Assembly: GCF_016864555.1 (NCBI RefSeq)
Contig: NZ_CP044011.1
Coordinates: 4,421,501-4,485,500, forward strand
Direction: 5' to 3'
From: Sinorhizobium sp. BG8
Lineage (GTDB): Bacteria > Pseudomonadota > Alphaproteobacteria > Rhizobiales > Rhizobiaceae
Length of the DNA: 64,000 bases
Both the position numbers and the translations under genes were made by a program. The notes under the pieces are model-generated. The model made no database searches. It was not told where the DNA came from and was given only the letters and a program-made list of their open reading frames with translations. Positions within the stretch are counted from its first letter, which is position 1. Every line of letters starts with the position of its first letter. This document shows, piece by piece, positions 1 to 64,000 of the stretch.

Positions 1-230
1 GACCCCTTTTTTCTGGCATTGGATGCGTTGCGCGCCGCGCAATCTCACGCAGATCGGACGCCTTTGCAACAGAAGGCAGGTCAAGCAAGATCGATGCCAA
101 CCCGGCCGCAGACATCCCCGCGAATGCAGCGCCCGGCCCGGACCGGGCCCCACAGTGCCCCGTTTTCTGCCCGGACCATTGCCTGTGCGCGAGATATCGG
201 GCTACCTGTGCCATCCATTCCGGAGCACGC
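1..230. other. Leading segment without a supported gene
   Basis: No reading frame here has convincing composition or a recognisable product. The first bases include a T-rich stretch that could be the tail of a terminator belonging to a gene outside the window. The end of the segment carries the GGAG ribosome-binding site of the next gene, about seven bases before its ATG. Confidence 0.4.
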
Positions 231-1127
231 ATGATTACGCCCGCCTACACGCCTTATGACGGATCGGCCCGCCTCTTCACCATTGGCGTTGCGCCCCTCG
301 ATCCCGCACGCTGGATCGAGCCGGATGACGATATGGAACGCTATCTTGCGGAAAAGGATAGGGTTCTTGCGGCTCACCGCAGCCAGGTCTTCGTCGAGGA
401 GGAGGATACGCGCGGCGTCCAGGCCGAGGTGCTGTCTTTGCTGGCGGGCCATCTGCCGCGCCACCATCCCGGCCTTTACCGGAGGTGGGAAAACGCGATT
501 GCCTTCGGCGACCGCGTGGTTCGGCTCGATGATCCCGACGTGCCGCCGCTGGTTTCCGCCGGTTCGCTCGTCCAGGACGATCTCGTCATCATGCGCCGAC
601 GCGAGACGGGCTGGCATCTCGTCGCGGGCTACGTGTCCTTCCCCTCCTCCTGGTCGCTTCCGGAGAAATTCGGCCGGCGGATGGAGGATATCCACCGCCC
701 GGTTCCGGGCTTCGGCGAGGCGACGCGCAACGCCCAGCTCATCAACAGGATCTTCGACAATCTGAGGCCCGAGCAGCCCGTCCTGCGCTTCAACTGGTCG
801 ATCAACCCGGATGCCGACCTTTATTATCCGGTTTCCAAGGCGCACGGAGCGCTTCCTGCGGGGCATGAGCTGCGGCTGGACAACACCTTCGTGCGGGTGG
901 AGCGCCAAACCCTGCGGCGCCTGCCGCTTTCTGGGGACATCCTGTTCACGATCCGGATCTACACCGACCCTGTCTCGGCGATCGGCACCCTGCCGGACGT
1001 TGCCGCGGCGGCCGCGACTTTCGCTGACCAGCTCGAGCAGCTTTCCCCTCCGCAGGCCGAATACAAGGGACTGACCGCGAGGCGCGCAAGGCTGGTCGAG
1101 CAGCTTCGGGCGCTTGCATCCGGCTAA
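231..1127 (+). CDS. DUF3445 family protein, heme-dependent oxidative N-demethylase-like
   Basis: A 298-residue soluble protein with no signal peptide. Its overall pattern (an early GVAPLDPARWIE segment, then paired aromatic and arginine-rich blocks such as RFNWSINPDADLYYPVSK) matches the DUF3445 family. A characterised group in that family uses heme and oxygen to demethylate secondary amines such as dimethylamine. The ATG follows GGAG at a good distance. The length is typical of the family. Family membership is recognised from sequence; the substrate is not known from anything visible here. The next gene, homospermidine synthase, is also in amine metabolism, but a hairpin terminator lies between them, so a shared operon is not assured. 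Confidence 0.75.
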   Translation: MITPAYTPYDGSARLFTIGVAPLDPARWIEPDDDMERYLAEKDRVLAAHRSQVFVEEEDTRGVQAEVLSLLAGHLPRHHPGLYRRWENAIAFGDRVVRLDDPDVPPLVSAGSLVQDDLVIMRRRETGWHLVAGYVSFPSSWSLPEKFGRRMEDIHRPVPGFGEATRNAQLINRIFDNLRPEQPVLRFNWSINPDADLYYPVSKAHGALPAGHELRLDNTFVRVERQTLRRLPLSGDILFTIRIYTDPVSAIGTLPDVAAAAATFADQLEQLSPPQAEYKGLTARRARLVEQLRALASG

Positions 1128-1203
1128 TATTGTCGCCGAGGTAGAGCGATGCACTCTTTATTGTGACAGGATTCTGTGCTCTAGGGCCTTCCGAGTGATA
1201 GCA

Positions 1204-1227
1204 AGGGCCCCCCGTGGCCCTATTTTT
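1204..1227 (+). terminator. Rho-independent hairpin between the N-demethylase-like gene and hss; possible hss leader attenuator
   Basis: AGGGCC (1204-1209) pairs perfectly with GGCCCT (1216-1221) and is followed by ATTTTT. It lies 77 bases after the upstream stop codon and only 40 bases before the hss ATG. A second copy of AGGGCC at 1183-1188 could pair with the same 3' arm. It may simply end the upstream transcript, or act in the hss leader if transcription starts near 1185-1190. Confidence 0.55.
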
Positions 1228-1266
1228 GCAACCAATTGGCACCCCATTCCGCAGGAGAGATAGAAT

Positions 1267-2718
1267 ATGGCAGACACCAGCTATCCGGTTTATGGCGAAA
1301 TCACCGGCCCGATCGTCATGATCGGCTTCGGTTCGATCGGTCGCGGCACGCTGCCGCTGATCGAGCGCCACTTCAAGTACGACAAGAACCGGCTGATCGT
1401 CATCGAACCGCGCAAGGATGGCGCCGACGACGAGATCTTCGCGCGCCACGGTGTCCGTCACGTCACGGAGTATGTGACGAAGGAAAACTACAAGGACCTC
1501 CTGAAGCCGCTCATCACGGAAGGCGGCGGGCAGGCCTTCGTCGTCAACCTCTCGGTCGACACCTCCTCGCTCGACATCATCAAGTTCTGCCGCAAGCATG
1601 ACGCGCTCTACATCGATACCGTCGTCGAGCCCTGGCTCGGCTTCTATTTCGACAAGGACATGAAGAACGCCGACCGCACGAACTACGCCCTGCGCGAGAC
1701 CGTGCGCAAGGAGAAGGCCAAGAACCCGGGTGGCACGACGGCAGTGTCCACCTGCGGCGCCAACCCCGGCATGGTCTCCTGGTTCGTCAAGGAAGGCCTC
1801 GTCAACCTCGCAAACGATCTCGGCATCAAGCACGATGTCCCCGAGCAGGACGACCGCGAAGGCTGGGCCAAGCTCATGAAGAAGGTCGGCGTCAAGGGTA
1901 TCCACATCGCCGAGCGCGACACCCAGCGCACCAAGCTTCCGAAGCCGCTCGACACCTTCTGGAACACCTGGTCCGTCGAAGGCTTCATCTCCGAAGGTCT
2001 GCAGCCGGCCGAGCTCGGCTGGGGCACCCACGAGAACTGGATGCCGAAGAACGCCAGGAAGCACAAGAAGGGCTGCAAGGCGGCGATCTACCTGGAGCAG
2101 CCCGGCGCGAACACGCGCGTGCGCACCTGGTGCCCGACCCCCGGCCCGCAGTACGGCTTCCTCGTCACCCACAATGAGTCGATCTCGATCGCCGACTTCT
2201 TCACCGTGCGCGACAAGGATGGCGATGTAACGTATCGTCCGACCTGCCACTACGCCTACCATCCGGCGAACGACGCCGTGCTCTCGCTACACGAGATGTT
2301 CGGCAACGGCGGCAATGCCCAGCCGGTGCACCACGTTTTGGATGAGAACGAACTCGTCGACGGCATCGACGAACTGGGCGTGCTGCTCTACGGCCACGAC
2401 AAGAACGCCTACTGGTACGGTTCGCGCCTCTCGCTGGACGAAACCCGCCGCATCGCTCCCTATCAGAACGCAACAGGCTTGCAGGTGACCTCGGCTGTTC
2501 TGGCAGGCATGGTCTGGGCGCTCGAAAACCCGAAGGCCGGCATCGTCGAGGCCGACGAGATGGACTACCGCCGCTGCCTCGAAGTTCAGCGCCCCTATCT
2601 CGGACCGGTCGAAGGACACTACACGGACTGGACCCCGCTGGACGGCCGTCCGGGCCTCTTCCCGGAAGACCTCGACACCAAGGATCCGTGGCAGTTCCGG
2701 AACATTCTTTTCCGCTGA
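1267..2718 (+). CDS. hss: Homospermidine synthase
   Basis: A 483-residue cytosolic enzyme (EC 2.5.1.44) that makes sym-homospermidine from putrescine using NAD+, the usual route to the main triamine in many rhizobia. The N-terminus has a Rossmann-type glycine motif (MIGFGSIGRGTLP, residues about 19-31). The middle contains STCGANPGMVSWFVKEGL and the end PEDLDTKDPWQFRNILF, both typical of bacterial homospermidine synthases. The length fits the family. A GGAGAG ribosome-binding site lies about 6-8 bases before the ATG. A strong terminator follows at 2743-2776, so hss ends its transcript. Its leader contains a hairpin (1204-1227) that could affect expression. Confidence 0.95.
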   Translation: MADTSYPVYGEITGPIVMIGFGSIGRGTLPLIERHFKYDKNRLIVIEPRKDGADDEIFARHGVRHVTEYVTKENYKDLLKPLITEGGGQAFVVNLSVDTSSLDIIKFCRKHDALYIDTVVEPWLGFYFDKDMKNADRTNYALRETVRKEKAKNPGGTTAVSTCGANPGMVSWFVKEGLVNLANDLGIKHDVPEQDDREGWAKLMKKVGVKGIHIAERDTQRTKLPKPLDTFWNTWSVEGFISEGLQPAELGWGTHENWMPKNARKHKKGCKAAIYLEQPGANTRVRTWCPTPGPQYGFLVTHNESISIADFFTVRDKDGDVTYRPTCHYAYHPANDAVLSLHEMFGNGGNAQPVHHVLDENELVDGIDELGVLLYGHDKNAYWYGSRLSLDETRRIAPYQNATGLQVTSAVLAGMVWALENPKAGIVEADEMDYRRCLEVQRPYLGPVEGHYTDWTPLDGRPGLFPEDLDTKDPWQFRNILFR

Positions 2719-2742
2719 TCTGATCCGTTTTCCGGTCAGGAT

Positions 2743-2776
2743 ACGCTCGCGGCCATGGTCGCGAGCGTTTTCGTTT
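2743..2776 (+). terminator. Rho-independent terminator after hss
   Basis: A nine-base stem ACGCTCGCG (2743-2751) and CGCGAGCGT (2760-2768) encloses an eight-base loop and runs straight into TTTTCGTTT. It starts about 25 bases after the hss stop. Confidence 0.85.
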
Positions 2777-2889
2777 CAGCGGGATAACATGGAGTTGACA
2801 GTCCCGCGGCCTTGCAATCACCACATGTTCGCGGCATGGTTCCGCGATGTTGCCGTGGCATGCGGCAGCCAAGACTACGGGAGATTTCG

Positions 2890-3258
2890 ATGAAGCCCAT
2901 GACCCTGGTAACCATCCTGACAGCCGCCGTCGCGTTGACCGCGTGCCAGTCGGAGCGGGCAACGCGCGACGTGCCGGTCGCCAGGGCGCAGCCTACCGGC
3001 GTCGAGGGCTCATGGGTCGATCCGAACGGCATCGTCTCCACCTTCTCCGCGGGTACCTTCACGACGCGCACGACCGATACGAACCAGTTGCTGGCGTCCG
3101 GCACTTATATCAATACCTCGCCGACCCTCGTCGAGATCAACATGACCTCGCTGGTGCGCAACACCCAGTCCAAGGTCAACTGCGCGCTGATCAACCCGAC
3201 GCAGCTGAACTGCACAACGGATTCCGGCTCCCAGTTCTCGCTCGCCCGCAAGGCCTGA
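2890..3258 (+). CDS. omp10: Omp10-type outer-membrane lipoprotein
   Basis: A 122-residue lipoprotein. The first 19 residues form a lipoprotein signal with lipobox LTAC, placing the lipidated cysteine at residue 19. The mature part contains GVEGSWVDPNGI, TFTTRTTDTNQ, LVEINMTSLVR and SKVNCALINPTQLNC, which closely follow Brucella Omp10, a surface-exposed minor outer-membrane lipoprotein. The ATG at 2890 was chosen over an earlier in-frame start (2812) because it begins the signal peptide and follows GGGAG. It is probably its own transcription unit. The molecular function of Omp10 proteins is not established. Confidence 0.9.
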   Translation: MKPMTLVTILTAAVALTACQSERATRDVPVARAQPTGVEGSWVDPNGIVSTFSAGTFTTRTTDTNQLLASGTYINTSPTLVEINMTSLVRNTQSKVNCALINPTQLNCTTDSGSQFSLARKA

Positions 3259-3523
3259 CGGCCCTTCCACATCTGAGAGGGTTCCCCGGCCCCGCCCGCA
3301 GCGATCGTTGCGGGCGCAAACGGCTATTGTGCAGGCCTTTCCGGAGCTTAACCCTCTTCCCAACTTGCGTGGCCCCTCCCCCTTTTCCTCTTGAAGTTGC
3401 CACGGTCTGGTGAAACCATTCCGCTTCAGACGGGTTGTCCCCTCACAGGCGCTGAAGCGCGGAGGGCGATTGCCGAACCCTCGGATTTGGAGCGCCACGC
3501 CAGGCAACAGGAGAGCTTGCATC

Positions 3524-5356
3524 ATGAGAATTGTTCGGACCAGCCTGCTGGCTGCCTCTATCGTCACGCTGTCCTGCGGAACGGCGCTCGCTGACTACGA
3601 ACTCGACATCCTGCACATCAACGACCTCCATTCCCGCATCGAATCCATCAACAAGTTCGATTCGACCTGCTCGGCCGAGGAGGAAACCAAGAACGAGTGC
3701 TTCGGCGGCGTCGCCCGCCTCAAGACGGCAATCGATACGCAGCGGCAGAACCTTGCCGGCAAGAACGTGCTGCTTCTCAACGCCGGCGACAATTTCCAGG
3801 GGTCCCTTTTCTATACGACCTACAAGGGTGCCGCCGAGGCCGAGTTCCTGAACCTGATGAAGTTCGACGCCATGACGGTCGGCAACCACGAGTTCGACGA
3901 CAGCGAAGACGGCCTGGCGCTGTTCCTCGACAAGGTGAAGTTCCCGGTCGTTACCGCCAATGTGGCTGCCGGCGCGAGCTCGAAGCTCGGCGACCGCGTG
4001 AAGCCTTCCATCGTGCTCGACGTGGGCGGACAGAAGATCGGCATCGTCGGTGCGGTGGCAAACGACACGAACGAGTTGTCCTCTCCCGGTCCAAACGTGC
4101 TGATCGGCGATGACGTCGCCGACATCACCGCAGCGATAGCAGAACTGAAAAAGCAGGGCGTCGACAAGATCATCGCCCTCACCCATGTCGGCTATCCGCG
4201 CGACCTTGCTGCGATCGCCAAGATACCGGACGTGGACGTGGTCGTCGGGGGCCATTCGCACAGCCTGCTCTCCAACACCGACGAGAAGGCCGAAGGCCCC
4301 TACCCCACGATGGTCGACAACCCCGGCGGCTACAAGGTTCCCGTCGTCCAGGCCGGTGCCTATTCGAAGTACCTCGGCAACCTGAAGGTCGTGTTCGACG
4401 ACAAGGGCGTGGTGAAGGAAGCGACGGGCAATCCGATCCTCATCGATTCGAGCTTCAAGCCGGACGAGGCCGTGGCTGCACGCGTCAAGGAGCTTGCCGG
4501 CCCGATCGAGGAACTTAAGGGCAAGATTGTCGCCGAGGCGTCAGCCCCGATCGACGGTTCACGCGAAGTCTGCCGTTCCGGAGAATGCGCCATGGGCAAT
4601 CTCGTTGCCGATGCCATCCTCGATCGCACCAAGGACCAGGGTGTCACCCTGGCCATCACCAATGGCGGCGGCCTTCGTGCATCGATCGACGCCGGCCCCG
4701 TTTCGATGGGCGAGGTCCTGACGGTGCTGCCATTCCAGAACACCGTCGCGACCTTCCAGCTCAAGGGCACTGACATCGTCACCGCGCTGGAGAACGGCCT
4801 CAGCCAGATCGAGGAGGCCGCCGGGCGCTTTCCGCAGGTCGCCGGCATGAAGTTCACTTTCGACAAGTCGAAGCCTGCGGGCAGCCGGGTCGTATCGGTC
4901 GAGGTGAAGAAGGGCGACACATTCGCGCCCCTCGATCCGGCCGCAACCTACACGCTCGCCTCCAACAACTACATGCGGGCTGGCGGCGACGGCTACAAGA
5001 TCTTCGCGTCCGCGGCGATGAACGCCTATGATTTCGGCCCCGGCCTGGATCAGGTCGTAGCGGATTACCTTGCTGTGAACCGGCCCTACAAGCCCTACAC
5101 CGACGGCCGCATTTCGCTGGCTGCCGCAACGACGACCGCTGCCGCTCCCGCGGCCGGTGCCGAAGTCGCGACGCCGGAGGCAAGACCCGCTGCCGCCGGA
5201 TCGAAATACGTTATCGTCCGTGGCGATACGCTTTGGGCAATCGCAAGGATTGCCTATGGCGAGGGGCGGCTCTGGAAGAAGATTTCCGATGCCAACGGCA
5301 ACCCGCGCCCGCGCGCCCTCGCGGTCGGTTCCGAGCTGGAGATCCCCGCCCAATAA
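3524..5356 (+). CDS. Periplasmic 5'-nucleotidase/metallophosphatase with C-terminal LysM domain
   Basis: A 610-residue exported protein. The start at 3524 follows an AGGAG site and begins a clear Sec signal ending near ALA-DYE. Residues about 25-300 form a calcineurin-like metallophosphatase with the metal ligands in order: DLHSR, GDNFQG, GNHEFD and GGHSH. Residues about 330-520 are the 5'-nucleotidase C-terminal substrate-binding domain (TNGGGLRASI, NNYMRAGGDGY). After an Ala/Pro-rich linker, the last ~50 residues form a LysM domain (YVIVRGDTLWAIARIAYG), which binds peptidoglycan. It likely dephosphorylates nucleotides in the periplasm to salvage nucleosides and phosphate. The LysM tail is an unusual addition that would tether it to the wall. 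A strong terminator follows. Confidence 0.88.
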   Translation: MRIVRTSLLAASIVTLSCGTALADYELDILHINDLHSRIESINKFDSTCSAEEETKNECFGGVARLKTAIDTQRQNLAGKNVLLLNAGDNFQGSLFYTTYKGAAEAEFLNLMKFDAMTVGNHEFDDSEDGLALFLDKVKFPVVTANVAAGASSKLGDRVKPSIVLDVGGQKIGIVGAVANDTNELSSPGPNVLIGDDVADITAAIAELKKQGVDKIIALTHVGYPRDLAAIAKIPDVDVVVGGHSHSLLSNTDEKAEGPYPTMVDNPGGYKVPVVQAGAYSKYLGNLKVVFDDKGVVKEATGNPILIDSSFKPDEAVAARVKELAGPIEELKGKIVAEASAPIDGSREVCRSGECAMGNLVADAILDRTKDQGVTLAITNGGGLRASIDAGPVSMGEVLTVLPFQNTVATFQLKGTDIVTALENGLSQIEEAAGRFPQVAGMKFTFDKSKPAGSRVVSVEVKKGDTFAPLDPAATYTLASNNYMRAGGDGYKIFASAAMNAYDFGPGLDQVVADYLAVNRPYKPYTDGRISLAAATTTAAAPAAGAEVATPEARPAAAGSKYVIVRGDTLWAIARIAYGEGRLWKKISDANGNPRPRALAVGSELEIPAQ

Positions 5357-5380
5357 GGACAATTTGTCTCCACTTATTAT

Positions 5381-5416
5381 GCCGGTCCGGGCTTTCCCGG
5401 ACCGGCATTTGTTTTT
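5381..5416 (+). terminator. Rho-independent terminator after the 5'-nucleotidase gene
   Basis: Perfect 11-base arms GCCGGTCCGGG (5381-5391) and CCCGGACCGGC (5396-5406) around a CTTT loop are followed by ATTTGTTTTT. Confidence 0.92.
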
Positions 5417-5484
5417 AGAACGATTATCAACTGCTCCCCGCCCACGGGAAGCCGCACAAACTGAATAGCGACAGACAGGTCACG

Positions 5485-6516
5485 ATGAGCGACACCACAG
5501 CGAAGCCCGCGAACCATCCATCCATCTCCCATGGAAAGGTCGGCGTGCTTCTCGTCAACCTCGGCACGCCCGATGGAACCGACTATGCCTCGATGCGGCG
5601 CTACCTGAAGGAGTTCCTGACGGACCGCCGCGTGATCGAATGGTCGCGCTTCTTCTGGTACCCGATCCTGTTCGGCATCGTGCTCAATACGCGGCCCGGC
5701 AAGGTCGGCAAGGCCTACGAACTGATCTGGAACGAGGAGAAGAACGAAAGCTTCCTTCGCACCTACACCCGCAACCAGGCGGAACTGATGGCGAAGAGCT
5801 TTGCCGGACATCCTGAGGTCGTCGTCGATTGGGCGATGCGCTACGGCCAGCCGTCGATCGCCTCGCGCATGGACGCGCTGCAACAGCAAGGTTGCGAGCG
5901 GATTCTGGTGTTTCCTCTCTACCCGCAATATGCCGCCGCCACGACCGCGACCGTCAACGACAAGGCGTTCGAGGCGCTCTTGAAGATGCGCTGGCAGCCC
6001 GCCCTGCGCACGGTTCCGCCCTATCACGACGATCCCGCCTACGTCGACGCTCTGGCTGAGTCCATTACCCGTCATCTCGGCGGATTGGACTGGGAGCCCG
6101 AGGTGGTGCTTGCATCCTTCCACGGCATCCCGAAGTCCTATTTCGACAAGGGCGATCCCTACTACTGCCAGTGCCAGAAGACCGCGCGCCTGCTGCGCGA
6201 AAGGCTCGGCTGGTCGAAGGAGAAGCTGCAAGTCACCTTCCAGTCGCGCTTCGGCCCGGAGGAATGGTTGCAGCCCTATACGGACAAGACCGTCGAGAAG
6301 CTGGCACAGGATGGCGTCAAGCGCATCGCCGTCATAAATCCGGGCTTCGTCTCCGACTGCCTGGAAACACTCGAGGAGATCGCCGGACAGGCAGCCGAGA
6401 GCTTCCACCACAACGGTGGCGAGAAGTTTTCCCACATCCCCTGTCTCAACGATTCGCCGGAGGGCATGGCCGTTCTGGAGAGCGTGGTGCGCCGGGAACT
6501 TGCGGGCTGGATCTGA
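5485..6516 (+). CDS. hemH: Ferrochelatase
   Basis: A 343-residue enzyme (EC 4.98.1.1) that inserts Fe2+ into protoporphyrin IX, the last step of heme synthesis. The N-terminus has the family start VGVLLVNLGTPDG. The catalytic histidine motif is ASFHGIPKSYFDKGDPY (residues about 209-225), followed by a YCQCQKT cysteine pair. Near the C-terminus is NPGFVSDCLETLEEI with the conserved glutamate. Cys residues in proteobacterial ferrochelatases can bind an iron-sulfur cluster, but whether this one does cannot be read directly. It stands alone, with a terminator upstream and about 150 bases before the next gene. Confidence 0.96.
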   Translation: MSDTTAKPANHPSISHGKVGVLLVNLGTPDGTDYASMRRYLKEFLTDRRVIEWSRFFWYPILFGIVLNTRPGKVGKAYELIWNEEKNESFLRTYTRNQAELMAKSFAGHPEVVVDWAMRYGQPSIASRMDALQQQGCERILVFPLYPQYAAATTATVNDKAFEALLKMRWQPALRTVPPYHDDPAYVDALAESITRHLGGLDWEPEVVLASFHGIPKSYFDKGDPYYCQCQKTARLLRERLGWSKEKLQVTFQSRFGPEEWLQPYTDKTVEKLAQDGVKRIAVINPGFVSDCLETLEEIAGQAAESFHHNGGEKFSHIPCLNDSPEGMAVLESVVRRELAGWI

Positions 6517-6663
6517 CACTTCCGCCGCGGCGGCCCTCGGGTATCTTTTCGGTATCGCTCTAGAAGTTTGAAACTAGGACATCTTTTCGCTTCCGCGCGA
6601 TTCCGTTTGGCTGCGGGATGATCTAGACTGGCTCGACGCAACCGTGGGGAGCTCGTTAACACC

Positions 6664-7680
6664 ATGTCGCTGGGTGGACTGGATATTTTCGTTATTGCCT
6701 TGGTCGCGCTGGTCGTCCTTACGCTCTTCATGGGTGTGAGGACCATACCCCAGGGTTACAGGTACACGGTCGAGCGGTTCGGGCGCTACACGCGCACGCT
6801 CGAACCGGGTCTCAACCTCATCGTTCCCTTCATCGATCGCATCGGCGCGAAGCTCAACGTCATGGAGCAGGTGCTGGACGTGCCAACGCAGGAGGTCATC
6901 ACCCGCGACAATGCCAGCGTGTCGGCGGACGCGGTCGCCTTCTACCAGATCCTGAATGCCGCGCAGGCGGCCTACCAGGTATCCAACCTGCAGAATGCCC
7001 TGCTCAACCTGACGATGACCAACATCCGCTCGGTCATGGGGTCCATGGACCTGGACGAACTCCTTTCCAACCGCGACACCATCAACGAGAAGCTTCTCCA
7101 TGTGGTCGACGAGGCCGCCAATCCCTGGGGGATCAAGATCACCCGTGTGGAGATCAAGGACATCGCACCGCCGACCGACCTCGTGGACGCCATGGCGCGC
7201 CAGATGAAGGCGGAGCGTGAGAAGCGCGCCCAGGTGCTGGAGGCGGAAGGCGCGAGAAACGCGCAGATCCTGAGGGCCGAGGGCGCGAAGCAGTCGGCGA
7301 TCCTCCAGGCCGAGGGCCAGCGCGAAGCAGCATTCCGGGATGCGGAGGCGCGGGAACGCCTGGCGGAGGCCGAGGCCAAGGCGACGCGCATGGTTTCCGA
7401 TGCGATCGCATCCGGAAACCTGCAGGCAATCAACTACTTCATCGCCCAGAAATATACGGAGGCGCTGGTGTCCGTCGGATCCGCCCCGAACGCCAAGGTC
7501 GTGCTCATGCCGATGGAGGCCTCGGCGCTGATCGGTTCCCTCGGGGGCCTTGGCGCAATCGCACGCGAGGTCTTCGGTGACGGCAGCAACCCACCGGCTC
7601 CCTCGCGCGGGCGCGCTTCGACGCCGGCGACAGGCGCCACCGTGCGCAATCCATTCGAGACGCCGCCGCAGGGGAGCTGA
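6664..7680 (+). CDS. qmcA: SPFH/band 7 membrane protein, QmcA type
   Basis: A 338-residue stomatin/prohibitin-family protein. Residues about 6-25 form one N-terminal membrane helix. The SPFH domain follows ([27 protein letters not shown]), then a long Ala/Glu-rich coiled coil (residues about 180-250) and a short C-terminal tail. Such proteins assemble into large membrane rings and organise membrane microdomains or assist FtsH-type proteolysis. It is translationally linked to the next gene: three bases separate its stop from the ATG of the NfeD-like protein. This pair is the conserved qmcA-ybbJ arrangement. A GGGGAG sits about 12 bases before the ATG. Confidence 0.9.
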
Positions 7681-7683
7681 ACC

Positions 7684-8142
7684 ATGATCGCACGGATCGC
7701 AACCGAACTCGGTCCCTGGGCGTGGTGGGTGCTGGGCATCGTGCTGCTGACCGCCGAAGTCCTGCTGCCGGGCGTGTTCCTGGTCTGGATCGGCATCGCC
7801 GCAGTCCTGACCGGCGCGCTGTCGCTCATTCTCTGGGAGTCGGCGTTGTGGAGCTGGCAGCTACAGTGGCTGGTCTTCGCGGCGCTGTCCCTCGCCTCGG
7901 TCCTGCTCGGTCGCCGGCTTGTCGCAAAAGGTGGGAAAGAAACCGACGAACCTTTTCTCAACCGGCGTGCCGATAGCCTCGTCGGGCGCACGGCGACGCT
8001 GGAACAACCCATTCGCGAGGGCCGCGGCAGGATCAGGCTGGACGACACAAGCTGGTCGGTTCAGGGACCCGACCTGCCCGTTGGCACACGCGTTCGCATT
8101 GTCCGCTCCAGCGGCCGCGAACTGACGGTTGAGCCTGTCTGA
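7684..8142 (+). CDS. NfeD-like membrane protein (YbbJ family)
   Basis: A 152-residue partner of the SPFH protein just upstream. The N-terminal ~85 residues form hydrophobic helices (WAWWVLGIVLLTAEVLLPGVFLVWIGIAAV and a second pair). The C-terminal ~60 residues form a soluble OB-fold domain with the signature LVGRTATLEQPIREGRGRIRLDDTSW. Its stop codon abuts, without overlap, the stop codon of the convergent kdsD gene, so the two transcription units meet with no spacer. Function is inferred from the conserved pairing of NfeD with SPFH proteins in membrane homeostasis. Confidence 0.88.
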   Translation: MIARIATELGPWAWWVLGIVLLTAEVLLPGVFLVWIGIAAVLTGALSLILWESALWSWQLQWLVFAALSLASVLLGRRLVAKGGKETDEPFLNRRADSLVGRTATLEQPIREGRGRIRLDDTSWSVQGPDLPVGTRVRIVRSSGRELTVEPV

Positions 8143-9138
8143 TCAGGCGACGCCGATGCGCAGCAGATCGTGGAAGTGAACGATCCCGAGCGGGTAGTTC
8201 CCTTCGTCGGTAACGATCAGCGCCGAGATGTTGTGCTGATTCAAGAGGCCGAGCGCCGCAGTCGCCAGAGTAGTCGTCTTCACGGTCTTCGGGTTCTGCG
8301 TCATGATGTCGTCGACGAGCGCGTCCGCGAGGTTGCGCCCGATGTTGCGGGCAATGTCGCCATCGGTGACGATGCCGGCGAGCTTGCCGTCATCACGGAC
8401 GACACCGACGCATCCGTAGCGCTTCTGCGCCAGCGTCATGACAGCCTCTGGCATCGGCGTGCCGAGCGGCACGAGCGGCATGTGCTCGCCGCTGTGCATG
8501 ATGTCGCCGACATGCGACAGGCTCGCACCCAGCTTGCCGCCAGGGTGGAAGGTCTTGAAGTCCACGGCTGTGAAGCCGCGAGCCTCGAGCAGGGCGACCG
8601 CCAGTGCGTCGCCGATTGCGAGCTGCATGACGGTCGACGTCGTCGGCGCCAGCCCGTGCGGGCAGGCTTCCGCCGCCTTGGGCAGCAGCAGAACGATGTC
8701 GGCTTCGCGCGCCAGCGTCGAACTCGCACCGGAAGTGACGGCGATCAGCGGAATGGAAAACCGTCGCGAATAGGAGATGATACCGCGAAGCTCGGAGCTT
8801 TCGCCGCTCCAGGACATCGCGAAGATCACGTCGTCGCGGGTGATCATCCCGAGGTCGCCATGGTTGGCCTCGACGGGATGAACGAAGAAGGACGGAGTGC
8901 CGGTCGAGGCAAGGGTCGCGGCAATCTTCGCGCCGATATGGCCGGATTTGCCGATACCGGTCACGACGACCCTGCCGTTTCCTTCCGCGATTTGCTGCAC
9001 GGCCTCGCAGAAGGGATCGCAAAGATAGCTCTCGAGCGCCTTGGAGAGCGCCGTCAGGCCATGTCTTTCGGTCTGAATCGTACGGACGGCAGAGGAGATC
9101 GCTCCGTCGCTGTCCACTTTCGCTTGTCTCTTGATCAT
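8143..9138 (-). CDS. kdsD: D-arabinose 5-phosphate isomerase (KdsD/KpsF family)
   Basis: A 331-residue isomerase (EC 5.3.1.13) that converts ribulose 5-phosphate to arabinose 5-phosphate, the first step toward Kdo for lipopolysaccharide. The SIS domain spans about residues 40-185, with the sugar-phosphate signature VVTGIGKSGHIGAKIAATLASTGTP and the HGDLGMI motif. Two CBS domains follow (about 205-330). It is convergent with the nfeD-like gene and divergent from the outer-membrane barrel gene. In related genomes such enzymes serve LPS or capsule; no kdsA, kdsB or capsule genes are in this window, so which polymer it feeds is open. Confidence 0.92.
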   Translation of the reverse strand: MIKRQAKVDSDGAISSAVRTIQTERHGLTALSKALESYLCDPFCEAVQQIAEGNGRVVVTGIGKSGHIGAKIAATLASTGTPSFFVHPVEANHGDLGMITRDDVIFAMSWSGESSELRGIISYSRRFSIPLIAVTSGASSTLAREADIVLLLPKAAEACPHGLAPTTSTVMQLAIGDALAVALLEARGFTAVDFKTFHPGGKLGASLSHVGDIMHSGEHMPLVPLGTPMPEAVMTLAQKRYGCVGVVRDDGKLAGIVTDGDIARNIGRNLADALVDDIMTQNPKTVKTTTLATAALGLLNQHNISALIVTDEGNYPLGIVHFHDLLRIGVA

Positions 9139-9224
9139 GAGGCCCGATTACCGCTTTTGCGCCGTTCTGTCTATCCGTTACCGCGCAACATCGTCAACGA
9201 CAACGCAGTCGCAGCAATCTTACG

Positions 9225-9232
9225 TTAACCAT
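9225..9232 (+). promoter_or_regulatory. TTAACCAT motif, possible CtrA site
   Basis: The 8-mer matches the compact CtrA binding form known from Caulobacter and Sinorhizobium. It lies in the divergent region between kdsD and the barrel gene, about 50 bases before the latter's start. An 8-mer can occur by chance, so this is only suggestive. Confidence 0.3.
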
Positions 9233-9280
9233 GTAGCTTTACGGTTGCGAAAGTAATTCGAAAGGTTGCAGGCCGCAACG

Positions 9281-10789
9281 ATGGTGCATGAAAGCAGGAA
9301 GACAGCCAAGACCGGGCTCGCCCGGCTCGCCCGGCCCGTGGCCGGGTTTCTTCTTGCGAGCACGATTCTGATGCCGGCTCAAGGTGTTGCCCAGGATGCC
9401 GGTCTTTCCGCTTCGGCCGCCGATGCGCTTTCGGCCGCTACAACCGCGGGAACTTCCGGCGCCCCCATCGACGATGCCGACACCGACGCGGGCTATGGCA
9501 CCAGCTCCCCTTCGCAGGGCGTGGCAAATACGGGGTTGATCACCCAGAATCCTGTGGACACTAGCCTCCCCGAGGGGGACCCCGGCAGGATTCTCGAGGA
9601 AACGGGGCGCGAAAACCTGCCCGAGAACACCGTCGACGGATTGCGCCCCAGCGGCGGCTTCAGCGACGAGCCACCGGGAATACGCTTCGGCACCTTCGTG
9701 CTGAAGCCGGCCCTATCCCAGGGTATTTCCTACGAGAGTACCAAAACCGGCTCTAGTACCGAAAGCCGCGGCTTCGCGCAGACCGGCCTCAACGGAACGC
9801 TGACCTCCGACTGGTCGCGCCATCAGCTGAGCGTGGTCGGTGAGGGCCGATACGAGCGAAACCTCTGGGGCGAAGGCGAGACGGAGCCCGAAGCAAACGT
9901 CGATGCCGACCTGCGTCTCGATCTCGCGGACGACGTAGTCGGCCACCTCACCGCCGGTTACAGCCTGGAACGGGAAGATTCGACCGATCCGAACGCGATT
10001 GCGGATGCGCAGGTGCAATCCGCGGTGCAGGACTTCTCCGTCGGTGCCAGCCTCGAGCGCGACTTCGGTCTGCTGCGCGGAAGGATCGGCGCCGAGGTGA
10101 CGCGGGAAATCTATGGCGACGCCACGCTGGCGGACGGTTCCTCGCTATCGCTCTCGGATCGCGACAACACGGCCGGAACGGTTACCGCACGTCTGGGCTA
10201 CGAGATATCGCCTGCCCTAATCCCCTTCATCGAAGCTTCGGTCGGCCGCACCGTCAACGACGACAAGCACGATTCGCTGGGCTACGAGCGCTCGTCCTGG
10301 ACGACCGGCGGCAGGACAGGGATGGAGGTCGATCTCGGCGAAAAACTGCGCGGAGAATTGGCGCTCGGCTATGCGCGCGCAGCCTACGACGATTCGCGCC
10401 TGCAGGCGCTCGACGCCTTCACGCTGGACGGACTGGTGAACTGGTCGCCCCAGAGGGGTACCGACGTCGCCCTCGGGTTCGAGACCAAGATCGAACCTTC
10501 GACTGTCGCGGGCGAAAGCGGCTACATCTCCTACTCGGCCAACACCGACATTGCCCATGAACTGCGCGATAATCTCGTGGCAAGGCTTGCGGCGGACTAT
10601 ACGCTTCGCGACTTTCCGTCCTCGGGGACGCCCAATCAGAATGTCTATCTCGCCGGTGTCGGGCTCACCTGGGGCATCAGCCGCTATGTTGATCTGACCG
10701 GCGACGTGTCCTACGAACTGACCACGCAGCGCTCCACCCCGGACACAGGCGTGACGCGGGCAGGCGTCGGGCTCACGCTCAAGCGCTGA
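9281..10789 (+). CDS. Outer-membrane beta-barrel protein (BBP2-like)
   Basis: A protein of about 502 residues. An Arg/Lys-rich start and hydrophobic stretch (residues about 15-38, ending ...GVAQDA) form a signal peptide. A low-complexity, Asp/Thr/Ser-rich segment of about 100 residues follows. The remaining ~370 residues are alternating polar/hydrophobic strands with repeated aromatic girdle residues and a final strand (VTRAGVGLTLKR), as in the putative outer-membrane beta-barrel family of rhizobia. I prefer ATG 9281 over TTG 9266, though neither has a strong ribosome-binding site. It faces galU across a hairpin-rich terminator region. Its cargo is unknown; some relatives occur near exopolysaccharide genes. 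Confidence 0.72.
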   Translation: MVHESRKTAKTGLARLARPVAGFLLASTILMPAQGVAQDAGLSASAADALSAATTAGTSGAPIDDADTDAGYGTSSPSQGVANTGLITQNPVDTSLPEGDPGRILEETGRENLPENTVDGLRPSGGFSDEPPGIRFGTFVLKPALSQGISYESTKTGSSTESRGFAQTGLNGTLTSDWSRHQLSVVGEGRYERNLWGEGETEPEANVDADLRLDLADDVVGHLTAGYSLEREDSTDPNAIADAQVQSAVQDFSVGASLERDFGLLRGRIGAEVTREIYGDATLADGSSLSLSDRDNTAGTVTARLGYEISPALIPFIEASVGRTVNDDKHDSLGYERSSWTTGGRTGMEVDLGEKLRGELALGYARAAYDDSRLQALDAFTLDGLVNWSPQRGTDVALGFETKIEPSTVAGESGYISYSANTDIAHELRDNLVARLAADYTLRDFPSSGTPNQNVYLAGVGLTWGISRYVDLTGDVSYELTTQRSTPDTGVTRAGVGLTLKR

Positions 10790-10797
10790 TCAGGAGG

Positions 10798-10852
10798 GTG
10801 GCCGGAGCCGGCCACACTTGCGCGATGTCGCCCGCCGGGAAGACGGGCGACA
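10798..10852. terminator. Two tandem hairpins between convergent genes
   Basis: GTGGCCGG-AG-CCGGCCAC (10798-10815) and a nine-base stem TGTCGCCCG (10826-10834)/CGGGCGACA (10844-10852) fill the space between the ends of the barrel gene and galU. Neither has a T-run, so termination efficiency is uncertain. Confidence 0.5.
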
Positions 10853-10875
10853 GGAAGGCGCGATGAAGTCTAGCT

Positions 10876-11760
10876 TCAGATCCGCGACACCAGCTTCTTC
10901 AGCGGCTCCGCCACGACAGGGCGGATATCGGAACGTTCGAGGGCAAAAGCGACGTTGGCGAGGATGAAGCCATCCTTTGCGCCGCAGTCATAGGTCTCGC
11001 CGCGGAAATGGTAGGCCGCGAAGCCCTGCGCTTCGGCAAGCTTCACCATGCCGTCAGTCAGCTGGATCTCGTTACCGGCGCCGCGCTCCTGGGTGGCCAG
11101 GATCGGGAAAATCTCCGGCTGGAGAATGTAGCGCCCGTTGATGAAGTAGTTGGACGGCGCAGTGCCCGGAGCGGGCTTCTCGACCATCTTGGTGATCTTG
11201 AACCCGTCGCCCACCTTCTCGCCAACGCCGACGATCCCGTACTTGTGCGCCTGGTCCGGCGCGCACTCCTCGACGGCGACGACGTTGGCGCCGCTGTGCT
11301 CATAGAGCTCGACCATCCCCTTCATGCAGCCCTTCTCGCCCTTCATAATCATATCGGGGAGGAGAAGCGCGAAGGGTTCGTTGCCGACAAGTTCCCGAGC
11401 GCACCAGACAGCATGGCCAAGGCCGAGCGGCTCCTGCTGGCGCGTGAAGCTCGTGCTGCCTGCAACAGGCAGGATGCTCTCGAGCAGCGTGAGTTCGGCC
11501 GTCTTGTTTCGCTGCCTGAGGGTCTGCTCGAGCTCGACCTGGATGTCGAAGTAGTCCTCGATCACGGCCTTGCTTCGCCCGGTCACGAAGATCAGGTGCT
11601 CGATGCCGGCCTCCAGCGCCTCGTCGACCACGTACTGGATTACGGGCTTGTCGACCACTGTCAGCATTTCCTTGGGCACGGCCTTCGTGGCGGGAAGGAA
11701 CCTGGTGCCGAGGCCGGCCACAGGAAACACGGCTTTGCGAACCTTGCGAATGTCAGACAT
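10876..11760 (-). CDS. galU: UTP-glucose-1-phosphate uridylyltransferase
   Basis: A ~294-residue enzyme (EC 2.7.7.9) that makes UDP-glucose for exopolysaccharide, LPS and cyclic glucans; in Sinorhizobium the homologous gene is called exoN. The nucleotide-binding signature is [22 protein letters not shown] near the N-terminus, followed by [12 protein letters not shown] and [14 protein letters not shown]. Three possible starts lie in a row (TTG 11766, ATG 11763, ATG 11760). ATG 11760 gives six bases of spacing from GAGG and the usual [13 protein letters not shown] start. It is divergent from the transglycosylase gene, with about 200 A/T-rich bases between them. Confidence 0.95.
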
Positions 11761-11962
11761 CATCAACCTCGTTTGTCCCTTCCCCTCATGGGAATGGCAT
11801 TTATGTTTCGGATTAGATTAGATTTGCTATTTTTTTGCAAAGGCAGACGAGGCCAATCTTTCATGGTAAAGATTTTGTTGACCTTGATTTCGTAGGATTT
11901 GCGTTCAACCGGATGCGTTTCGCGCGCTGAACTGAAAACTCGAAAAACGGAATCGACAGCCG

Positions 11963-13186
11963 ATGAATCAGGATCGAAAGAATATTTTCCGCCGCTCCGC
12001 GCTGGCCCTTCTGCTCTCTGCCGGCCTCTTTGGATCGACCGGCGCAGCGCAGGCGAACTCCGGCTTCCAGACCTGGATTGCGAACTTCTACGCGACCGCC
12101 GCCAAGAGCGGCATCACCAAAGCCACCTATCAGAAGGCGTTTTCAGGCGTCAAGACGCCGGATCCGACGGTGCTGGAAAAGGCGGCCTACCAGCCGGAAT
12201 TCAAGCATCAGATCTGGGATTATCTCGATTCCCGCGTCAATCCCTATACCGTCAAGATCGGGCAGGAGATGGGACGCAAGCACGCACGTACGCTTGCCGC
12301 GATCGAGCGTCACTTCGGAGTGGACAGGAACATCCTCCTGGCGATCTGGTCCATGGAATCGAACTACGGCGCGGTCCTCGACAAGGACGAGAAGTTGCAC
12401 TACGTACCCCGTGCGCTGGCAACGCTCGCCTACGCCGATGAAAAGCGCTCCAAATATGCGCGCAATCAGCTAATCGCCGCCTTGAAAATCATCCAGAATG
12501 GCGATGTCCCCGCATCCGAGATGACCGGCTCATGGGCCGGAGCCATGGGACATACCCAGTTCATACCCTCGAGCTACCTGCTCTATGCGATCGACGCGGA
12601 TGGTAACGGCCATCGCGACATCTGGAACTCGGTTCCCGATGCGCTGGCCACGGCAGCGAACCTTCTGCACAAGAACGGCTGGCAACCCGGCAAGACCTGG
12701 GGTTACGAAACCGTCATCCCGCAGGGCGGCACCAAGTATTCCGGCCAGACGAAGACGCTGGCGCAATGGGCGAAACTCGGCTTCAAGCGCCCGGGCGGCG
12801 GCAGCTTCAAGTTCCCGAACGACCGGGCCGAGCTCAAGATTCCGAGCGGCGGCAATGGTCCGGCATTCCTGATGACCAAGAACTTCTTCGTCATCAAGCG
12901 CTACAACGCATCGGATTCCTACGCGATGGGCGTCGGCATGCTCGCAGACCAGCTCTCCGGCTACGGCGGCGTCAAGCAACGCTGGCCGCGCCCGGATGGC
13001 GCCCTCGACATTTCCGAGAAGTTCGAGCTGCAGACCCGCCTGAAGGAACTCGGCTACTACGAGGGTGAAGTGGACGGCAATTTCGGCTCCGGTTCCAAGG
13101 CCGCGATCCAGGCGTTCCAGAACCGCATGGGCCTCGCCGCGGACGGCCAGCCGAGCCAGACCCTCCTGAACGCCCTGCGCCGTTGA
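11963..13186 (+). CDS. Lytic murein transglycosylase, MltB type, with peptidoglycan-binding domain
   Basis: A 407-residue periplasmic enzyme that cleaves the MurNAc-GlcNAc bond to give 1,6-anhydro products. It has a signal peptide (residues 1-31, ending AQA). The SLT_2 catalytic domain (about 33-330) has the acid glutamate at residue 132 in AIWSMESNYG and the GAMGHTQFIPSSYL block. A C-terminal PG_binding_1 domain (about 345-405) carries LQTRLKELGYYEGEVDGNFGSGSKAAIQAFQ. No lipobox is present, so it should be soluble. A terminator overlaps its last codons. The ~200-base region upstream, shared with galU, should contain divergent promoters, but none is a clear consensus match. Confidence 0.9.
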   Translation: MNQDRKNIFRRSALALLLSAGLFGSTGAAQANSGFQTWIANFYATAAKSGITKATYQKAFSGVKTPDPTVLEKAAYQPEFKHQIWDYLDSRVNPYTVKIGQEMGRKHARTLAAIERHFGVDRNILLAIWSMESNYGAVLDKDEKLHYVPRALATLAYADEKRSKYARNQLIAALKIIQNGDVPASEMTGSWAGAMGHTQFIPSSYLLYAIDADGNGHRDIWNSVPDALATAANLLHKNGWQPGKTWGYETVIPQGGTKYSGQTKTLAQWAKLGFKRPGGGSFKFPNDRAELKIPSGGNGPAFLMTKNFFVIKRYNASDSYAMGVGMLADQLSGYGGVKQRWPRPDGALDISEKFELQTRLKELGYYEGEVDGNFGSGSKAAIQAFQNRMGLAADGQPSQTLLNALRR

Positions 13187-13204
13187 TCGGCGCAGGGACC
13201 TTTT
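13173..13204 (+). terminator. Rho-independent terminator overlapping the end of the transglycosylase gene
   Basis: CCCTGCGCCG (13173-13182) and CGGCGCAGGG (13188-13197) form a perfect ten-base stem whose loop contains the TGA stop codon. ACCTTTT follows. Confidence 0.8.
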
Positions 13205-13314
13205 CCGCTTTGCCTCGTCCCGTCCCTCTGCCATCATGGAGTACGGAGGAATGAGCCCGGCAGGCCATTCCTCACCTTTCTAGGTCGCGTCATGCGACAG
13301 CGGGAGCGCCGTTG

Positions 13315-14532
13315 ATGTACCCGATCGGCCGCGTGATGCGGATCGTCTTGCTGATTGTCGTTGGAGCCCTTGCCGTCCCCGATCTAGGCATGGTGGCCCC
13401 CGCGAGCGCCCAGGAGCGCCCGCAGCGGAAAAACATCTTCCAGCTGCTCTTCGGCGGATTCCAGAAGCGTGAGGTCGTCCCGCAGAGACAGATCCAGCAG
13501 CGCCAGCGCAAGGCGGCAGTGCCCCGGGCGAAGAAGGCAAAGCCGGCCGTCGCCACGAAACCGGCTCCGGTCGTGATTGCCAAGCTGCCCGATGCAAAGG
13601 TCGTGCTGGTGGTCGGCGACTTCACGGCCGACGGCCTCGGCGAAGGCCTCGTGGCGGCTTTCGAACCGACCCCCGGCATCTCCGTCGAGGCTCGCACAAG
13701 CGGCTCTTCGGGCCTTGTGCGCGACGACTATCACAATTGGCCGGCGGAACTTCCTGTCATCATCGACGAGCTCAAGCCAGCGGTGGTTGTGATCTCTCTC
13801 GGTGCGAACGATCGCCAGCAGATGGCAGTCGCCGGAATCAAGGAGAAGTTCCGCTCGGACGTCTGGACCGCGGAATACGAGAAGCGCGTCTCGAACCTCG
13901 CCACAATCGTGCGCAGCAGGCAGATTCCCCTGTTGTGGGTTGGCATGCCGGCGTTCCAGTCCTCCTCGATGACCGCCGACATGATCACGCTCAACAACAT
14001 GTACCGCGCGGGAAGCGAGAAGGCCGGCGGTGAATTCATCGACATATGGGACGGCTTCGTCGACGAGAACGGCAAGTTCGTCACCACCGGCTCCGACATC
14101 AACGGTCAGCAGCTTCGTCTTCGCGGCTCGGACGGCATCAACTTCACCAAGGCCGGAAAGCGAAAGCTCGCATTCTACGTCGAGAAGGAGATCCGCCGCA
14201 TCCTCATCGATTCCGCCGCAAGCGGCGCCGATATCCAGGGAACGGGTGACCTCAAGGATCTGATCGTCACGGCGCCGCTGAAGAACGAGGAAATCATCAA
14301 GACTCAGCCGATCAGCCTGACCGATCCGGAACTCGACGGCGGCGCGGTGCTGCTCGGAAGCAGTGCCCCGGAGAAGGGAACCGGCAAGAGCCCCCGCGAA
14401 CTGCTGGTCGACAGGGGTGAGGTACAGCCGGCGCCTGCGGGCCGCGTCGACGATTTCAGGCTGGACAAGACCAAGCCATCCTCGGACACCGCGAAGAACG
14501 TCGACGATTTGACGAAGGTTCTGCGCCAGTAG
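13315..14532 (+). CDS. DUF459 SGNH-hydrolase-like exported protein with altered active-site residues
   Basis: A 405-residue protein with a signal peptide or anchor (residues about 8-33, ending ASA-QE), a basic Gln/Arg/Lys-rich linker to about residue 90, an SGNH/GDSL-like fold (about 95-290), and an acidic low-complexity tail. Block I reads VVGDFTADGL where active enzymes have GDS, so the nucleophile serine is Phe103. Block III SLGANDRQ is intact. Block V reads DGINFTKAG where a histidine is expected, so Asn276 replaces it. Both losses argue against serine-hydrolase chemistry and suggest a binding role, or catalysis by other residues. ATG 13315 is eight bases after GGAG, better than TTG 13312. 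Envelope polysaccharide acylation is a guess only. Confidence 0.75.
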   Translation: MYPIGRVMRIVLLIVVGALAVPDLGMVAPASAQERPQRKNIFQLLFGGFQKREVVPQRQIQQRQRKAAVPRAKKAKPAVATKPAPVVIAKLPDAKVVLVVGDFTADGLGEGLVAAFEPTPGISVEARTSGSSGLVRDDYHNWPAELPVIIDELKPAVVVISLGANDRQQMAVAGIKEKFRSDVWTAEYEKRVSNLATIVRSRQIPLLWVGMPAFQSSSMTADMITLNNMYRAGSEKAGGEFIDIWDGFVDENGKFVTTGSDINGQQLRLRGSDGINFTKAGKRKLAFYVEKEIRRILIDSAASGADIQGTGDLKDLIVTAPLKNEEIIKTQPISLTDPELDGGAVLLGSSAPEKGTGKSPRELLVDRGEVQPAPAGRVDDFRLDKTKPSSDTAKNVDDLTKVLRQ

Positions 14533-14743
14533 CCTTGCCTGGAGCATGTCCGGCAAGGCGCTTCACGGAATGTCCGAAAAGCGAAATCGCAAGCCCGTCT
14601 TCCAGAGGTGATCGCCTCTTCCGGGGCAGAACGTGTGCGAAAACAAGGATCCGGAGTATTTCCGGACGCAACGTCTCTGGAATTGCGCCAGCGTCGTCAG
14701 CGAACCCGAGGGATCGCGCCCCGCTTTGGGCCGGGGTCTGACC

Positions 14744-14795
14744 AATCGGCCAACGGCCGATTGAAGGGATGGCTCCGCATACGCCGAGCCATCCC
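14744..14795. terminator. Tandem hairpins between convergent DUF459 gene and gltD
   Basis: AATCGGCC-AAC-GGCCGATT (14744-14762) is followed by a perfect ten-base stem GGGATGGCTC (14766-14775)/GAGCCATCCC (14786-14795). Only the plus strand has a short T-run afterwards (GGTTTT). They lie where both transcripts should end. Confidence 0.5.
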
Positions 14796-14803
14796 GCATG
14801 GTT

Positions 14804-16258
14804 TTACTGCGGGAGCGTGGTTGTTCCCATCAGCGTTTCATCGATCGCGCGAGCCGCCTGGCGGCCTTCACGGATCGCCCAGACCACGAGCGACTGGCCG
14901 CGGCGGACGTCGCCTGCTGCCCAGAGCTTTTCCACCGAGGTCTGGTAGTCGCGGTCGTTGGCGATGACGTTGGACGAGCCGCGCTTGTCGGTGTTGATCG
15001 CCAGCTTGTCGCCGAGATCCTGCAGCACGCTGTCCGTGAACGGGCCGCGGAAGCCGATCGCGATGAAGGCGAGATCGGCCTTGATGATGAACTCCGTGCC
15101 GGCGATCGGCTTGCGGCGCTCGTCGACCTGGCAGCACTTCACACCCGTCAGGATGCCGTCCTCGCCGACGAATTCGAGCGTACCGACCTGGAACTCGCGC
15201 ACGGCGCCTTCTGCCTGCGACGAGGAAGTCCGCATCTTCGTGGCCCAGAACGGCCATACCGCAAGCTTGTCTTCCTTCTCGGGAGGCTGCGGGCGGATGT
15301 CGAGCTGGGTCACCTTGACCGCGCCCTGGCGGAACGCCGTGCCGACGCAGTCCGACGCCGTATCGCCGCCGCCGACAACGACCACGTGCTTGCCGCCGGC
15401 AAGGATCGGGTCCGAGGGCCAGCCGACGCTGTCGACGTTTTCGCGGCCGACGCGACGGTTCTGCTGAACGAGATATGGCATGGCATCGTGAACGCCGGCG
15501 AAATCCACGCCCGGAATGCCGGCGTCGCGCGGCGTCTCGGAGCCGCCGCAGTAAAGCACGGCGTCATGCTCCGCGAGAAGCTCGTCCATCGGCTTGTCGA
15601 CGCCGATGTTGACGCCGCAATGGAACGTCACGCCTTCGCCCTTCATCTGCTCGACGCGGCGATCGATGAAGTTCTTCTCCATCTTGAAGTCCGGAATGCC
15701 GTAACGCAGCAGGCCGCCCGCCTTCGATTCACGCTCATAGACGTGAACCTCGTGACCGGCACGGGCAAGCTGTTGAGCCGCCGCAAGCCCCGAAGGACCG
15801 GAACCGATGACCGCGACCCGCTTGCCGGTCTTGACCGTCGCCGGCTGCGGCACGATGTAGCCCATCTCGTAGGCCTTGTCGGCGATCGCCTGCTCGACCG
15901 TCTTGATCGCCACGGGCATATCTTCGAGGTTCAGCGTGCAGGCTTCCTCGCAGGGTGCCGGGCATACGCGGCCGGTGAACTCCGGGAAATTGTTGGTCGA
16001 GTGCAGGTTGCGGATCGCCTCTTCCCAGTTGCCGTTGTAGATGAGATCGTTCCAGTCCGGAATCTGGTTGTGCACCGGACAACCGGTCGGGCCATGACAG
16101 TAGGGAATGCCGCAATCCATGCAGCGTGCCGCCTGCTTCTGAACTTCCTGGTCCGACATGGGGATCGTGAATTCGCGGAAATGACGAATACGATCCGAAG
16201 CCGGCTGGTACTTCGCAACCTGCCGATCGATTTCCATGAAACCTGTAACCTTACCCAT
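14804..16258 (-). CDS. gltD: Glutamate synthase (NADPH) small subunit
   Basis: A 484-residue beta subunit (EC 1.4.1.13) that passes electrons from NADPH through FAD to the large subunit. The N-terminal cysteine clusters for 4Fe-4S centres are visible ([18 protein letters not shown] and [11 protein letters not shown]). FAD binding is at [13 protein letters not shown] and NADPH binding at [14 protein letters not shown]. The start at 16258 ([10 protein letters not shown]) is the conventional one; an earlier in-frame extension is not homologous-looking. It lies 99 bases downstream of gltB on the same strand. The gap contains a perfect GCGCCC-TTGC-GGGCGC hairpin at 16291-16306 that might adjust the large-to-small subunit ratio. 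Confidence 0.96.
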
Positions 16259-16357
16259 TGCTGTATCCTGATCTAAGCGTGTCTCGACAGGCGCCCTTGC
16301 GGGCGCGTGGAATGCCCCCGATCGTCCTCGACCAGGGGCACGCATGCGGGGGCCGGG

Positions 16358-19300
16358 TTACTCGGCCGCTTCCGCCATTTTCATCCGTTCCATGTCTTCG
16401 AGCGCCCTGCGGTACTCGACCGGCATCACCTTGCGGAACTTCGGCCGGAAGTCTGCCCAGTTGTCCAGGATTTCCTTGGCCCGGGGAGAACCGGTGTAGT
16501 GCAGGTGATTGGAGATCAGCTGGTAAAGCCGTTCCTCGTCATGCCGCGTCATGTCGCCGGAAACGTCGACCATGCCCTTGTGCATGAGATCGCCGCCATG
16601 ATGGTGCAGCTTCTCGAGCATGTCGTCCTCTTCCGGTACCGGCTGCAGCTCGACCATCGCCATGTTGCAGCGGCGGGCGAAATCGCCGGCTTCGTCGAGC
16701 ACGTAGGCAACGCCGCCGGACATACCGGCCGCGAAGTTACGGCCCGTCTGGCCGATGACCACGACGACACCCCCGGTCATGTATTCGCAGCCGTGGTCGC
16801 CCACGCCTTCGACAACCGCCACCGCGCCGGAGTTGCGCACGGCGAAACGCTCGCCGGCCACGCCGTTGAAGTAGCACTCGCCCGCGATGGCACCGTAAAG
16901 CACGGTGTTGCCGACGATGATCGATTCATGCGCCACGATCTTGGAGTTCTCCGGAGGACGCACGACTATGCGGCCACCCGAAAGACCCTTGCCCACATAG
17001 TCGTTGCCCGCGCCGATGAGGTCGAAGGTGACGCCCCGCGCCAGGAAGGCGGCGAAGGACTGACCGGCCGTGCCGTGCAACTTGACCGAGATCGTGTCGT
17101 CCTTCAGCCCCTTGTGGCCATAGCGCTTCGCAACCGCGCCCGAGAGCATCGCGCCCGCGGAACGGTCGACGTTCCTGATGTCCACTTCGAAGGCGGTCGG
17201 CGTCTTGGATTCAAGCGACGGCATCGCCAGTTCGATCAGCTTGCGGTCGAGGACGTCGGAGATCGGGTGGTTCTGCCGGGTCGTCCAGTAGGTCTCTTCC
17301 TTCGGCGCATCGACCTTGTGGAAGATGCGGCTGAAGTCGAGGCCCTGCGCCTTCCAGTGCGCGACCATGCGGTCCTTGTCGAGGAGTCCGGACGCACCGA
17401 TGATGTCGTCCAGCTTGCGCACGCCGAGCGAGGCAAGGATTTCGCGCACCTCTTCCGCAACGAAGAAGAAGTAGTTGACCACATGTTCAGGGGCGCCCTT
17501 GAAGCGCTTGCGCAGAACCGGATCCTGTGTCGCGACACCGACGGGACAGGTGTTGAGATGACACTTGCGCATCATTATACAGCCGGCAGCGATCAGCGGC
17601 GCAGTCGCGAAGCCGAACTCGTCGGCGCCGAGCAGAGCCCCGATGATGACGTCGCGGCCGGTCTTGAGCCCGCCGTCGACCTGCAGCGCGATGCGCGATC
17701 TGAGGCCATTCAGCACCAGCGTCTGGTGGGTTTCGGCAAGGCCGATCTCCCACGGGCTGCCGGCGTGCTTCAGCGAGGTGAGCGGCGAAGCGCCCGTGCC
17801 ACCGTCGAAGCCGGCGACGGTGATGTGGTCCGCGCGCGCCTTGGCGACGCCCGCGGCGACGGTACCGACACCGACTTCGGAGACCAGCTTGACCGAGATG
17901 TCCGCTTCCGGATTGACGTTCTTCAGGTCGAAGATCAGCTGTGCCAGATCCTCGATCGAATAGATGTCATGGTGCGGCGGCGGCGAGATGAGGCCGACAC
18001 CCGGGGTGGAGTGACGGGTCTTCGCAATCGTCGCATCGACCTTGTGGCCGGGCAGCTGACCGCCTTCGCCGGGCTTGGCTCCCTGGGCGACCTTGATCTG
18101 CAGGACGTCGGCATTGACGAGGTAGTCGGTCGTCACGCCGAACCGGCCGGAAGCGACCTGCTTGATCGCGGAGCGTTCCGGGTTCATCGCGCCGTTGGCA
18201 AGCGGGGCATAGCGATCCGCTTCCTCGCCGCCCTCACCGGTGTTCGACTTTCCGCCGATCCGGTTCATGGCGATCGCAAGGGTGGTGTGCGCCTCGCGGC
18301 TGATCGAGCCGAAGGACATGGCGCCCGTCGAGAAGCGCTTCACGATCTCGGAGGCGGGTTCCACTTCCTCGACTGGCACAGGCTTGCGCCCGGCCGCCTC
18401 GGCGTCCTTGATGGAAAACAGGCCGCGGATCGTGTTCATGCGCAGCGACGAGGCGTTCACCAGCTCGGAGAATTCCGCATACCGGTCCTGTGCGTTCCCG
18501 CGCACCGCGTGCTGGAGCGAGGCCACGACGTCTGGCGTCCAGGCATGCCCTTCTCCGCGCATGCGGTAGGCGTATTCGCCGCCGATATCGAGCGTGTTCG
18601 TCAGGAGCGGGTCGCGGCCGAAGGCAGCCTTGTGGCGGGCATAGGTCTCGGCTGCGATCTCCTCGAGGCCAATCCCCTCGATGGTGGTCGCCGTTCCGAA
18701 GAAATACGCATCGACCAGCTTGGACGACAGACCGATCGCGTCGAAGATCTGGGCGCCGCAATAGGACTGGTAGGTCGAGATGCCCATCTTGGACATGACC
18801 TTGAGAATGCCCTTACCCACCGCCTTGATGTAGCGGTAGACGACTTCCTCGGCGTCGACCTCCTTCGGGAACTCGCCGCGCTTGTGCATGTCGAGCAGCG
18901 TATCGAAGGCGAGGTACGGGTTGATCGCCTCGGCCCCGTAGCCGGCGAGACAGCAGAAGTGATGGATTTCACGCGGTTCGCCGGTTTCGACGACGAGGCC
19001 GACCGAGGTACGAAGCCCCTTGCGGATCAGGTGGTGGTGAACCGCAGCGGTTGCCAGCAGCGCCGGGATTGCCACGCGGTCCGGACCCACCTGGCGGTCG
19101 GAGAGCACGATGATGTTGTAGCCGCCCTTGACCGCAGCCTCGGCGCGCTCACAGAGACGCTCCAGGATTTCCGGCATGCCTTCGGCGCCACGCGAGACAT
19201 CATAGGTGAAGTCGAGCGTCTTGGTGTCGAAACGGTCTTCCGTGTGACCGATGGAACGGATCTTCTCGAGGTCGCCGTTGGTCAGGATCGGCTGGCGCAC

Positions 19301-21079
19301 TTCCATGCGCTTGGCATGGGCCGCACCTTCATGATCCAGGATGTTCGGCCGCGGCCCGATGAAGGACACGAGGCTCATCACCAGCTCCTCGCGGATCGGG
19401 TCGATCGGCGGGTTGGTGACCTGCGCGAAGTTCTGCTTGAAATAGGTATAAAGCAGCTTGGTCTTGTCCGACATCGCCGAGATCGGCGTATCGGTGCCCA
19501 TGGAGCCGATCGCCTCCTGCCCGGTGGTCGCCATCGGCGACATCAGGAGCTTGGTGTCCTCGATCGTGTAGCCGAAGGCCTGCTGGCGGTCGAGCAGAGA
19601 CACGTCGCGGCGAAGCGCGCGGGGCTCGACCGGACGAAGGTCCTCCAGGATGAGCTGCGTGTTGTCGAGCCATGTACGATAGGGGTGCTTCGAGGCGAGC
19701 TCGGACTTCACCTCCTCGTCGGAGATGATGCGCCCCTTCTCCATGTCGATCAGCAGCATCTTGCCCGGCTGCAGCCGCCACTTGGTGACGATCTTGTCTT
19801 CGTCGACGGGCAGCACGCCCGCTTCGGATGCCATGATGACCCGGTCGTCGCTGGTGACGATGTAGCGCGCCGGCCGGAGGCCGTTGCGGTCGAGCGTCGC
19901 GCCGATCTGCTTGCCGTCGGTGAAGGCGACCGCGGCCGGACCGTCCCACGGCTCCATCAGGGCCGCATGGTATTCGTAGAAGGCCTTGCGCTGGGACGCC
20001 ATCAGCTGGTTGCCGGCCCAGGCTTCGGGGATCAGCATCATGACCGCATGGGCCATGGAATAGCCGCCCCGCACCAGGAACTCGAGCGCATTATCAAAAC
20101 AGGCCGTGTCCGACTGTCCCTCGTAGGAGATCGGCCACAGCTTCGAAATGTCTTCGCCGAAAAGCGGAGAGGAGACCGAGGCCTGGCGGGCCGCCATCCA
20201 GTTCACGTTGCCGCGCAGCGTGTTGATCTCGCCGTTGTGCGCCACCATCCGGTAGGGATGCGCCAGCTTCCACGACGGGAAGGTGTTGGTCGAGAAGCGC
20301 TGGTGCACCAGTGCCACCGCGGACTCGAAGCGCGGGTCGGAGAGGTCCTTATAGTATGCCCCCACCTGGTAGGCGAGGAACATGCCCTTGTAGACCACGG
20401 TCGAGGACGAGAGCGACACGGGATAGAAGTTGCTCTCCTCGCCCTTGTACTCGTCGTAAATGCGGTTCGAGATGACCTTGCGCAGTGTGAAGAGACGCCG
20501 TTCGAATTCGGCGTTCGTCGCCGCATCGCGGCCGGCGCCGATGAAGACCTGCACGTGGCGCGGTTCCGTGGCGACGATGTCCGGTGCCTTGGAGAGCGAG
20601 GAGTTGTCGACCGGGACATCGCGGTATCCGAGCAGGACCTGGCCTTCCTCGGCGACGACGTCGGCGATGACCTTCTTGAAATGCGAAATCAGCGCATCGT
20701 CCTGCGGCATGAAAATATGCCCGACGGCATATTCGCCGGCCTTCGGCAGAGTGACGCCCTGCTTTGCCATTTCCTCGCGGAAGAAGCGGTCCGGAATCTG
20801 TACGAGAAGACCCGCACCATCGCCCATGAGCGGGTCGGCACCGACGGCGCCGCGATGCGTCAGGTTTTCGAGCATGAACAGCCCGTCCTTGACGATCTGG
20901 TGCGACTTCTCGCCCTTGAGATGCGCGACGAAGCCGACGCCGCAGGCGTCATGTTCGTTGCGCGGATCGTAGAGACCCTGCCGTTTCGGGAGACCCGTTC
21001 GGAGCGCCGTCGTCTTGGCGTCCGTCGCAGTCGTCTGCGCGCGGTTCAAACCAAAACTCTTCGACGCAAAATCCGTCAT
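16358..21079 (-). CDS. gltB: Glutamate synthase (NADPH) large subunit
   Basis: A 1573-residue alpha subunit of GOGAT, which transfers the amide of glutamine to 2-oxoglutarate. The class II glutaminase domain starts with a propeptide ending before Cys46 in HDACGVGF, the N-terminal nucleophile after processing. A central domain, the FMN-binding synthase domain, the 3Fe-4S cysteines ([16 protein letters not shown]) and a C-terminal glycine-rich beta-helix ([13 protein letters not shown]) follow in order. The ribosome-binding site AGGAGG precedes the ATG. It forms an operon with gltD. Upstream lies a ~590-base region with a long perfect inverted repeat. Confidence 0.97.
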
Positions 21080-21672
21080 AGTCGTCCCTCCTGTGCGCCC
21101 GGCATACTGCGGGCAGGCTTTCGCCCGCGTGCCGACCGGGTGCGTCCTCGCAATCCGGCCCCGCGGGCGTTATCGTTGCATGATCCTGATCCAGCCGCAA
21201 ACCTAAGCTTCGCCCGATCAGGCAGAAATCATCGAAGGCCGCACACCTCGCAAATCGTCCGGATCGCTCGCGATCGGCGCCCTTGCGGAGTATCGCGACA
21301 ACCTCTCCGGGGAGCAGTTCGTCGCGCTTTCGGCCTGTTCGACCGAAATAGGACAGCATGACTGTCCTATTTCGTAGGCTCTATGCCAGAAACGAATTGC
21401 GATCGCAAGAGGACATGTCCAAAATATTAATATGAAAGGACGAAAGATTACCGCTTCTTTGGGGATCTTGAAATTTTATTACGTTTTAGAGCCATCTGAC
21501 TATCCGGAAATTTCAAAAATCGCGTTTCGCCAGACGGCGGCTCCGAAGCCCCTCTGGTCACCGGCACTCCCCCGCGCAAGATTCACTCCGGTGGAAAGGT
21601 TCCATTTGAACTTCCGTGGTTCTAAGGTCCGCACCGATCACAACCGGAGCCGGCCGATGCCGGATTGAAAGC
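21080..21672. other. Palindrome-rich intergenic region between gltB and ltaE
   Basis: This 590-base gap has no convincing gene. A small frame at 21432-21668 has poor composition and no ribosome-binding site. From 21344 on come a 12+12 inverted repeat, then TTGCGATCGCAA (21397-21408), GGACATGTCC (21411-21420) and ATATTAATAT (21424-21433), all perfect palindromes within about 90 bases. The stretch 21420-21530 is A/T-rich compared with its surroundings. It should hold the divergent promoters of gltBD and ltaE. Confidence 0.6.
21344..21374. repeat. Perfect 12-base inverted repeat, likely regulator binding site
   Basis: CGAAATAGGACA (21344-21355) and TGTCCTATTTCG (21363-21374) are exact reverse complements separated by seven bases, so their centres lie 19 bases apart, about two helical turns. 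It is about 265 bases from the gltB start and 300 from the ltaE start, not at a gene end, and has no T-run. An operator for a dimeric regulator is more likely than a terminator. I do not recognise the regulator. Confidence 0.6.
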
Positions 21673-22719
21673 ATGCATTTTGCCTCTGACAACTGGGCGG
21701 GCGCCCATCCCCGCATTGCCCAGAGCCTTACGGACGCGGCCGGAGGTTTTGCCGCCGCCTACGGCACCAGCGATCTCGACAAGGCCGTCGAGCGGACCTT
21801 CTCCGAAATCTTCGAGCATGACGTCGCAGTCTTCTTCGTGGCGACCGGAACGGCAGCCAATTCGCTCGCGCTCGCGAGCTTCAACCGTCCCGGCGGTCAG
21901 ATCTTCTGCCACCACGAAGCCCACGTGAACGTCGACGAGTGCAATGCGCCCGAATTCTTCGCCACCGGTGCGAAGCTCACCACTGTGCAAGGCATCGACG
22001 GCAAGATGGATCCGCATGCGCTTGCCGCGGCGATTGCACGCTTTCCGCCTGACTTCGTCCACGGCGGCCAGCCGATGGCCGTGACCATGACCCAGGCAAC
22101 TGAGGCCGGCACCGTCTATACGCTCGACGAGATTGCCGCCATCGGCGCCGTTGCCCATGACGTGAAGCTGCCTCTCCACATGGACGGCGCGCGCTTCGCG
22201 AACGCCCTTGCTACGCTCGGCACGACGCCGGCGGAGATGACCTGGAAGCGTGGTGTCGACATCCTTTCCTTCGGCGGCACGAAGAACGGCTGCTGGTGCG
22301 CCGAGGCGCTCGTCCTGTTCGACACAGCGAAGGCGCGCGAGATGCACTATCTGCGCAAGCGCTCAGCGCAGCTCTTTTCGAAATCGCGCTTCATTGCCGC
22401 GCAGTTCGAGGCCTATTTCCGCGACGGGCTCTGGCTGGAGCTGGCCGGTCATTCGAACGAGATGGCGAGCCGGCTCGCCAAGGGCATCGCCGCCGCGGCC
22501 AGTGCGCGCCTCGCCTGGCAAACGGGCTCGAATGAGGTCTTTGCCATCGTTCGCAACGAAAGGATAAAGGCGCTCCATGCGAAGGGGGCCGTCTTCTACG
22601 ACTGGCATCCGCCGGAGCACGTGAAGCGGACGATGGCCGAGGATGAGACGATGATCCGCCTCGTCACCAGCTTCGCGACCCGTCCGGAAGACGTCGACGC
22701 CTTCCTCGCGACGCTCTGA
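21673..22719 (+). CDS. ltaE: Low-specificity L-threonine aldolase
   Basis: A 348-residue PLP enzyme (EC 4.1.2.48) that splits threonine or allo-threonine into glycine and acetaldehyde. The N-terminus FASDNWAGAHPRI is typical. The PLP lysine lies in SFGGTKNGCWCAEA, with the Asp/Arg motif HMDGARFANAL before it. The start at 21673 was chosen over 21616 because the extra N-terminus has no family similarity. Its stop lies 27 bases from the stop of the convergent LysR gene. It is separated from gltB by the palindrome-rich region. Confidence 0.93.
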   Translation: MHFASDNWAGAHPRIAQSLTDAAGGFAAAYGTSDLDKAVERTFSEIFEHDVAVFFVATGTAANSLALASFNRPGGQIFCHHEAHVNVDECNAPEFFATGAKLTTVQGIDGKMDPHALAAAIARFPPDFVHGGQPMAVTMTQATEAGTVYTLDEIAAIGAVAHDVKLPLHMDGARFANALATLGTTPAEMTWKRGVDILSFGGTKNGCWCAEALVLFDTAKAREMHYLRKRSAQLFSKSRFIAAQFEAYFRDGLWLELAGHSNEMASRLAKGIAAAASARLAWQTGSNEVFAIVRNERIKALHAKGAVFYDWHPPEHVKRTMAEDETMIRLVTSFATRPEDVDAFLATL

Positions 22720-22746
22720 TATCAGTCGGGGACAGCAGAAAGGCTG

Positions 22747-23595
22747 TCAGACGGCCCTGAGTTTGGCAAGCAACTCCTCCGACAGCGCCGCTGCCAGTGC
22801 GCTGTCGGCACCCCGGCGCGGTACGAGAACGAATTCCACGTCCTCGAGCATCGGCAGGCGACCTTCCGGCACCTCCCTCAGCCCCGCGGGCGCCATGCTT
22901 CTCGGTTGGACCAGTACCCCCATTCCGGCGCGGGCCACGGCCGTCAGCCCGCTCAGGCTGCTGCAGGTGCAGACGATGCGCCACGGAATATGTGCCCGGT
23001 CCAGCACCTCGATGGCGATGCCGCGGGTGATGCTCGGCGGCGGAAAGGCGATCAGCGACAGTGATGTCCCCGGCGCCAAAACCGCCTCTGGATCGCGCGC
23101 GAGCCAGACGAGCGCTTCCCGGTAGACGAGCCGCCCCCGGCTATCCCCCAGCCGGCGTTTGGCTAGGACCAGGTCGATCTCCCCATTGTCCTGCATCTGG
23201 TAGAGTGTGCCGCTGAGCGCCACCGTCAGCTCCAGATCGACAGAGGGATGCGCCCTGATGATGTCCTCGATGACCGCCGACAGGCGATTGGTCACGTAGT
23301 CCTCCGAAACACCCAGCCTCAGCCGGCCGCGCAGTCCTTCCTTGGCGAAGAGTGCCGACACCTCGCCGTCGATCGCCAGCATCCGGCGTGCATGGCCGAT
23401 CAGCGCTTCTCCGTCCGGGGTCAGCGACAGGGTGTGGGTGTCACGGGAGACGAGCCGCCGTCCGACCGATGCCTCCAGCCGCTGCAGGTGCTGGCTGACC
23501 GTCGACTGGCCAAGCCCGAGCTTGGCTGCGGCGCGTGTAAAACTGCCCGTCTGCTCCAGGGCGACGAAGCTGCGCAGGTGCACGAGATCCAGCAT
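22747..23595 (-). CDS. LysR-family transcriptional regulator
   Basis: A ~282-residue regulator. Residues 1-60 form the winged helix-turn-helix (GSFTRAAAKLGLGQSTVSQHLQRLEASVGRRL). Residues about 88-280 are the two-lobed inducer-binding domain. The ATG at 23595 gives the usual MLDLVHLRSFVALEQ start; an earlier TTG lacks support. It is divergent from a transporter of the SBF family with a 91-base shared region that contains a LysR-type motif. It most likely controls that transporter and itself; the inducer is unknown. Confidence 0.9.
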   Translation of the reverse strand: MLDLVHLRSFVALEQTGSFTRAAAKLGLGQSTVSQHLQRLEASVGRRLVSRDTHTLSLTPDGEALIGHARRMLAIDGEVSALFAKEGLRGRLRLGVSEDYVTNRLSAVIEDIIRAHPSVDLELTVALSGTLYQMQDNGEIDLVLAKRRLGDSRGRLVYREALVWLARDPEAVLAPGTSLSLIAFPPPSITRGIAIEVLDRAHIPWRIVCTCSSLSGLTAVARAGMGVLVQPRSMAPAGLREVPEGRLPMLEDVEFVLVPRRGADSALAAALSEELLAKLRAV

Positions 23596-23627
23596 GGCCA
23601 ATCCAATTTCGCGATAACTGTTATTCC

Positions 23628-23645
23628 TTGCATTTCATATCGCAA
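23628..23645. promoter_or_regulatory. LysR-type inverted repeat in the divergent promoter region
   Basis: TTGC-N10-GCAA (23628-23631 and 23642-23645) is a partial dyad of the T-N11-A class used by LysR regulators. It lies between the divergent LysR and transporter genes. Confidence 0.45.
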
Positions 23646-23686
23646 TAAGCGATCGGGAAGAAGACGTTGATTGCGGAGATGAGACA

Positions 23687-24676
23687 GTGCGACGGTTCCT
23701 ACCCGACACCTTTACTATACTGCTGGTTCTGACCGTAGCGATCGCCTCGGTGCTGCCCGTCAGCGGAGAACCGGCGGCGTGGTTCTCCGTCGCCACCAAA
23801 TGCGCGATCGCCCTTCTGTTCTTCCTTCACGGCTCGCGGCTCTCGCGCGATGTCGTGGTCGCAGGCATACTGCACTGGCGGCTGCACCTCGTCATTCTCG
23901 CCACCACCTTCGGCATATTCCCGCTGATCGGCATCGGCCTCGGCTATCTCGATGTCATTCCGCCGGCTCTCTATGCAGGGATCCTGTTCATCTGCGTGCT
24001 GCCCTCGACGGTGCAGTCCTCGATCGCCTTTACCTCCATGGCCGGAGGGAATGTCCCGGCGGCGATCTGCTCCGCTTCGGCGTCCAATATTTTCGGTATG
24101 TTCCTGACCCCGCTCCTCGTGGGTCTGCTCTTCACGGCCGGAGCCGGACAGGGCGGCTTTTCGCTGGACGCGCTGGAGCAGATCCTTCTGCAGCTTCTGG
24201 TGCCCTTCCTTCTCGGCCAGGTGCTGCAGCCCTGGATCGGCGACTGGATCCGCGCCCGCAAGAAGCTGCTCATGCCCGTCGACCGCGGCTCGATCCTGAT
24301 GGTCGTCTACCTGGCGTTCAGCGAATCGGTGACCGAGGGCCTCTGGCATTCGATCTCGCTCCACGACATCGCAACTGTCGTAATCGCGGATATCGCCATC
24401 CTCGCGATCGTGCTGGTGGTAACCGCCCTCGGCAGCAGGCTTCTCGGATTTTCGCGCGAGGACCGGATCGCAATCGTCTTCTGCGGGTCCAAGAAGAGCC
24501 TGGCCAGTGGCGTTCCGATGGCGAGCGCCATCTTCGCCGGACAGAGCATCGGCGCCATCGTCCTGCCCCTGATGCTGTTCCACCAGATCCAGCTTATCGT
24601 GTGTGCCGTGCTGGCGCAGAAGTACGCGGCAGCGAACGCCCGGGCCGCACTCGGCGAGCCCGCTCCCGCACAATGA
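23687..24676 (+). CDS. Bile acid:sodium symporter-family transporter (SBF-like)
   Basis: A 329-residue inner-membrane protein with about nine to ten hydrophobic helices. Family-type motifs are FFLHGSRLSRD early, the VLPSTVQSSIAFTSMAGGNVPAAICSASASN block (the ion/substrate crossover helix) in the middle, and IVFCGSKKSLASGVPMASAIF late. This matches the SBF-like branch of the bile acid:sodium symporters; bacterial substrates are usually unknown organic anions. GTG at 23687 is eight bases after GGAG and is the best start. It is divergent from a LysR gene that probably regulates it. A palindromic terminator starts at its stop codon. Confidence 0.88.
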   Translation: MRRFLPDTFTILLVLTVAIASVLPVSGEPAAWFSVATKCAIALLFFLHGSRLSRDVVVAGILHWRLHLVILATTFGIFPLIGIGLGYLDVIPPALYAGILFICVLPSTVQSSIAFTSMAGGNVPAAICSASASNIFGMFLTPLLVGLLFTAGAGQGGFSLDALEQILLQLLVPFLLGQVLQPWIGDWIRARKKLLMPVDRGSILMVVYLAFSESVTEGLWHSISLHDIATVVIADIAILAIVLVVTALGSRLLGFSREDRIAIVFCGSKKSLASGVPMASAIFAGQSIGAIVLPLMLFHQIQLIVCAVLAQKYAAANARAALGEPAPAQ

Positions 24677-24701
24677 AAAACGGCGCCCCATGGGGCGCCG
24701 T
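24676..24701 (-). terminator. Palindromic terminator shared by transporter gene and hsp20
   Basis: A perfect palindrome of 22 bases (24680-24701, arms ACGGCGCCCC and GGGGCGCCGT with AT at the centre) is followed on the minus strand by five T residues (24676-24680). It ends hsp20 and could also end the convergent transporter transcript. Confidence 0.8.
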
Positions 24702-24760
24702 CGCTAATTTGACCATTGTCAGGCTTGGCGGGACGAGACTTCGTCCGCACCGATGAAGAC

Positions 24761-25222
24761 TTAAGCCGACTGGGCTTCGATCTGCTTCGGCTGCGCGCTG
24801 CCGGCGGCGATCTCGATCTTCCGGGGCTTCATCGCCTCGGGAATTTCGCGCACGAGGTCGATGTGAAGCAGGCCGTTCTTCAGCGAAGCCGAGCGAATTT
24901 CCACGTGGTCGGCGAGTTGGAAGCGGCGCTCGAAGGCCCGTTTCGCAATGCCGCGATAGAGGAACTGGCTTTCCTCGGCGGACTCTTCGGCCTTTTCGCC
25001 CTTGACCGTCAGCGCGTGCTCGCGCGCCTCGATCGAAAGCTCGCTCTCATCGAAGCCTGCGACGGCCATGGTGATGCGATAGGCGTTCTCGCCGGTCCGT
25101 TCGATGTTGTACGGCGGATAGGTCTGTGCCTGGTCGGGCTGGCCAAGGCTGTCCAACATGGTGAAGAGACGGTCGAAGCCGACGGTGGAGCGGTAAAGGG
25201 GGGAGAAATCAACGTGACGCAT
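24761..25222 (-). CDS. ibpA: Small heat-shock protein (Hsp20/IbpA family)
   Basis: A 153-residue ATP-independent chaperone that holds unfolding proteins for refolding by DnaK/ClpB. The alpha-crystallin domain spans about residues 35-130 (YPPYNIERTGENAYRITMAVAGFDESEL ... FERRFQLADHVEIRSASLKNGLLHIDL). The tail ends with a short Pro/Lys-rich extension. The start at 25222 follows an AGGAGGA site; longer in-frame starts upstream are within the leader. Expression is probably controlled twice: by an RpoH-like promoter (25369-25397) and by a ROSE-type RNA thermometer that covers the ribosome-binding site. Confidence 0.94.
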   Translation of the reverse strand: MRHVDFSPLYRSTVGFDRLFTMLDSLGQPDQAQTYPPYNIERTGENAYRITMAVAGFDESELSIEAREHALTVKGEKAEESAEESQFLYRGIAKRAFERRFQLADHVEIRSASLKNGLLHIDLVREIPEAMKPRKIEIAAGSAQPKQIEAQSA

Positions 25223-25362
25223 AGTGTCCTCCTGTGAGCGACGGGTTGCTGTCTGCATGGTGCCGACGCCCGATTTCCTGAGAGCGCGGTACCGGTTCAT
25301 TCCGGACAACTGCCCCTATGTTGGCGACAGGTGTCCTTGGACGAGCCCTTTCGGCGCCCGTG
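25223..25362 (-). promoter_or_regulatory. ROSE-type RNA thermometer in the hsp20 leader
   Basis: The leader of ~140 bases ends in GUCGCU-CACAGG-AGGAC just before the start. UCGCU (25237-25241 on the plus strand as AGCGA) can pair with the AGGA of the ribosome-binding site (within 25227-25233) leaving one bulged G. This is the UYGCU/AGGA pairing with bulged G that defines ROSE elements of rhizobial small heat-shock genes. The leader length also fits. Melting at heat-shock temperature would free the site. Confidence 0.75.
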
Positions 25363-25368
25363 ACCAAG

Positions 25369-25397
25369 AGATGGGTATGCGTGAAAACCACGTCAAG
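25369..25397 (-). promoter_or_regulatory. RpoH (sigma-32)-like promoter of hsp20
   Basis: On the minus strand CTTGAC (25392-25397) is followed after 17 bases by CCATCT (25369-25374), fitting the rhizobial RpoH pattern of CTTGAx and a C-rich -10 CCATNT. Transcription would start near 25362. Confidence 0.65.
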
Positions 25398-25428
25398 ACC
25401 CCTGGCCTTTCTTCAAGGTGAACCCTAG

Positions 25429-25590
25429 CTGAACGGCGGCTTCTGGAGCCGTTCAGGCTCGCCCTGGTAGAACTTGACCATCGGAAGCCCGCAAGCTTCC
25501 GCGACCGGAGAGCATCGTCCCTTCTCGCCGGTCAATTCGGGCCGGTATGCACGTTCTCACGTCCCCGCGTAGCGTGCATCCGGCTTTTTT
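25429..25590 (+). ncRNA. Candidate structured non-coding RNA with terminator
   Basis: Four hairpins lie in tandem: CTGAACGGC/GCCGTTCAG (25429-25437, 25448-25456), GGAAGC/GCTTCC (25483-25488, 25495-25500), GACCGG/CCGGTC (25503-25508, 25528-25533), and a 12-base stem with one bulged T (GCCGG+ATGCACG at 25541-25553 with CGTGCAT+CCGGC at 25573-25584) followed by six T. The last is a convincing terminator, yet no gene on this strand precedes it. No clear promoter was found, so the 5' end is unknown. I do not recognise the family. Confidence 0.45.
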
Positions 25591-25656
25591 CTTTGACGCC
25601 GCGGGATGCGCGCCCTATCCATTTGTGGTCAAAGCCCGCCGAGATCCCCGCACCCC

Positions 25657-26619
25657 ATGGATTCGATCCTCCACGCCACGACCGACAATCCCGTTCCGGA
25701 CAATCATTTCGCAGGGTTCTTCGAGGGAACACGAGGCGCGAAGGTCCGCTATGCCGTTTTCCGCGGCAAGGGCGCCAAGGCCAAGGGCACGGTCATCCTC
25801 GTTCATGGCCGCAACGAATCCATCGAGAAGTATTTCGAGACGATCCGCGACCTGACATCCAGGGGGCTCTGGGTCGCCACGTTCGACTGGCGCGGCCAGG
25901 GCGCCTCCGACCGTCTCATCGCCAGCAAGCCGTATGGACACATCCGCCGCTTCGCCGACTACGAGGAAGACCTGCTGCGCTTCATCGACCGGGTCGTGCT
26001 GCCCGATACGCGCCTGCCCTTCTTCATCGTGGCCCACTCGACCGGTGCCCTGGTGTCGCTCTCGCTCGCTCCGCGGCTTGCCAATCGCATCGAGCGGATG
26101 GTGCTGACCTCGCCGTTCATCGCAATCGCCGGTCAGGTGATGAGCCAGCGCTCGATCACCGTCATCTCCCGGCTCGCATCGCTCTTCGGTTTCGGGGGCA
26201 GGACCTTCCGGCGGGAAGCCGGACTGCCGGCCTTCGAAGGCAACGCGCTCACGAGCGACCGCGCCCGCTTCACCCGCAACTGCGCGATCCTTCGCGAGCA
26301 TCCCGAACTCGCGGTCGGCCATCCGACGGCGAACTGGCTGAACGAGACGCTGAAGGTCATGGCCCGGGTCCGCAATCAGGATCACCTGACGCGCATCCAT
26401 ATCCCGACGCTTCTTCTCTGCGCCACGGCGGATCCCATCGTACCGAGAAGCGTGGTCGGTTCGCTCGCCCGCAACTTCCGTGCTGCGCGCCTCATCGAGA
26501 TCGACGGCGCAAGACACGAGCTGTTCCAGGAAACCGACAGGCTGCGCGGCCAGGCGATGGCCGCAATCGAGGCCTTCATTCCTGGCAGCGATATCGAAGA
26601 ATCGGAACTCGGCCTGTAG
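25657..26619 (+). CDS. Alpha/beta hydrolase, lysophospholipase/monoacylglycerol lipase-like
   Basis: A 320-residue cytosolic serine hydrolase of the PldB/monoglyceride-lipase type. After the oxyanion motif TVILVHGRNESIEKY come FDWRGQGASDR and the nucleophile elbow AHSTG with Ser128. The acid residue is in CATADPIV and the histidine in DGARHELFQE, completing the triad. It probably hydrolyses lysophospholipids or monoacylglycerols. The start at 25657 gives a normal N-terminus; an earlier in-frame start at 25606 would add 17 residues of unlikely sequence and crowd the terminator at 25541-25590. The next gene, hisN, is convergent. Confidence 0.85.
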   Translation: MDSILHATTDNPVPDNHFAGFFEGTRGAKVRYAVFRGKGAKAKGTVILVHGRNESIEKYFETIRDLTSRGLWVATFDWRGQGASDRLIASKPYGHIRRFADYEEDLLRFIDRVVLPDTRLPFFIVAHSTGALVSLSLAPRLANRIERMVLTSPFIAIAGQVMSQRSITVISRLASLFGFGGRTFRREAGLPAFEGNALTSDRARFTRNCAILREHPELAVGHPTANWLNETLKVMARVRNQDHLTRIHIPTLLLCATADPIVPRSVVGSLARNFRAARLIEIDGARHELFQETDRLRGQAMAAIEAFIPGSDIEESELGL

Positions 26620-26666
26620 AAAAAGCGCCCGCCCGGCCTTCGCCGACGGACGACAGGCCGTTTGGC

Positions 26667-27440
26667 TTACGCCTTCAGCAACGCCATGGCCTGTTCGTGC
26701 AATTCGCGGCTGCCGGCAGCGACGATTTCGCCGCCCATCTCGGCCGGTCCGCCGTCCCAGGACGTGATGATCCCACCCGCCTGCTCGATCACCGGGATGA
26801 GCCCGCCGACGTCGTAGGCCTTGAGCTCGCATTCCACCACGAGATCGATGTGGCCTGCGGCAAGGAGCGCATAGGCGTAGCAGTCGCAGCCGTAGCGAGA
26901 GAGCCGGACCTTTTCCTGCACCGCTTCGAAACGGGTCTTGCGGCTATCGGTGAAGAGATGCGGCGACGTCGTGAACATGATCGCGTCGGAGAGCGCATTG
27001 CAGGACCGCGTCGACAGAACGCGTGATCCGTCGGGTCCTCTATAGTGCGACCGAGTGCCGTCTGCGAAATAGCGCTCGCCCGTAAAGGGCTGGTCGACGA
27101 GGCCCATCACGGCCTTGCCGTTCCGGTAGAGGCCGATCAGCGTGCCCCAGACCGGTACGCCCGAGATAAAGGCGCGCGTGCCGTCGATCGGATCGATGAC
27201 CCAGACGTACTCGCGGTCGAGACCGACGGAACCGTGTTCCTCGCCGAGAATGCCATGGTCAGGAAAATGCTTTTCGATCAGAACCCTGATCGCGGTTTCG
27301 GCGGCCCGGTCGCCCTCGGTCACGGGATCGAAGCCGCCGGCCTCCTTGTTGACGATATCGGCACCGACGCGGAAACGGGGAAGCGTCTCGGCCTTGGCGG
27401 CGTCGGCAAGCATGTCGAAGAAGGTACGATCGGGAAGCAT
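26667..27440 (-). CDS. hisN: Histidinol-phosphatase, inositol monophosphatase fold
   Basis: A 257-residue Mg2+-dependent phosphatase (EC 3.1.3.15) for the penultimate step region of histidine synthesis. Metal-binding motifs of the inositol monophosphatase superfamily are present in order: DPVTEGDRAAE, GILGEEHG, WVIDPIDGTRAF and the late CELKAYDVGGLIPVIEQAGG. The HisN assignment rests on overall similarity to rhizobial/actinobacterial HisN rather than to SuhB or CysQ; broader phosphatase activity is possible. It is convergent with the hydrolase gene and about 170 bases from the small RNA promoter on the other strand. Confidence 0.85.
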   Translation of the reverse strand: MLPDRTFFDMLADAAKAETLPRFRVGADIVNKEAGGFDPVTEGDRAAETAIRVLIEKHFPDHGILGEEHGSVGLDREYVWVIDPIDGTRAFISGVPVWGTLIGLYRNGKAVMGLVDQPFTGERYFADGTRSHYRGPDGSRVLSTRSCNALSDAIMFTTSPHLFTDSRKTRFEAVQEKVRLSRYGCDCYAYALLAAGHIDLVVECELKAYDVGGLIPVIEQAGGIITSWDGGPAEMGGEIVAAGSRELHEQAMALLKA

Positions 27441-27607
27441 CTGGATCTCTGTCGGCGTGGATTTGCGCCTTCCTTAAAGCATCGCCTCGCAAAACGAAAC
27501 CGGGAGTAGCCTCATTCCTTCGCCTGTCCTCTCGCGGGCTTCTCCGTCGCTGCAGTTCACTCCGGAGAAACTAATTTAACGCTGGCAAAAATCCTTCGCA
27601 CATGCGC

Positions 27608-27636
27608 TTGACAATTGTGCGCCGCAACATTAATCT
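27608..27636 (+). promoter_or_regulatory. Sigma-70-type promoter of the small RNA
   Basis: TTGACA (27608-27613), a 17-base spacer and TAATCT (27631-27636) form a near-consensus housekeeping promoter. It points at a short transcript and no protein gene. Confidence 0.8.
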
Positions 27637-27642
27637 TTTCTT

Positions 27643-27721
27643 ACAGTCACTCGTGGCTGTAAATACCCTCCTTGGGTGTTTCCTCCCTAGACTCAACCGC
27701 GCACACAGCGCGGTTTTTTTT
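27643..27721 (+). ncRNA. Trans-acting small RNA of about 79 nt, resembling the rhizobial alpha-r8/MmgR type
   Basis: Predicted from the promoter to the end of an eight-T terminator (ACCGCGC 27696-27702, GCGCGGT 27708-27714). Three stem-loops are seen: ACAGTCAC/GTGGCTGT (27643-27660), ACCC-TCCTT-GGGT (27665-27677), and the terminator. Two pyrimidine-rich, anti-Shine-Dalgarno stretches (CCCTCCTT and CCTCCCT at 27682-27688) are in loop or single-stranded positions, as expected for an RNA that blocks ribosome-binding sites with Hfq. The size and motifs recall MmgR (about 77 nt, linked to polyhydroxybutyrate control in Sinorhizobium meliloti). That family name is from memory and unverified; the RNA gene itself is well supported. 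Confidence 0.75.
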
Positions 27722-27754
27722 GCCGGTGATTGCGGGAAGCGAATGCTGGCGCGC

Positions 27755-28639
27755 CTATTCGGCGGCAAGGGCCCGATCGGCCGAGAATTTCTCCACGTAC
27801 TCGCAGAAGCTGGTGAGAAAAGCAGTGATGTTGCTTTGCACGAAGGCGAACTCGGGCTTTTTCTGCAGTGTCGTCTCGTTCACGTAGAGACCGCGATTGA
27901 CCTCGATCTGCAAGGCATGCAGGCCGCGTGCCGGCCGGCCGTAGTGCTCGGTAATGAAGCCGCCGGCATAGGGCTTGTTGCGCACGACGCTGAAGCCCAG
28001 CTCCTCGAGCAGTTCCATGGCGGTGCGGGAAAGCTCCGCGGACGCGCTGGTGCCGTAGCGATCGCCGATTATGAAGTCGGGACGTTCGCCGCTGCCGGAC
28101 ACGCGTATGTTGCCCGGCATCGAATGGCAGTCGACCAGCACGGCGAAGCCGAAGGCGACATGCGTCCGCACGACCAGCGCCCTCAGGCAGGAATGGTAGG
28201 GCTTGTAGATGTTTTCGACCCTGTCGAGCGCCTCGGAGACAGGCAGGCGGCGCTGGTAGATCTCCATGTTTTCGGCGACCACGCGCGGAACCGTGCCGAG
28301 ACCACCTGCAACCCGCATCGAGCTGACGTTCGCATAGGGAGGCAGCGATCCGTCGAACATGCGCGGATCGAGTTCGTAGGGCTCGCGATTGACGTCGAGG
28401 AACGCCCGCGGGAAGTGCGCGCAAAGCAGGGGCGCGCCGAGCTCCGGCGCCGCTGCGAACAGCTCATCCACGTAGTGATCTTCCGAACGGCGAAGCGAAA
28501 GCGCGTCCAGACGCGACTGTTCGACGAATCCCTGTGGATATCTTCGTCCGCTGTGGGGTGAGTTGAAGACGAGAGGAAGGTGCTGCGAAACGGGTTCCAG
28601 GACTTCGAAGAGGCTGTTTTCGCTGAGGTCCGGCGCCAT
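27755..28639 (-). CDS. N-formylglutamate amidohydrolase family protein
   Basis: A 294-residue enzyme of the family that hydrolyses N-formyl-glutamate to formate and glutamate (EC 3.5.1.68), the last step of one histidine-degradation route. Family features are LPLVFNSPHSGRRYP near the N-terminus, ALSLRRSEDHYVDELF, FLDVNREPYELDPRMF, VDCHSMPG (metal site) and LQIEVNRGLY. No other hut gene is nearby, so the role in histidine use is not shown; neighbours suggest a lone salvage amidohydrolase. Its stop faces the small-RNA terminator 33 bases away. It is divergent from cpdR. Confidence 0.88.
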   Translation of the reverse strand: MAPDLSENSLFEVLEPVSQHLPLVFNSPHSGRRYPQGFVEQSRLDALSLRRSEDHYVDELFAAAPELGAPLLCAHFPRAFLDVNREPYELDPRMFDGSLPPYANVSSMRVAGGLGTVPRVVAENMEIYQRRLPVSEALDRVENIYKPYHSCLRALVVRTHVAFGFAVLVDCHSMPGNIRVSGSGERPDFIIGDRYGTSASAELSRTAMELLEELGFSVVRNKPYAGGFITEHYGRPARGLHALQIEVNRGLYVNETTLQKKPEFAFVQSNITAFLTSFCEYVEKFSADRALAAE

Positions 28640-28832
28640 CGCGGTCCTTTTTTACCATGTCGCAAACTGATCTGTTGATCTATGTTGCCAGCGCAGGCGC
28701 GCCGTGTCCATACTGCGCGCGACCTGGATCTGGGCCTTGCTTTGCCACATTCACCGGATATTTACCGGGATGCGGTTTCCTACCAGAATCGCCCCAGGGC
28801 TCTAGAAACATTTATTAACGGCCTTCAACTAC

Positions 28833-29195
28833 ATGCATCCAAAAATTCTCCTCGCCGAAGACGACAACGATATGCGCCGCTTCCTCGTGAAGGCACTCGA
28901 AAAGGCGGGCTATAAAGTTACGTCGTACGACAACGGCGCCAGCGCGTACGACAGGCTGCGTGAAGAACCGTTCTCCCTGCTTCTGACCGATATCGTCATG
29001 CCGGAAATGGACGGCATCGAACTCGCGCGGCGCGCGACCGAACTCGATCCCGATCTGAAGGTGATGTTCATCACCGGCTTTGCAGCCGTAGCCCTGAACC
29101 CGGATTCCAAGGCTCCGAAGGACGCCAAGGTCCTGTCCAAGCCTTTCCACCTGCGCGACCTCGTTGACGAAGTCAACAAGATGCTGGCCGCGTAA
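28833..29195 (+). CDS. cpdR: Single-domain response regulator CpdR
   Basis: A 120-residue receiver domain without output domain. The acidic pocket is AEDDND (residues 9-14), the phospho-acceptor Asp53 is in LLLTDIVMPEMDG, and the switch/lysine region is MFITGF...VLSKPF. In Caulobacter and Sinorhizobium, unphosphorylated CpdR brings ClpXP to the cell pole for cell-cycle proteolysis and is phosphorylated by the CckA-ChpT relay. The C-terminus ends in Ala-Ala, matching the ClpX-recognised end reported for Caulobacter CpdR. The assignment rests on similarity and on the rhizobial setting next to tRNA-Val. Confidence 0.9.
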   Translation: MHPKILLAEDDNDMRRFLVKALEKAGYKVTSYDNGASAYDRLREEPFSLLLTDIVMPEMDGIELARRATELDPDLKVMFITGFAAVALNPDSKAPKDAKVLSKPFHLRDLVDEVNKMLAA

Positions 29196-29246
29196 GGCGC
29201 GGAAAAGACCGCAAAACTTTCGCACAAAAAAGCTTCACAAAAGCTA

Positions 29247-29277
29247 TTGACGCGGCTGAGGGTTTTGTGGTCTATGC
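29247..29277 (+). promoter_or_regulatory. Promoter of tRNA-Val
   Basis: TTGACG (29247-29252) is followed after 18-19 bases by TCTATGC (29271-29277), a good rhizobial -35/-10 pair, 13 bases before the tRNA. Confidence 0.7.
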
Positions 29278-29290
29278 GCCGACATCGGAT

Positions 29291-29365
<75 letters not shown>

Positions 29366-29376
29366 TTCGAATTCAA

Positions 29377-29407
29377 GGGCTTAGCGAGAAATCGCTAAGC
29401 CCTTTCT
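29377..29407 (+). terminator. Rho-independent terminator after tRNA-Val
   Basis: A perfect ten-base stem GGGCTTAGCG (29377-29386)/CGCTAAGCCC (29393-29402) with a six-base loop, followed by TTTCTC. Confidence 0.85.
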
Positions 29408-29715
29408 CATTTCCGGGGACAGTTCCCGTCTCCTCGAAATCCCCGGTTCCGGCAGCACGGACCACCGGTCCCGAGGTAGCTCGCTTTAGCCGTCTGGCCG
29501 GTCCCCGCAGCGCCCCGAGAAAGGCAGCGCCGCGCGCTACGTCCCAGCCCGACGCGCCACCGATTCGCACGACATGCACGAGGCGATGACCACGCGCCGC
29601 GTGATTCGCACGAATCACCGTCCGCTTTGAGGAGCGCTCCACGGGTACCTGCATCCCCGGCTGCCTCGCACGCAGGCAGCCAGGGAAGATGGGGCGCTCC
29701 GCGGCACCGGTCAGG
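29408..29715. other. Gap between tRNA-Val and the metalloprotease gene
   Basis: About 300 bases without a convincing gene. It contains an 8+8 dyad GTGATTCG-CA-CGAATCAC (about 29600-29617) and a stem GGCTGCCT/AGGCAGCC (29659-29681) that may end the metalloprotease transcript. No integrase fragment or second copy of the tRNA 3' end was noticed here. Confidence 0.5.
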
Positions 29716-31902
29716 CTATTCTGCGGCCACCTTGTGGGCGCCCTGCGATTTCGGTGCCGGATGATGACGTGCAAGCTTTGCAGCCACCTTGCGCACCGTG
29801 TCGCCAACCTGCTTGGCCTCCTTGTCGGCACCGCTGTCCTTGAGCCAATCGGCGTAGGTCTTCCCGTAGTACTCGAAGTCCACGCGTCCAAGGGTCGTGG
29901 CCGACACTTCGGCCTCATCGACGAGGGCAGCCTCGAGATGCTTGGCAGCCTCCTCCGGCCGCTTCTTGGCAACGGCGAAGGCAGCGCGGCCGTCTATCGC
30001 CATGGCCTTTTCCGGAGCGTCGATGCGCAGCAGCCGGTAATTGCGCGTCATTGGCAGGGCGAGAGCAATTCGGGCATGTGCCGCTGCCCTCGAGTTCGGC
30101 AGACGCTCGACCAGCTCGAGCCAGGCGTTCCGCCCCGCGTCGAGTACGAGCGAACCGTCGAAGGCCATGACGCGTCCACCCTCGTCCGTGTAGACGCCCT
30201 GGGCGACATACTCTTCCTCATAGCTCTTCGGCGGCGCCACGCGCAGCTGCAGTTCGTTCGACAGCAGGTCGGCACCGTTGATCTGCATCGACATCTGCAC
30301 CGTGTAGTGGCCGGGCTCGGCCAGATCCCACCCGTTCACACCGGCTGATACGAACAGGCTCTCGGTGATCTCCTGTCCGGGTTGCAGCACCATCGCGGCT
30401 GCGCGCCGGCACTGGTGTGCATAGGGCAGCCACTGGCGTGCGGGCTTGCCGGCCTTCTTCAGGATGACGACCATGCCTCCCGTGTCGAGAAGGATGTCGG
30501 AGGGCACGATCTTCGGCTCGGCAGAGATGTTGGTGAGCTTGATCTCCAGCACGACCGGCTCCAGGAAATCGTAGATCGGCTTCGCACGATCAACGCCGAT
30601 TTCCAGGTCGAAGCCGTTCGCACCGAGCGTTGAGGCTCCCTCGAAGCCGTGATGGTCGAACCAGTCGGCATTGCCCATCTGGACGAACCGTTCGGGCGCA
30701 TGACGCAGGAACAGAAGTTCGCTGTCGGTGAAGCGATACTCGAAATTGCTGAAGAACGCCGTTTCACCGCCGGCAACGAAATAGGGATAGTTCATGAAGC
30801 TGCGTGCTTCTGGCTCGGCGGCAAGCGGGATCCAGGGCGTGCCGAGATCCTTCTGCCAGGAATGGGCGAGATTGAAGGCGTGACCCATTTCGTGAATAGC
30901 CGTCCAGAAGTGCAGGCGCTTCACGGCCGCGGCAGGTGCCGGATCTCCCGCCGGCGCATTCGAGATGAAGCTGTCGTAGAAGATCGCGGTACCCTGGCGA
31001 TGGTTTGGCCCGATGTCGTCGAACATGATGCCGCCGAGGTTCGGGCCGATGTCGTGCTGCTTGGCGAACAGCACCCACAGCGCCCATTGCGGCTTGTTGG
31101 CGAAGCGCGACCAGTAGGTCTGCATCGCGTCGTGCATCTCGGCATCGCTCCATGTCAGATTGACGTCGGGGCCGTCGGTCGGGATATCGCTGATGGCGGG
31201 GTTGCGCGTGGCGTCGAAGCCTGCGCGCCGATAGATCGTCTCGGTGGTCAGAACCTGGCATGGCAGGGTTGCCGGCCGGTTCGGGTGAGCGCATGTGTCG
31301 ATATCGAGATCCGGGACAACGCCGCTCTCGTGATCGTACTCGAACTCGGCCGGGTGGAAGTAGTTCGAGGCAAAGCGATAGGTGCGCCTGCGTGGAAGGG
31401 CTCCACCGCCGCTGAACGTTACGGTCGCGCTACGACCGGACGCGAACAGGCTTCGCACTGCAGTGATCTTGACCGACGTGTAGGGGAAGGAGGCAACCGA
31501 GCCGTCCTTGTACCAGATGGTACCGGTCCAGGTGCGCGGACCGACCGCAACCAGGTTGGCGATCCAGTGTACGCGCAGCACGAAGCTTCTGTAGAGCGTG
31601 CCGCTCGCCGTCATCTGCGGATAGTTGCCGTCGACGTCGAGGCGCAGTTCTTCACGCTGGAAGACGATCGGAGAGAGCGCTTCGCTCCCGACCTCCGCCT
31701 CCAGTGCGGCCTCTACGCCGCCGAGGACAGGGTTGGTGGTTGGGTGGGTCAGCGAAGACCACTTGTAGAGACCGCTCGACCGCAGCAGCCAGGGCATCGC
31801 TTCGATCGGACCGGACAGGGCCTCTGCCTCAAACGCTGCTTTCAGGAGTTCCGCCTCGTCGGCGGCAAGCTCGTTCTGAGAAAACAATTCAACATTGGAC
31901 AT
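29716..31902 (-). CDS. Metzincin-like zinc metalloprotease, large, function unknown
   Basis: A 728-residue protein. The zinc-binding consensus HEMGHAFNLAH is at residues 337-347 (three His ligands, catalytic Glu338), and a Met-turn-like SFMNYPY at about 368-374 places it in the metzincin clan. Residues 75-330 look beta-rich, and about 420-620 look like immunoglobulin-type strands. The last ~110 residues are Ala/Glu-rich helices resembling TPR repeats, ending in a basic tail. No signal peptide or membrane segment is visible, odd for such a protease, so it acts in the cytosol or leaves by another route. The start at 31902 follows AGGAGG. It lies 86 bases downstream of a small gene on the same strand, a probable two-gene operon. 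Substrate unknown. Confidence 0.75.
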   Translation of the reverse strand: MSNVELFSQNELAADEAELLKAAFEAEALSGPIEAMPWLLRSSGLYKWSSLTHPTTNPVLGGVEAALEAEVGSEALSPIVFQREELRLDVDGNYPQMTASGTLYRSFVLRVHWIANLVAVGPRTWTGTIWYKDGSVASFPYTSVKITAVRSLFASGRSATVTFSGGGALPRRRTYRFASNYFHPAEFEYDHESGVVPDLDIDTCAHPNRPATLPCQVLTTETIYRRAGFDATRNPAISDIPTDGPDVNLTWSDAEMHDAMQTYWSRFANKPQWALWVLFAKQHDIGPNLGGIMFDDIGPNHRQGTAIFYDSFISNAPAGDPAPAAAVKRLHFWTAIHEMGHAFNLAHSWQKDLGTPWIPLAAEPEARSFMNYPYFVAGGETAFFSNFEYRFTDSELLFLRHAPERFVQMGNADWFDHHGFEGASTLGANGFDLEIGVDRAKPIYDFLEPVVLEIKLTNISAEPKIVPSDILLDTGGMVVILKKAGKPARQWLPYAHQCRRAAAMVLQPGQEITESLFVSAGVNGWDLAEPGHYTVQMSMQINGADLLSNELQLRVAPPKSYEEEYVAQGVYTDEGGRVMAFDGSLVLDAGRNAWLELVERLPNSRAAAHARIALALPMTRNYRLLRIDAPEKAMAIDGRAAFAVAKKRPEEAAKHLEAALVDEAEVSATTLGRVDFEYYGKTYADWLKDSGADKEAKQVGDTVRKVAAKLARHHPAPKSQGAHKVAAE

Positions 31903-31988
31903 GATGACCTCCTCGAATGACTGACTGCCGGCAGCGCGTGCCGCCGGGTAGTCGCTGAAGATGATGCTGAGTGTTCCTTCGACTTGGT

Positions 31989-32285
31989 TCAGAGATAGCC
32001 GGGCAGGGTGAAGGGCCGGATGTCGATCTGGCCGCCGATCAACGAGACGGCAAGGGTGGGCTCTGCGGCACAATCGACCGAGAGCTCGCGCTTCAGGCTG
32101 CGTTCGGGCAGCGACACGCGCAAACTGCACTGTTTCGCCTCGACTTCTAGGCGTACGCGTTCGGCAAGTCCGATCTGATGGCGCGTCTTCACACCCTGTT
32201 TGCGAAACAGTTCGCGTCCATCGACCGCGATGACGACCTCATCGCCCTCGAAGCCTTCTTGAAGATCTACGGTTAGCGTAGGCAA
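31989..32285 (-). CDS. Small conserved-looking protein paired with the metalloprotease
   Basis: A 98-residue acidic-to-neutral protein with alternating hydrophobic residues suggesting an all-beta fold (LTVDLQEGFEGDEVVIAVDGRELF, RVRLEVEAKQCSLRVSLP, PTLAVSLIGGQIDIRPFTLPGYL). No signal peptide or known motif is recognised. It precedes the metalloprotease gene by 86 bases on the same strand. By position it could be an inhibitor, chaperone or targeting partner of the protease, but this is inference only. Confidence 0.6.
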   Translation of the reverse strand: MPTLTVDLQEGFEGDEVVIAVDGRELFRKQGVKTRHQIGLAERVRLEVEAKQCSLRVSLPERSLKRELSVDCAAEPTLAVSLIGGQIDIRPFTLPGYL

Positions 32286-32952
32286 CGGTTCTCCCCCCTG
32301 CTCCGAATGCTAGGTCGGGAAAGGAAACGAACTCGGGAGTGCGCAGATAAGGTCTCGCGCAAGTGGGGCCGGAAGGGAAGACGTACACGGCCGCTTGAGA
32401 ATTTCATTTCATTAAAATGTAATATAGCAAAATCTACTATTCGTGGCAAACCGTTTTGGTTCAATTCTTTAGAATTGCATCGCGGCAGCCATCAATTCGA
32501 CACTTGCCGCCGCCCACCAAACCGCTGACATTCCCGCATTTTCCTGGAAGAGGACACGAGTGAAAACAACGGCCTGGGGTGCCATGACGAGCCTTCGGAT
32601 CGCGGGACGTGCGAGGATAGCAGCGGCCCAAGGATTGCCACCGCTTCCGCCCGCATCGTGAGCAGGATTTACTGCGCCGGCCACGTGCTCCACGGCCGCA
32701 AGATCGTTACACCTGCTTCGAACGTTTTCGTTGCACTCCGGTATTGCGCGGCTCTGCTGTTGGTTGTGCGCCTCCGTACACATACGGCTTGGATCGCGCT
32801 TCCGTCTCGGCGCCGCAACGTCATTAAAATCAACTCCGTAAGGCTAACCTAATACTGTATTGCGTCTGCACTCGACTAAGACGTAGAATACATGAACTGA
32901 CAGGAATACACCTCACACAATAAGTGCTGTAGTAGTGCTGGAGGGATACGAC
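32286..32952. other. Sparse, partly A/T-rich gap in the accessory block
   Basis: About 650 bases without a supported gene. Stretches around 32400-32480 and 32820-32950 are clearly richer in A/T than the surroundings. Short frames on both strands (for example 32469-32783 on the minus strand) have no ribosome-binding site or recognisable product. This may be decayed DNA at the edge of a transferred segment and should include the promoter of the protease pair. Confidence 0.5.
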
Positions 32953-33261
32953 GTGAGCCTTGCTTTTCAAGGGAATCTGGCGGTCGACCCACCACTTTCA
33001 CTGACGGACGAAGAGATCCGAGCGCAACCCGACCCCAATTGCAAGAGCGCCAGGTTCGAGACATCCGGCCAAGCCCGAAACTTCCTGACATTGGTGATGG
33101 AGGACGCGTTCTCCAATCATTGCATCGACGTCAATTCCACCGCCACCGATGTGTTTGGCCACAGCGATGCCTTCCGCGCGCAAACCGGTCCGGTGGAGCG
33201 GATGGGCACCTGGCGAGTTCGGCGTGAGGTTCTGAGTAAAAACGCCACGGCCGTTTCGTAG
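32953..33261 (+). CDS. Hypothetical protein, about 102 aa
   Basis: A short frame with a GTG start at 32953, nine bases after GGAGG; another in-frame GTG is at 32935. The product (…LTDEEIRAQPDPNCKSARFETSGQARNFLTLVMEDAFSNHCIDVNSTATDVFGH…) has no signal, membrane helix or motif I recognise. The composition is plausible for a real gene, but it sits alone in a sparse region and may be a remnant. Confidence 0.4.
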   Translation: MSLAFQGNLAVDPPLSLTDEEIRAQPDPNCKSARFETSGQARNFLTLVMEDAFSNHCIDVNSTATDVFGHSDAFRAQTGPVERMGTWRVRREVLSKNATAVS

Positions 33262-33480
33262 CCGTCGACGGATAAGTGACTGTGGGCCGCCCTGGTGCGC
33301 CGTTCAATGCGCTCCGGGGCTTTGGAAATGCAGGGAAGTTGATGCTGCCCCAAGCAAGTCAATGCGGAACGGCAGAGTCTACGCGATGATACAGGCGGGC
33401 GCCCTTCGTCCGCACTAAGATGAAAAGGTTACGGATTTCCGTGCCCCGAGGACACCGGAACCCGGAACGATCAACGGAGG

Positions 33481-33828
33481 ATGGCCTTGTTTCTCGATTA
33501 CTTCGCACTGGGCGTATTGTTCTTCATGGTGCTGACGCTGTTCTACGGCATCATCGCCATCCATGACATTCCCCACCTGATTGCCAAGAAGCGCAATCAC
33601 CCGCACCAGGACGCAATCCATGTCGCCGGTTGGGTCAGCCTGTTCACCCTTCATGCCATCTGGCCGTTTCTCTTCATCTGGGCCACGCTTTACCGCGAAG
33701 ACCGCGGTTGGGGCATAAGGACAGATGGGAAGCTGCCGTCCCAGGTCGAAGCCGGCGCCGAAATCGCGCGCCTCAAGGCGCGCATTGCCGAACTCGAGGG
33801 CGAGCCGCAGATGAGGGAGACCGCCTGA
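33481..33828 (+). CDS. DUF3302 inner-membrane protein (YiaW/YibI family)
   Basis: A 115-residue protein with two membrane helices (LDYFALGVLFFMVLTLFYGIIAI at residues about 4-28, and VSLFTLHAIWPFLFIWATLY at about 51-71) and a short coiled, charged C-terminus. The family is found with HlyD-type membrane fusion proteins, as in the E. coli yiaW-yiaV and yibI-yibH pairs. The same holds here: its TGA shares an A with the ATG of the following HlyD gene, so the two are translationally coupled. The ATG follows a GGAGG-like site. Precise function is not known. Confidence 0.85.
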   Translation: MALFLDYFALGVLFFMVLTLFYGIIAIHDIPHLIAKKRNHPHQDAIHVAGWVSLFTLHAIWPFLFIWATLYREDRGWGIRTDGKLPSQVEAGAEIARLKARIAELEGEPQMRETA

Positions 33829-34985
33829 TGGATCTCCTTCTCATCCTCACCTACACGGCGTTCTGCATCGCGATCTTCAAGATCTTCAAGATCAGGGTCA
33901 ATCAGTGGACGGTATCGACCGCGGTCCTTGGCGGCATCTTCCTCATTTCCGGCCTCATCCTGATCATGAGCTACAACCACCCCTATTCCAGCGATGGGCG
34001 GATCTACTTCACGTCGGCCCCGGTCATCCCGGCCGTTGGCGGGCTGGTGGTGGAAGTGCCCGTGGCGGCAAACACGCCGCTGAAGAAGGGCGATGTGCTG
34101 TTCCGCATAGACCCCCGTCCCTACCAGTTCGTCGTCGACCAGAAGAAAGCGGCGCTCGCGGAGGCCGAGCAGGCAGTCCGCCAGCTGGAGGCGGGGATGG
34201 AGGCCGCCGATTCGAACGTGATCCAGGCAGAATCCGCGCGCGACCGGTCGCTGCAGGCATACGAGCGCTTCGTGGAGTCGAACGAGAACGCCAAGAAAAG
34301 CGGTAGCGGCCTGGTCTTCTCCGAACTGGACGTCGAGAACCGGCGTGGCATCTACCTGGGTGCAGAGGCCGCAGTAGGCACGGCCCAGGCCCAGGCATTG
34401 CAGGCCCGGCTCGCATACGAGTCCCAGATCAACGGGGTCAACCCGATGGTCGCCCGCCTGCAGGCCGAACTGAAGAATGCGGAATATGAGCTCGACCAGA
34501 CGACGGTCCGGGCACCGAGCAATGGTTATGTCACGCAGGTCTTCCTCAGGCCCGGCATGATGGCCAATCCCCTGCCGCTGCGGCCCGTCATGGTCTTCAT
34601 CAACCAGGAGGACAGGATGCTGGCGGCCGCCTTCATCCAGAATTCACTCCAGCGTGTGCGCGTGGGCGACGAAGCGGAGGTCGCTTTCAAGGCCATCCCC
34701 GGCAGGATCTTCAAGGCCAGGATCAGCGAGATCATCGACGTCATGGCTCAGGGACAATTGCAGCCGACGGGTGCGCTCATCGACCCGCAATCGCCGGAGC
34801 GTCTTCCGCCCGGGCGAACGCTCGCGCGCGTCGACGTGCTCGATGATCTCGGCGACTACCAGTTGCCGGGCGGTGTTGTTGCCGAGGTAGCGGTCTACAC
34901 GGAGCACTGGCACCACGTCGCCATCCTCAGAAAGGTGCTGCTGCGCATGAGCAGCTGGATGAATTATGTGTTTCTCGAGCACTGA
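33828..34985 (+). CDS. HlyD-family membrane fusion protein (YibH/YiaV-like)
   Basis: A 385-residue inner-membrane anchored periplasmic adaptor. Residues about 1-50 hold hydrophobic segments. A biotinyl-lipoyl half-motif (PVIPAVGGLVVEVPVAANTPLKKGDVLFRIDP), a long alpha-helical hairpin rich in Ala/Glu/Gln (about 100-200), the second lipoyl half (TVRAPSNGYVTQVFLRPGMMA) and a beta-barrel region follow. Such proteins couple an inner-membrane pump to an outer-membrane channel. No ABC, RND or MFS pump lies next to it, as in other DUF3302-HlyD pairs. It starts in a four-base TGATG overlap with the preceding gene. A SulP transporter gene follows 93 bases later. Confidence 0.88.
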   Translation: MDLLLILTYTAFCIAIFKIFKIRVNQWTVSTAVLGGIFLISGLILIMSYNHPYSSDGRIYFTSAPVIPAVGGLVVEVPVAANTPLKKGDVLFRIDPRPYQFVVDQKKAALAEAEQAVRQLEAGMEAADSNVIQAESARDRSLQAYERFVESNENAKKSGSGLVFSELDVENRRGIYLGAEAAVGTAQAQALQARLAYESQINGVNPMVARLQAELKNAEYELDQTTVRAPSNGYVTQVFLRPGMMANPLPLRPVMVFINQEDRMLAAAFIQNSLQRVRVGDEAEVAFKAIPGRIFKARISEIIDVMAQGQLQPTGALIDPQSPERLPPGRTLARVDVLDDLGDYQLPGGVVAEVAVYTEHWHHVAILRKVLLRMSSWMNYVFLEH

Positions 34986-35078
34986 GGCGCCCTGAGGGCA
35001 GTCCTGTTGTTGCAAGCGCGCGTGGCGGTTCCGGTGCTTCCCCGGGACCCGACGCCGTCAATGTTGATGTAAGCAGAA

Positions 35079-36860
35079 GTGTCAAACGAAATGGCCCGTA
35101 GTTTCGATCTGCCGGTGTTCAGGGGGTTTGCGGGCTTGCGCGCAAGCTGGCTGGCGACCGATGTCTCCGCGGGCCTCTCGATTGCGGCGGTCGGCTTGCC
35201 GAGCGCGATCGCCTATCCCGCCATTGCCGGACTGCCGCCGGAAACCGGCCTCTACGCCAGCATCGCCTCGGTCATCGCCTATGCCGTCTTCGGTCCCTCC
35301 AGGCGGCTGATCGTCGGCCCCGATGCAGCCACGATGACGGTTCTGGCGGCGGCGATGACCGCGATCATCGCATCGACCCCCGCGACGGAGCCGGTGGATC
35401 GGATCTCCATCGCCGCCATACTGGCGATCGGCGTGGGCGTACTGTGTCTGATCGCGCGGTTGCTGCGGCTCGGCATGCTTGCGACTTTCCTCTCCCGTCC
35501 GATCCTCGTCGGCTTCTTCGCGGGCATTTCGCTCTCGATCCTGATCGGCCAGATCGGCCGCATCACCGGCGTTTCCATAAAATCGGACGGGCTCATTGCA
35601 CCGTTCGTCGAACTCGCGAGCAAGAGCGCGTCGATCCATTGGCCTTCGGTCCTGCTCGCCGTTGGAATGTTCGCCGTCCTGCAGGCTGCAAGGGCGACGC
35701 GCCTGCCAGTCCCCGGACCCGTGATCGTCGTCGTGGCCTCCGTCTTCCTGTCGGCGATCTTCGATTTCAAGGGGCGCGGCATTGCAGTCGTCGGCGACAT
35801 TCCGACCGGCTTCCCCAATTTCGCGATCCCGTCCCTGTCCACCTTTCCGGTCGACCAGCTGTTGTTCGGATCTGCCGCCGTTTTTCTGGTGAGTTTCGGT
35901 GCGGGCATCGTGACCGCCCGCAGTTTCGGTGCGCGCCTCGGAGATGACGTCGATCCCAACCAGGAGCTGATCGGGCTGGGATCGGCCAACATCGCGGCCG
36001 GGCTCTGCGGATCGTTTCCCGTCAGCATGTCGGACTCGCGCACCGCGATCAACGTATCGATCGGCGGCAGGTCGCAGCTCGCGGGTATCGTCTCGGCCAC
36101 CGCGCTGATCGCCTCGCTGTTCTTTCTGAACGACGCGCTGCGCGTCCTGCCGATACCGGCGCTCGCCGCCATCCTCACCGCTGCGGCCATCAGTCTGATC
36201 GACGTCCCGGAACTGCGGCAGGTCTGGCGCATAAGCCGGATGGAGTTCGTCTTCGCCCTCATCACCATGTGGGGCGCGATCAGCTTCGGCGTTCTCAATG
36301 GTGTTGTCATCGCGATCGGCGCCACGCTGGTCTATGTCCTGCGCAAGATGATGTTCCCGCGCGACGCACTGCTCGGCCGCATTGCGGGCCGCGACGGCTT
36401 CTACAAGCTGCACCGTTTTCAGCAGGCCGAACCCGTCCCCGGCCTCACCATCTGCCTGATCGAGGGCAGTCTCCTGTTCTTCAACGTCGACCATGTCCGC
36501 AAGCGCCTGCACGAGATTGCCGAACGCCTGTCACCCGGCAGTCGCTGGTTCGTGCTCGATGCAGCCGCGATCGCCCAGATCGACAGCACGTCCGCCGCGA
36601 TGATCGACGAGATCAGGGAAGACTTCGCCGAGCAGGGCATCGTCCTGGGCATTGCCGAATTGCACGCCGAGGCCAAGGACCTGCTCGACCGGGCGGGCGT
36701 GCTCGCGCGTGTGGGTCGGTCGATGATCTTCGAGGATCTCGACGACGCTCTGCGTGCGTTTCAGTCACAGGAAATCAACGAGATCATCAACGGCGGAACC
36801 GGCGGGGGCCGGGAGACCGCAGAGAGAGTGAGGGAGGCAGGGAATGAGCAAGGACCATGA
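35079..36860 (+). CDS. SulP-family anion transporter with STAS domain
   Basis: A 593-residue transporter (593 from GTG 35079, 589 from ATG 35091). About 12-14 hydrophobic segments cover residues 25-430 with SulP motifs (AAVGLPSAIAYPAIAGLPPETGLYAS, GPDAATMTVLAAAMTA, FPVSMSDSRTAINVSIGGRSQLAG). A cytoplasmic STAS domain follows at about 445-560 (FFNVDHVRKRLHEIAERLSPGSRWFVLDAAAIAQIDSTSAAMIDEI). The substrate may be sulfate, bicarbonate or another anion; SulP members cannot be assigned by eye. Its 3' end overlaps the PPK2 gene by 17 bases, so the two are co-translated. Overlap with a polyphosphate kinase is notable. Confidence 0.9.
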   Translation: MSNEMARSFDLPVFRGFAGLRASWLATDVSAGLSIAAVGLPSAIAYPAIAGLPPETGLYASIASVIAYAVFGPSRRLIVGPDAATMTVLAAAMTAIIASTPATEPVDRISIAAILAIGVGVLCLIARLLRLGMLATFLSRPILVGFFAGISLSILIGQIGRITGVSIKSDGLIAPFVELASKSASIHWPSVLLAVGMFAVLQAARATRLPVPGPVIVVVASVFLSAIFDFKGRGIAVVGDIPTGFPNFAIPSLSTFPVDQLLFGSAAVFLVSFGAGIVTARSFGARLGDDVDPNQELIGLGSANIAAGLCGSFPVSMSDSRTAINVSIGGRSQLAGIVSATALIASLFFLNDALRVLPIPALAAILTAAAISLIDVPELRQVWRISRMEFVFALITMWGAISFGVLNGVVIAIGATLVYVLRKMMFPRDALLGRIAGRDGFYKLHRFQQAEPVPGLTICLIEGSLLFFNVDHVRKRLHEIAERLSPGSRWFVLDAAAIAQIDSTSAAMIDEIREDFAEQGIVLGIAELHAEAKDLLDRAGVLARVGRSMIFEDLDDALRAFQSQEINEIINGGTGGGRETAERVREAGNEQGP

Positions 36861-37707
36861 CAAGAAGCGTGACAAGGACCGCGAGAAAGACAACGAGAAG
36901 AGTGCCTTCGCCTCTGGCGAGGGAAGCGCCGGGAAGCTGAAGACCGAACAATACGAGAAGGAAATGCTTCGCCTGCAAGTCGAAATCGCCCACCTGCAGG
37001 CCTGGGTAAAGAAGTCGGGCGCGCGCATCGTCATCGTCTTCGAGGGACGGGACGCCGCCGGCAAGGGTGGTGTCATCAAGCGATTGACCGAGCGCGTGAG
37101 CCCGCGGGTGTTCCGCGTCGTGGCCCTGCCGGCACCGACCGACAGGGAAAAGACGCAGATGTATATGCAGCGCTACATCGCGCAACTGCCGGCTGCCGGT
37201 GAAGTCGTCATTTTCGACCGCAGCTGGTACAATCGCGCCGGCGTCGAGCGGGTCATGGAGTTCTGCTCCGAGAAGAAGGCGCGTCGCTTCCTGGAGCTCG
37301 CACCCAGATTCGAGGCCGCGATCGTGGAAAGCGGCATAACCCTGCTGAAGTACTTTCTCGATGTCAGCGAGGACGAGCAGGAGAAGCGGTTCCGTCGCCG
37401 CATCGACGATCCCTTGAGACAATGGAAACTGAGCCCGATGGATGTCGAATCCTATCGCCGCTGGTGGGACTATTCGCGCGCCTACAACGAGATGCTCAGC
37501 TTGACGAACAGCCCGCATGCCCCGTGGTGGGTCGTGCCCTCGAACGACAAGAAAGCCGCGCGTGTCAACTGCATTTCGCATATACTGAAATCGATCCCGT
37601 ACGAGCGGGTGAAGTTCGATGAACCAGAACTTGGCAAGAGACAAAAGCGCCCGAACGATTTCGTCGATGACACCTCCGCCCGCAACATCGTGCCCAACGT
37701 AATGTAG
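36844..37707 (+). CDS. ppk2: Polyphosphate kinase 2 (PPK2 family)
   Basis: A 287-residue cytosolic kinase that moves phosphate between polyphosphate and nucleotides. A very charged N-terminus (Lys/Asp/Glu/Arg-rich, about 30 residues) precedes the core. Walker A is FEGRDAAGKGG (residues about 66-76). The Walker B-like motif FDRSWYNRAGVERVM and the lid region (RFRRRIDDPLRQWKLSPMD) follow. One-domain PPK2s use polyphosphate to phosphorylate GDP/ADP or, in other classes, NMPs; the class cannot be fixed here. It overlaps the SulP gene by 17 bases with a strong ribosome-binding site inside that gene. A conserved-looking unknown gene follows 106 bases on. Confidence 0.93.
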   Translation: MSKDHDKKRDKDREKDNEKSAFASGEGSAGKLKTEQYEKEMLRLQVEIAHLQAWVKKSGARIVIVFEGRDAAGKGGVIKRLTERVSPRVFRVVALPAPTDREKTQMYMQRYIAQLPAAGEVVIFDRSWYNRAGVERVMEFCSEKKARRFLELAPRFEAAIVESGITLLKYFLDVSEDEQEKRFRRRIDDPLRQWKLSPMDVESYRRWWDYSRAYNEMLSLTNSPHAPWWVVPSNDKKAARVNCISHILKSIPYERVKFDEPELGKRQKRPNDFVDDTSARNIVPNVM

Positions 37708-37813
37708 TCGGCGCTACGCGCCCACGGGCCGCCGAGGCCCGCTCAATACCCGAACTCGATACCTGAATTTGCAAGTCCACCATTCATGAGATCAACGATC
37801 CGGGAGTCACAGA

Positions 37814-38284
37814 ATGAGCGACACCAGCAAGACAGAACCGAAGGGAGCAGTCCCGAGCGCAGACGAACTGCGCCGCGAAATCCTGCAGAAGCAGCTGGAC
37901 CAGCTGGAGAAGGAAGACAAGGTCAAGGATGTTCGGCAGAAGGAGCTTGCGAAATTTGCCGATGATTTCTTCCGCAAGCACGTGGGAGAAGAGGAACGGG
38001 CGATGATCAACAACGTCGTCAGGCGGGCCGTGGCCGATGGGAAACTGGAAGCGATGGTCTACTCCTTCCCTTCCGATTTCTGCACGGACAGCGGCCGGGC
38101 GATCAACAATGCGGATCCGGACTGGCCGCAGACTTTGCAGGGGAAGGCAAAGGAACTCTACGATCGCTTCAAGGAGGTGGCACAGCCCCAGGGCTATAAG
38201 CTGAAGGCCATGGTCATCAATTTTCCGGGCGGCGTTCCCGGCGACATCGGCTTCTTCCTGAACTGGGAGCCACCGGTCGAATAG
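37814..38284 (+). CDS. Hypothetical protein after ppk2
   Basis: A 156-residue soluble protein. The first ~60 residues are charged and helical (DELRREILQKQLDQLEKEDKVKDVRQKELAKFADDFF), predicting a coiled coil. The rest has mixed strands with a proline/glycine-rich end (AMVINFPGGVPGDIGFFLNWEPPVE). No signal or membrane segment and no known motif. It follows ppk2 on the same strand and may belong to its transcript. Function unknown. Confidence 0.65.
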   Translation: MSDTSKTEPKGAVPSADELRREILQKQLDQLEKEDKVKDVRQKELAKFADDFFRKHVGEEERAMINNVVRRAVADGKLEAMVYSFPSDFCTDSGRAINNADPDWPQTLQGKAKELYDRFKEVAQPQGYKLKAMVINFPGGVPGDIGFFLNWEPPVE

Positions 38285-38622
38285 CGGACGGTTTCAGGTC
38301 GGGCCGTACGGCTGCCTCGCGCCTATCGACGAGGCAGCCGAGGCGTTCGAACACGTCCTCGAAGAATTTTCGCGTGTCGTCCTGCTGGTTCGCCGCGGCA
38401 TCAGATTGATTGCCGCCACGTTGCGCGCCTCGGATGAGCGCAGAAAACCGCCGGCACGAACGCCCCACGATGGATCATTTGGGTGATCGGCGGCCCGGGC
38501 CTTCCAAAACTTGCCACATCAGCCCATTATGGGCTCGCCGGTAGCCTGCTGCGTGGCCCACATTTGCCCGTGCGTGCAGCAAGCCACGCATGCATCTTCT
38601 CCACTTCGAGTAAAAGGCAGCT
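38285..38622. other. Gap between the ppk2-linked gene and exoD-like gene
   Basis: About 340 bases with no supported gene. A minus-strand frame here (38217-38468) has weak composition and overlaps the preceding gene's end. No terminator with a T-run was seen. Confidence 0.4.
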
Positions 38623-39249
38623 ATGAGAGACATTCAGTTCAATGACACCATCGCCACGACGAGCAGCGTGCTTGAGAGCGCGCTCGACAATATCGACGGC
38701 GAGCACGTCACCCTTCGCGATCTGATCAGCGTCATGGGAGAACAGGGACTGTTGCTGCTTTGCGCGCTGCTTTCGCTGCCGTTCCTCTTCCCGGTATCGA
38801 TCCCGGGCGTGTCGACGGCCTTCGGCGCCGGCATCGTGCTGATCAGCGCCGCGATCACTGCGAACCGGATCCCCTGGCTTCCTTCCGCGGTGGCGGACCG
38901 ACAGATCCAGACGAGCCGCCTCAAGCCGACGCTGGAGCGCGGTCTCGGCCTGCTGCGTCGCATCGAGCGCTACGTGATGCCGAGAATGCCTGCGCTGACC
39001 AACGGCATTCTGATGAACCGCATCAACGGCCTTGCGATGATGGCGGCAGGCCTGCTGCTGATGCTGCCGCTGAGCTTCATACCCTTTTCGAACACATTGC
39101 CCGCGGTGGCTGTGCTCCTGTTCTCCGCCGGCATTTCTCAGCGTGACGGCCTGATCGTCGCCGGTGGCTTCGCAATGGTCGGCCTCACGGTGGTCTATTT
39201 CGGCGTCCTCGCCTACCTGGCAGTCAGCGCGGGCCAGAACCTGCTGTAA
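38623..39249 (+). CDS. ExoD-family exopolysaccharide-related membrane protein
   Basis: A 208-residue inner-membrane protein. A polar N-terminus (about 35 residues) is followed by hydrophobic segments (GLLLLCALLSLPFLFPVSIPGVSTAFGAGIVLISAAI; MMAAGLLLMLPLSFIPFSNTLPAVAVLLFSAGI; GFAMVGLTVVYFGVLAYLAV). This pattern, including the short LPFLFPVSIPGVST motif, fits the ExoD family. In Sinorhizobium, exoD mutants make altered exopolysaccharide and are alkali-sensitive, but the biochemical role is unknown. It stands alone, about 340 bases from its neighbours on each side. It could be a second paralogue in this genome. Confidence 0.85.
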   Translation: MRDIQFNDTIATTSSVLESALDNIDGEHVTLRDLISVMGEQGLLLLCALLSLPFLFPVSIPGVSTAFGAGIVLISAAITANRIPWLPSAVADRQIQTSRLKPTLERGLGLLRRIERYVMPRMPALTNGILMNRINGLAMMAAGLLLMLPLSFIPFSNTLPAVAVLLFSAGISQRDGLIVAGGFAMVGLTVVYFGVLAYLAVSAGQNLL

Positions 39250-39600
39250 GTAGGGTTCCCGCAAGAGCGTTCAGCGCCTCTGCGACCGGAGTTCCTGCAA
39301 GACATGTCTCCCGGAAATGGTCACCAGACCCGGGAGACATGCGTGAGCTCGACGAGATGACTGTCGAGCGAACGCGTGGCCACCGGGCCGCAGGCGCTCC
39401 AACGAATAACACCCCATGATAAAGTGTTTCCGCCGGGATTTTCCAATCCCGGGAGGGCAACCATGCTCTGCGGATCTCATCATCCTCAGTGAACGATTTT
39501 GTGTGACCTGACATCGGCCTCCGGCGCTCGCCTCCCGTTATTGACTTTTGCAGACATTGTGCATAATTGCGTCGACTTCTCCCGTCACAGGAATTTCCCG
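39250..39600. other. Gap with hairpins and a promoter, upstream of the UxaA-like gene
   Basis: This 350-base region holds a perfect 12-base stem CATGTCTCCCGG (39303-39314)/CCGGGAGACATG (39330-39341), likely marking the end of the exoD-like transcript, and near 39431-39453 a smaller stem CCGGGATT-TTCC-AATCCCGG. The promoter and operator of the next gene are at 39541-39569. No gene was recognised. Confidence 0.55.
39541..39569 (+). promoter_or_regulatory. Promoter with overlapping GntR-type operator
   Basis: TTGACT (39541-39546), 17 bases, TAATTG (39564-39569) forms a good promoter. Overlapping its -10 region is ATTGTGCATAAT (39556-39567), a near-perfect dyad of the FadR/GntR class. A regulator bound here would block RNA polymerase. 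The GntR gene at 42731-43750 is a candidate partner. Confidence 0.6.
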
Positions 39601-41130
39601 ATGCTCACACAGATGCCCGCCGTCCTTGTCCTGAACCCGAAAGACAATGTGGGCGTCGTGCCTGCGAACGTGGAAGCCGGCAGGCCTCTTGTCGCGGGCG
39701 TCGTTGCGGCCGAGCGAATCCCGCGCGGCCACAAGGTGGCGCTTGCCCCGATTTCCGAGGGCTCTCCCGTCCTGAAATATGGGCAGATCATCGGCTATGC
39801 CACGAAGGCGGTTCTTCCCGGCGAGCATGTTCACCTGCAGAACCTTGCGATCCTCGACGTCGAGCTCAAGCACGAGTTCTGCGTGGACAACGCCCCGCCC
39901 GAAATGGTCCCGCAGTCCCAGCAGCGCACCTTCGATGGCTACGACCGGGGCAACGGGCGCATCGGCACGCGCAATTTCATCGGCGTGCTCTCGACGGTAA
40001 ACTGTTCCGCCACGGTTTCGCGCTATGTCGCGGAGCACTATGCCCGCAAGTTCCGCGAGACCGGACATGAAAACATCGACGGGGTCGTCGCCCTGACCTA
40101 CGGCGGCGGCTGCGCGATCAACATGAAATCGGAAGGCGGCAGGATTCTTACCCGCACCTTCAAGGGCTATGCGCGCAACCCCAATTTCGGCGGCATCCTG
40201 ATGATCGGCCTCGGCTGCGAGACCTTCCAGTACGGGCCGATGGTCGAAGAGGCAGGTCTCGAGGAAGGCAAGACCTTCCGCACCATGATGATCCAGAACC
40301 AGGGCGGCACACGCAGGACGATCGAGGCCGCCTGCGAGATGATCGACGACATGCTCCCCGACGTTGGCGCGATCAGGCGCACGCCACAGCCGCTCTCGGG
40401 CATCAAGCTCGCGCTCGAATGCGGCGGATCGGACGGCTATTCGGGGATTTCCGCCAATCCGGCGCTGGGGGTTGCCTCCGACATGCTGGTCAAGGAAGGC
40501 GCCACGACCGTGCTTTCGGAGACCCCGGAAATCTACGGCGCCGAGCACCTGCTGACCCGCCGCGCCAGCCGGCCCGAAGTCGCCGAGAAGCTCCTGTCGC
40601 GCATCGACTGGTGGCGCGAATACACGGCGAAGAACGATGCCGAGCTGAACAACAACCCCTCGCACGGCAACAAGGCCGGCGGCCTGACTACCATCCTGGA
40701 AAAGTCCCTCGGCGCCGTTGCCAAGGGCGGCTCCATGCCGCTCAATGCCGTCTATGAATATGCCGAGCAGGTGACGGAGAAGGGCTTCGTGTTCATGGAT
40801 ACGCCCGGCTACGACCCGGCCGCCGTCACCGGCCAGATCGCCGGCGGCTGCAACCTCGTCGCCTTCACCACCGGCCGCGGCTCCGTCTCGGGCTACAAGC
40901 CGGCGCCCTGCATCAAGATCGCCACCAACACGCCCATGTACGAGCACATCAAGGAAGACATGGACATCAACTGCGGCACGATCGTCGATGGCACCGAGAC
41001 GATCGAGCAAGCCGGTCGCCGCATCTTTGAATTCGTCATCGAGACAGCGTCCGGCCGCAAGACCGCAAGCGAGGCCTACGACTACGGCGACAACGAGTTT
41101 GTGCCGTGGCAGGTCGGCGCGATCACCTGA
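39601..41130 (+). CDS. UxaA-family altronate/galactarate dehydratase-like hydro-lyase
   Basis: A 509-residue enzyme. The N-terminal SAF domain (residues about 10-85) carries VLVLNPKDNVGVVPANVEAG and GHKVALAPISEGSPVLKYGQIIG. The large C-terminal domain has GRIGTRNFIGVLSTVNCSATV, YGGGCAINMKSEGG, GLGCETFQ, CGGSDGYSGISANPALG and NPSHGNKAGGLTTILEKSLG, as in altronate and D-galactarate dehydratases, which remove water from sugar acids using Fe2+ or another metal. The start at 39601 follows AGGA. Repression by a GntR regulator is suggested by the operator overlapping its promoter. Other genes of hexuronate breakdown are not nearby, so the exact sugar acid is open. Confidence 0.88.
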   Translation: MLTQMPAVLVLNPKDNVGVVPANVEAGRPLVAGVVAAERIPRGHKVALAPISEGSPVLKYGQIIGYATKAVLPGEHVHLQNLAILDVELKHEFCVDNAPPEMVPQSQQRTFDGYDRGNGRIGTRNFIGVLSTVNCSATVSRYVAEHYARKFRETGHENIDGVVALTYGGGCAINMKSEGGRILTRTFKGYARNPNFGGILMIGLGCETFQYGPMVEEAGLEEGKTFRTMMIQNQGGTRRTIEAACEMIDDMLPDVGAIRRTPQPLSGIKLALECGGSDGYSGISANPALGVASDMLVKEGATTVLSETPEIYGAEHLLTRRASRPEVAEKLLSRIDWWREYTAKNDAELNNNPSHGNKAGGLTTILEKSLGAVAKGGSMPLNAVYEYAEQVTEKGFVFMDTPGYDPAAVTGQIAGGCNLVAFTTGRGSVSGYKPAPCIKIATNTPMYEHIKEDMDINCGTIVDGTETIEQAGRRIFEFVIETASGRKTASEAYDYGDNEFVPWQVGAIT

Positions 41131-41147
41131 GCACCGGGAAGGCAAGG

Positions 41148-41165
41148 CCGGACCTTCGGGTCCGG
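41148..41165 (+). terminator. UUCG-loop hairpin after the UxaA-like gene
   Basis: CCGGACC-TTCG-GGTCCGG is a stable stem with a UUCG tetraloop 18 bases after the stop. There is no T-run, so it may act as a transcript end stabiliser or weak terminator between convergent genes. Confidence 0.5.
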
Positions 41166-41212
41166 TCCAGCGACCGAACCGTGGAAAGCGCATGCACAGA
41201 CGCAGGCGCCTG

Positions 41213-41890
41213 CTATGCGATGACGCCGCCGGGGCTCGTGTTCATCATCTCGGCATAGGCATCCGCCATCCCCTCGGTCTCCTGCAGATAGCGCGTTGCA
41301 CCCGGGCGGGAGCGGACCATGTTGTACAGCGTGGCAATTGCCGGAAACCGCATGCACACAGTCCTCCGGTCGAGATACGCCACCCAGAAGCACAAGTAGA
41401 AATCGACAAGCGAGAAGCGGGATCCCAGCACATAGGGGCCCCTTTTTGCCAGCCTGCCATCCATCACGCCCAGGCGGCTGAGGACGAGCGATTTTGCCAG
41501 GTCCTGTATGCCGATGTCGTCCTCCCTTCTCAGCGAGAACCGGTGCGGAAAATGGAACCGCTTCATCTCGGGCTGTATGTCCCCGGCGATATGGAAGACC
41601 GTCGAGAGAAAGAGCCCCCGATCCGGGTCGGCCGATGAAGGGGCAAGATCTTCAAGCCGGTGCCGGTCGGCCAGGTAGACCATCAGCGCGGCGACTTCGT
41701 AGAGCACATCGCCTTCCGGCGTAATGAGCACTGGTATGAGACCGGCCGGGTTTACGGCGAGAAATTCCGCGGAGCGGTTTTCGCCGTTCAGAATGTCTAT
41801 CTTCCTGAGTTCGTACTCTATCCCGCCTTCCTCAAGCACCCATTGGACGAGGGGTGCCCGGGTGAAGTCGCCTCCATAGAGAATGTACAT
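41213..41890 (-). CDS. Glutathione S-transferase family protein
   Basis: A 225-residue protein. The N-terminal thioredoxin-fold half (MYILYGGDFTRAPLVQWVLEEGGIEYELRKID) includes the conserved NPAGLIPVL cis-proline and the YEVAALMVYLADRH segment that replaces the usual E-S motif. The C-terminal half is helical, with a RFSLVDFYLCFWVAYL N-capping-type motif. Substrate unknown. It is convergent with the UxaA-like gene and divergent from an SRPBCC gene. The overall length is normal for the family. Confidence 0.85.
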   Translation of the reverse strand: MYILYGGDFTRAPLVQWVLEEGGIEYELRKIDILNGENRSAEFLAVNPAGLIPVLITPEGDVLYEVAALMVYLADRHRLEDLAPSSADPDRGLFLSTVFHIAGDIQPEMKRFHFPHRFSLRREDDIGIQDLAKSLVLSRLGVMDGRLAKRGPYVLGSRFSLVDFYLCFWVAYLDRRTVCMRFPAIATLYNMVRSRPGATRYLQETEGMADAYAEMMNTSPGGVIA

Positions 41891-42130
41891 CAGGCCCTCC
41901 CCGGGGTCGGGCGACGCATATGCGCGTATCGGCCCGCGTTCTCACAATACCATACCCGGTCGCGGTTCGGATTGGCCCACCTGATGATGACGGGTTCTGG
42001 TGCCCTCTCGGCGCCCGCCCGTGAGGCCGGAGGCAATTATACTGGACAACGGATCGATCCCGTGTCGGATTGGTAGAGCCTCGGTCGTCCTTGGGGTCTT
42101 CCGTTCTGTCAATTGAGAAGGATCACGACC

Positions 42131-42574
42131 ATGCCGAATACCGTACGCCTGCACCGCGTTCTGGCGACAAGCCCCGAGAAGGTCTATCGCGCGTTCATCG
42201 AGGCGGATGCACTCGCCAAGTGGCTTCCGCCCAACGGCTTTACCTGCTCGGTGGAGTTCCTGGAGCCAAAGGTCGGCGGCAAGTTCAGAATGTCCTTCCG
42301 CAACTTCACGACAGGCAAGAGCCACGCATTTGGCGGCGAGTATCTCGATCTCGTGCCAGGCGAACGCCTGCGCTACACCGACAAGTTCGACGACCCCAGC
42401 CTTCCCGGCGAAATGGAGGTCGTCGTGAAGTTGAAGAAGGTGTCGGTCGGAACCGAGCTCGACATAACCCAGGCTGGTGTGCCGGACCTCATTCCGCCCG
42501 AGGCCTGCTATCTCGGCTGGCAGGAGTCGCTGCGAAACCTGGCAAGGCTCATCGAGCCGGACATCAACGAATAG
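42131..42574 (+). CDS. SRPBCC (AHSA1/START-like) protein
   Basis: A 147-residue soluble protein with the activator-of-Hsp90-like fold. Typical parts are TVRLHRVLATSPEKVYRAFIEADALAKWLPPNGFTC, KVGGKFRMSFRNF, YLDLVPGERLRYTDKF and the C-terminal helix GWQESLRNLARLIEPDI. These proteins bind hydrophobic ligands and often form small stress-linked pairs with ArsR regulators, but no such regulator is adjacent. ATG 42131 is nine bases after AGAAGG and is preferred over TTG 42113. Confidence 0.85.
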   Translation: MPNTVRLHRVLATSPEKVYRAFIEADALAKWLPPNGFTCSVEFLEPKVGGKFRMSFRNFTTGKSHAFGGEYLDLVPGERLRYTDKFDDPSLPGEMEVVVKLKKVSVGTELDITQAGVPDLIPPEACYLGWQESLRNLARLIEPDINE

Positions 42575-42730
42575 CGCATCAGGATCGAGCAAAGATTGCC
42601 GGGCCGGGATCGCGTGGACGATCTGCGCGACCCGGTGCGAGCGGCCGAAAGGCGCGGGCGGATTACCAAGGCGAGCGGTCCCGCCGGGCCGTCGGCACCC
42701 GGCCGACGGCTTGTTCAGCCATGGCTTTTC

Positions 42731-43750
42731 TCAGTGCCCGATTTCGCTGGCATATCCCGGCCGCTCGGGCTCGCGCGACGAACGCATGTCCCTCACGCGC
42801 CCGATCACCTTCGAGAGTGAAATTGCGATGTGGTGCCTGAGCGCCTCGGACGCCGCATCGATATCGCCGGCCTCGAGCGCGCGGAAAATTACCAGATGCT
42901 CGGCGATGAACGGCTCGTTCGCAGGCATGGTGTGCGACACGCCCATGATGTGCTTGCTGACGTTCAGCATGAAGCGGGCGCGCCGTAGCGCGATCAGGAT
43001 CTCCGGGTTCGGGCAATGGCCGAGGCAGGTGATGTGGAGATCGGTCTCCATCCCATCCATCTCCTCGATGGAAAGATCGGGATAGGCCGCAAGCGCGCGC
43101 TCGAGCCTTGCCGTCATTGCAAGCCGCTCGCCGGCTGGAATGAAGGGGAAAGCCTGCTTCAGCGCCACCGGTTCCAGAGCCACGCGAATGTCGTGCAGGT
43201 CCCGCATCCGTTTTTCGTCGAGAGGCACGATTGTCCAGCGCATGCGCTCGTCCTTTTCGACGATGCCGAGGCTTTCCAGCCGGGTCAGCGCATCGCGCGC
43301 CACCTGGCGGCCGACGCCGTGCACCCGGGCAAGCTCGATCTCGTTCACCCTGTGGCGGCCGAAGGCGGAGAGATGAACCATTTCCCGTTCGAGCGTCTCA
43401 TAGATCGCTTCCCATCCGGCCGCCTTGCGCAGGCCCTGCGCCTCTTCCCCGATGCCGAACATTCCGGGCGTCAGCGCGACCTTGAGCGGCGCGGCCCTGC
43501 CCTTCCCCACCAGGAAGCCGCGCCCGTCGAAGCGCTTGATGAGACCCGTTTCCTCAAGCAGCATGAAGGCCTGGCGGACCGGCGTACGCGTGGAGGCAAA
43601 GATGCCGGCCACATGCCCCTCGAGCAGGAGCGCGCCTTCCGGCAACCGCCCCGTCGAGATGGCCTCGGCAAGGGTGTCCCTGATGCGGAGATAGAGAGGG
43701 CTGCTATCGGGATTGGCTGCGTCCATCGTGTCGGACCCGTGTTTCGGCAT
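42731..43750 (-). CDS. GntR-family regulator with two winged-helix domains and an FCD ligand domain
   Basis: About 339 residues from ATG 43750; other in-frame starts are 43768 and 43726, and none has a clear ribosome-binding site. It has two successive GntR-type DNA-binding regions: the first SSPLYLRIRDTLAEAISTGRLPEGALLLEGHVAGIF...RTPVRQAFMLLEETGLIKRF, the second EAIYETLEREMVHLSAFGRHRVNEIELARVHGVGRQVARDALTRLESLGIV. A helical FCD domain with metal/ligand histidines (ETDLHITCLGH, AEHLVIFRAL, ALRHHIAISL) follows. Standard GntR/FCD proteins are 220-260 residues with one winged helix. It is divergent from ilvD and near the UxaA-like gene, whose promoter carries a GntR-type operator. Confidence 0.85.
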   Translation of the reverse strand: MPKHGSDTMDAANPDSSPLYLRIRDTLAEAISTGRLPEGALLLEGHVAGIFASTRTPVRQAFMLLEETGLIKRFDGRGFLVGKGRAAPLKVALTPGMFGIGEEAQGLRKAAGWEAIYETLEREMVHLSAFGRHRVNEIELARVHGVGRQVARDALTRLESLGIVEKDERMRWTIVPLDEKRMRDLHDIRVALEPVALKQAFPFIPAGERLAMTARLERALAAYPDLSIEEMDGMETDLHITCLGHCPNPEILIALRRARFMLNVSKHIMGVSHTMPANEPFIAEHLVIFRALEAGDIDAASEALRHHIAISLSKVIGRVRDMRSSREPERPGYASEIGH

Positions 43751-43977
43751 TCCACGCTCTGCGTTCATGAAAGCCGGACACTCCCACAAACGCACCCTGC
43801 CGACAACAGTCAAAACGCAACCCCGTGCGACAGGAAATTGCGTCGCCCCGCTAAAAAATCGTCATTCCTTTCGTGACGCGGCGAGTGTTTTGCGCTAGGG
43901 AACCCTGGATTGAGGCTGGCATGGCCGCCGTTTGACGCCCATATGCTCAGTCGTATCCGTTTTCGAGGAATGCACTC

Positions 43978-45813
43978 ATGCCCGCATATCGCTCCCGAAC
44001 CACCACCCACGGCCGCAACATGGCCGGTGCACGCGGCCTCTGGCGCGCGACCGGCATGAAGGACTCGGATTTCGGCAAGCCGATTATTGCGGTGGTGAAC
44101 TCCTTCACCCAGTTCGTCCCCGGTCACGTCCACCTCAAGGATCTCGGCCAGCTGGTCGCACGCGAGATCGAGGCAGCCGGCGGCGTTGCAAAGGAATTCA
44201 ATACGATCGCGGTCGACGACGGCATCGCCATGGGCCATGACGGCATGCTCTATTCGCTGCCGTCGCGCGAGATCATCGCGGACTCTGTCGAGTACATGGT
44301 CAATGCCCATTGCGCCGACGCCATGGTCTGCATCTCGAACTGCGACAAGATCACCCCCGGCATGCTGAATGCCGCGATGCGCCTCAACATTCCGTCCGTC
44401 TTCGTCTCCGGTGGCCCGATGGAAGCCGGAAAGGTCGTTCTTCACGGCAAGAAGCACGCGCTCGACCTGGTCGATGCCATGGTTGCCGCCGCCGACGACA
44501 AGATCTCCGACGAGGACGTCAAGGTCATCGAGCGCTCCGCCTGCCCGACCTGCGGCTCCTGCTCCGGCATGTTCACGGCCAACTCGATGAACTGTCTGAC
44601 CGAAGCCCTCGGCCTGTCGCTGCCGGGTAACGGCTCGACGCTCGCCACCCACGCCGACCGCAAGCGCCTGTTCGTCGAGGCCGGTCATCTCGTCGTCGAC
44701 CTCGCCCGCCGTTACTACGAGCAGGAAGATGAAAGCGTGCTGCCGCGCAACGTTGCCAACAAGAAGGCCTTCGAGAACGCCATGTCGCTCGACATTGCGA
44801 TGGGAGGCTCGACCAATACGGTGCTGCACATCCTCGCCGCCGCCTACGAAGGCGGGATCGACTTCACGCTGGACGACATCGACCGTCTGTCGCGCAAGGT
44901 GCCGTGCCTGTCGAAGGTGGCACCGGCGAAGAACGACGTTCACATGGAAGACGTCCACCGCGCGGGCGGCATCATGCGCATTCTCGGCGAACTCGATCGC
45001 GGTGGCCTTATCCACCGCAATAGCCCGACTGTGCATGCCGAAACACTCGGCGACGCCATCGACCGCTGGGATATCACCCGCACCAGCAGCGAAACCGTTC
45101 GCACCTTCTTCCGCGCGGCACCGGGCGGCATCCCGACCCAGGTCGCCTTCAGCCAGGAGGAGAGGTGGGACGATCTCGACACCGACGGCGAAAAGGGCGT
45201 CATCCGCTCGGTCGAACACCCCTTCTCCAAGGACGGCGGGCTTGCCGTGCTGAAGGGCAACATCGCGCTCGACGGCTGCATCGTGAAGACGGCGGGCGTG
45301 GATGAGTCCATCCTGAAGTTCACCGGCCCGGCGGTCGTCTTCGAAAGCCAGGACGCAGCCGTCAAGGGCATCCTTGGCAACGAAGTGAAGGCCGGCGACG
45401 TCGTCGTCATCCGCTACGAAGGCCCGAAGGGCGGCCCGGGCATGCAGGAAATGCTGTATCCGACGAGCTACCTCAAGTCGAAGGGCCTCGGAAAAGCCTG
45501 CGCGCTCGTCACTGACGGCCGCTTCTCCGGCGGCACCTCCGGCCTCTCGATCGGCCATGCCTCGCCGGAAGCGGCGCAAGGCGGCACGATCGGTCTGGTG
45601 CGCCAGGGCGACATCATCGAAATCGACATCCCGAACCGCACTATCAATCTCGCGATCTCGGATGCAGAACTTGCCGTCCGTCGCGCCGAGCAGGACAAGC
45701 TTGGCTGGAAGCCGGCACAACCGCGCAAGCGCAACGTTACCACGGCACTCAAGGCCTATGCCGCGTTTGCCAGCTCCGCCGACCTCGGCGCAGTGCGCAT
45801 CCTGCCGGAATGA
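43978..45813 (+). CDS. ilvD: Dihydroxy-acid dehydratase
   Basis: A 611-residue iron-sulfur enzyme (EC 4.2.1.9) for the third common step of valine, isoleucine and leucine synthesis. The Fe-S cysteines lie in [12 protein letters not shown] and [17 protein letters not shown]. The Mg-binding and C-terminal motifs ([40 protein letters not shown]) are intact. The ATG follows GAGGA. A possible promoter, TTGACG (43932-43937) with TATCCG (43954-43959), lies 16 bases apart, upstream. It ends at a perfect 12-base hairpin without T-run. It marks the far edge of the accessory block. Confidence 0.97.
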
Positions 45814-45817
45814 TATC

Positions 45818-45856
45818 CATATGGCTCAGCCCGGAGACCTCCGCCTGAGCCATATG
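45818..45856. terminator. Perfect hairpin after ilvD
   Basis: CATATGGCTCAG (45818-45829) and CTGAGCCATATG (45845-45856) form a 12-base stem with a 15-base loop, five bases after the ilvD stop. C-rich rather than T-rich sequence follows, so it may act as a 3'-end stabiliser for two convergent transcripts. Confidence 0.5.
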
Positions 45857-45916
45857 CCGCCCCCCCGCAAGCGTCGTGAAGACAATGTCAGCTGCCCGTG
45901 ACGATCGTTTGGGCCG

Positions 45917-46288
45917 TCACAGCGGCCTGCTGATGTTCTTGTAGGCCTGGTCGAGTTCCAGCATGCGCTTCTCATAGGCGCGTCCGATGCAATCGGCATC
46001 GCCGCCGCAGGCCTGCCGCTCCTTGAGCCACGCCGCCTGCTGGTCCTGGAGCGTGCCGCGCGCACCCATCGCCAGAAGGCCCGACAACAGATCGAAGGTC
46101 GTGACCATGCGCACGTCCGCATCGTTCAGCTTCCGGTTTTCGCAGATCGCTTTCTCGTCCGCGGCAAGTTCGGCAGCGTCGCAATCGAAGCTCGCGGCCT
46201 CGGCCCGAGATGTCACCGCGATCAGGCAAACGACCGCCGCCATCACCGGCTGCGAGCGGAAAAGACTGAGAAATTGCATACCTCGCAT
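45917..46288 (-). CDS. LprI/DUF1311-family exported protein
   Basis: A 123-residue protein with a signal peptide (residues about 1-31, ending EA-ASF). The mature part (ASFDCDAAELAADEKAICENRKLNDADVRM...QQAAWLKERQACGGDADCIGRAYEKRMLELDQAY) has the four spaced cysteines and the WL-x-R-x-x-C motif of the lysozyme-inhibitor LprI family. It probably acts in the periplasm, though inhibitor activity is not shown for most relatives. ATG 46288 is about ten bases after GAGGA and is preferred over the ATG nine bases later. It is convergent with ilvD. Confidence 0.85.
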   Translation of the reverse strand: MRGMQFLSLFRSQPVMAAVVCLIAVTSRAEAASFDCDAAELAADEKAICENRKLNDADVRMVTTFDLLSGLLAMGARGTLQDQQAAWLKERQACGGDADCIGRAYEKRMLELDQAYKNISRPL

Positions 46289-46517
46289 GATGTCAGGTTC
46301 CTCGTGATCATCTCCTGCTCCAGATAGCGCACACTTTTTTTTGACAAGGCGTGTCGGATTGCTGCCCTTTCCTTCGTCTACAGGTAACGGCGCGGATGAA
46401 GGAGGTTGCAGCCGGGTGGTTCGCCCCCTCCGGAACCCGTCGGATTTTTGACAGATACGAGAAACGTTGATATCAACTCATACAGTCGAAATGTCTTGTG
46501 AAAGAGGAGTTACGAGC

Positions 46518-47258
46518 ATGAGACCAGATCACGAGGTCGTATCCCGTGAGGAGTGGCTGGAGGCGCGCAAGGCGCTCCTGGCGATGGAGAAGGAAGAAAC
46601 CCGCCTCAGGGACAAGGTCAGGGCCGAGCGCCTGACGCTGCCCTGGGTGAAAGTGGACAAGACCTACACATTCGATACACCGACCGGCAAGAAGACCTTG
46701 GCCGAACTCTTCGACGGCCGAAGCCAGCTGATGGTCTACCACTTCATGTTCGGCCCCGACTGGGAAGCCGGATGCCCCGGATGCTCGTTCATGGCGGATC
46801 ACATCGACGGCATGTTGACCCACCTGAACCACCACGACGTGACCTATGTCTGCGTCTCTCGGGCACCGCTGGATAAGATCGAAGCCTACAAGAAGCGCAT
46901 GGGCTGGAACTTCCCCTGGTTTTCCTCCTACGGCAGCGACTTCAACTTCGACTACCACGTGTCCTTCTCCAAGGACGAGCTGGCGCGCGGGACGGTCTAC
47001 TACAACTACCGCGACACGCCCTCTGCGGATGCACACGACGAACTGCCCGGCATGAGCGCCTTCATCCAGGACGAAGCGGGCAACGTCTATCACACCTACT
47101 CCGACTATGCCCGGGGCGGCGAGGAATGCCTCACCACGCTGATGGTCCTCGACCGGGCACCGAAGGGGCGCAACGAGACGGGCACGCTGAGCTTCGTCAA
47201 GCGCCATGACGAATATGAGGACGCAGCCCCGAAGAAGGCCAATGCCTGCTGTGACTGA
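46518..47258 (+). CDS. DUF899 thioredoxin-like protein
   Basis: A 246-residue soluble protein. Features of the DUF899 family are VVSREEWLEARKALLAMEKEETRLRDKV, then a thioredoxin-like fold with the CPGC motif in GPDWEAGCPGCSFMADHIDG, then SRAPLDKIEAYKKRMGWNFPWFSS and a DYARGGEECLTTLMVLDRAPKGRNE end. A redox role is likely, but no substrate is known. The last residues NACCD add a second cysteine pair. The start follows AGGAG. A VOC protein gene follows 107 bases downstream on the same strand. Confidence 0.88.
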   Translation: MRPDHEVVSREEWLEARKALLAMEKEETRLRDKVRAERLTLPWVKVDKTYTFDTPTGKKTLAELFDGRSQLMVYHFMFGPDWEAGCPGCSFMADHIDGMLTHLNHHDVTYVCVSRAPLDKIEAYKKRMGWNFPWFSSYGSDFNFDYHVSFSKDELARGTVYYNYRDTPSADAHDELPGMSAFIQDEAGNVYHTYSDYARGGEECLTTLMVLDRAPKGRNETGTLSFVKRHDEYEDAAPKKANACCD

Positions 47259-47365
47259 CAGGTACGTCTCGAAACGAAGCGGGCTTTGACCCGCGGCACC
47301 CGACCGCAGCGTCCACGCGATTGATTGCGGCCGGAAAGCCGAAAACACAATCTTGGGAGAAGAGA

Positions 47366-48133
47366 ATGACCAAGCATCAAGGAAGATTTGTCTGGTACGA
47401 GCTCATGACCAGCGACATCAGCGCGGCCGAGAATTTCTACAAGTCGGTCGTGGGCTGGAGCGCCAAGGACGCAGGCATGCCGGACATGAAGTACACGATC
47501 GTTTCTGCGGGCGAACGGATGATTGCCGGCCTGATGACGACCCCGAAGGAGGCGGAAGGCATGCCGCCGGCCTGGATCGGCTACATCTATGCCGACGACG
47601 TGGACGCCACGGCGAAGGAGATCGCTGCCAAGGGTGGCAAGGTGCACCGCCAGCCGGACGACATTCCCAATATCGGTCGCTTCGCCGTGGTCGCAGACCC
47701 TCATGGTGCAATCTTTTCGATCTTCAGCTCGGCCAGCGAGGGCGAGCCCCCTGCCGATCCGATGTCCCCCGGCCATGTCGGCTGGCATGAGCTGATGGCC
47801 GGCGATCTCGAAAGCGCATGGAGCTTCTACGCCCAGCTCTTCGGCTGGACCAAGGACGAGGCACTCGACATGGGAGAGATGGGCACATACCAGCTCTTCA
47901 AGATCAACGACCAGACGGCAGGCGGCATGATGACCAAGCCGAAGGACCTGCCGGCACCGCCCTACTGGGGCTTCTATTTTACGGTCGATGCCATTGATTC
48001 GGCGATCGAGCGCGTCAATGCCGGTGGCGGCAAGGTGGTCATGGGGCCGATGGAAGTCCCCGGCGGCGCCTGGATCATCAACGGTGTCGACCCGCAGGGA
48101 GCCTATTTCTCGCTGGTAGCGCCGAAGCGCTGA
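47366..48133 (+). CDS. VOC-family protein with two glyoxalase-like domains
   Basis: A 255-residue protein with two tandem VOC (vicinal oxygen chelate) domains: about residues 4-120 (GRFVWYELMTSDISAAENFYKSVVGWS...ADPHGAIFSIFSS) and 130-255 (GHVGWHELMAGDLESAWSFYAQLFGWTKDEALDMGEMGTYQLFKIND). Such proteins can detoxify, isomerise or cleave small molecules and often bind a metal; function here unknown. It follows the DUF899 gene, possibly as a two-gene unit. The ATG 47366 is preceded by GGGAGA. Confidence 0.88.
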   Translation: MTKHQGRFVWYELMTSDISAAENFYKSVVGWSAKDAGMPDMKYTIVSAGERMIAGLMTTPKEAEGMPPAWIGYIYADDVDATAKEIAAKGGKVHRQPDDIPNIGRFAVVADPHGAIFSIFSSASEGEPPADPMSPGHVGWHELMAGDLESAWSFYAQLFGWTKDEALDMGEMGTYQLFKINDQTAGGMMTKPKDLPAPPYWGFYFTVDAIDSAIERVNAGGGKVVMGPMEVPGGAWIINGVDPQGAYFSLVAPKR

Positions 48134-48375
48134 TTGCTCGAAGGCCCGCGCCCGGCGCACCCATCCGGTGCCCGTGCGCGGGCCTCCGCGCGGCGGAGGC
48201 AGGTCGTTCGGCCCGCGTTGCCCGCCGTTGCGATCCATATCCCGCAGGCTGGCGCCCGCTCGACGGCGCGAAGATCCGAACGCTGTTCGCCATTCCTGCT
48301 TGCAATCCTTCTTTGCATTGCACAAACTTCCACGGATGGCGGCAAAGACCGTCACCGAGGGGATAAAAATCGCGC

Positions 48376-51300
48376 ATGTCGATAAAGGCCAGCATCTACC
48401 ACCTGACCCACTACAAGTATGACAACCCGGTCCGCCTCGGACCGCAGATCATAAGGCTGAAGCCGGCCGCCCATTCGAAGACCAAGGTCATAAGCCACTC
48501 ACTCAAGGTTTCGCCGGCAAATCACTTCGTCAATCTGCAGCAGGACCCCTACGGCAACTATCTTGCCCGATATGTTTTTCCTGATCCGGTGAGCGAACTG
48601 AAGATCGAGGTTGATCTCGTCGCCGACATGACGGTCTACAACCCCTTCGATTTCTTCGTCGAGGAGGAGCACGAAAACTGGCCCTTCAGCTATCCGCAGG
48701 AGCTGCGGGAAGACCTGATGATTTACACGCAGCCGGAGCCCATGGGGCCTGCGCTCGAAGCGTTCATGAAGACGATCGACAGGTCCCGCCAGCGGACCGT
48801 GGACATGGTGGTCGGCATCAATGCCCGCCTGCAGCACGACGTCGGCTACGTGATCCGCATGGAACCGGGCGTCCAGACGCCCGAGGAGACGCTGACCACG
48901 GCGCGCGGGTCCTGCCGTGACTCGAGCTGGCTGCTCGTCCAGGTGCTGCGCAATCTCGGCTATGCCGCCCGCTTCGTCTCAGGCTACCTCATCCAGCTCA
49001 CGCCCGACCTGAAGGCCCTCGACGGTCCCTCCGGTACCGAAGTGGATTTCACCGACCTCCATGCCTGGTGCGAGGTTTACATTCCGGGCGCCGGCTGGAT
49101 CGGGCTCGACCCTACCTCGGGCCTCCTGACCGGGGAGAGCCACATTCCCCTCGCCGCCACGCCGCACTACCGCAACGCTGCGCCGATATCGGGCGGCTAC
49201 TTCGGCCATGCCAACACCTCGTTCGATTTCGACATGAGAGTGACCCGGGTGGCCGAGCATCCGCGCATTACCAAGCCCTTTTCCGACGAATCCTGGGAGG
49301 CGCTGAACGCGCTTGGCAAGGACGTCGACCGCGTTCTCGCGAGCAACGACGTACGCCTCACCATGGGCGGAGAGCCCACCTTCGTCTCGGTCGACGACTT
49401 CGAATCCGGGGAATGGAACACCGATGCCGTGGGTCCGACCAAGCGCGAGAAGGCGGATACGCTGATCCGTCGCCTCAGGGAACGCTTCGCACCGGGCGGC
49501 TTCCTCCACTATGGACAAGGCAAGTGGTATCCGGGCGAAAGCCTTCCGCGCTGGACGTTCTCGCTCTACTGGCGCCGCGACGGCAAGCCGATCTGGTCCG
49601 ATCCGAAGCTCATCGCCGTGGAAGGCAAGTCCTCTCCGGTGACGACGGACGACGCGGAACGATTGCTCTCGGGAATGGCCGCCGAACTCGGCATCGCGAA
49701 GGAGATGGTCGTACCCGCCTTCGAGGATCCTGCCGAGTGGCTGATCAAGGAGGCCAACCTTCCCGACAACGTCGACCCGTCCAACTCGAAGCTCGAGGAT
49801 CCGGAGGAGCGGACCCGTATCGCCCGCGTCTTCGAACGTGGCCTCACCAGTCCGACCGGCTATGTTCTGCCCGTCCAGCGCTGGAACGCGCAGGCCAAGG
49901 ACGTACGCTGGATGAGTGAAAAATGGCGGACGCGTCGGGGGCGGATCTTCCTGGTGCCGGGCGACAGCCCCGTCGGCTACCGCCTGCCGCTCGGATCGCT
50001 GCCATGGGTTTCCGTCTCGGCCTATCCCTACATCAATCCGGTGGACCCGACGGTCGAGCGCCCCGAACTGCCTGATTTCACCGAGGAAAAGGGCCGGACC
50101 ATGGCGGCCGTGCACTTCCAGGCGGCGACCGGCCAGCAGCAGATTAACCCGCAAAGCACGGAAGAGATCGACGGCCATGTACGCACCGCCATCAGCGTCG
50201 AACCGCGCGAAGGCCGGCTGTGCGTGTTCATGCCGCCGACGACGAGCCTGGAAGAGTATCTGGACCTCATCGCATCCGCCGAGCGCGCCGCCGCGGCGCT
50301 GAAGCTGCCCGTCCACATCGAAGGCTATGCTCCGCCGCAGGACGAGCGCCTGAATGTCATCCGCGTGGCGCCGGATCCCGGAGTGATCGAGGTCAACATC
50401 CATCCGGCTTCGAACTGGCAGGAATGCGTCTCCATCACCTCGGCGGTCTATGAGGAGGCTCGCCAGAGCCGCCTCGGCGCCGACAAGTTCATGATCGACG
50501 GTCGCCACACGGGCACGGGCGGCGGCAACCACGTCGTCGTCGGCGGCAGGAACCCGAACGACAGCCCGTTCCTTCGCCGCCCTGATCTGCTCAAGAGCCT
50601 CGTCCTGCACTGGCAGCGCCATCCTTCGCTGTCCTATCTCTTCTCGGGCATGTTCATCGGCCCCACCAGCCAGGCACCGCGCATCGACGAAGCCCGTCAC
50701 GATTCGCTCTACGAGCTGGAGATCGCCCTTTCCCAGATCCCTGCCCCCGGCAAGGGCGCAGCACCCCTGCCGTGGCTGGTCGACCGGCTCTTCCGCAACC
50801 TGCTCGTGGACGTCACCGGCAACACCCACCGTTCCGAGATCTGCATCGACAAGCTGTTCTCGCCGGACGGCCCGACCGGTCGCCTCGGCCTTGTCGAGTT
50901 TCGTGGCTTCGAGATGCCGCCGAACGCGCGCATGAGCCTCGCCCAGCAGCTTCTCGTCCGCGCACTGATTGCGCGCTTCTGGCTGCAACCCGCCGACGGC
51001 AGGTTCGTTCGCTGGGGCACGACGCTGCACGACCGGTTCATGCTGCCTCACCATGTCTGGCAGGATTTCCTCGAGGTGCTTGCCGATCTGAAAACCAACG
51101 GCTTCGATTTCCGTCCCGAATGGTTCGAGGCCCAGCTGGAGTTCCGCTTCCCCTTCTGCGGCGAGGTCGAGTACGAGGGCGCCACGCTCGAACTGAGGCA
51201 AGCGCTGGAGCCCTGGCACGTGATGGGCGAGCAGGGAGCGATCGGCGGTACGGTCCGCTATGTCGATTCCTCTGTCGAAAGGCTGCAGGTAAAGCTAGAG

Positions 51301-51696
51301 TCCGCCAATCCCGGGCGCTATGCCGTTACGTGCAACGGGCGGCCGCTTCCTCTCGCCAGGACCGGCGCCAACGGCGTTTCGGTCGCAGGCGTCAGGTACA
51401 AGGCCTGGCAGCCCGCTTCCGGGCTCCATCCGGTTCTGCCCGTAAACACCCCGCTCACATTTGACATTTATGATACATGGTCGCGCCGGGCGATCGGCGG
51501 ATGCATTTATCACGTTGCCCATCCGGGTGGGCGCAACTATGAGACATTTCCGGTGAACGGAAATGAAGCGGAAGCGCGTCGGCTGGCGCGTTTCGAACCG
51601 TGGGGACATACGGCTGGCGGATATACGGTCTGGCCGGAGACACCATCTCCGGAATTTCCGTTGACGCTGGACCTTAGGCGCCCCGCAGGAGTGTAG
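48376..51696 (+). CDS. Transglutaminase-DUF2126 fusion protein
   Basis: A 1106-residue cytosolic protein. Residues 1-95 are the bacterial transglutaminase N-domain. Residues about 150-270 are the transglutaminase core with an intact triad: Cys180 (RGSCRDSSW), His229 (DLHAWCEVY) and Asp245 (GLDPTSG). The remaining ~780 residues are DUF2126 (COG4196), with [54 protein letters not shown] and [16 protein letters not shown] recall this region being described as a permuted glutamine-synthetase-like amide ligase fold. It heads a three-gene cluster with ATP-grasp/alpha-E and a second transglutaminase. Its stop is three bases before the next start. Predicted role: forming or editing amide bonds on a peptide or protein; no substrate is known. 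Confidence 0.92.
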
Positions 51697-51699
51697 GGA

Positions 51700-54114
51700 T
51701 TGACGAGAAAGGTCGCCGAGGCAGAGCGTTCCGGTACCGGGCTTTCTGGAAAGCCGGTAGACGGTTACGCGCCGCTGTCCGGCATTGCCGACGAGATGGT
51801 CGATACCAACGGCAGCGTCCGCCCCGTGTGGCGCCGCCTGCTTTCGGCGATCGAGAAGATGGACGAAACGGAACTTGCGAACCGCTTCGCCCGCGCCGAC
51901 CGCTACCTGAGGGATGCCGGCGTCTTCTATCGCGCTTACGGAGGCAAGGAATCGGGCGCCGAACGCGCCTGGCCGCTTTCGCATGTCCCGGTGCTGATCG
52001 ACGAAGCCGAATGGGAAAACCTGTCCCGCGGCATCATCCAGCGCGCCAATCTGCTCGAGATGATCGTCGCCGACATCTACGGCAAGAACAGGCTTGTGGC
52101 CGAGGGGCACCTGCCGCCGGCGCTGATCGCCTCGAATGCGGAGTTCCTGCGCCCGCTCGTCGGCGTCGCGCCCGCTGACGGCCATTTCCTCCATTTCTGT
52201 TCCTTCGAGATCGGCCGTGGCCCGGATGGGACATGGTGGGTCCTTTCCGACCGGACCCAGGCTCCGTCAGGCGCCGGTTTCGCGCTTGAGAACCGGGTGG
52301 CGACCACCCGCGCCTTCTCCGACATCTACGCCGAAACGCACGTGCACCGCCTCGCCGGCTTCTTCGGCGAGTTCCGCGAGACGTTGCAGGGCAACAAGCT
52401 GCATTCCGAGGATCGCATCGCCGTCCTGACGCCCGGCCTTGCGAACGAGACCTATTTCGAGCACGCCTATATCGCCCGCTACCTGGGCTTCATGCTTCTC
52501 GAAGGCGAGGACCTGACGGTCGTCGACGACAAGGTCATGGTCCGCACCGTTGCCGGCCTCAAGCCTGTGGGCGTGCTCTGGCGCCGCCTCGACGCGACGT
52601 TCGCCGATCCGCTCGAATTGAACCAGAACTCCCACATCGGCACGCCCGGCATGGTCGAGGCGCTGAGGGCGGGGTCCGTCAGCATCGTCAACGCGCTTGG
52701 CTCCGGCATACTCGAGACCCGTGCGCTGCTCGCCTTCATGCCCGGCATCTGCCGCCACCTGATGGGCGAAGACCAGATACTGCCGAGCATCGCCACCTGG
52801 TGGTGCGGCCAGAAGGCCGAACGCGAACATGTCGCCCGCAGCATCGAGAAGATGGTCATCGGGCCCGCCTACTCGACCCGTCCCTTCTTCGACGACAACG
52901 AGCAGTCGGTGCTCGGCTCGTCGCTGACGGACAACGCGAAGGTCTCGATTTCCGATTGGCTCGCCGCCGACGGAGCCAAGCTCGTCGGCCAGGAAGCGGT
53001 GACGCTGTCCACCACGCCGGCCTTCGTGAACGGCAAGCTGGTTCCGCGACCGATGAGCCTCCGTGTCTTCGCGGCGCGCACGCGCGACGGCTGGCAGATC
53101 ATGCCCGGCGGCTTCGCGCGCATAGGCGCGGACAACAACGTCTCCGCCATCGCCATGCAGAAGGGCGGCTCGGCGGCGGACGTCTGGATCGTCAGCTCCA
53201 AGCCGGTCGCCCGCACCACGCTTCTCCCGGCCGAGGAAACCTTTACCCGCAACATGCCGGGAAGCCTGCCGAGCCGGGCAGCGGACAATCTCTACTGGCT
53301 CGGTCGCTACATCGAGCGCGCCGAGGGGGCGCTGCGCATCCTGCGCGCCTGGCACGGCCGGTTCGCTGAGTACGCGGACCCGGAACAGCCGCTCCTGAAG
53401 GACGTCAGCACCTATCTCGACGTGCTGGATATCGACACCGCCGAAGCGGTTCCGAGCAGCCTGATACGCAACATCGAAAGCGCGGTGTTCAGCGCCAGCA
53501 ACATCCGCGACCGCTTCTCGCCCGACGGCTGGCTGGCCCTTACCGATCTTTCCAAGACCGCACGTCGCTTCCACGTCAGCGTCGAGGCTGGCGACGACGC
53601 GACGCGGGCGATGACCGTGCTGCTCAGGAAGCTTGCGGGCTTTGCCGGTCTCGTCCACGAAAACATGTACCGGTTCACCGGCTGGCGCTTCCTGTCGATC
53701 GGACGCTATCTCGAGCGCGGACTGCATATGACGCGCCTGCTTGGCCACATGTCTGGCGAGGATGCACCGGATGGCGCGCTGGACATGCTTCTTGAGATCG
53801 GCGACAGCGTCATGACGCACCGCAGGCGCTACAACGTCGCCACCGCGCGCCTCACCGTGACCGATCTTCTCGCACTCGATCCGCTCAATCCTCGCTCCGT
53901 GCTCTATCAGCTGAACGAGATCAAGAACGAGGTCGAGCAACTGCCGAACGCCTTCTCCAACGGACAGATGTCGCCCTTCTACCGCGAGGCCATGAGGCTG
54001 CATGCGGGCCTTGCGGTCATGACGCCCGAAGGCATGTCGGGCCCGATCTACAAACGGTTCGAACAGGAACTGGAAAAGCTTTCCGACGTTCTCGGCCAGA
54101 CCTATCTGAGTTGA
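51700..54114 (+). CDS. Circularly permuted ATP-grasp protein fused to alpha-E domain
   Basis: An 804-residue protein from TTG 51700, which follows the previous stop by three bases and AGGAG by about eight. Residues about 65-500 are the circularly permuted ATP-grasp ligase (DUF404/DUF407 types: VFYRAYGGKESGAERAWPLSHVPVLI, IIQRANLLEMIVADIYGKN, LTPGLANETYFEHAYIARYLGFMLLEGEDL, ARPMSLR-type end). Residues about 525-800 are the alpha-E all-helical domain (ADNLYWLGRYIERAEGALRILRAW ... ENMYRFTGWRFLSIGRYLERGLHMTRLLGHM). In many bacteria these are separate proteins; here they are fused. ATP-grasp enzymes join carboxylates to amines through acyl-phosphates. It is tightly linked to both flanking transglutaminase genes. 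Confidence 0.93.
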   Translation: MTRKVAEAERSGTGLSGKPVDGYAPLSGIADEMVDTNGSVRPVWRRLLSAIEKMDETELANRFARADRYLRDAGVFYRAYGGKESGAERAWPLSHVPVLIDEAEWENLSRGIIQRANLLEMIVADIYGKNRLVAEGHLPPALIASNAEFLRPLVGVAPADGHFLHFCSFEIGRGPDGTWWVLSDRTQAPSGAGFALENRVATTRAFSDIYAETHVHRLAGFFGEFRETLQGNKLHSEDRIAVLTPGLANETYFEHAYIARYLGFMLLEGEDLTVVDDKVMVRTVAGLKPVGVLWRRLDATFADPLELNQNSHIGTPGMVEALRAGSVSIVNALGSGILETRALLAFMPGICRHLMGEDQILPSIATWWCGQKAEREHVARSIEKMVIGPAYSTRPFFDDNEQSVLGSSLTDNAKVSISDWLAADGAKLVGQEAVTLSTTPAFVNGKLVPRPMSLRVFAARTRDGWQIMPGGFARIGADNNVSAIAMQKGGSAADVWIVSSKPVARTTLLPAEETFTRNMPGSLPSRAADNLYWLGRYIERAEGALRILRAWHGRFAEYADPEQPLLKDVSTYLDVLDIDTAEAVPSSLIRNIESAVFSASNIRDRFSPDGWLALTDLSKTARRFHVSVEAGDDATRAMTVLLRKLAGFAGLVHENMYRFTGWRFLSIGRYLERGLHMTRLLGHMSGEDAPDGALDMLLEIGDSVMTHRRRYNVATARLTVTDLLALDPLNPRSVLYQLNEIKNEVEQLPNAFSNGQMSPFYREAMRLHAGLAVMTPEGMSGPIYKRFEQELEKLSDVLGQTYLS

Positions 54115-54179
54115 GCCGAGAGAACCCAGACGGACACTGACCCGCCCAATCTACCTCACGAGGGACACGCATTCCGCCC

Positions 54180-55067
54180 ATGCTTTACGATGTCACCCTC
54201 CGGATCGAATACGTCTATGACACGCCGGTTTCCGGCGGACGCCACATGGTGCGCGTTCTCCCGCTCTCGATCGGCGGTCGCCAGAGGCTCGTTGCAGGAT
54301 CGATCGACGTCATGCCGCGGCCGATCGAACGCACCAACGTGACGGACTTCTTCGACAATCCCGCCATGTCGATCCTCTTCCGCAGCGTACATGACCGGCT
54401 CGACATCAAGATGCAGGCGCGCGTCCACGTCGACGGCCAGGATCCGACACCCGACTTCTCGCCGCAGCTTGATGGCCTTCCCGACGACATCGTGAGCTAC
54501 TGGTCGCTCGACGCCGGTTCTCCCCACCACTATGTCGGCCCAAGTCCTCGCCTTCCCCACTGCCCCGAGATTGCCGAGTATGCGAGCCGGTTCGTCACCC
54601 CGGACATGACGGTGCGTGAAATCGCAAAGGCCATCTGCGCCGGCATCCACAAGGACTTCACCTACGATGCGAAGGCCACCACCGTGGACACGACGCCGCG
54701 CGAATCCTTCAAGCTGAAGCGTGGCGTCTGCCAGGACTTCACCCATGTCATGATCGTCGCGTTGCGCAGTCTCGGCATCCCGGCCGGATATGTCAGCGGT
54801 TTCCTGCGCACGATCCCGCCACCCGGCAAGGAACGGCTGGAAGGAGCCGACGCGATGCACGCATGGGTGCGTTTCTGGGGCGGGCGGATCAACGGCTGGA
54901 TGGAGCTCGATCCCACCAACAACATTCCCGCCGGAACGGACCACATCGTGGTCGGCTACGGCCGCGACTATTCCGACGTGGCGCCGGTGATCGGCATCCT
55001 GAAGGGATACGGCCGCCACAAAACGGATCAGGCCGTGGACGTCGTACCCGTTCATCAGTTCGCGTGA
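54180..55067 (+). CDS. Transglutaminase-like protein, second of the cluster
   Basis: A 295-residue cytosolic protein: bacterial transglutaminase N-domain (residues about 1-85) and the transglutaminase core with Cys184 (RGVCQDFTH), His227 (DAMHAWVRFW) and Asp244 (ELDPTNN), so it is probably an active cysteine peptidase or acyltransferase. It lies 65 bases after the ATP-grasp/alpha-E gene. In related clusters an Ntn-hydrolase (Anbu-type) peptidase commonly follows; here the next gene is an unrelated TadG-like protein, and no such peptidase is in the rest of the window. Confidence 0.92.
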   Translation: MLYDVTLRIEYVYDTPVSGGRHMVRVLPLSIGGRQRLVAGSIDVMPRPIERTNVTDFFDNPAMSILFRSVHDRLDIKMQARVHVDGQDPTPDFSPQLDGLPDDIVSYWSLDAGSPHHYVGPSPRLPHCPEIAEYASRFVTPDMTVREIAKAICAGIHKDFTYDAKATTVDTTPRESFKLKRGVCQDFTHVMIVALRSLGIPAGYVSGFLRTIPPPGKERLEGADAMHAWVRFWGGRINGWMELDPTNNIPAGTDHIVVGYGRDYSDVAPVIGILKGYGRHKTDQAVDVVPVHQFA

Positions 55068-55227
55068 GGGCGGGATTCCCGAATGTAAACAGCCTGGGTG
55101 ACCCTCAAAGTGCCGAAAATTCGGCATTGGTGCAATTTTACTAAAACTACACCACCCGGTAGAACCGATAAATAAGAGTTCGCTGCTACTTTCCCCCCAA
55201 CATTATGACAATGGGTGGGTAAGTCAG

Positions 55228-56444
55228 ATGAGTGACAACAGGCAACGGCAGGCATCTTTCCTGAAACTCTACAAGGACCGTCTCGGCAATTTCTCCATGC
55301 TGACGGCGCTCGTCCTGCCGGTCCTGCTGGGGCCGGCGGCGTCGCGATCGACCTGACCGGCATGATCCGGACCAAGGCCAACCTCCAGGACGCAACGGAC
55401 GCTGCCGCACTTGCAGCCGCCGCCGCGATGACCAAGCAGGGCTTCACCGCGGAAGCGGCAAAGCTCCTGGCGATGAACTTCCTAAAGACGCAGATGGGTA
55501 GCACCAACAGCGTCGACGGGGAGGACGAGGCAAAAGGTGACGGCGGCAGCGACATCGACTCCAACTCGTCCGTCACCGTTACCGAAACCGCCCTTGAAGG
55601 CGGCGGCAAATCCTACAAGGTCGAGGTCAGCGCCAAGTACGACTTCATTTTCAATCCGTTGACCCAGCTCTTCGGCCAGGAGTCGACGACGCTGAACGCC
55701 GAAAGCACGGCCGAAAGCGGCACCGAATCGAAGAACGCGCTTTCGATGTACTTCGTGCTCGACCGTTCCGGCTCCATGGCTGAGGATACGTCCACGAAGA
55801 CGACCTACACCTGCTACGACAAGAAGGGCAACGCGAAGACCTGCACGGGCTATCTGACCAAGATGGAATCCCTGAAGCTGGCGACCGCCGACCTTCTCAC
55901 GCAGATGAAGACGGCAGACCCGACGGAGACCTACGTTCGCACGGCGGCGATCTCCTACAACTCCGCCGCCCAGACACCCACGGCCTTCGCCTGGGGCACG
56001 TCCGGCGTGCTGTCCTACGTGAATGCGCTTACCGCATCCGGCAATACGGACTCCTCGACCCCGTTCAAGACGGCCTACCAGACGCTCGCGACAACGGCTG
56101 AGGATACCGCGCACAAGAACAAGGCGAACAACGGCCAGGTGCCGACGAAGTACATCGTCTTCATGACGGACGGTGACAACACGTCGTACAACGGCAGCTC
56201 CAGCGGCAGTGCCGGGACCTCGGCCGACACCGAAACCAAGAAGTGGTGCGACAAGGCCAGGACCGACAAGATGGAGGTCTACACGATCGCCTTCATGGCA
56301 CCGACCCGCGGCCAGACCCTTCTGAAGTATTGCGCCACCACCACGAGCCACTACTTCGCGGCGGAAAGCGCGACCGACCTGATCGCCGCCTTCAAATATA
56401 TCGGCCAGCAGAGCTCCGCAGTCGTCGCCCGCCTGACGAAATAG
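55228..56444 (+). pseudogene. TadG-like pilus-assembly/von Willebrand A protein, broken by a one-base frameshift
   Basis: Frame one from ATG 55228 encodes MSDNRQRQASFLKLYKDR then FSMLTALVLPVLLG, the N-terminus and membrane helix of Tad-like pilus proteins, but stops soon after. The expected continuation GVAIDLTGMIRTKANLQDATDAAALAAA is in another frame, reached by adding one G to the GGGG run at 55329-55332. The rest (from about 55333) is open to 56444. It contains a von Willebrand A domain with a complete MIDAS motif (DRSGSMA) and TDGD. Corrected, it would be ~405 residues. Upstream at 55111-55126 is a TGCCGAA-AA-TTCGGCA dyad. Either a real mutation, a phase-variable run, or a sequencing error. 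A downstream restart at 55362 would lack the membrane anchor. Confidence 0.85.
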
Positions 56445-56470
56445 CGGTTCCGAAACAGCAATTCACGATC

Positions 56471-56500
56471 AGCCCCGCTTCGCGCCGCGAAGCGGGGCTT
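56471..56500 (+). terminator. Terminator after the TadG-like gene
   Basis: AGCCCCGCTTCGC (56471-56483) and GCGAAGCGGGGCT (56487-56499) form a 13-base stem with a three-base loop followed by TTTGC. A short T-run makes it moderately strong. Confidence 0.75.
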
Positions 56501-56647
56501 TGCATTTCAGGGCTTTTGCCCGTACTTCCGACAGACGCTCAGTTAATGAAAATGGTATATTGCAAGCGCTTCGGATAGATGCATAAATCGGACCGTGGAT
56601 TGATTTTCATGAAGCCGATCAAGAATTAAAGGGGATAGCGTCCTGCT

Positions 56648-59109
<2,462 letters not shown>

Positions 59110-59110
<1 letters not shown>

Positions 59111-61320
59111 TGAAGGACGCGCAAAACAAAGGCGCGGACGCTGCGTCAGGGCCCCTGACGCGTTCAGACATTGATGCGATTCTCGGAGCCAGGCACCCCG
59201 ATCCCTTCGCTGTCCTGGGACTTCACGAAAGCGGCGGGAAATACGATACGCGCTGCTTCATCCCCGGTGCGCTGTCCGTCACGGCGGAGACGCTGGCGGG
59301 CAAGGAAATCGGCGTGCTGGAGCGCCTTGACCCCGCCGGCATCTTTGCCGGCAGCGTCTCCGTTCGCAAGCAGCAGCCGATCAGATACCGTGCCCGCAAC
59401 GACGGCGGCGAATGGATCGTGGTCGATCCATACAGCTTCGGCCCGGTTCTCGGACCGATGGACGACTACTATATCCGGCAGGGTTCGCACCTGCGTCTCT
59501 TCGATCGCATGGGTGCCCATCCTCTCAATCTGGATGGGGTCGATGGGTTCCACTTCGCCGTATGGGCCCCCAATGCGCAACGCGTTTCGGTGGTCGGCGA
59601 ATTCAATTCGTGGGATGGACGCCGCCACGTCATGCGGCTGCGGCGCGATACCGGCATATGGGAGATATTCCTCCCCGGCGTTCCGGCCGGAAGCGCCTAC
59701 AAGTACGAAATCGTCGGCAAGAATGGCGACCTCCTGCCGCTGAAGGCGGATCCCTTCGCCCGCCGTTCGGAATTGCGTCCCCAGAACGCATCGGTGACCG
59801 CGGCCGAAATCGAACAGGAGTGGCAGGACGAGGCCCACCGCGCCTTCTGGTCGTCAACCGACGCGCGCCGGCAGCCGATTTCGATTTATGAGGTCCATGC
59901 GACCTCCTGGCAGCGGCGTACCAACGGCGAGATGCTAACCTGGGACGAGCTTGCGGAAAAGCTGATCCCCTACTGCGTCGACATGGGCTTCACCCACATC
60001 GAGTTCCTGCCCATCACGGAGTACCCGTTCGATCCCTCCTGGGGCTATCAGACAACGGGCCTCTACTCGCCGACCGCCCGTCTCGGGGAGCCGGAGGGAC
60101 TGACGCGTTTCGTCAACGGCTGCCATAAGGTGGGCATCGGCGTCATTCTCGATTGGGTGCCGGCGCATTTTCCGACGGACGAGCATGGCCTCATGTGGTT
60201 CGACGGCACGGCGCTTTACGAGCACGAGGACCCGCGCCAGGGCTTCCACCCCGACTGGAACACGGCCATCTACAACTTCGGCCGCATGGAGGTCCTTGCC
60301 TACCTGTTGAACAACGCCCTCTACTGGGCGGAGAAGTTTCATCTCGACGGGCTGCGCGTCGATGCCGTCGCGTCCATGCTCTACCTCGACTATTCGCGCA
60401 AGCATGGCGAATGGGTACCGAACGAATACGGCGGCAACGAAAATCTGGAGGCGGTGCGTTTTCTCCAGAACATGAACGCCCGTGTCTATGGCAGCCATCC
60501 CGGCATTCTGACCATCGCGGAGGAATCGACCTCCTGGCCGAAGGTCTCGCACCCTGTCCACGAGGGCGGCCTCGGCTTCGGCTTCAAGTGGAACATGGGG
60601 TTCATGCACGACACGCTGCAGTATCTGTCGCGTGAGCCGGTGCATCGCAAGTTCCACCACAACGACATGACCTTCGGATTGCTCTACGCATTCTCCGAGA
60701 ATTTCGTGTTGCCCCTTTCGCACGACGAGGTGGTTCACGGGAAAGGGTCGCTGATCGCCAAGATGGCTGGTGACGACTGGCAGAAGTTCGCGAACCTCAG
60801 GGCCTATTACTCCTTCATGTGGGGATATCCCGGCAAGAAGCTGCTGTTCATGGGACAGGAATTCGCTCAGTGGCAGGAATGGAGCGAAAGCAAGGCCCTC
60901 GACTGGAACCTGCTGGAGTATCCGCTTCACGCCGGAATGCGCCGGCTGGTCAGGGACCTGAACGGAACATATCGCCGCAAGCCTGCCCTCCATGCCCGCG
61001 ACTGCGAGGGTGAAGGGTTCGAATGGCTGATCGCCGACGACCGCGACAACTCGGTCTTCGCCTGGCTGCGCAAGGCGCCGGGCGAGAAGATGATCGCCGT
61101 GATCACCAACTTCACGCCCGTCTACCGGGAGAACTATTCCGTGCCCCTGCCTGTCGAAGGCAGATGGAAGGAAATCCTGAACAGCGATGCCGAGATCTAC
61201 GGAGGAAGCGGGAAGGGCAACGGAGGCGCCGTTCAGGCGATAAAAGACAATAAGGGAACAGTGTCGGCCGCAATCACTTTGCCACCCCTGGCAACATTGA
61301 TGCTGGAACAGGACACGTAG
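59110..61320 (+). CDS. glgB: 1,4-alpha-glucan branching enzyme
   Basis: A 736-residue enzyme (EC 2.4.1.18) of glycoside hydrolase family 13. Two N-terminal carbohydrate-binding modules (residues about 15-220, with [29 protein letters not shown]) precede the barrel. The nucleophile Asp lies in [17 protein letters not shown], the acid/base Glu in [12 protein letters not shown], and the third acid in [11 protein letters not shown]. It overlaps glgP in TGATG and precedes glgC by 20 bases, so co-translation is likely. It makes the alpha-1,6 branches that set glycogen structure. Confidence 0.97.
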
Positions 61321-61340
61321 TCGTTTGTCGGGAGGACACT

Positions 61341-62603
61341 ATGGATCAAAAGCGAATTCAACCCCTCGCCCGTGACGCCATGGCCTACGTGCTCGCAGGC
61401 GGGCGCGGCAGCCGTTTGAAGGAACTCACGGACCGCCGGGCAAAGCCGGCCGTCTATTTCGGCGGCAAGGCGCGCATCATAGACTTTGCGCTTTCCAACG
61501 CCCTGAACTCCGGCATCAGGCGCATCGGGGTCGCCACGCAGTACAAGGCGCATTCGCTGATCAGGCACCTGCAGCGGGGCTGGAACTTCTTCCGCCCGGA
61601 GCGCAACGAAAGCTTCGACATCCTCCCGGCCAGCCAGCGCGTCTCCGAGACGCAATGGTATGAAGGCACGGCCGATGCGGTCTACCAGAACGCGGATATC
61701 ATCGAGGACTACGGCGTCGAGTACATGGTGATTCTCGCCGGGGACCACATCTACAAGATGGACTACGAATTGATGCTGCAGCAGCACGTCGATTCGGGCG
61801 CCCACGTGACGATCGGCTGCCTGGAAGTGCCGCGCATGGAAGCGACCGGCTTCGGCGTCATGCACGTCGACGAGAAGGACGAGATCATCGCCTTCGTCGA
61901 GAAGCCTGCCGATCCTCCCGGCATACCCGGCAATCCGGAAATGGCACTGGCGTCGATGGGGATCTACGTCTTCCATACGAAATTCCTGATGGAACTGCTG
62001 CGGCGCGACGCGGCCGACCCCAACTCCAGCCGGGATTTCGGCAAGGACATCATCCCCTACATCGTCGAGAACGGCAAAGCGGTGGCACATCGGTTCGCCG
62101 CCTCCTGCGTGCGCTCCGACTTCGAGCGCGAGGCCTACTGGCGGGATGTCGGAACGGTGGACGCCTACTGGCAGGCGAACATCGACCTCACCGACATTAC
62201 GCCCGAGCTGGACATCTACGACGGCACCTGGCCGATATGGACGTTTGCGGAAATCAGGCCGCCGGCCAAGTTCGTCCACGACGACGACAACCGGCGCGGC
62301 TCCGCGATCTCGTCGCTCGTCTCGGGCGATTGCATCATCTCGGGCTCCTCGCTTCATCGCAGCCTGCTCTTCACCGGCGTGAGGGCAAACTCCTATTCGC
62401 GTCTCGAGGGAGCGGTGGTCCTGCCCGACGTCAAGATCGGTCGCCATGCGCAGCTGAGGAACGTCGTCATCGACCGCGGCGTGATCATTCCGGAAGGGCT
62501 GATCGTCGGCGAGGATCCGGACTTCGACGCAAAGCGATTCCGTCGGTCGAGCGGCGGCATCTGCCTGATTACCCAGGCCATGATCGACAAGCTCGATCTC
62601 TAA
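61341..62603 (+). CDS. glgC: Glucose-1-phosphate adenylyltransferase
   Basis: A 420-residue enzyme (EC 2.7.7.27) that makes ADP-glucose, the committed and allosterically controlled step of glycogen synthesis. The nucleotide motif [39 protein letters not shown] is at the N-terminus, with [12 protein letters not shown] and FVEKP further on. A left-handed beta-helix forms the C-terminus (GCIISGS...[42 protein letters not shown]). The ribosome-binding site GGAGG is about eight bases before the ATG. glgA follows 58 bases downstream. Confidence 0.97.
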
Positions 62604-62661
62604 GACACCACTCCGGGGCGCTGCTCCGGAGCACATCCAGAGCAGTTAGGACCCATCCCCG

Positions 62662-64000
62662 ATGAACGTACTTTCGGTGGCATCCGAAGTCTTCCCGCTG
62701 ATCAAGACCGGCGGGCTTGCCGATGTCGCAGGAGCGCTTCCGGTGGCGCTGGCGGGGCATGGCGTACGCGTGCGCACGCTCGTTCCCGGCTATCCGGCAG
62801 TGGTCCAGAGCCTGACGTCGTCGGAGGTCGTCGCGGAGTTTCCCGACCTCTTCGGCGAGGAGGCGCGCGTTCTCGCCGCCACCCATGCGGGTCTCGACAT
62901 TCTGGTTCTGGATGCCCCGGGCTTCTTCGACCGCACGGGCGGCCCCTATACCGATGCGACGGGCAAGGACTTCGTCGACAACTGGAAGCGCTTCGCCGCG
63001 CTTTCCTATGTCGGCGCCGAAATCGCCCGCGGCCGGATTGCCGGCTGGAAGCCGGACATCGTCCACGCCCACGACTGGCAGGCAGCGATGACGCCGGTCT
63101 ACATGCGCTTCACCGGGATTGCGAACACGCCTTCCGTGATGACCGTCCACAATCTCGCATTTCAGGGGCAGTTCGGACCGCAGATCTTTCCCAGCCTCGC
63201 CTTGCCGCCCGAGGCCTTCAGCGTCGACGGCCTCGAGTACTACGGCGACGTCGGTTTCCTGAAGGGTGGGCTCCAGACCGCCTGGGCGATCACGACGGTA
63301 AGTCCCACCTACGCCCATGAAATCATGATGCCGGAATTCGGGATGGGCCTCGAGGGCCTGATGAATGCCCGCGCCTCCGAACTGTGGGGCATCGTCAACG
63401 GTATCGACACCGCGATCTGGAACCCCGAACTGGACCCGCACATCGCAGGCACCTTCTCCGCCGGCTCGCTTCGCCGTCGCTTGGTCAATCGCAAGGCGCT
63501 TTCGGATCGATTCGGCCTCCATGACGACCAGGGTCCGATCTTCTGCGTCGTCAGCCGGCTCACCTGGCAGAAGGGGATCGACCTCATCATCGAAGTGGTC
63601 GACTGGATTGTCTCGCAGGGCGGCAAGCTTGCCGTTCTCGGCTCGGGCGACCAGGGCCTGGAAGGCGCGCTTCTGGCAGCAGCCTCACGTCACCGCGGCC
63701 GGGTCGGAATCGCGATCGGCTATGACGAGCCGCTGTCGCACCTGATGCAGGCGGGCGCCGACGCCATCCTCATTCCCTCGCGTTTCGAGCCCTGCGGCCT
63801 TACCCAGCTTTACGGTTTGCGCTACGGCTGCATCCCCGTCGTCGCGCGTACCGGCGGTCTTGCGGACACGGTGATCGATGCCAACCAGGCGGCGCTCACC
63901 GCGCGAGTGGCGACCGGTTTCCAGTTCACCCCGATCAATGCTGAAGGGTTGCGTCAGGCATTGAGACGGGTATTCAAGGCCTATCACGAGCCCAAGGTCT
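62662..64000 (+). CDS. glgA: Glycogen synthase, cut by window end
   Basis: The first ~446 residues of a retaining glycosyltransferase family 5 enzyme (EC 2.4.1.21); the full protein is usually about 480 residues, so the last part lies outside. The N-terminus [30 protein letters not shown] has the ADP-glucose-binding KTGGL motif. [41 protein letters not shown] and the [32 protein letters not shown] block, with the catalytic Glu in the EPCG motif, follow. It uses the ADP-glucose from the preceding glgC product to extend alpha-1,4 chains. Confidence 0.95.

Follow-up and report, generated by a model that had tools for sequence, protein, structure and literature searches.

In a 64-kb window of the Sinorhizobium sp. 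BG8 genome (the whole stretch of DNA that was analyzed, 64,000 nucleotides), a three-gene cluster encoding transglutaminase, DUF2126, ATP-grasp, and alpha-E domains carries, upstream of its first gene, a match to the operator sequence of the repressor PhaR (AniA), which is titrated by carbon-storage (polyhydroxybutyrate, PHB) granules. From this PhaR-type operator before gene 1, we infer that the genes are likely expressed under carbon surplus combined with a lack of nitrogen, and the cluster most likely represents an amide-bond system of that physiological state. The combined reading that we favor, and which we hold to be probable though far from certain, couples such control to a division of labor in which the DUF2126 fusion is the predicted ligase, while the ATP-grasp that is fused to alpha-E is predicted to be inactive.

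All three genes lie on the + strand. The first (48376-51696) encodes a transglutaminase-DUF2126 fusion of 1106 aa (Pfam PF08379, PF01841, and PF09899, the latter with 1349 bits), the second (51700-54114) a degenerate ATP-grasp fused to alpha-E of 804 aa (PF14403/PF04174 and PF04168, with 460 bits for the PF14403 match), and the third (54180-55067) a second transglutaminase-like protein of 295 aa (PF08379 and PF01841). The open reading frame coordinates and the Pfam search agreed on a three-gene cluster with gaps of 3 and 65 bases, and the profile search bore out the families (transglutaminase, DUF2126, ATP-grasp, and alpha-E) that the initial annotation had named. The 3-base gap between genes 1 and 2 depends on the choice of start, because the database copy of the gene 2 protein (P0123, 772 aa) starts 32 residues downstream; the start codon of gene 2 as given here is TTG, and its homologs are mostly ~800 aa long among the matches listed. 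In 80 related loci, genes 1 and 2 adjoin in 70 and all three genes are present in order in 57, where both counts come from a crude gene caller that dropped some genes (e.g., in L047, L051, L061, and L071), such that absences there are uninformative.

According to Pfam, the BG8 cluster encodes alpha-E, permuted ATP-grasp, and Bact_transglu_N/core proteins together, i.e., the same protein families as the alpha-E/ATP-grasp/transglutaminase/Anbu operon that, in the accessible parts of the sources, was proposed in 2009 to be an amide-ligation system (PMC5666114, PMC6376114). The link to this proposal, which the initial annotation had drawn, stands: Among 249 sampled Pseudomonadota genomes, DUF2126 occurred in 75 and alpha-E in 145, and DUF2126 was always accompanied by alpha-E (75/75). 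The BG8 cluster is real, of an already known kind, and common, and this kind is widespread. As far as the accessible descriptions of the Anbu-type operon go, the BG8 cluster differs from it by the absence of Anbu, by the fusion of ATP-grasp to alpha-E and the degeneration of the former, by the additional transglutaminase-DUF2126 protein, and by a PhaR-type promoter in place of a sigma-54 one. Our literature search returned no paper that settles the function of such clusters, and none on DUF2126.

The degeneration of the fused ATP-grasp became apparent upon aligning 91 fused with 52 stand-alone sequences. An E-x-N pair, a lysine, and a glycine loop are common to all 52 stand-alone members, whereas the BG8 copy displays S183, R185, Q187, and G388 at the positions of the E, N, R, and K of its stand-alone relatives and has its glycine loop replaced. 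Across the alignment, both E183 and N185 were found in 0 of 91 fused copies versus 52 of 52 stand-alone ones, while K388 was retained in 9 of 91 (the lysine being gone in 82) versus 52 of 52. By analogy with glutathione synthetases, the lost residues presumably bind ATP and Mg. Among solved structures, the ATP-grasp half is most closely related to 3n6x (E 1.8e-66), a putative glutathionylspermidine synthase from Methylobacillus that, unlike the BG8 protein, keeps the E, N, K, and glycine loop; the structural model was likewise closest to 3n6x (TM 0.86 by target) and to glutathione synthetases. Because residues kept by every stand-alone relative examined are missing, we predict that the fused ATP-grasp has no ligase activity. 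For the stand-alone ATP-grasp of an Anbu operon, release of phosphate from ATP has been reported.

These losses bear directly on the scheme put forward at the outset, where a peptide or tag is built by ATP-grasp and DUF2126 together, with alpha-E as the carrier of the intermediate and the transglutaminases in charge of attachment or removal. The domain content of the cluster and the published operon proposal, in its accessible parts, argue for such a scheme, but E183 and N185 are missing from the cluster's own ATP-grasp, in common with all 91 fused copies, and so is K388, in common with 82 of them. A role of this ATP-grasp as peptide builder is hence not supported, no substrate, tag, or peptide came to light incidentally, and we regard the scheme as rather improbable. 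If the ligase is dead as predicted, biochemists would know which of the proteins to test and would have a natural negative control at hand.

Of the two proposed ligases, DUF2126 alone keeps its motif residues. Nearly all DUF2126 residues that we checked are invariant across the aligned sequences, and the motif residues E333, E672, N674, H719, E841, R843, and E846, which presumably are the equivalents of glutamine synthetase residues, are each invariant in 100 of 100. The assertion that all catalytic residues are intact was also correct for both transglutaminases, as the triad of gene 1 (Cys180/His229/Asp245) was invariant in 100/100 aligned sequences, the BG8 copy included, and that of gene 3 (Cys184/His227/Asp244) in 129/129; it failed for the ATP-grasp. 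Glutamine synthetase fold matches to residues 298-928 of the DUF2126 protein were weak (Foldseek best E 0.056) and came from a model of only fair quality (mean pLDDT 68), and a profile search with a 55-sequence alignment against solved structures matched transglutaminases only. Identity to glutamine synthetases and gamma-glutamylmethylamide synthetase amounts to ~10%, and in contrast to glutamine synthetases, the BG8 protein is far larger and bears an N-terminal transglutaminase.

The presence of gamma-glutamylmethylamide synthetase among the weak fold matches, the union of ligase-family and cysteine-enzyme domains in a single polypeptide, and the joint response of the relatives' genes with urea and nitrate genes are all consistent with nitrogen salvage, where DUF2126 would join a carboxylate with an amine or an amino acid (like gamma-glutamyl-amide synthetases) and the transglutaminases would release the product. 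Against this, the fold matches are weak and no transporter, amine oxidase, or dehydrogenase was found among the three genes or the close neighbors identified by Pfam, which makes nitrogen salvage an unlikely role.

When does the system act? The best clue is the promoter, which the initial annotation had missed. Using a PhaR matrix built from 16 S. meliloti sites that have been published as efficiently bound (and themselves score 17.6-29.7 bits), we found that only two sites in the 64 kb exceed 10 bits: one in the cluster promoter, CTTCTTTGCATTGCACAAACT (48308-48328, + strand), which is the best site at 20.1 bits, and one in the promoter of mmgR (19.8 bits), a gene that Rfam named independently. 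The core of the operator, TGCATTGCA at 48314-48322, lies between a −35-like box (CTTGCA, 48299-48304) and a −10-like box (CAAACT, 48323-48328), and 47 bp separate the end of the operator from the gene 1 start codon. This predicted promoter (48299-48328, + strand) was delineated by column conservation across 22 loci and BG8, and the box names are putative, since scanning 48100-56700 with a plain sigma-70 consensus yielded nothing. The BG8 genome contains a phaR gene, and the promoters of its phasin genes score as well: one gene is preceded by sites of 30.2 and 18.5 bits, the second by sites of 13.4 and 12.4 bits. A close parallel is found in the accessible parts of the S. meliloti PhaR (AniA) regulon study, where the mmgR small RNA promoter is a bound PhaR target, the same YGCRNYGCR core sits between or beside promoter boxes, and mmgR and phasin sites occur as they do in BG8 (PMC12542648). 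The cluster was not recognizable in the accessible part of the site table of that study, whose main text lacks the word transglutaminase (PMC12542648). Literature that combines PhaR with transglutaminase consisted of polymer, drug, and materials reviews only, among the matches listed, and a paper on PhaR of Bradyrhizobium contained none of five terms looked for.

The operator was found to be conserved. A PhaR-type site occurred at most 150 bp upstream of the gene 1 homolog in 38 of the 80 related loci (1.45 Mb) versus 0.16 loci expected, although related promoters are not independent and 38/80 hence overstates the number of events. In total, these loci contained 57 sites of at least 12 bits, 19 of which lay elsewhere. 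The conservation is confined largely to one family: The operator was present in 22 of 26 named Rhizobiaceae-type loci (missing in L021, L023, L035, and L079), and, for loci with the cluster in the 249-genome sample, in 11/11 within the own family versus 2/39 outside it. Many alphaproteobacteria with the cluster displayed neither a PhaR-type site nor a sigma-54 box, and in a wider scan of 20 distant loci, PhaR-like matches of at least 12 bits appeared at odd places in five (L119, L122, L126, L127, and L135).

Since the conserved block consists in part of promoter-like sequence and not operator, with much of it resembling −35 and −10 boxes, the motif could instead belong to a conserved promoter as such or be recognized by a different regulator. 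Several observations disfavor this, and we assign it a small probability: Eight column-permuted matrices found almost nothing (1, 0, 0, 0, 0, 0, 0, and 0 loci), the 38 sites comprise 12 core variants, of which 10 conform to YGCRNYGCR and two are each confined to a single locus, Mesorhizobium-type loci deviate in position and flanks, and within BG8 itself the matrix picks up the promoters of mmgR and of the phasin genes.

Control by sigma-54 was tested first for the BG8 cluster, because papers on Burkholderia and Pseudomonas pointed there, and was rejected: The promoter has no such −24/−12 box, as the best score before gene 1 was 1.5-2.0 bits, compared to 14 to 18 bits in those relatives that have one, using self-set matrix weights that approximate the sigma-54 consensus. 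Neither did the 80 related loci display any sigma-54 enrichment (mean rank 19 of 40 random pieces); in nine of them, no more than 2 of the 40 random pieces scored equally well, and the one strong exception was L076, with a box of 18.1 bits located 81 bp upstream and adjoining an Anbu module. Among 20 distant loci, by contrast, 10 had sigma-54 boxes of at least 14 bits before a module (7 transglutaminase-DUF2126 and 3 unfused ATP-grasp), and boxes of at least 13 bits preceded 14 of 41 unfused modules, against a background of 0.008 per 260 bp. In the accessible parts of a Burkholderia cenocepacia study (PMC5491218), genes I35_5080-5083, which comprise DUF404/407, DUF403, a transglutaminase, and a large transglutaminase protein in one cluster, were down by 6.0-9.4 log2 units in an ntrC mutant. 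This cluster differs from that of BG8 in its NtrC control and in having ATP-grasp and alpha-E as separate genes, and its large transglutaminase protein is, judging by its name, presumably DUF2126 (PMC5491218). In Pseudomonas putida, PP_2686-2688 rose 11-37-fold under nitrogen limitation, also in the column taken to be an rpoN mutant, while the Anbu gene PP_2685 hardly rose in the wild type and its promoter fusion did not respond to nitrogen. In some other lineages, sigma-54/NtrC control appears to stand in for PhaR, which hints at a comparable state of the cell.

Elsewhere, the same BG8 genome holds a second module, which consists of an ATP-grasp with intact motifs, an alpha-E, and a transglutaminase. 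The two modules are neighbors in L055, L076, L082, and 9 of 20 further loci, and DUF2126 adjoins an unfused or Anbu module in several genomes. PhaR control of the second, unfused module as a conserved feature was rejected, as a PhaR-like site was found in 1 of 41 cases (12.5 bits); because this one case is BG8, there is no support for the two modules being controlled together.

Anbu itself is absent from the BG8 genome, where HslV alone was found, and we accordingly rejected Anbu as a necessary partner in this genome. Its absence weighs against a pupylation-like turnover, in which a glutamine synthetase-like DUF2126 would ligate a tag or peptide to proteins at nitrogen starvation and Anbu would degrade them. 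Such turnover would fit the fold hints for DUF2126, the adjacency of Anbu to DUF2126 in several genomes, the nitrogen-starvation control in relatives, and a crystal study of Anbu that favors protein degradation. Yet, DUF2126 and Anbu occurred independently among alpha-E genomes (47 with both, 28 with DUF2126 only, 49 with Anbu only, and 21 with neither; p 0.38), and YbAnbu, in the accessible parts of its description, displayed no peptidase activity and formed no stable complex with the operon proteins; we deem this turnover quite improbable for BG8.

For the favored reading of a PhaR-controlled amide-bond system, the following course of events can be envisaged. A build-up of PHB would titrate PhaR, which would free the operator at the −10-like box and allow the three proteins to be made. 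DUF2126, as a glutamine synthetase-like carboxylate-amine ligase, would then be the sole ATP-driven ligase of the cluster. Amides of the kind it forms would be cleaved or transferred by the transglutaminase domain of gene 1 and by the protein of gene 3, and the ATP-grasp-alpha-E fusion would serve as a noncatalytic partner. The intact-motif ATP-grasp, alpha-E, and transglutaminase of the second module may act in the same pathway, and a small molecule or peptide that contains nitrogen is the probable substrate. As induction is likely when PHB accumulates while nitrogen is short, this state can guide the choice of medium, mutants (phaR, phbC), and metabolome.

A wider and clearly more speculative extension, which we offer tentatively, is amide conjugation under the control of storage granules. 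Here, accumulating PHB would titrate PhaR, and the glutamine synthetase-like ligase with its fused transglutaminase would both conjugate and release nitrogen compounds or tags on proteins. It would be held by the ATP-grasp-alpha-E fusion, a dead partner descended from the live counterpart in the second module. Each lineage would have placed this machinery under a sensor of its own for surplus carbon and scarce nitrogen, which would be PhaR in one family but NtrC/sigma-54 elsewhere. Any link of storage granules to an amide-ligase system would also bring together two fields that we found unconnected in the literature searched.

Regarding the surroundings of the cluster, a functional link to glycogen genes was considered and rejected: glgP is the next gene in only 24 of the 80 loci, and the neighbors change outside one family, which we take as synteny. 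In L020, a PhaR-like site lies directly before an open reading frame that appears to be glgP. Upstream of the BG8 cluster, a VOC-like gene is located near 47371.

The three open reading frames described in the initial annotation are all present on the plus strand, and the four families that it had named, DUF2126, ATP-grasp, Alpha-E and transglutaminase, were all matched by Pfam. Gene 1 (48376-51696) carries Bact_transglu_N, Transglut_core and DUF2126, the last matching at 1349 bits over almost the whole 826-position model; gene 2 (51700-54114) joins CP_ATPgrasp_2 to Alpha-E; and gene 3 (54180-55067) again carries Bact_transglu_N and Transglut_core. NCBIfam gave no match for any of the three. 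The cluster is flanked by ilvD and a DUF899 gene on its 5′ side, and by a VWA gene and the glycogen genes glgP-glgB on its 3′ side. A strong terminator-like hairpin (56471-56499) behind the VWA gene (55362-56444) divides it from the glycogen genes. This glycogen neighborhood is local, since glgP lies after the cluster in just 24 of 80 related loci (~67-85% identity). In the same loci, whose genes came from a crude caller that misses some, genes 1 and 2 were adjacent in 70 and all three stood in order in 57. The genome itself (5.67 Mb, two contigs) has a single DUF2126 gene, and among the matches listed, the best-scoring named relatives were mainly Shinella, Sinorhizobium/Ensifer, and Rhizobium proteins (81-87% identity). 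Several Rhizobiaceae DUF2126 proteins (P0041, P0071, and P0109 among them) have been deposited under the name "IMP dehydrogenase," which looks like a misannotation.

The cluster is of a known kind, in a variant form. In glutathione synthetases, magnesium is bound by an E-x-N pair and ATP by a lysine and a glycine loop. We compared 91 fused ATP-grasp-alpha-E proteins, the window's among them, and 52 stand-alone ATP-grasps of the related loci in one alignment. At the positions matching window residues 183, 185, 388, and 394, the stand-alone proteins without exception read E, N, K, and G, respectively; among the fused copies E183 and N185 occur in 0/91 (R replacing N in 90/91), K388 is kept in 9/91, and other sequence, in many with a small insertion, takes the place of the glycine-rich loop. 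In the solved relative 3n6x the corresponding stretches are VLEDNLRTPSG and VVKEVQGSGGYGML; in the window protein they are VLSDRTQAPSG and VIGPAYSTRPFF. Its structural model (pLDDT 77.5) retains the fold, with 3n6x closest, followed by glutathione synthetases and glutathionylspermidine synthetase. Given these losses, we predict that the ATP-grasp half is a pseudo-enzyme across all fused copies sampled, beyond the window's alone; the stand-alone ATP-grasp of a Yersinia Anbu operon, which frees phosphate from ATP (PMC6376114), fits this prediction. This architecture speaks for a single GS-like ligase sharing a polypeptide with a cysteine amidohydrolase or transferase, partnered by a dead ATP-grasp-alpha-E protein and a second cysteine enzyme. 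The ligase may serve in nitrogen salvage, in making a small storage peptide, or in conjugating proteins.

The promoter carries a candidate operator for PhaR, the repressor titrated by carbon-storage (PHB) granules. We scanned the 64 kb with a matrix built from 16 sites marked as efficiently bound in Table 3 of PMC12542648; the four sites at exoH and all those bound weakly were excluded. Only two sites exceeded 10 bits (next best, 9.2): 48308-48328 (20.1 bits), whose end is 47 bp from the gene 1 start codon downstream, and 27612-27632 (19.8 bits), upstream of the mmgR sRNA (27658-27728; Rfam RF00519, 56 bits). PMC12542648 reports PhaR binding at the S. meliloti mmgR promoter, and the match serves as a positive control that we had not planned; it is not wholly independent, because that site is among the 16. 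The window's mmgR site lies beside a TTGACA-like box and closely resembles the published S. meliloti site. The same paper lists SMb21227, an "ATP-grasp domain-containing protein," as PhaR-repressed (2.81). The genome contains phaR, whose locus has a 12.4-bit site, and its phasin genes have paired PhaR-type sites. In the whole genome the composite pattern is found a single time and its reverse not at all.

Across the 80 related loci (1.45 Mb) we found 57 sites of at least 12 bits. In 38 loci a site lay within 150 bp upstream of the transglutaminase-DUF2126 gene, versus 0.16 loci expected, and 19 sites fell elsewhere; permuted matrices yielded one such locus once and none seven times. The core takes 12 forms across the 38 sites, and ten of these fit YGCRNYGCR; the other two, TGCTGTGCA and TGCACTGGA, occur in one locus each. 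By our grouping, 22 of 26 Rhizobiaceae-type loci have the site (absent from L021, L023, L035, and L079), and these 22 share with the window a conserved block running from CTTGC[AT]TTCT through to a -10-like box. Other placements of PhaR-like sites were also seen. In Rhizobium alvei (L020, 16069), a 19.3-bit site centered 35 bp before an 846-amino acid frame, apparently glgP, hints at PHB control of glycogen phosphorylase there. In L013 (731-780), L014 (967-1015), and L029 (752-800), two sites with a spacing of 28 bp, scoring up to 25.0 and 21.4 bits, sit on or ahead of the start of a gene on the minus strand.

In some lineages outside the family, control appears to differ. Among 50 sampled DUF2126 promoters (30 + 20 loci, from 50 of the 75 DUF2126 genomes), 13 had a PhaR-type site: 11/11 in the window's own family and 2/39 elsewhere (G215 and G238). 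The G238 site (L126; 14.7 bits, 53 bp upstream; a 2.1-Mb genome from a different family of the phylum) is possibly an independent recruitment. Scattered PhaR-like matches occurred in 5 of 20 more distant loci (L119-L138). Seven sigma-54 boxes in the 50 promoters, scored with our own approximation to the consensus, reached at least 13 bits, none in a promoter that also had a PhaR site; for many alphaproteobacteria of other families the sampled promoter had neither. Ten of the 20 distant loci (five from one family) had a box of at least 14 bits ahead of a module, seven before transglutaminase-DUF2126 and three before the unfused ATP-grasp, and the unfused module had a box of at least 13 bits in 14/41 loci (0.008 expected per promoter). 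These boxes agree with nitrogen-linked expression in published work: I35_5080-5083 fall 6.0-9.4 log2 units in a B. cenocepacia ntrC mutant (PMC5491218); in P. putida, PP_2685 and PP_2688 rise ~4 log2 units on nitrate, and a PP_2688 promoter fusion responds to nitrogen limitation but a PP_2685 fusion does not (PMC8050072); when nitrogen is limiting, PP_2686-2688 go up 11-37-fold and PP_2685 just 1.1-4.8-fold (PMC7801951); and the same domains are linked with urea genes in marine metagenomes (PMC3597751). PP_2686-2688 also rise in a column of PMC7801951 that we take to be the rpoN mutant, which is at odds with strict sigma-54 control. S. meliloti phasin genes are likewise up under nitrogen limitation (PMC5596199). 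Judged from its promoter sequence, the window's cluster would be used under carbon surplus and nitrogen shortage. The literature searched, with most subscription journals and the 2009 amidoligase proposal out of reach, held no report linking DUF2126 to PhaR, nor of a degenerate fused ATP-grasp.

In three loci (L055, L076, and L082) the DUF2126 module adjoins an Anbu module with separate ATP-grasp and alpha-E genes, and Anbu or extra unfused ATP-grasp/alpha-E genes stood next door in 9 of the 20 distant loci; this side-by-side placement supports a shared pathway. Among 249 Pseudomonadota genomes, DUF2126 occurs in 75, Anbu in 98, and alpha-E in 145, including 75/75 DUF2126 genomes versus 70/174 others (Fisher 6e-23, ignoring phylogeny) and 96/98 Anbu genomes. 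The alpha-E genomes divide into 47 with DUF2126 and Anbu, 28 with DUF2126 only, 49 with Anbu only, and 21 with neither, so that the two are independent within this set (p 0.38, ignoring phylogeny). We found no Anbu in the window's own genome, whose sole proteasome-family gene is hslV, beside hslU. It does have a second module (L139, 7576-10984; contig 1 near 4,054,600-4,058,000) of ATP-grasp, separate alpha-E, and transglutaminase, with intact ATP-grasp motifs and, in this genome only (1/41 loci), a PhaR-like site (12.5 bits) directly before it. A transglutaminase-DUF2126 cluster of the same gene order (~70% identity) was also seen in L077, a record named Enemella evansiae, an actinobacterium, and may reflect either horizontal transfer or contamination.
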